DNA of 7,925 nt from an archaeon. GTDB taxonomy: Archaea; Hydrothermarchaeota; Hydrothermarchaeia; JALTZZ01; JALUTC01. Shown one piece after another: positions 1 to 7,925 of this stretch (position 1 is the stretch's first letter; the number at the start of each line of letters is the position of its first letter). A program made the position numbers and the translations under genes. The notes under the pieces were generated by a model, which worked only from the letters and a program-made list of their open reading frames with translations, ran no database searches and had not been told where the DNA came from. The stretch lies in contig JALTZH010000255.1 in the NCBI GenBank assembly GCA_027051265.1, forward strand, positions 1 through 7,925, read 5' to 3'.

Positions 1-674
1 GCCTGAAAGATATACCATACGAAATGACAAAAGGTTTAGAATTAATCGCAATTCCAAAGAGAGAGGATCCTGTTGATGTTCTAATTTCAAGAGATGGAAA
101 AAAACTGAGAGAATTACCAAAAGGATCGATTATTGGAACGAGCAGTATTAGAAGAAAAGCAATGATATTAAACTTCAGAAACGATTTAATTGTAAAGGAT
201 TTACGTGGAAATGTAGACACTAGATTGAGAAAGTTATTTAGTGGTATGTATGATGCCATAATCTTAGCAAAGGCCGGTATAAAAAGAATGGGGTTTGAAA
301 GATATATTACCGAGGAGTTAAATCCTGAGGTTTTTCCTCATGCTATAGGACAAGGAGCAATTGCTGTTGTTTGTAGGAGAGATTTTGAGCATAAAGAAAT
401 ATTAAGAGGAATAGACGATTATAAAACCAGATGCGTTACTTTGGCAGAGAGGGAAATTTCAAAAACAATTAAGGCTAGTTGTCAAATACCCATAGGTGTT
501 TGTAGTAAGATTCGAGGATCACTTTTTGAGCTAAGAGCATTTCTGTTTTCGTTGGATGGTAAAATTAAACTTGAAGCTAAAGCTGAAGGAAAATTGGAAG
601 ACTACTTAAATATCGGACGTTATGTTGGAGAATTGTTGCTTGAAAAAATGAAAGAAAAAAATCTGATTTTTTAA
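1..674 (+). CDS. hemC: Hydroxymethylbilane synthase (porphobilinogen deaminase), 5'-truncated by window edge
   Basis: This enzyme condenses four porphobilinogens into hydroxymethylbilane in cytosolic tetrapyrrole synthesis. The frame is open from base 3 and begins with LKDIP, the end of the family's HSMKD[VIL]P motif, whose Asp is the catalytic residue. About 70-80 N-terminal residues therefore lie left of the window, and the ATG at 24 is internal. Further family signatures follow: GTSSIRRKA (bases 135-161), DLRGNVDTRL (about 198-227), HAIGQGAIAV, and the dipyrromethane-cofactor cysteine in SCQIPIG (Cys codon 480-482). A short third domain ends at KNLIF. The usual EGGC context of the cofactor cysteine reads KASC here, a small departure from the family. 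The gene ends 19 bases from the convergent purP gene and overlaps its own T-rich terminator. Family assignment is secure; only completeness is unknown. Confidence 0.96.
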   Translation, partial: LKDIPYEMTKGLELIAIPKREDPVDVLISRDGKKLRELPKGSIIGTSSIRRKAMILNFRNDLIVKDLRGNVDTRLRKLFSGMYDAIILAKAGIKRMGFERYITEELNPEVFPHAIGQGAIAVVCRRDFEHKEILRGIDDYKTRCVTLAEREISKTIKASCQIPIGVCSKIRGSLFELRAFLFSLDGKIKLEAKAEGKLEDYLNIGRYVGELLLEKMKEKNLIF

Positions 675-680
675 TTTTTT
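667..680 (+). terminator. Oligo-T terminator of hemC
   Basis: Two T6 runs (667-672 and 675-680) separated by AA straddle the hemC TAA stop. No stem-loop precedes them, as is usual for archaeal intrinsic termination on T-runs. The location between convergent hemC and purP fits. The role is inferred from sequence alone. Confidence 0.45.
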
Positions 681-693
681 ACAAATCTAAAGT

Positions 694-1794
694 TTATGTA
701 ACGATTTTGTCAAGCATTCCTTTCTTTGCTGCGTGTTTAATCTCCATCGCAACCCTTCTACCAGGGGGCATTTCCTTAAGATGTTTCCACTTATGATATG
801 GTGATCCAGCATCTAAGCAAGGAGATCCAGGTATTCTGGGCGAAACATCAAAGACATAAAATTTGAGATCGATGGTAAAAGCACCTTGTAAAGCGAATAA
901 ACCTATGATTCCCGGTGGATATTCCTTCTTAGAAATTTCAACGAATTTCTCCGCAGCTTCAAAAATTTTTTCTATTTGAGATTCTCTTAAAGTTACGGCA
1001 TAATGTCCAATCTCAACATTTTGTATTGGAATGTTTAGTTCCAATTGATCTTTGGCTGGTAAATCTAAGTAACCATCTATATTCGTCTGAATCCTTCTAT
1101 CGAAACCTAAAAGTTCTAGTTCATCATTCAATATCGAGTAATAAAAGTTAGCGTTAAACTTTGCACCAATTATATATTCTTCTATAGTTGCTTTCTTTAA
1201 GTCTTCTTCATCGATGATTCCTTTCTCTATACGATCTCTCGCCTTTCTCTTAAAATCTTCATAACTTGTTGCAAAAAAGAAAGCTCGTTCAATTTTTCTC
1301 TTCTTTTCAGGTACTTTAATTATAACAAGACGATCAATTTCATCTGGGGATTTGAATATCTTAGGCATATTTATACCAGCTTTTTCCAGTAAGTAATATT
1401 GATTTCTTGGCAAATTTCGTTCTTCAATTTTCAACATAAATCTGTTACCATGTATTGGGACATAAAATTTGTTCTCTATGTTGTTGTAACCTACATATAC
1501 CGAAAATGATCTTGAAGGAACAAATATCGTGTTCAGTTCCCTTAGTTTCTCTTGAACACTCTCATCGATCATGTCGGAAAATTTTTCCAGAACAATTACT
1601 TCATCAAAAAGATTTCTAAAGTACTTGGCATATGTTTTTTCTCTACCTTTCTGACAGATTACGACGGTTTTCATTTTTTCAAGTTTTGCACCATATGCCA
1701 TTTCTAGAGCAGAATGGGAACCTATAACTCCTATATGAATGTTATTATAATCATATTTTCTAACGATCTCTTCTATCTCGTCATGTTTTATCAT
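694..1794 (-). CDS. purP: PurP-family formate-dependent FAICAR synthetase (ATP-grasp)
   Basis: PurP is the archaeal ATP- and formate-dependent ligase that formylates AICAR to FAICAR, replacing the folate-dependent PurH step. The 366-residue product matches the family along its length (characterised proteins are about 360 residues). It has an N-terminal DUF1246-type domain with GSHSAL (residues 25-30) and QEKLRELNTIFVPSRSF, a central ATP-grasp region with IEEYIIGAKFNANFYYS and NIDGYLDLPAKDQLELN, and a C-terminal DUF1297-type domain ending GRRVAMEIKHAAKKGMLDKIV. I chose the ATG at 1794 because MIKHDEI aligns with family N-termini; the GTG at 1806 would only add MLFI. No Shine-Dalgarno is visible. 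It lies 40 bases after cmk and may be cotranscribed, or use a weak TTAAATT box near 1822-1828. Oddity: residues 161-171 are lysine/arginine-rich where Methanocaldococcus PurP has a glycine-rich nucleotide loop, and the C-terminal segment reads SPRIPGSP. It may therefore be a PurP paralogue of differing activity. Confidence 0.88.
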   Translation of the reverse strand: MIKHDEIEEIVRKYDYNNIHIGVIGSHSALEMAYGAKLEKMKTVVICQKGREKTYAKYFRNLFDEVIVLEKFSDMIDESVQEKLRELNTIFVPSRSFSVYVGYNNIENKFYVPIHGNRFMLKIEERNLPRNQYYLLEKAGINMPKIFKSPDEIDRLVIIKVPEKKRKIERAFFFATSYEDFKRKARDRIEKGIIDEEDLKKATIEEYIIGAKFNANFYYSILNDELELLGFDRRIQTNIDGYLDLPAKDQLELNIPIQNVEIGHYAVTLRESQIEKIFEAAEKFVEISKKEYPPGIIGLFALQGAFTIDLKFYVFDVSPRIPGSPCLDAGSPYHKWKHLKEMPPGRRVAMEIKHAAKKGMLDKIVT

Positions 1795-1834
1795 AATAAA
1801 TAACACGAACTTAACAGAGAAATTTAAGCAAGGT

Positions 1835-2365
1835 TTAATTTTTATCCTTTAAAAATATTGTAGCGTTATAAATTATTTCACAAATTTGATCCGGACTAAA
1901 TTTTGATGTGTTTATGATTAAGTCAAAGATTTCCAAGTTGTTAACATCAATCTTATAATATTTCTTATATCGTAACATTTCACTTTTTTCACGTTCAACT
2001 ATTTCCTTCAACGCCTTTTCATAAGGTACATTTTCTCTAACTGAAACCCTTTTTGCTCTTATTTCTAATGGTGCGATAAGATAAACCTTAAGATCACAGT
2101 TTAATAACCATGCTCCCAATCTACTATCTATGATTATGTTTTCCTCTTTTTCGGATAATTCCTTTTGTCTTTTATCTATTTCAAAATCAATGGAAGGATC
2201 AGACTCTGCTAGTTTTGAAAGCTCGATTAACGATAGATTTTTATCCTTTGCAATTTGTCTGAAGATTTCACCTGCCGAGATATATTTGTAATTTAATTTT
2301 TTCGCTAGTTTTTTTGCAACAGTCGTCTTCCCACTGCCAATTTTCCCACTTATAACAATTCTCAT
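1835..2365 (-). CDS. cmk: Archaeal cytidylate kinase
   Basis: This cytosolic P-loop kinase phosphorylates CMP/dCMP to the diphosphate using ATP. The 176-residue product is the normal size for the short archaeal Cmk type. The Walker A motif GKIGSGKTT is at residues 7-15. [11 protein letters not shown] follows as the nucleotide-monophosphate region, then [11 protein letters not shown], and the Arg-rich lid segment RAKRVSVRE. The start ATG overlaps the L34e stop as ATGA (four bases), so the two genes are translationally coupled; a weak AAGGA lies about 11 bases upstream inside L34e. The L34e-cmk pairing is familiar in archaea, where ribosomal protein L14e and truB often come next; here purP follows instead. 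Adenylate kinase-like specificity cannot be fully excluded, but the context strongly favours Cmk. Confidence 0.9.
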
Positions 2366-2640
2366 ATTGGAAATTCCTTTCTAACTCTTGCTTTTATTTC
2401 TTCTCTCATGCAAGATGAACACAACGTTCCACCGAAAGGTCTATTTGGTCGCTTGCGAGATTTGGGTAATCTTCTAAGTTTTGAAGCCCTTTCTCTAGGA
2501 ACGGCATTCAGTGGTTTTTTACATATAGCACATTTAGCATAATCTGGTTTTCTTTTCTCATAATGTATTACAGTTCTTCCACCTGGTGTTTTAACATAGA
2601 TTCTACGTAAAGAATGAGTTCTTCTTGAAGGTCTAGGCAT
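2362..2640 (-). CDS. rpl34e: Large ribosomal subunit protein eL34 (L34e)
   Basis: This is a basic protein of the archaeal/eukaryotic large ribosomal subunit. The 92-residue product begins [20 protein letters not shown] and carries two cysteine pairs, CAIC (Cys37, Cys40) and CSSC (Cys74, Cys77), which make the expected zinc-binding knuckle; between them is a highly basic stretch, [18 protein letters not shown]. The start at 2640 is chosen over upstream in-frame starts because the family begins MP-R-xS-R-T and because a strong ribosome binding site precedes it. It is the first gene of a minus-strand group with cmk (4-base overlap) and probably purP, and it is divergent from purD. Confidence 0.96.
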
Positions 2641-2643
2641 TAA

Positions 2644-2650
2644 ATCACCT
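2644..2650 (-). promoter_or_regulatory. Shine-Dalgarno site of L34e
   Basis: On the minus strand AGGTGAT lies three bases before the ATG at 2640. It is a seven-base perfect match to AGGAGGTGAT, the complement of the usual archaeal 16S rRNA 3' end. It is the only strong ribosome binding site I see in the window and decides the L34e start. It implies a leadered mRNA whose transcription start lies at or right of 2650. Confidence 0.65.
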
Positions 2651-2660
2651 ACATTTATTT

Positions 2661-2682
2661 CTTTTATATAATATTTAATTTG
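2661..2682. promoter_or_regulatory. Divergent TATA region between L34e and purD
   Basis: The 61 bases between the divergent starts (2641-2701) are almost pure A+T. They contain TTATATAA at 2664-2671, which is its own reverse complement and so is a TATA box on either strand. Its centre is about 34 bases upstream of the purD ATG, giving a short leader there. For L34e the centre is only about 27 bases away, which would cut off the Shine-Dalgarno site; the adjacent AATTAAATATT (minus strand, about 2671-2681) is a better placed TATA for that direction. The sites are inferred from sequence and spacing. Confidence 0.5.
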
Positions 2683-2701
2683 AAAATGCAAAAAATTAAA
2701 T

Positions 2702-4030
2702 ATGATTAAAGTTCTTTTAATTGGCTCCGGTGGTAGAGAGCATGCTATTGCATATGCTTTGAAAAAAAATGAGAACGTTAAACTTTATGCTGCAATGTTT
2801 AACAAAAATCCTGGTATAAAAAAACTAAGCGAGAAATTTATAGTAGAAAAAGACTTAAACAAAATAGTTGAGTTTGCAAAGAAGAATAACGTAGACTTCG
2901 TAATTGTTGGTCCAGAAGATCCTTTAGTACATGGAGTTGCGAACATGTTGGAAAAACATAACATACCATGTGTTGGTCCAAAAAAAGAAGTTGCAATTAT
3001 AGAAGGCGAGAAAATATTTGCTAGAAGACTAATGAAGAAATACAACATACCAGGACTTGTTGAGTTTAAGGAATTCGACAACTATGAGGATGCTGAAAGA
3101 TACATAAAGAATTATAAAAAGGAGTTTGCAATAAAACCAAGTGGATTAACGGGTGGAAAAGGTGTCAAAGTTTTTGGGGATCATTTCAATACTATAGAAG
3201 AAGCTTTAAACTACGTGAAACAAATTATAGAGAAAAAAATAGGTGGTGGAAGATTTTTAATTGAAGAAAAAATTGTAGGTGAAGAGTTTTCGTTTCAAGT
3301 CTTTACGGATGGTAAAAATTTCGTTGAGATGCCGATAGTACAGGATTATAAGAGAGCGTTGGAAGATGATAAAGGTTGGAACACAGGAGGCATGGGATCG
3401 TATAGTTGTGAGGATCATAAACTACCTTTTTTAGAAGAAAAGGATATAAATACGGCAAGAGAAATTGTTCGAAAAACTCTAGAGTCGTTATATAAAGAAA
3501 CCGGAGTATATTATAAAGGAATTCTGTATGCACAATGCATGGCAGATAGATATGGTACAAAACTAATAGAGTTTAATTGCCGATTTGGAGATCCAGAAGC
3601 TATGAATGTCTTACCAATACTTGAAAGTGATTTTGTAGAGATATGTTATAAGATATTGGAAGGAAATCTTAAAAAGAAACATGTAAAATTCGAACATAAA
3701 GCAACCTGTTGCAAATATGTTGCTCCAATAGGATATGGGTTAAATCCACCAAAACCTTTTGAAGTTAAGGTTGATGAATATTCGATAGAAAAATCTGGTG
3801 CATTGTTATTTTATGCGAGTGTAAATGAAGAAGATGGTAAAATATTTACAACAACATCTAGAACTGCTGCATTAGTAGGAATTGCAGAAAATTTAAACAG
3901 AGCTGAACAAATCGCCGAGAATGCGACTAAATATATTGTTGGTGAAAAATTATATCATAGACGAGATATAGGTAAAAACATAGAAAAAAAAGTAAAAAGA
4001 ATGAAAGCCCTAAGAAGTATGGATACGTAG
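2702..4030 (+). CDS. purD: Phosphoribosylamine-glycine ligase (GAR synthetase)
   Basis: PurD is the cytosolic ATP-grasp enzyme of the second step of de novo purine synthesis; it joins 5-phosphoribosylamine and glycine with ATP hydrolysis. The 442-residue product is of normal single-domain length. The N-terminal domain has [13 protein letters not shown] (8-20) and [12 protein letters not shown] (69-80). The ATP-grasp part has [14 protein letters not shown] (145-158), [14 protein letters not shown] (186-199) and [21 protein letters not shown] (214-234). The metal/catalytic segment is [18 protein letters not shown] (290-307), and [10 protein letters not shown] leads into the C-terminal domain. 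It is divergent from L34e and converges on the small minus-strand gene with only four bases between stops. With purP it contributes two non-adjacent steps of the purine pathway within this window. There is no Shine-Dalgarno, so a short-leader or leaderless mRNA is likely. Confidence 0.97.
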
Positions 4031-4034
4031 GAAA

Positions 4035-4403
4035 TCACCACCATGCGGAATTTTTTATCAAATCAATATATAGATTAGTATAAATTTTATTAGTTTTAAT
4101 ATCTTTTATTTTATATATTCTAATAAAGCATGTTTCCTGCTTTTCATAATCGTAATATTCGATAAAAAAACCTTCAATAATTTCAAAAGATTTAATATCC
4201 AAATCTATTATTTCGCCACAACTAATCCTCGATATTATTCTTTCAGATTTTTTTACAAAACTTTCACTAATCCTTTTTAAAATTTCTTTTAAACATGTTT
4301 CATGTTTGAAGTTAATAGCTAATATCTTATTATTTCCTCTTTCTCTTATTTTATACCAATTAATATTGTTCTTAAAAATTTTTAGTATCTCTTCTAAATT
4401 CAT
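4035..4403 (-). CDS. Hypothetical 122-residue protein downstream of tRNA-Phe
   Basis: I do not recognise this protein. It starts MNLEEILKIFKNNINWYKI and ends in NSAWW. The pattern suggests an alpha/beta protein: an N-terminal helix, a strand (KILAINF), an amphipathic lysine-rich helix (about 36-54), then several beta-strand-like stretches (FEIIEGFFIEYYDY, TCFIRIYKI, IYTNLYIDLI). There are no signal peptide, membrane segment or known motif; the three cysteines (37, 62, 92) are not spaced as a metal site. It is strongly A+T-rich and rich in Ile, Lys and Asn. It begins 22 bases after the tRNA-Phe 3' end on the same strand, with no Shine-Dalgarno and no room for a promoter of its own, and its stop is four bases from that of purD. 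The full-length open frame fitting neatly between neighbours favours a real gene, but that is inference. Confidence 0.6.
   Translation of the reverse strand: MNLEEILKIFKNNINWYKIRERGNNKILAINFKHETCLKEILKRISESFVKKSERIISRISCGEIIDLDIKSFEIIEGFFIEYYDYEKQETCFIRIYKIKDIKTNKIYTNLYIDLIKNSAWW
4051..4056 (+). terminator. Possible oligo-T terminator of purD
   Basis: A T6 run lies 21 bases after the purD stop, inside the 3' end of the convergent small gene. This is a plausible but weak archaeal terminator; short T-runs are common in this A+T-rich DNA. Confidence 0.25.
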
Positions 4404-4425
4404 AATATAATTAAGAATTAGAATT

Positions 4426-4498
4426 TGCCGCGGCGGGGACTCGAACCCCGGACCACTCGGTCTTCAGCCGAGCGCTCTCCCAGCTGAGCTACCGCGGC
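4426..4498 (-). tRNA. tRNA-Phe (anticodon GAA)
   Basis: A complete 73-base cloverleaf without intron and without encoded CCA. The acceptor arms 4492-4498 and 4427-4433 pair in seven G:C pairs; the D stem is GCTC/GAGC, the anticodon stem CTCGG/CCGAG and the T stem CGGGG/CCCCG. The loop CTGAAGA (4461-4467) places anticodon GAA at 4463-4465, followed by G37, the base modified to wyosine derivatives in tRNA-Phe. Conserved T8, G15-C48, G18G19, TTCGA in the T loop and discriminator A73 are present. Nineteen of 21 stem pairs are G:C, which stands out against A+T-rich surroundings and is typical of high-temperature organisms. It lies 71 bases after the endonuclease V stop and 22 bases before the small hypothetical gene, on the same strand. 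Confidence 0.98.
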
Positions 4499-4510
4499 GT
4501 TATGCTATAT

Positions 4511-4530
4511 TATTTCATAAATTTTGAAAA
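4511..4530 (-). promoter_or_regulatory. Possible TATA/BRE of tRNA-Phe
   Basis: Upstream of the tRNA, the minus strand reads CAAAATTTATGAAATA (about 4511-4526), resembling an A-rich BRE followed by a TATA box. Its centre is about 20-22 bases from the tRNA 5' end, slightly close for a start with a leader. A preceding T7 run (near 4527-4533) could end the endonuclease V transcript. This is a weak call, and cotranscription from the infB group remains possible. Confidence 0.3.
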
Positions 4531-4569
4531 AAATATCAACAGAAAAATTGAAGCGTTTTCTAATTCTAT

Positions 4570-5220
4570 CTATATAAAAGGTTTTATACCATTTTTAAAC
4601 ATATTTGCATAAACATGAGCCAATTCTATAGGATTTTTCTTTACAAATTTTAGAAAAACGCTTAAACATGATTTTAGGGAGATCCTATTCCCCGGACTAA
4701 TATAAAACTTCTTTTTGTTAACGTTTACTAAGTAACCTAAAACATTGTTCCCATATATTATTTCGAAAATGTTTTCATATATTTTTTTACCTATATTACC
4801 AAATAACAAATTTTTAGCAACACCTATGGTTGGTTTTTTTAACAAGACACCAACATGACTAGCTATACCAAATCTTCTTGGATGAGCAATACCATGACCA
4901 TTAACAAACAATATATCGTACTCGTTAATAAATCTTTTAGCAAGCAATACTATTGGCTTTAATTCTCTAAAAGCTAAAAAGCCTGGTATATAAGGGAAAT
5001 AAACTTTAGTTTCCAATGTATGAATAGCTTTAATTCTTAAGTTAGTATCAATAATAACCAAAGATGCAAATGCTTTGTTGTTTTTATAAGCTATATCAAC
5101 ACCAGCGACAGTATTTATTTTATCAAAACAATCCTCTAATAATATTTTCTTTGATAATTTAATCTGAAATTCTTTCAACTTATTTATCGTTTCTTTATCA
5201 AATTTTGAATACTTGTGCAT
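4570..5220 (-). CDS. nfi: Endonuclease V (deoxyinosine 3' endonuclease), with Asn at a metal-ligand position
   Basis: EndoV cleaves the second phosphodiester 3' of deoxyinosine (or inosine in some RNAs) to start repair of deaminated adenine. The 216-residue product is of family length and carries its signatures: VAGVDIAY (Asp42), the wedge PYIPGFLAFRE (76-86, Glu86), GHGIAHPRRFGIASHVGV (108-125), TIGVAKN (Lys136), YISPGNRISL (173-182) and AHVYA (His202). By spacing, Asp42, Glu86, Lys136 and His202 match Thermotoga maritima Asp43, Glu89, Lys139 and His214. The position matching Asp110, the Asp of the usual DGxG motif, is Asn107 (codon AAT at 4900-4902), so metal-dependent activity may be altered. 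The start overlaps the DUF424 stop by 23 bases, implying cotranscription with infB and DUF424. No Shine-Dalgarno is seen. Family assignment is firm; catalytic competence is not. Confidence 0.93.
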   Translation of the reverse strand: MHKYSKFDKETINKLKEFQIKLSKKILLEDCFDKINTVAGVDIAYKNNKAFASLVIIDTNLRIKAIHTLETKVYFPYIPGFLAFRELKPIVLLAKRFINEYDILFVNGHGIAHPRRFGIASHVGVLLKKPTIGVAKNLLFGNIGKKIYENIFEIIYGNNVLGYLVNVNKKKFYISPGNRISLKSCLSVFLKFVKKNPIELAHVYANMFKNGIKPFI

Positions 5221-5512
5221 GAGGAATGTTCTGTACTTCTATGACGTTTTCTTTATCTACTAAACCTATTTTTATAGCTAGTGAGACAATTTCCTTTCCC
5301 ACTATGTTTATTATCGTTGCTTCGTTTAATAGCCTTATAGCTTCCTCCTCATTTATAAGTGTACCTTTATAAAATTCTTCCTTAACATTTAGAACGATAT
5401 CGTTGTTTTCAAAAACCTTTCCACATATATCTTTATCACAACACGCTAAAAGTATTTCGTTACTTACATAATAAACTTTTGCATAAAACTTTTTCTTTAA
5501 CTTTTTATCCAT
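5198..5512 (-). CDS. DUF424 family protein
   Basis: This 104-residue protein matches the archaeal DUF424 pattern as I recall it: an opening beta region (YAKVYYVSNEILLACCD), GKVFENNDIVLNV, EEFYKG (45-50), a charged helix ending in LLNEATIINIVGKEIVSLAI, and the closing VIEVQNIPHAQVFKI with its NIPHAQ signature (95-100). The biochemical role of DUF424 is not established to my knowledge. The neighbours argue for a link to translation: it starts 17 bases after the infB stop on the same strand and overlaps the endonuclease V start by 23 bases. No signal peptide, membrane segment or zinc motif is visible, although there are three cysteines (24, 25, 30). The N-terminal DKKLKKK may be a short extension. 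A T7 run between infB and this gene could reduce read-through, or serve as part of a promoter. Confidence 0.85.
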   Translation of the reverse strand: MDKKLKKKFYAKVYYVSNEILLACCDKDICGKVFENNDIVLNVKEEFYKGTLINEEEAIRLLNEATIINIVGKEIVSLAIKIGLVDKENVIEVQNIPHAQVFKI

Positions 5513-5529
5513 TAATAAAAAAATATTTT

Positions 5530-7925
5530 TCAGTAATTAAGAATTTTTTTAATTTCTTCTAAAACTTTTATCTCATCATCTCTTAGATACTTTTTATTTT
5601 GTTCTAAAATTTTTAATTCTTCTTTCGATATAAATGTATATAATATATCATTTTCATCTATATTTCTACCAATAAATCCTTCATCTATCGCAATTGCAAC
5701 CCTATCTCCCTTTTTTGCTTCATCAAGTGATTTTCTTTCATATTGAATGCTTAAAATTTTTCCAACTATTTTTCCATTCTTGAATAGTTTATAATTTCTT
5801 CTTATTGTACCTTCTAGAACTTCTATTCCAACAATGGCAGGCTTACTTATTCTGAAAACGTATCCCTGTAATATCTTTATCTTCGCAGGTCTAGTGATTG
5901 CTTCTAGAACTTTTCTCTTTCTCTTTTCCTCATATTCTTTAAGCCAATTCTCATAATCTTCAATTAATTTATATATAACATTATTTATAAAAACTTTTAT
6001 ACCATATTTCTTGATCTCTTCCTCAACTCCTCTAGCAATTTTTACGTTAAATCCTATAATTACCCCATATTTAGCATCGTGTACCTTCGATGCGTTTGCT
6101 TCAATTACATCTCTCCTTGTAATATCTCCGATATCAGCAATTCTTATAGGAATATTTTTCTTCTTTAACATGTTTAACATCGCTTCTAAAGCGCCTATCG
6201 TATCAGCTTTTATAACTATTCCAACATTATTCGTTTCAATTTTATATTGTTCAATTTCTTTTCTTATTTCATTTAAACAACGGTTGATGTTTCCTTTACA
6301 TACAATTAATGGCATTCCAGCAATTGCGTCTTCCAAATTTTGAGCTGCGATTTTTATACCAGCTGCAGCTGAAACCTTATTAACAGGTTTAAATTTATGT
6401 CTAGGATCTCGCATCTCATCCAAAGGTTTTGGTTTAAGTAAAGCTTTAACTTTTGTTACTATTATTTTGTTATCTTTCCCAGCCAGTACTATAGTATCAC
6501 CACGCTTTATATTTCCATCATATATTATAACGTCTATAGTTTTTCCAAGACCCATTTCTTCTCTAACTTCTAGTATAGTGCCTTTTGCCGGTTTGTTTGG
6601 ATCTATTTTTAATTCTCTCTTTAGATACCTCTGTGATAAGCCTACAAGTAACATTAAAAGTTCAGGAATTCCTTCACCAGTTATAGCAGAAACTGGCACT
6701 ATAGCTATTTCTCTTGTAAAATCTCTTACTCTATCAAATCTATCCGCATTAAATCCAAGTTCATTCAGCTTAAAAACTATGTTGTAAATTTTTTCTTCTA
6801 GTATTCTTAACGTTTTACTGCTTTGCTTAATTAAGCTATGTGTTATCGGGAAGTTTTCAAAGGGTTTCCATCCATAAATCTTATCAATCTTATTCGCAGC
6901 AACTATAAACGGCGTTTTATATGCTCTAAGAATCTCAATACTCTCTATAGTTTGCGGCATTATTCCTTCGTTTACATCAATTACGAGAATTGCAAGATCA
7001 GCGAGACTCGACCCCCTTTTTCTAAGACTCATAAACGCCTCGTGTCCTGGGGTATCGATGAAAAGTAATCCGGGTATTGTAATGTTTACTTTCAATTGTT
7101 TAAGTAAACCTCCGCAAATTTCCTTTATAGTACTTATTGGAATTTCCGTTGCACCAATATGTTGTGTAATACCTCCAGCTTCTTTTTTGGCAACCGCAGT
7201 CCCTCTAATTTTATCGAGCAGAGTTGTATTATGTACTATAATTCCATTGGATATGAAGTTGAAATGTTCCGTTACCAAATCGTAGACGTATCCTTTATAT
7301 TTATAAGCGTTAATTCTAATTATTTTTTCAAAATCTATCTGAAAAAAATCAGGTATGGGTATCTTTTCGTATAATTTATGCTGCCAGATTGTTTTGAAAT
7401 CTTTATACTTATTATCTTTAAGCAGTCTTTTTATACGCTTTAGGTTAGGCTTTCTTATCGTTTTAATAAATTTCATCCACGAATCTTTAGGAATCGTATT
7501 TCTCAAACCTTTCTCATATTCATATATTTCCTCTATATTTATATCGTTTAGTAGATATCCAAAAGAGAGTCTTAAACATTTAAGATAAAATCTATCAATC
7601 GTAATCTCATCGGAAGAGTTTTGTGAATAGATTGCTATTTCATCATTTTCTTTCAAAAATCTTGCCTCTTTCCAACCTTCACGTGTTAAAAATGGATGTT
7701 CCTTTGTAACATGAATACATTTTCCATTTTTTAACGTTATCTCATAAATATAATCACAATAAAATCTCCTAACCAAATTAGCACGTGATTTTATGATCGA
7801 ACCTTTTCCTAAAGATAAAACATGGCAAGAAGCATCGATATCTTTTATTCTCACATGAGATTCATCGCTCAGTAAAACTTTTTCGTCAGGAAGAATGCAC
7901 TTCCCATGATCTATATGACCTAATA
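5530..7925 (-). CDS. infB: Translation initiation factor aIF5B (infB/FUN12 type) precursor containing an intein; first codons beyond window
   Basis: aIF5B is the cytosolic GTPase that promotes ribosomal subunit joining during initiation. The visible frame runs from base 7923 leftwards and opens with LGHIDHGK, the P-loop, so only about ten N-terminal residues are missing. A 224-residue intein follows, then the extein resumes with TTLLDKIRGTAVAKKEAGG. G-domain motifs in order are GHIDHGK/TT (G1), GITQHIGAT (switch I Thr, G2), DTPGHEAF (G3), NKID (G4) and VSAITGEG (G5). The C-terminal part covers the remaining aIF5B domains, including PAKGTILEVREEMGLGKTIDVI, the domain III segment NVGIVIKADTIGALEAML, and domain IV with RPAKIKILQGYVFR. 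The extein totals about 575 visible residues, normal for the archaeal short form lacking the eukaryotic N-terminal extension. The GTG at 7854 is inside the intein and is not a start. The gene heads the infB-DUF424-endonuclease V run. Without splicing the P-loop is broken, so splicing should be needed for activity. Confidence 0.96.
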   Translation of the reverse strand, partial: LGHIDHGKCILPDEKVLLSDESHVRIKDIDASCHVLSLGKGSIIKSRANLVRRFYCDYIYEITLKNGKCIHVTKEHPFLTREGWKEARFLKENDEIAIYSQNSSDEITIDRFYLKCLRLSFGYLLNDINIEEIYEYEKGLRNTIPKDSWMKFIKTIRKPNLKRIKRLLKDNKYKDFKTIWQHKLYEKIPIPDFFQIDFEKIIRINAYKYKGYVYDLVTEHFNFISNGIIVHNTTLLDKIRGTAVAKKEAGGITQHIGATEIPISTIKEICGGLLKQLKVNITIPGLLFIDTPGHEAFMSLRKRGSSLADLAILVIDVNEGIMPQTIESIEILRAYKTPFIVAANKIDKIYGWKPFENFPITHSLIKQSSKTLRILEEKIYNIVFKLNELGFNADRFDRVRDFTREIAIVPVSAITGEGIPELLMLLVGLSQRYLKRELKIDPNKPAKGTILEVREEMGLGKTIDVIIYDGNIKRGDTIVLAGKDNKIIVTKVKALLKPKPLDEMRDPRHKFKPVNKVSAAAGIKIAAQNLEDAIAGMPLIVCKGNINRCLNEIRKEIEQYKIETNNVGIVIKADTIGALEAMLNMLKKKNIPIRIADIGDITRRDVIEANASKVHDAKYGVIIGFNVKIARGVEEEIKKYGIKVFINNVIYKLIEDYENWLKEYEEKRKRKVLEAITRPAKIKILQGYVFRISKPAIVGIEVLEGTIRRNYKLFKNGKIVGKILSIQYERKSLDEAKKGDRVAIAIDEGFIGRNIDENDILYTFISKEELKILEQNKKYLRDDEIKVLEEIKKILNY
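7228..7899 (-). mobile_element. Intein (224 residues, no intact homing endonuclease) in the aIF5B P-loop
   Basis: The insert begins at Cys1 (codon 7897-7899) directly after GHIDHGK and ends at VHN (Asn codon 7228-7230), directly before TTLLD, so Thr is the +1 nucleophile. Splicing blocks are visible. Block A is CILPDEKVLL (1-10). Block B is GKCIHVTKEHPFL with Thr65 and His68 of the TxxH motif, followed by GWKEARFLKENDEIAI. Block F is YKGYVYDLVTEHFNF with Asp207. Block G is NGIIVHN, with His223 and Asn224. All class 1 intein catalytic positions are present, so splicing is expected. At 224 residues it is much shorter than inteins carrying a LAGLIDADG endonuclease and somewhat longer than minimal ones; about 100 residues of linker separate blocks B and F. 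Inteins are known in archaeal infB homologues; whether this exact site is the same one needs alignment. Confidence 0.95.

Follow-up and report, generated by a model that had tools for sequence, protein, structure and literature searches.

The infB (aIF5B) gene in the window, which is the whole 7,925-base contig of an archaeal MAG (1.46 Mb, 95% complete), is interrupted in its P-loop by a class-1 intein of 224 aa. In our preferred reading, to which we assign a probability of roughly 60%, this element is a cis-splicing mini-intein at the IF2-a site, whose ancestor at that site was a full-length LAGLIDADG intein that lost its nuclease core by deletion, with the accessory domain (ACD) kept as a folded spacer that the Hint domain needs.

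Translation of 7220-7923 gave LGHIDHGK, then Cys1 through His-Asn224, and then TT, with TTLLDKIRGT directly following Asn224 (codons of Cys1, Asn224, and Thr+1: 7897-7899, 7228-7230, and 7225-7227, respectively). The split point is located between Lys and Thr of the P-loop (GHIDHGK/TTLLD). An intein in this position, with coordinates that proved exact, had been claimed in the original prediction, and was borne out by the translation, the Pfam Intein_splicing model (PF14890; 74.3 bits, with a cut-off of 35.8), the NCBIfam intein N-terminal model (TIGR01445), and the Hint fold. The splicing residues, also expected to be intact, were all present: Cys1, T65/H68 of block B, His223-Asn224, and Thr+1. 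The infB frame was open through to its stop (797 aa in the window), and its N-terminus is missing because the contig end cuts the gene. In an AF2 model of the whole intein (pLDDT 88, pTM 0.70; the fifth model, pLDDT 63), in which the domain orientation is only moderately sure, the Hint fold superposed on PDB inteins with Z up to 21.8 and rmsd of 1.3-1.5 Å, the highest Z being that with the solved structures of the NpuDnaB and Ssp DnaB inteins. At the level of residues and of the modelled fold, the element is a class-1 intein, whose splicing we infer. The MAG yielded a single infB copy, so that the cell is plausibly dependent on this splicing.

Table 1. Features of the intein and its host gene in the window.
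Feature	Position	Strand	Basis
Complete 224-aa intein at IF2-a, from Cys1 to Asn224	7228..7899	-	Translation, junctions, PF14890 (E 1.2e-20)
Hint-N, residues 1-91, with Cys1 and block B T65-K-E-H68	7627..7899	-	Invariant alignment columns; TIGR01445 (E 1.5e-9)
ACD remnant, residues 92-187, HTH-like, LAGLIDADG core deleted	7339..7626	-	hhalign with permuted controls; repeat hhalign; AF2
Hint-C, residues 188-224, with block F Asp207 and His223-Asn224	7228..7338	-	Invariant alignment columns
N-extein within the window, LGHIDHGK (opening part of the P-loop); remainder past the contig end	7900..7923	-	Translation
aIF5B C-extein, TTLLD... to the stop, +1 residue Thr	5530..7227	-	TIGR00491, PF00009/PF11987/PF14578

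If the segment were a normal part of aIF5B, relatives should carry it. The P-loop of infB in a genome of the same order (G002) was uninterrupted, reading VLGHVDHGKTTILDKIRG, and infB frames of the same class were of ordinary length, mostly 583-631 aa; the segment is therefore an insertion. A genome of the same genus (G001; L034/L054, JALUTC010000197.1) possessed an insertion at the same site, also of 224 aa. The two inteins were 58% identical with no gap, the C-exteins were 85% identical, and the gene order downstream of infB was common to both. Directly upstream of infB, the congener carries a gene recognized by eye as DsrC/TusE-like (L054:3521-3889); the window contig breaks before reaching this point, inside infB.

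Among the genome and contig loci collected, the same Lys/Thr junction was occupied by 44 distinct inteins of 145 to 575 aa, including that of the window, with hosts in Thermococcaceae, Methanococci, Archaeoglobaceae, Thermoproteota, Thermoplasmata, and Aenigmatarchaeota. IF2-a is an ordinary and established site, and the window intein belongs to the known allele there. Although an endonuclease-free state in this gene had been regarded as less usual, seven of the 44 were compact, with neither core nor ACD (L081, 145 aa; L058, 172 aa; L079, 173 aa; L037 and L062, 179 aa; L077, 180 aa; L055, 191 aa), one of them in a near-complete genome of the Methanocaldococcus group. These share the site and the absence of the core with the window intein, but have also lost the ACD. 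The full-length inteins of Methanocaldococcus, Thermococcaceae, and Archaeoglobaceae (e.g., L035, 546 aa) share the junction (GHVDHGK/C...HN/TTLLD), the Hint blocks, and a homologous ACD with the window intein, but contain a LAGLIDADG core (PF14528) and a longer ACD, whereas the window intein lacks the core and has a trimmed ACD. In L038 (254 aa, Methanocaldococcus group), the core is similarly deleted and the ACD kept. L035, L037, L038, and L043 are probably from M. jannaschii, M. vulcanius, M. infernus, and P. abyssi, respectively. A reverse state, with a trace of the LAGLIDADG core and no ACD match, was noted in Desulfurococcales IF2-a inteins of ~357 aa (L060, L061, L063, L067, L070, L078, and L094).

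Full-length IF2 inteins are arranged as Hint-N, linker, LAGLIDADG core (PF14528), ACD of ~117 aa, and Hint-C. The window intein showed no match to PF14528 or to the core profile, but did match the ACD profile. When residues 92-188 (aligned with the congener) were compared with the ACD by hhalign, a probability of 94.9%, an E-value of 4.4e-8, and a score of 46.8 were obtained; the scores against the core and the pre-core linker were 12.4 and 12.1, respectively, and the best of 100 column permutations reached 22.4. A separate hhalign comparison of the whole intein pair with the ACD alignment A6 recovered residues 98-188 (94.5%, E 8.2e-8). A single-sequence HMM search was weaker (15.8 bits, vs. 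12.6 for the best of 4,000 shuffles), and no credible Pfam match was found for the middle segment searched alone. Residues ~92-187 are thus a conserved remnant of the endonuclease ACD, not a plain linker, and the window intein is not a mini-intein in the sense of a bare Hint domain. The claimed loss of the homing endonuclease is correct as regards the LAGLIDADG core, but not the ACD, of which ~90 aa remain.

The same segment may, in principle, be an unrelated helical or HTH insertion gained independently after the endonuclease was lost: HTH modules are common, the acquisition of various accessory domains by inteins has been proposed (PMC8966425), and the identity of the remnant to other IF2 ACDs is only 14-27% outside the genus. 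We consider this very unlikely, because the match to the ACD is collinear over 88 columns and reaches the Hint-C boundary, and the IPIPDF preceding Hint-C has a counterpart, ISIPNF, in a full-length Thermoprotei intein. Kinship with the full-length Thermoprotei intein L056 was recognized by eye (RLRLYFSLSATDVGIPYLRKYENNFEKMTLRTWKKFINNIK ... WENKGYREISIPNF beside CLRLSFGYLLNDINIEEIYEYEKGLRNTIPKDSWMKFIKTIRK ... WQHKLYEKIPIPDF).

The remnant alone was modelled by AF2 as nearly all helical (pLDDT 90.7, pTM 0.80). The first half of the ACD in L035 resembled Pfam HTH_3 (E 4e-4; 20.8 bits, below the cut-off of 23), and no Pfam HTH match was obtained for the window remnant itself. A Foldseek search of the remnant against PDB revealed no significant relative; the top rows were mostly XRE/Cro-type regulators (C.Esp1396I, HipB, and SinR), with a best, non-significant E-value of 1.6. 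The ACD profile against PDB sequences returned only coiled-coil and other chance rows. Beyer and Iwai described accessory domains between HEN and Hint-C in the TliVMA, PhoVMA, and PI-TkoII inteins, and called those of TliVMA and PI-TkoII helix-turn-helix-like (PMC8966425); these inteins reside in other host genes and, unlike the window intein, still possess the HEN fold. An HTH-like label for the modelled remnant is reasonable, but unproven. That this module still binds nucleic acid, such that the unspliced aIF5B precursor or the excised intein would act as a DNA/RNA-binding regulator making the splicing of the translation factor, or else infB expression, respond to a nucleic-acid signal, seems extremely improbable.

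Divergence in the remnant does not exceed that in the splicing domain. Between the window and the congener, dN was 0.37 in the remnant, 0.43 in Hint-N, 0.40 in Hint-C, and 0.09 in the C-extein (synonymous sites are near saturation, making dN/dS rough), with amino acid identities of 59, 55, and 59% in the remnant, Hint-N, and Hint-C, respectively. In Pyrococcus inteins of 392-444 aa, parts of the core are missing, together with the first LAGLIDADG motif; their ACDs were 68-71% identical, vs. 46-66% in the HEN region, and exceeded Hint-N in identity in three of four pairs. L038, in which the core is lost, matched the ACD profile with an E-value of 6e-8. In a tree of the Hint domain, a comparison proposed together with the original prediction, L038 was placed in a euryarchaeal cluster (100/93), whereas the window pair (100/98) fell outside it and grouped with Thermoproteota and Aenigmatarchaeota inteins (95/78, with long branches). 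Since L038 and the window pair fall apart, loss of the core while the ACD was retained seems to have taken place at least twice, a claim limited by short alignments and long branches. A scan of viral contigs yielded only distant inteins with local matches.

These data also bear on whether the remnant is a passive relic, under no selection, in an intein that is becoming a compact mini-intein. Such a course would fit the compact relatives at IF2-a that lack the ACD, and the second half of the ACD is already partly deleted in the window, the congener, and L038. However, the two species retain inteins of equal length without indels in spite of their divergence, dN of the remnant is as low as that of the catalytic domain, its model is well folded, and a like pattern recurs in Pyrococcus and L038. 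We therefore regard a passive relic as unlikely.

In the preferred reading, retention of the ACD as a spacer, splicing would proceed through an N-S shift at Cys1, transfer to Thr+1, and cyclisation of Asn224, restoring GHIDHGKTTLLD and a working P-loop, as expected from the intact residues and fold; the predicted spliced junction peptide is GHIDHGKTTLLDK. The element can no longer home because the nuclease core is deleted, and would persist because it is located in an essential gene in which only an exact deletion may be tolerated. The ACD between the core and Hint-C, trimmed to ~90 aa yet kept, may serve as a structural spacer at the endonuclease insertion point that keeps the two Hint halves in register (HINT-HEN "mutualism"). 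In published work, the TFIIB and TliVMA inteins splice less well when HEN is deleted, and in the case of TFIIB splicing is partly rescued by a longer loop (PMC6801210, PMC8966425). The Methanocaldococcus TFIIB inteins, in which the splicing domain relies on the nested endonuclease as a scaffold (PMC6801210, citing Iwai et al. 2017), are a model for the window intein, but differ in that the degenerate HEN itself is kept. By analogy, a clamp or spacer is the most likely role of the ACD remnant in this lineage. Against a general need for such a spacer, seven mini-inteins at IF2-a dispense with any ACD, and, therefore, an ACD is not a requirement of the site as such.

It had also been suggested that the intein may be under conditional control by redox or temperature; as a switch of this kind, or one responding to metal, it would couple translation initiation to the environment. 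Conditional splicing has been published for RadA and DnaB inteins (PMC5790916, PMC6195587), and control would be effective at a P-loop. Nevertheless, the +1 residue is Thr, none of the eight visible N-extein residues is Cys, Cys1 and Cys25 are the only cysteines shared with the congener, and the sequence indicates no sensor. Redox control through Cys1 thus found no specific support, and a switch of any of these kinds is quite improbable.

Only two members of the exact form in the window are known. No description of a Hint domain plus trimmed ACD without a nuclease core was found in the literature searched, which lay mostly outside subscription journals; this is a new form of a known intein allele, for which priority is not claimed.

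The MAG is rich in inteins (contigs C211, C79, C178, C80, and C173; loci L002, L004, L006, L007, and L008), with further in-frame inteins in genes that were named by eye from their translations: replication factor C small subunit (at least two inteins), RNA polymerase A'', DNA polymerase II large subunit, an NAD synthetase, and a helicase of Ski2-like type. The insertion in NAD synthetase, an unusual host gene (L007 on C80; LLGYF/C...GN/TKYGDGG), apparently ends in Gly-Asn, not His-Asn, before Thr+1, and its match to the intein model was below the curated cut-off. An EF-2 intein (L017 in G052) was observed at the matching P-loop position (AHIDHGK/C...HN/TTLSDQ). Since this locus and G112:C25 both matched the profile of IF2 inteins (E-values of roughly 1e-58 to 1e-61), profile similarity suggests that inteins spread between the P-loops of paralogous GTPases.

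The inteins at IF2-a constitute a natural deletion series: full inteins, those with a decayed core and an ACD, those free of the core with an ACD (in what seem to be two separate lineages), and mini-inteins reduced to the Hint domain. With this series, it can be tested directly whether the ACD serves splicing or only DNA recognition.
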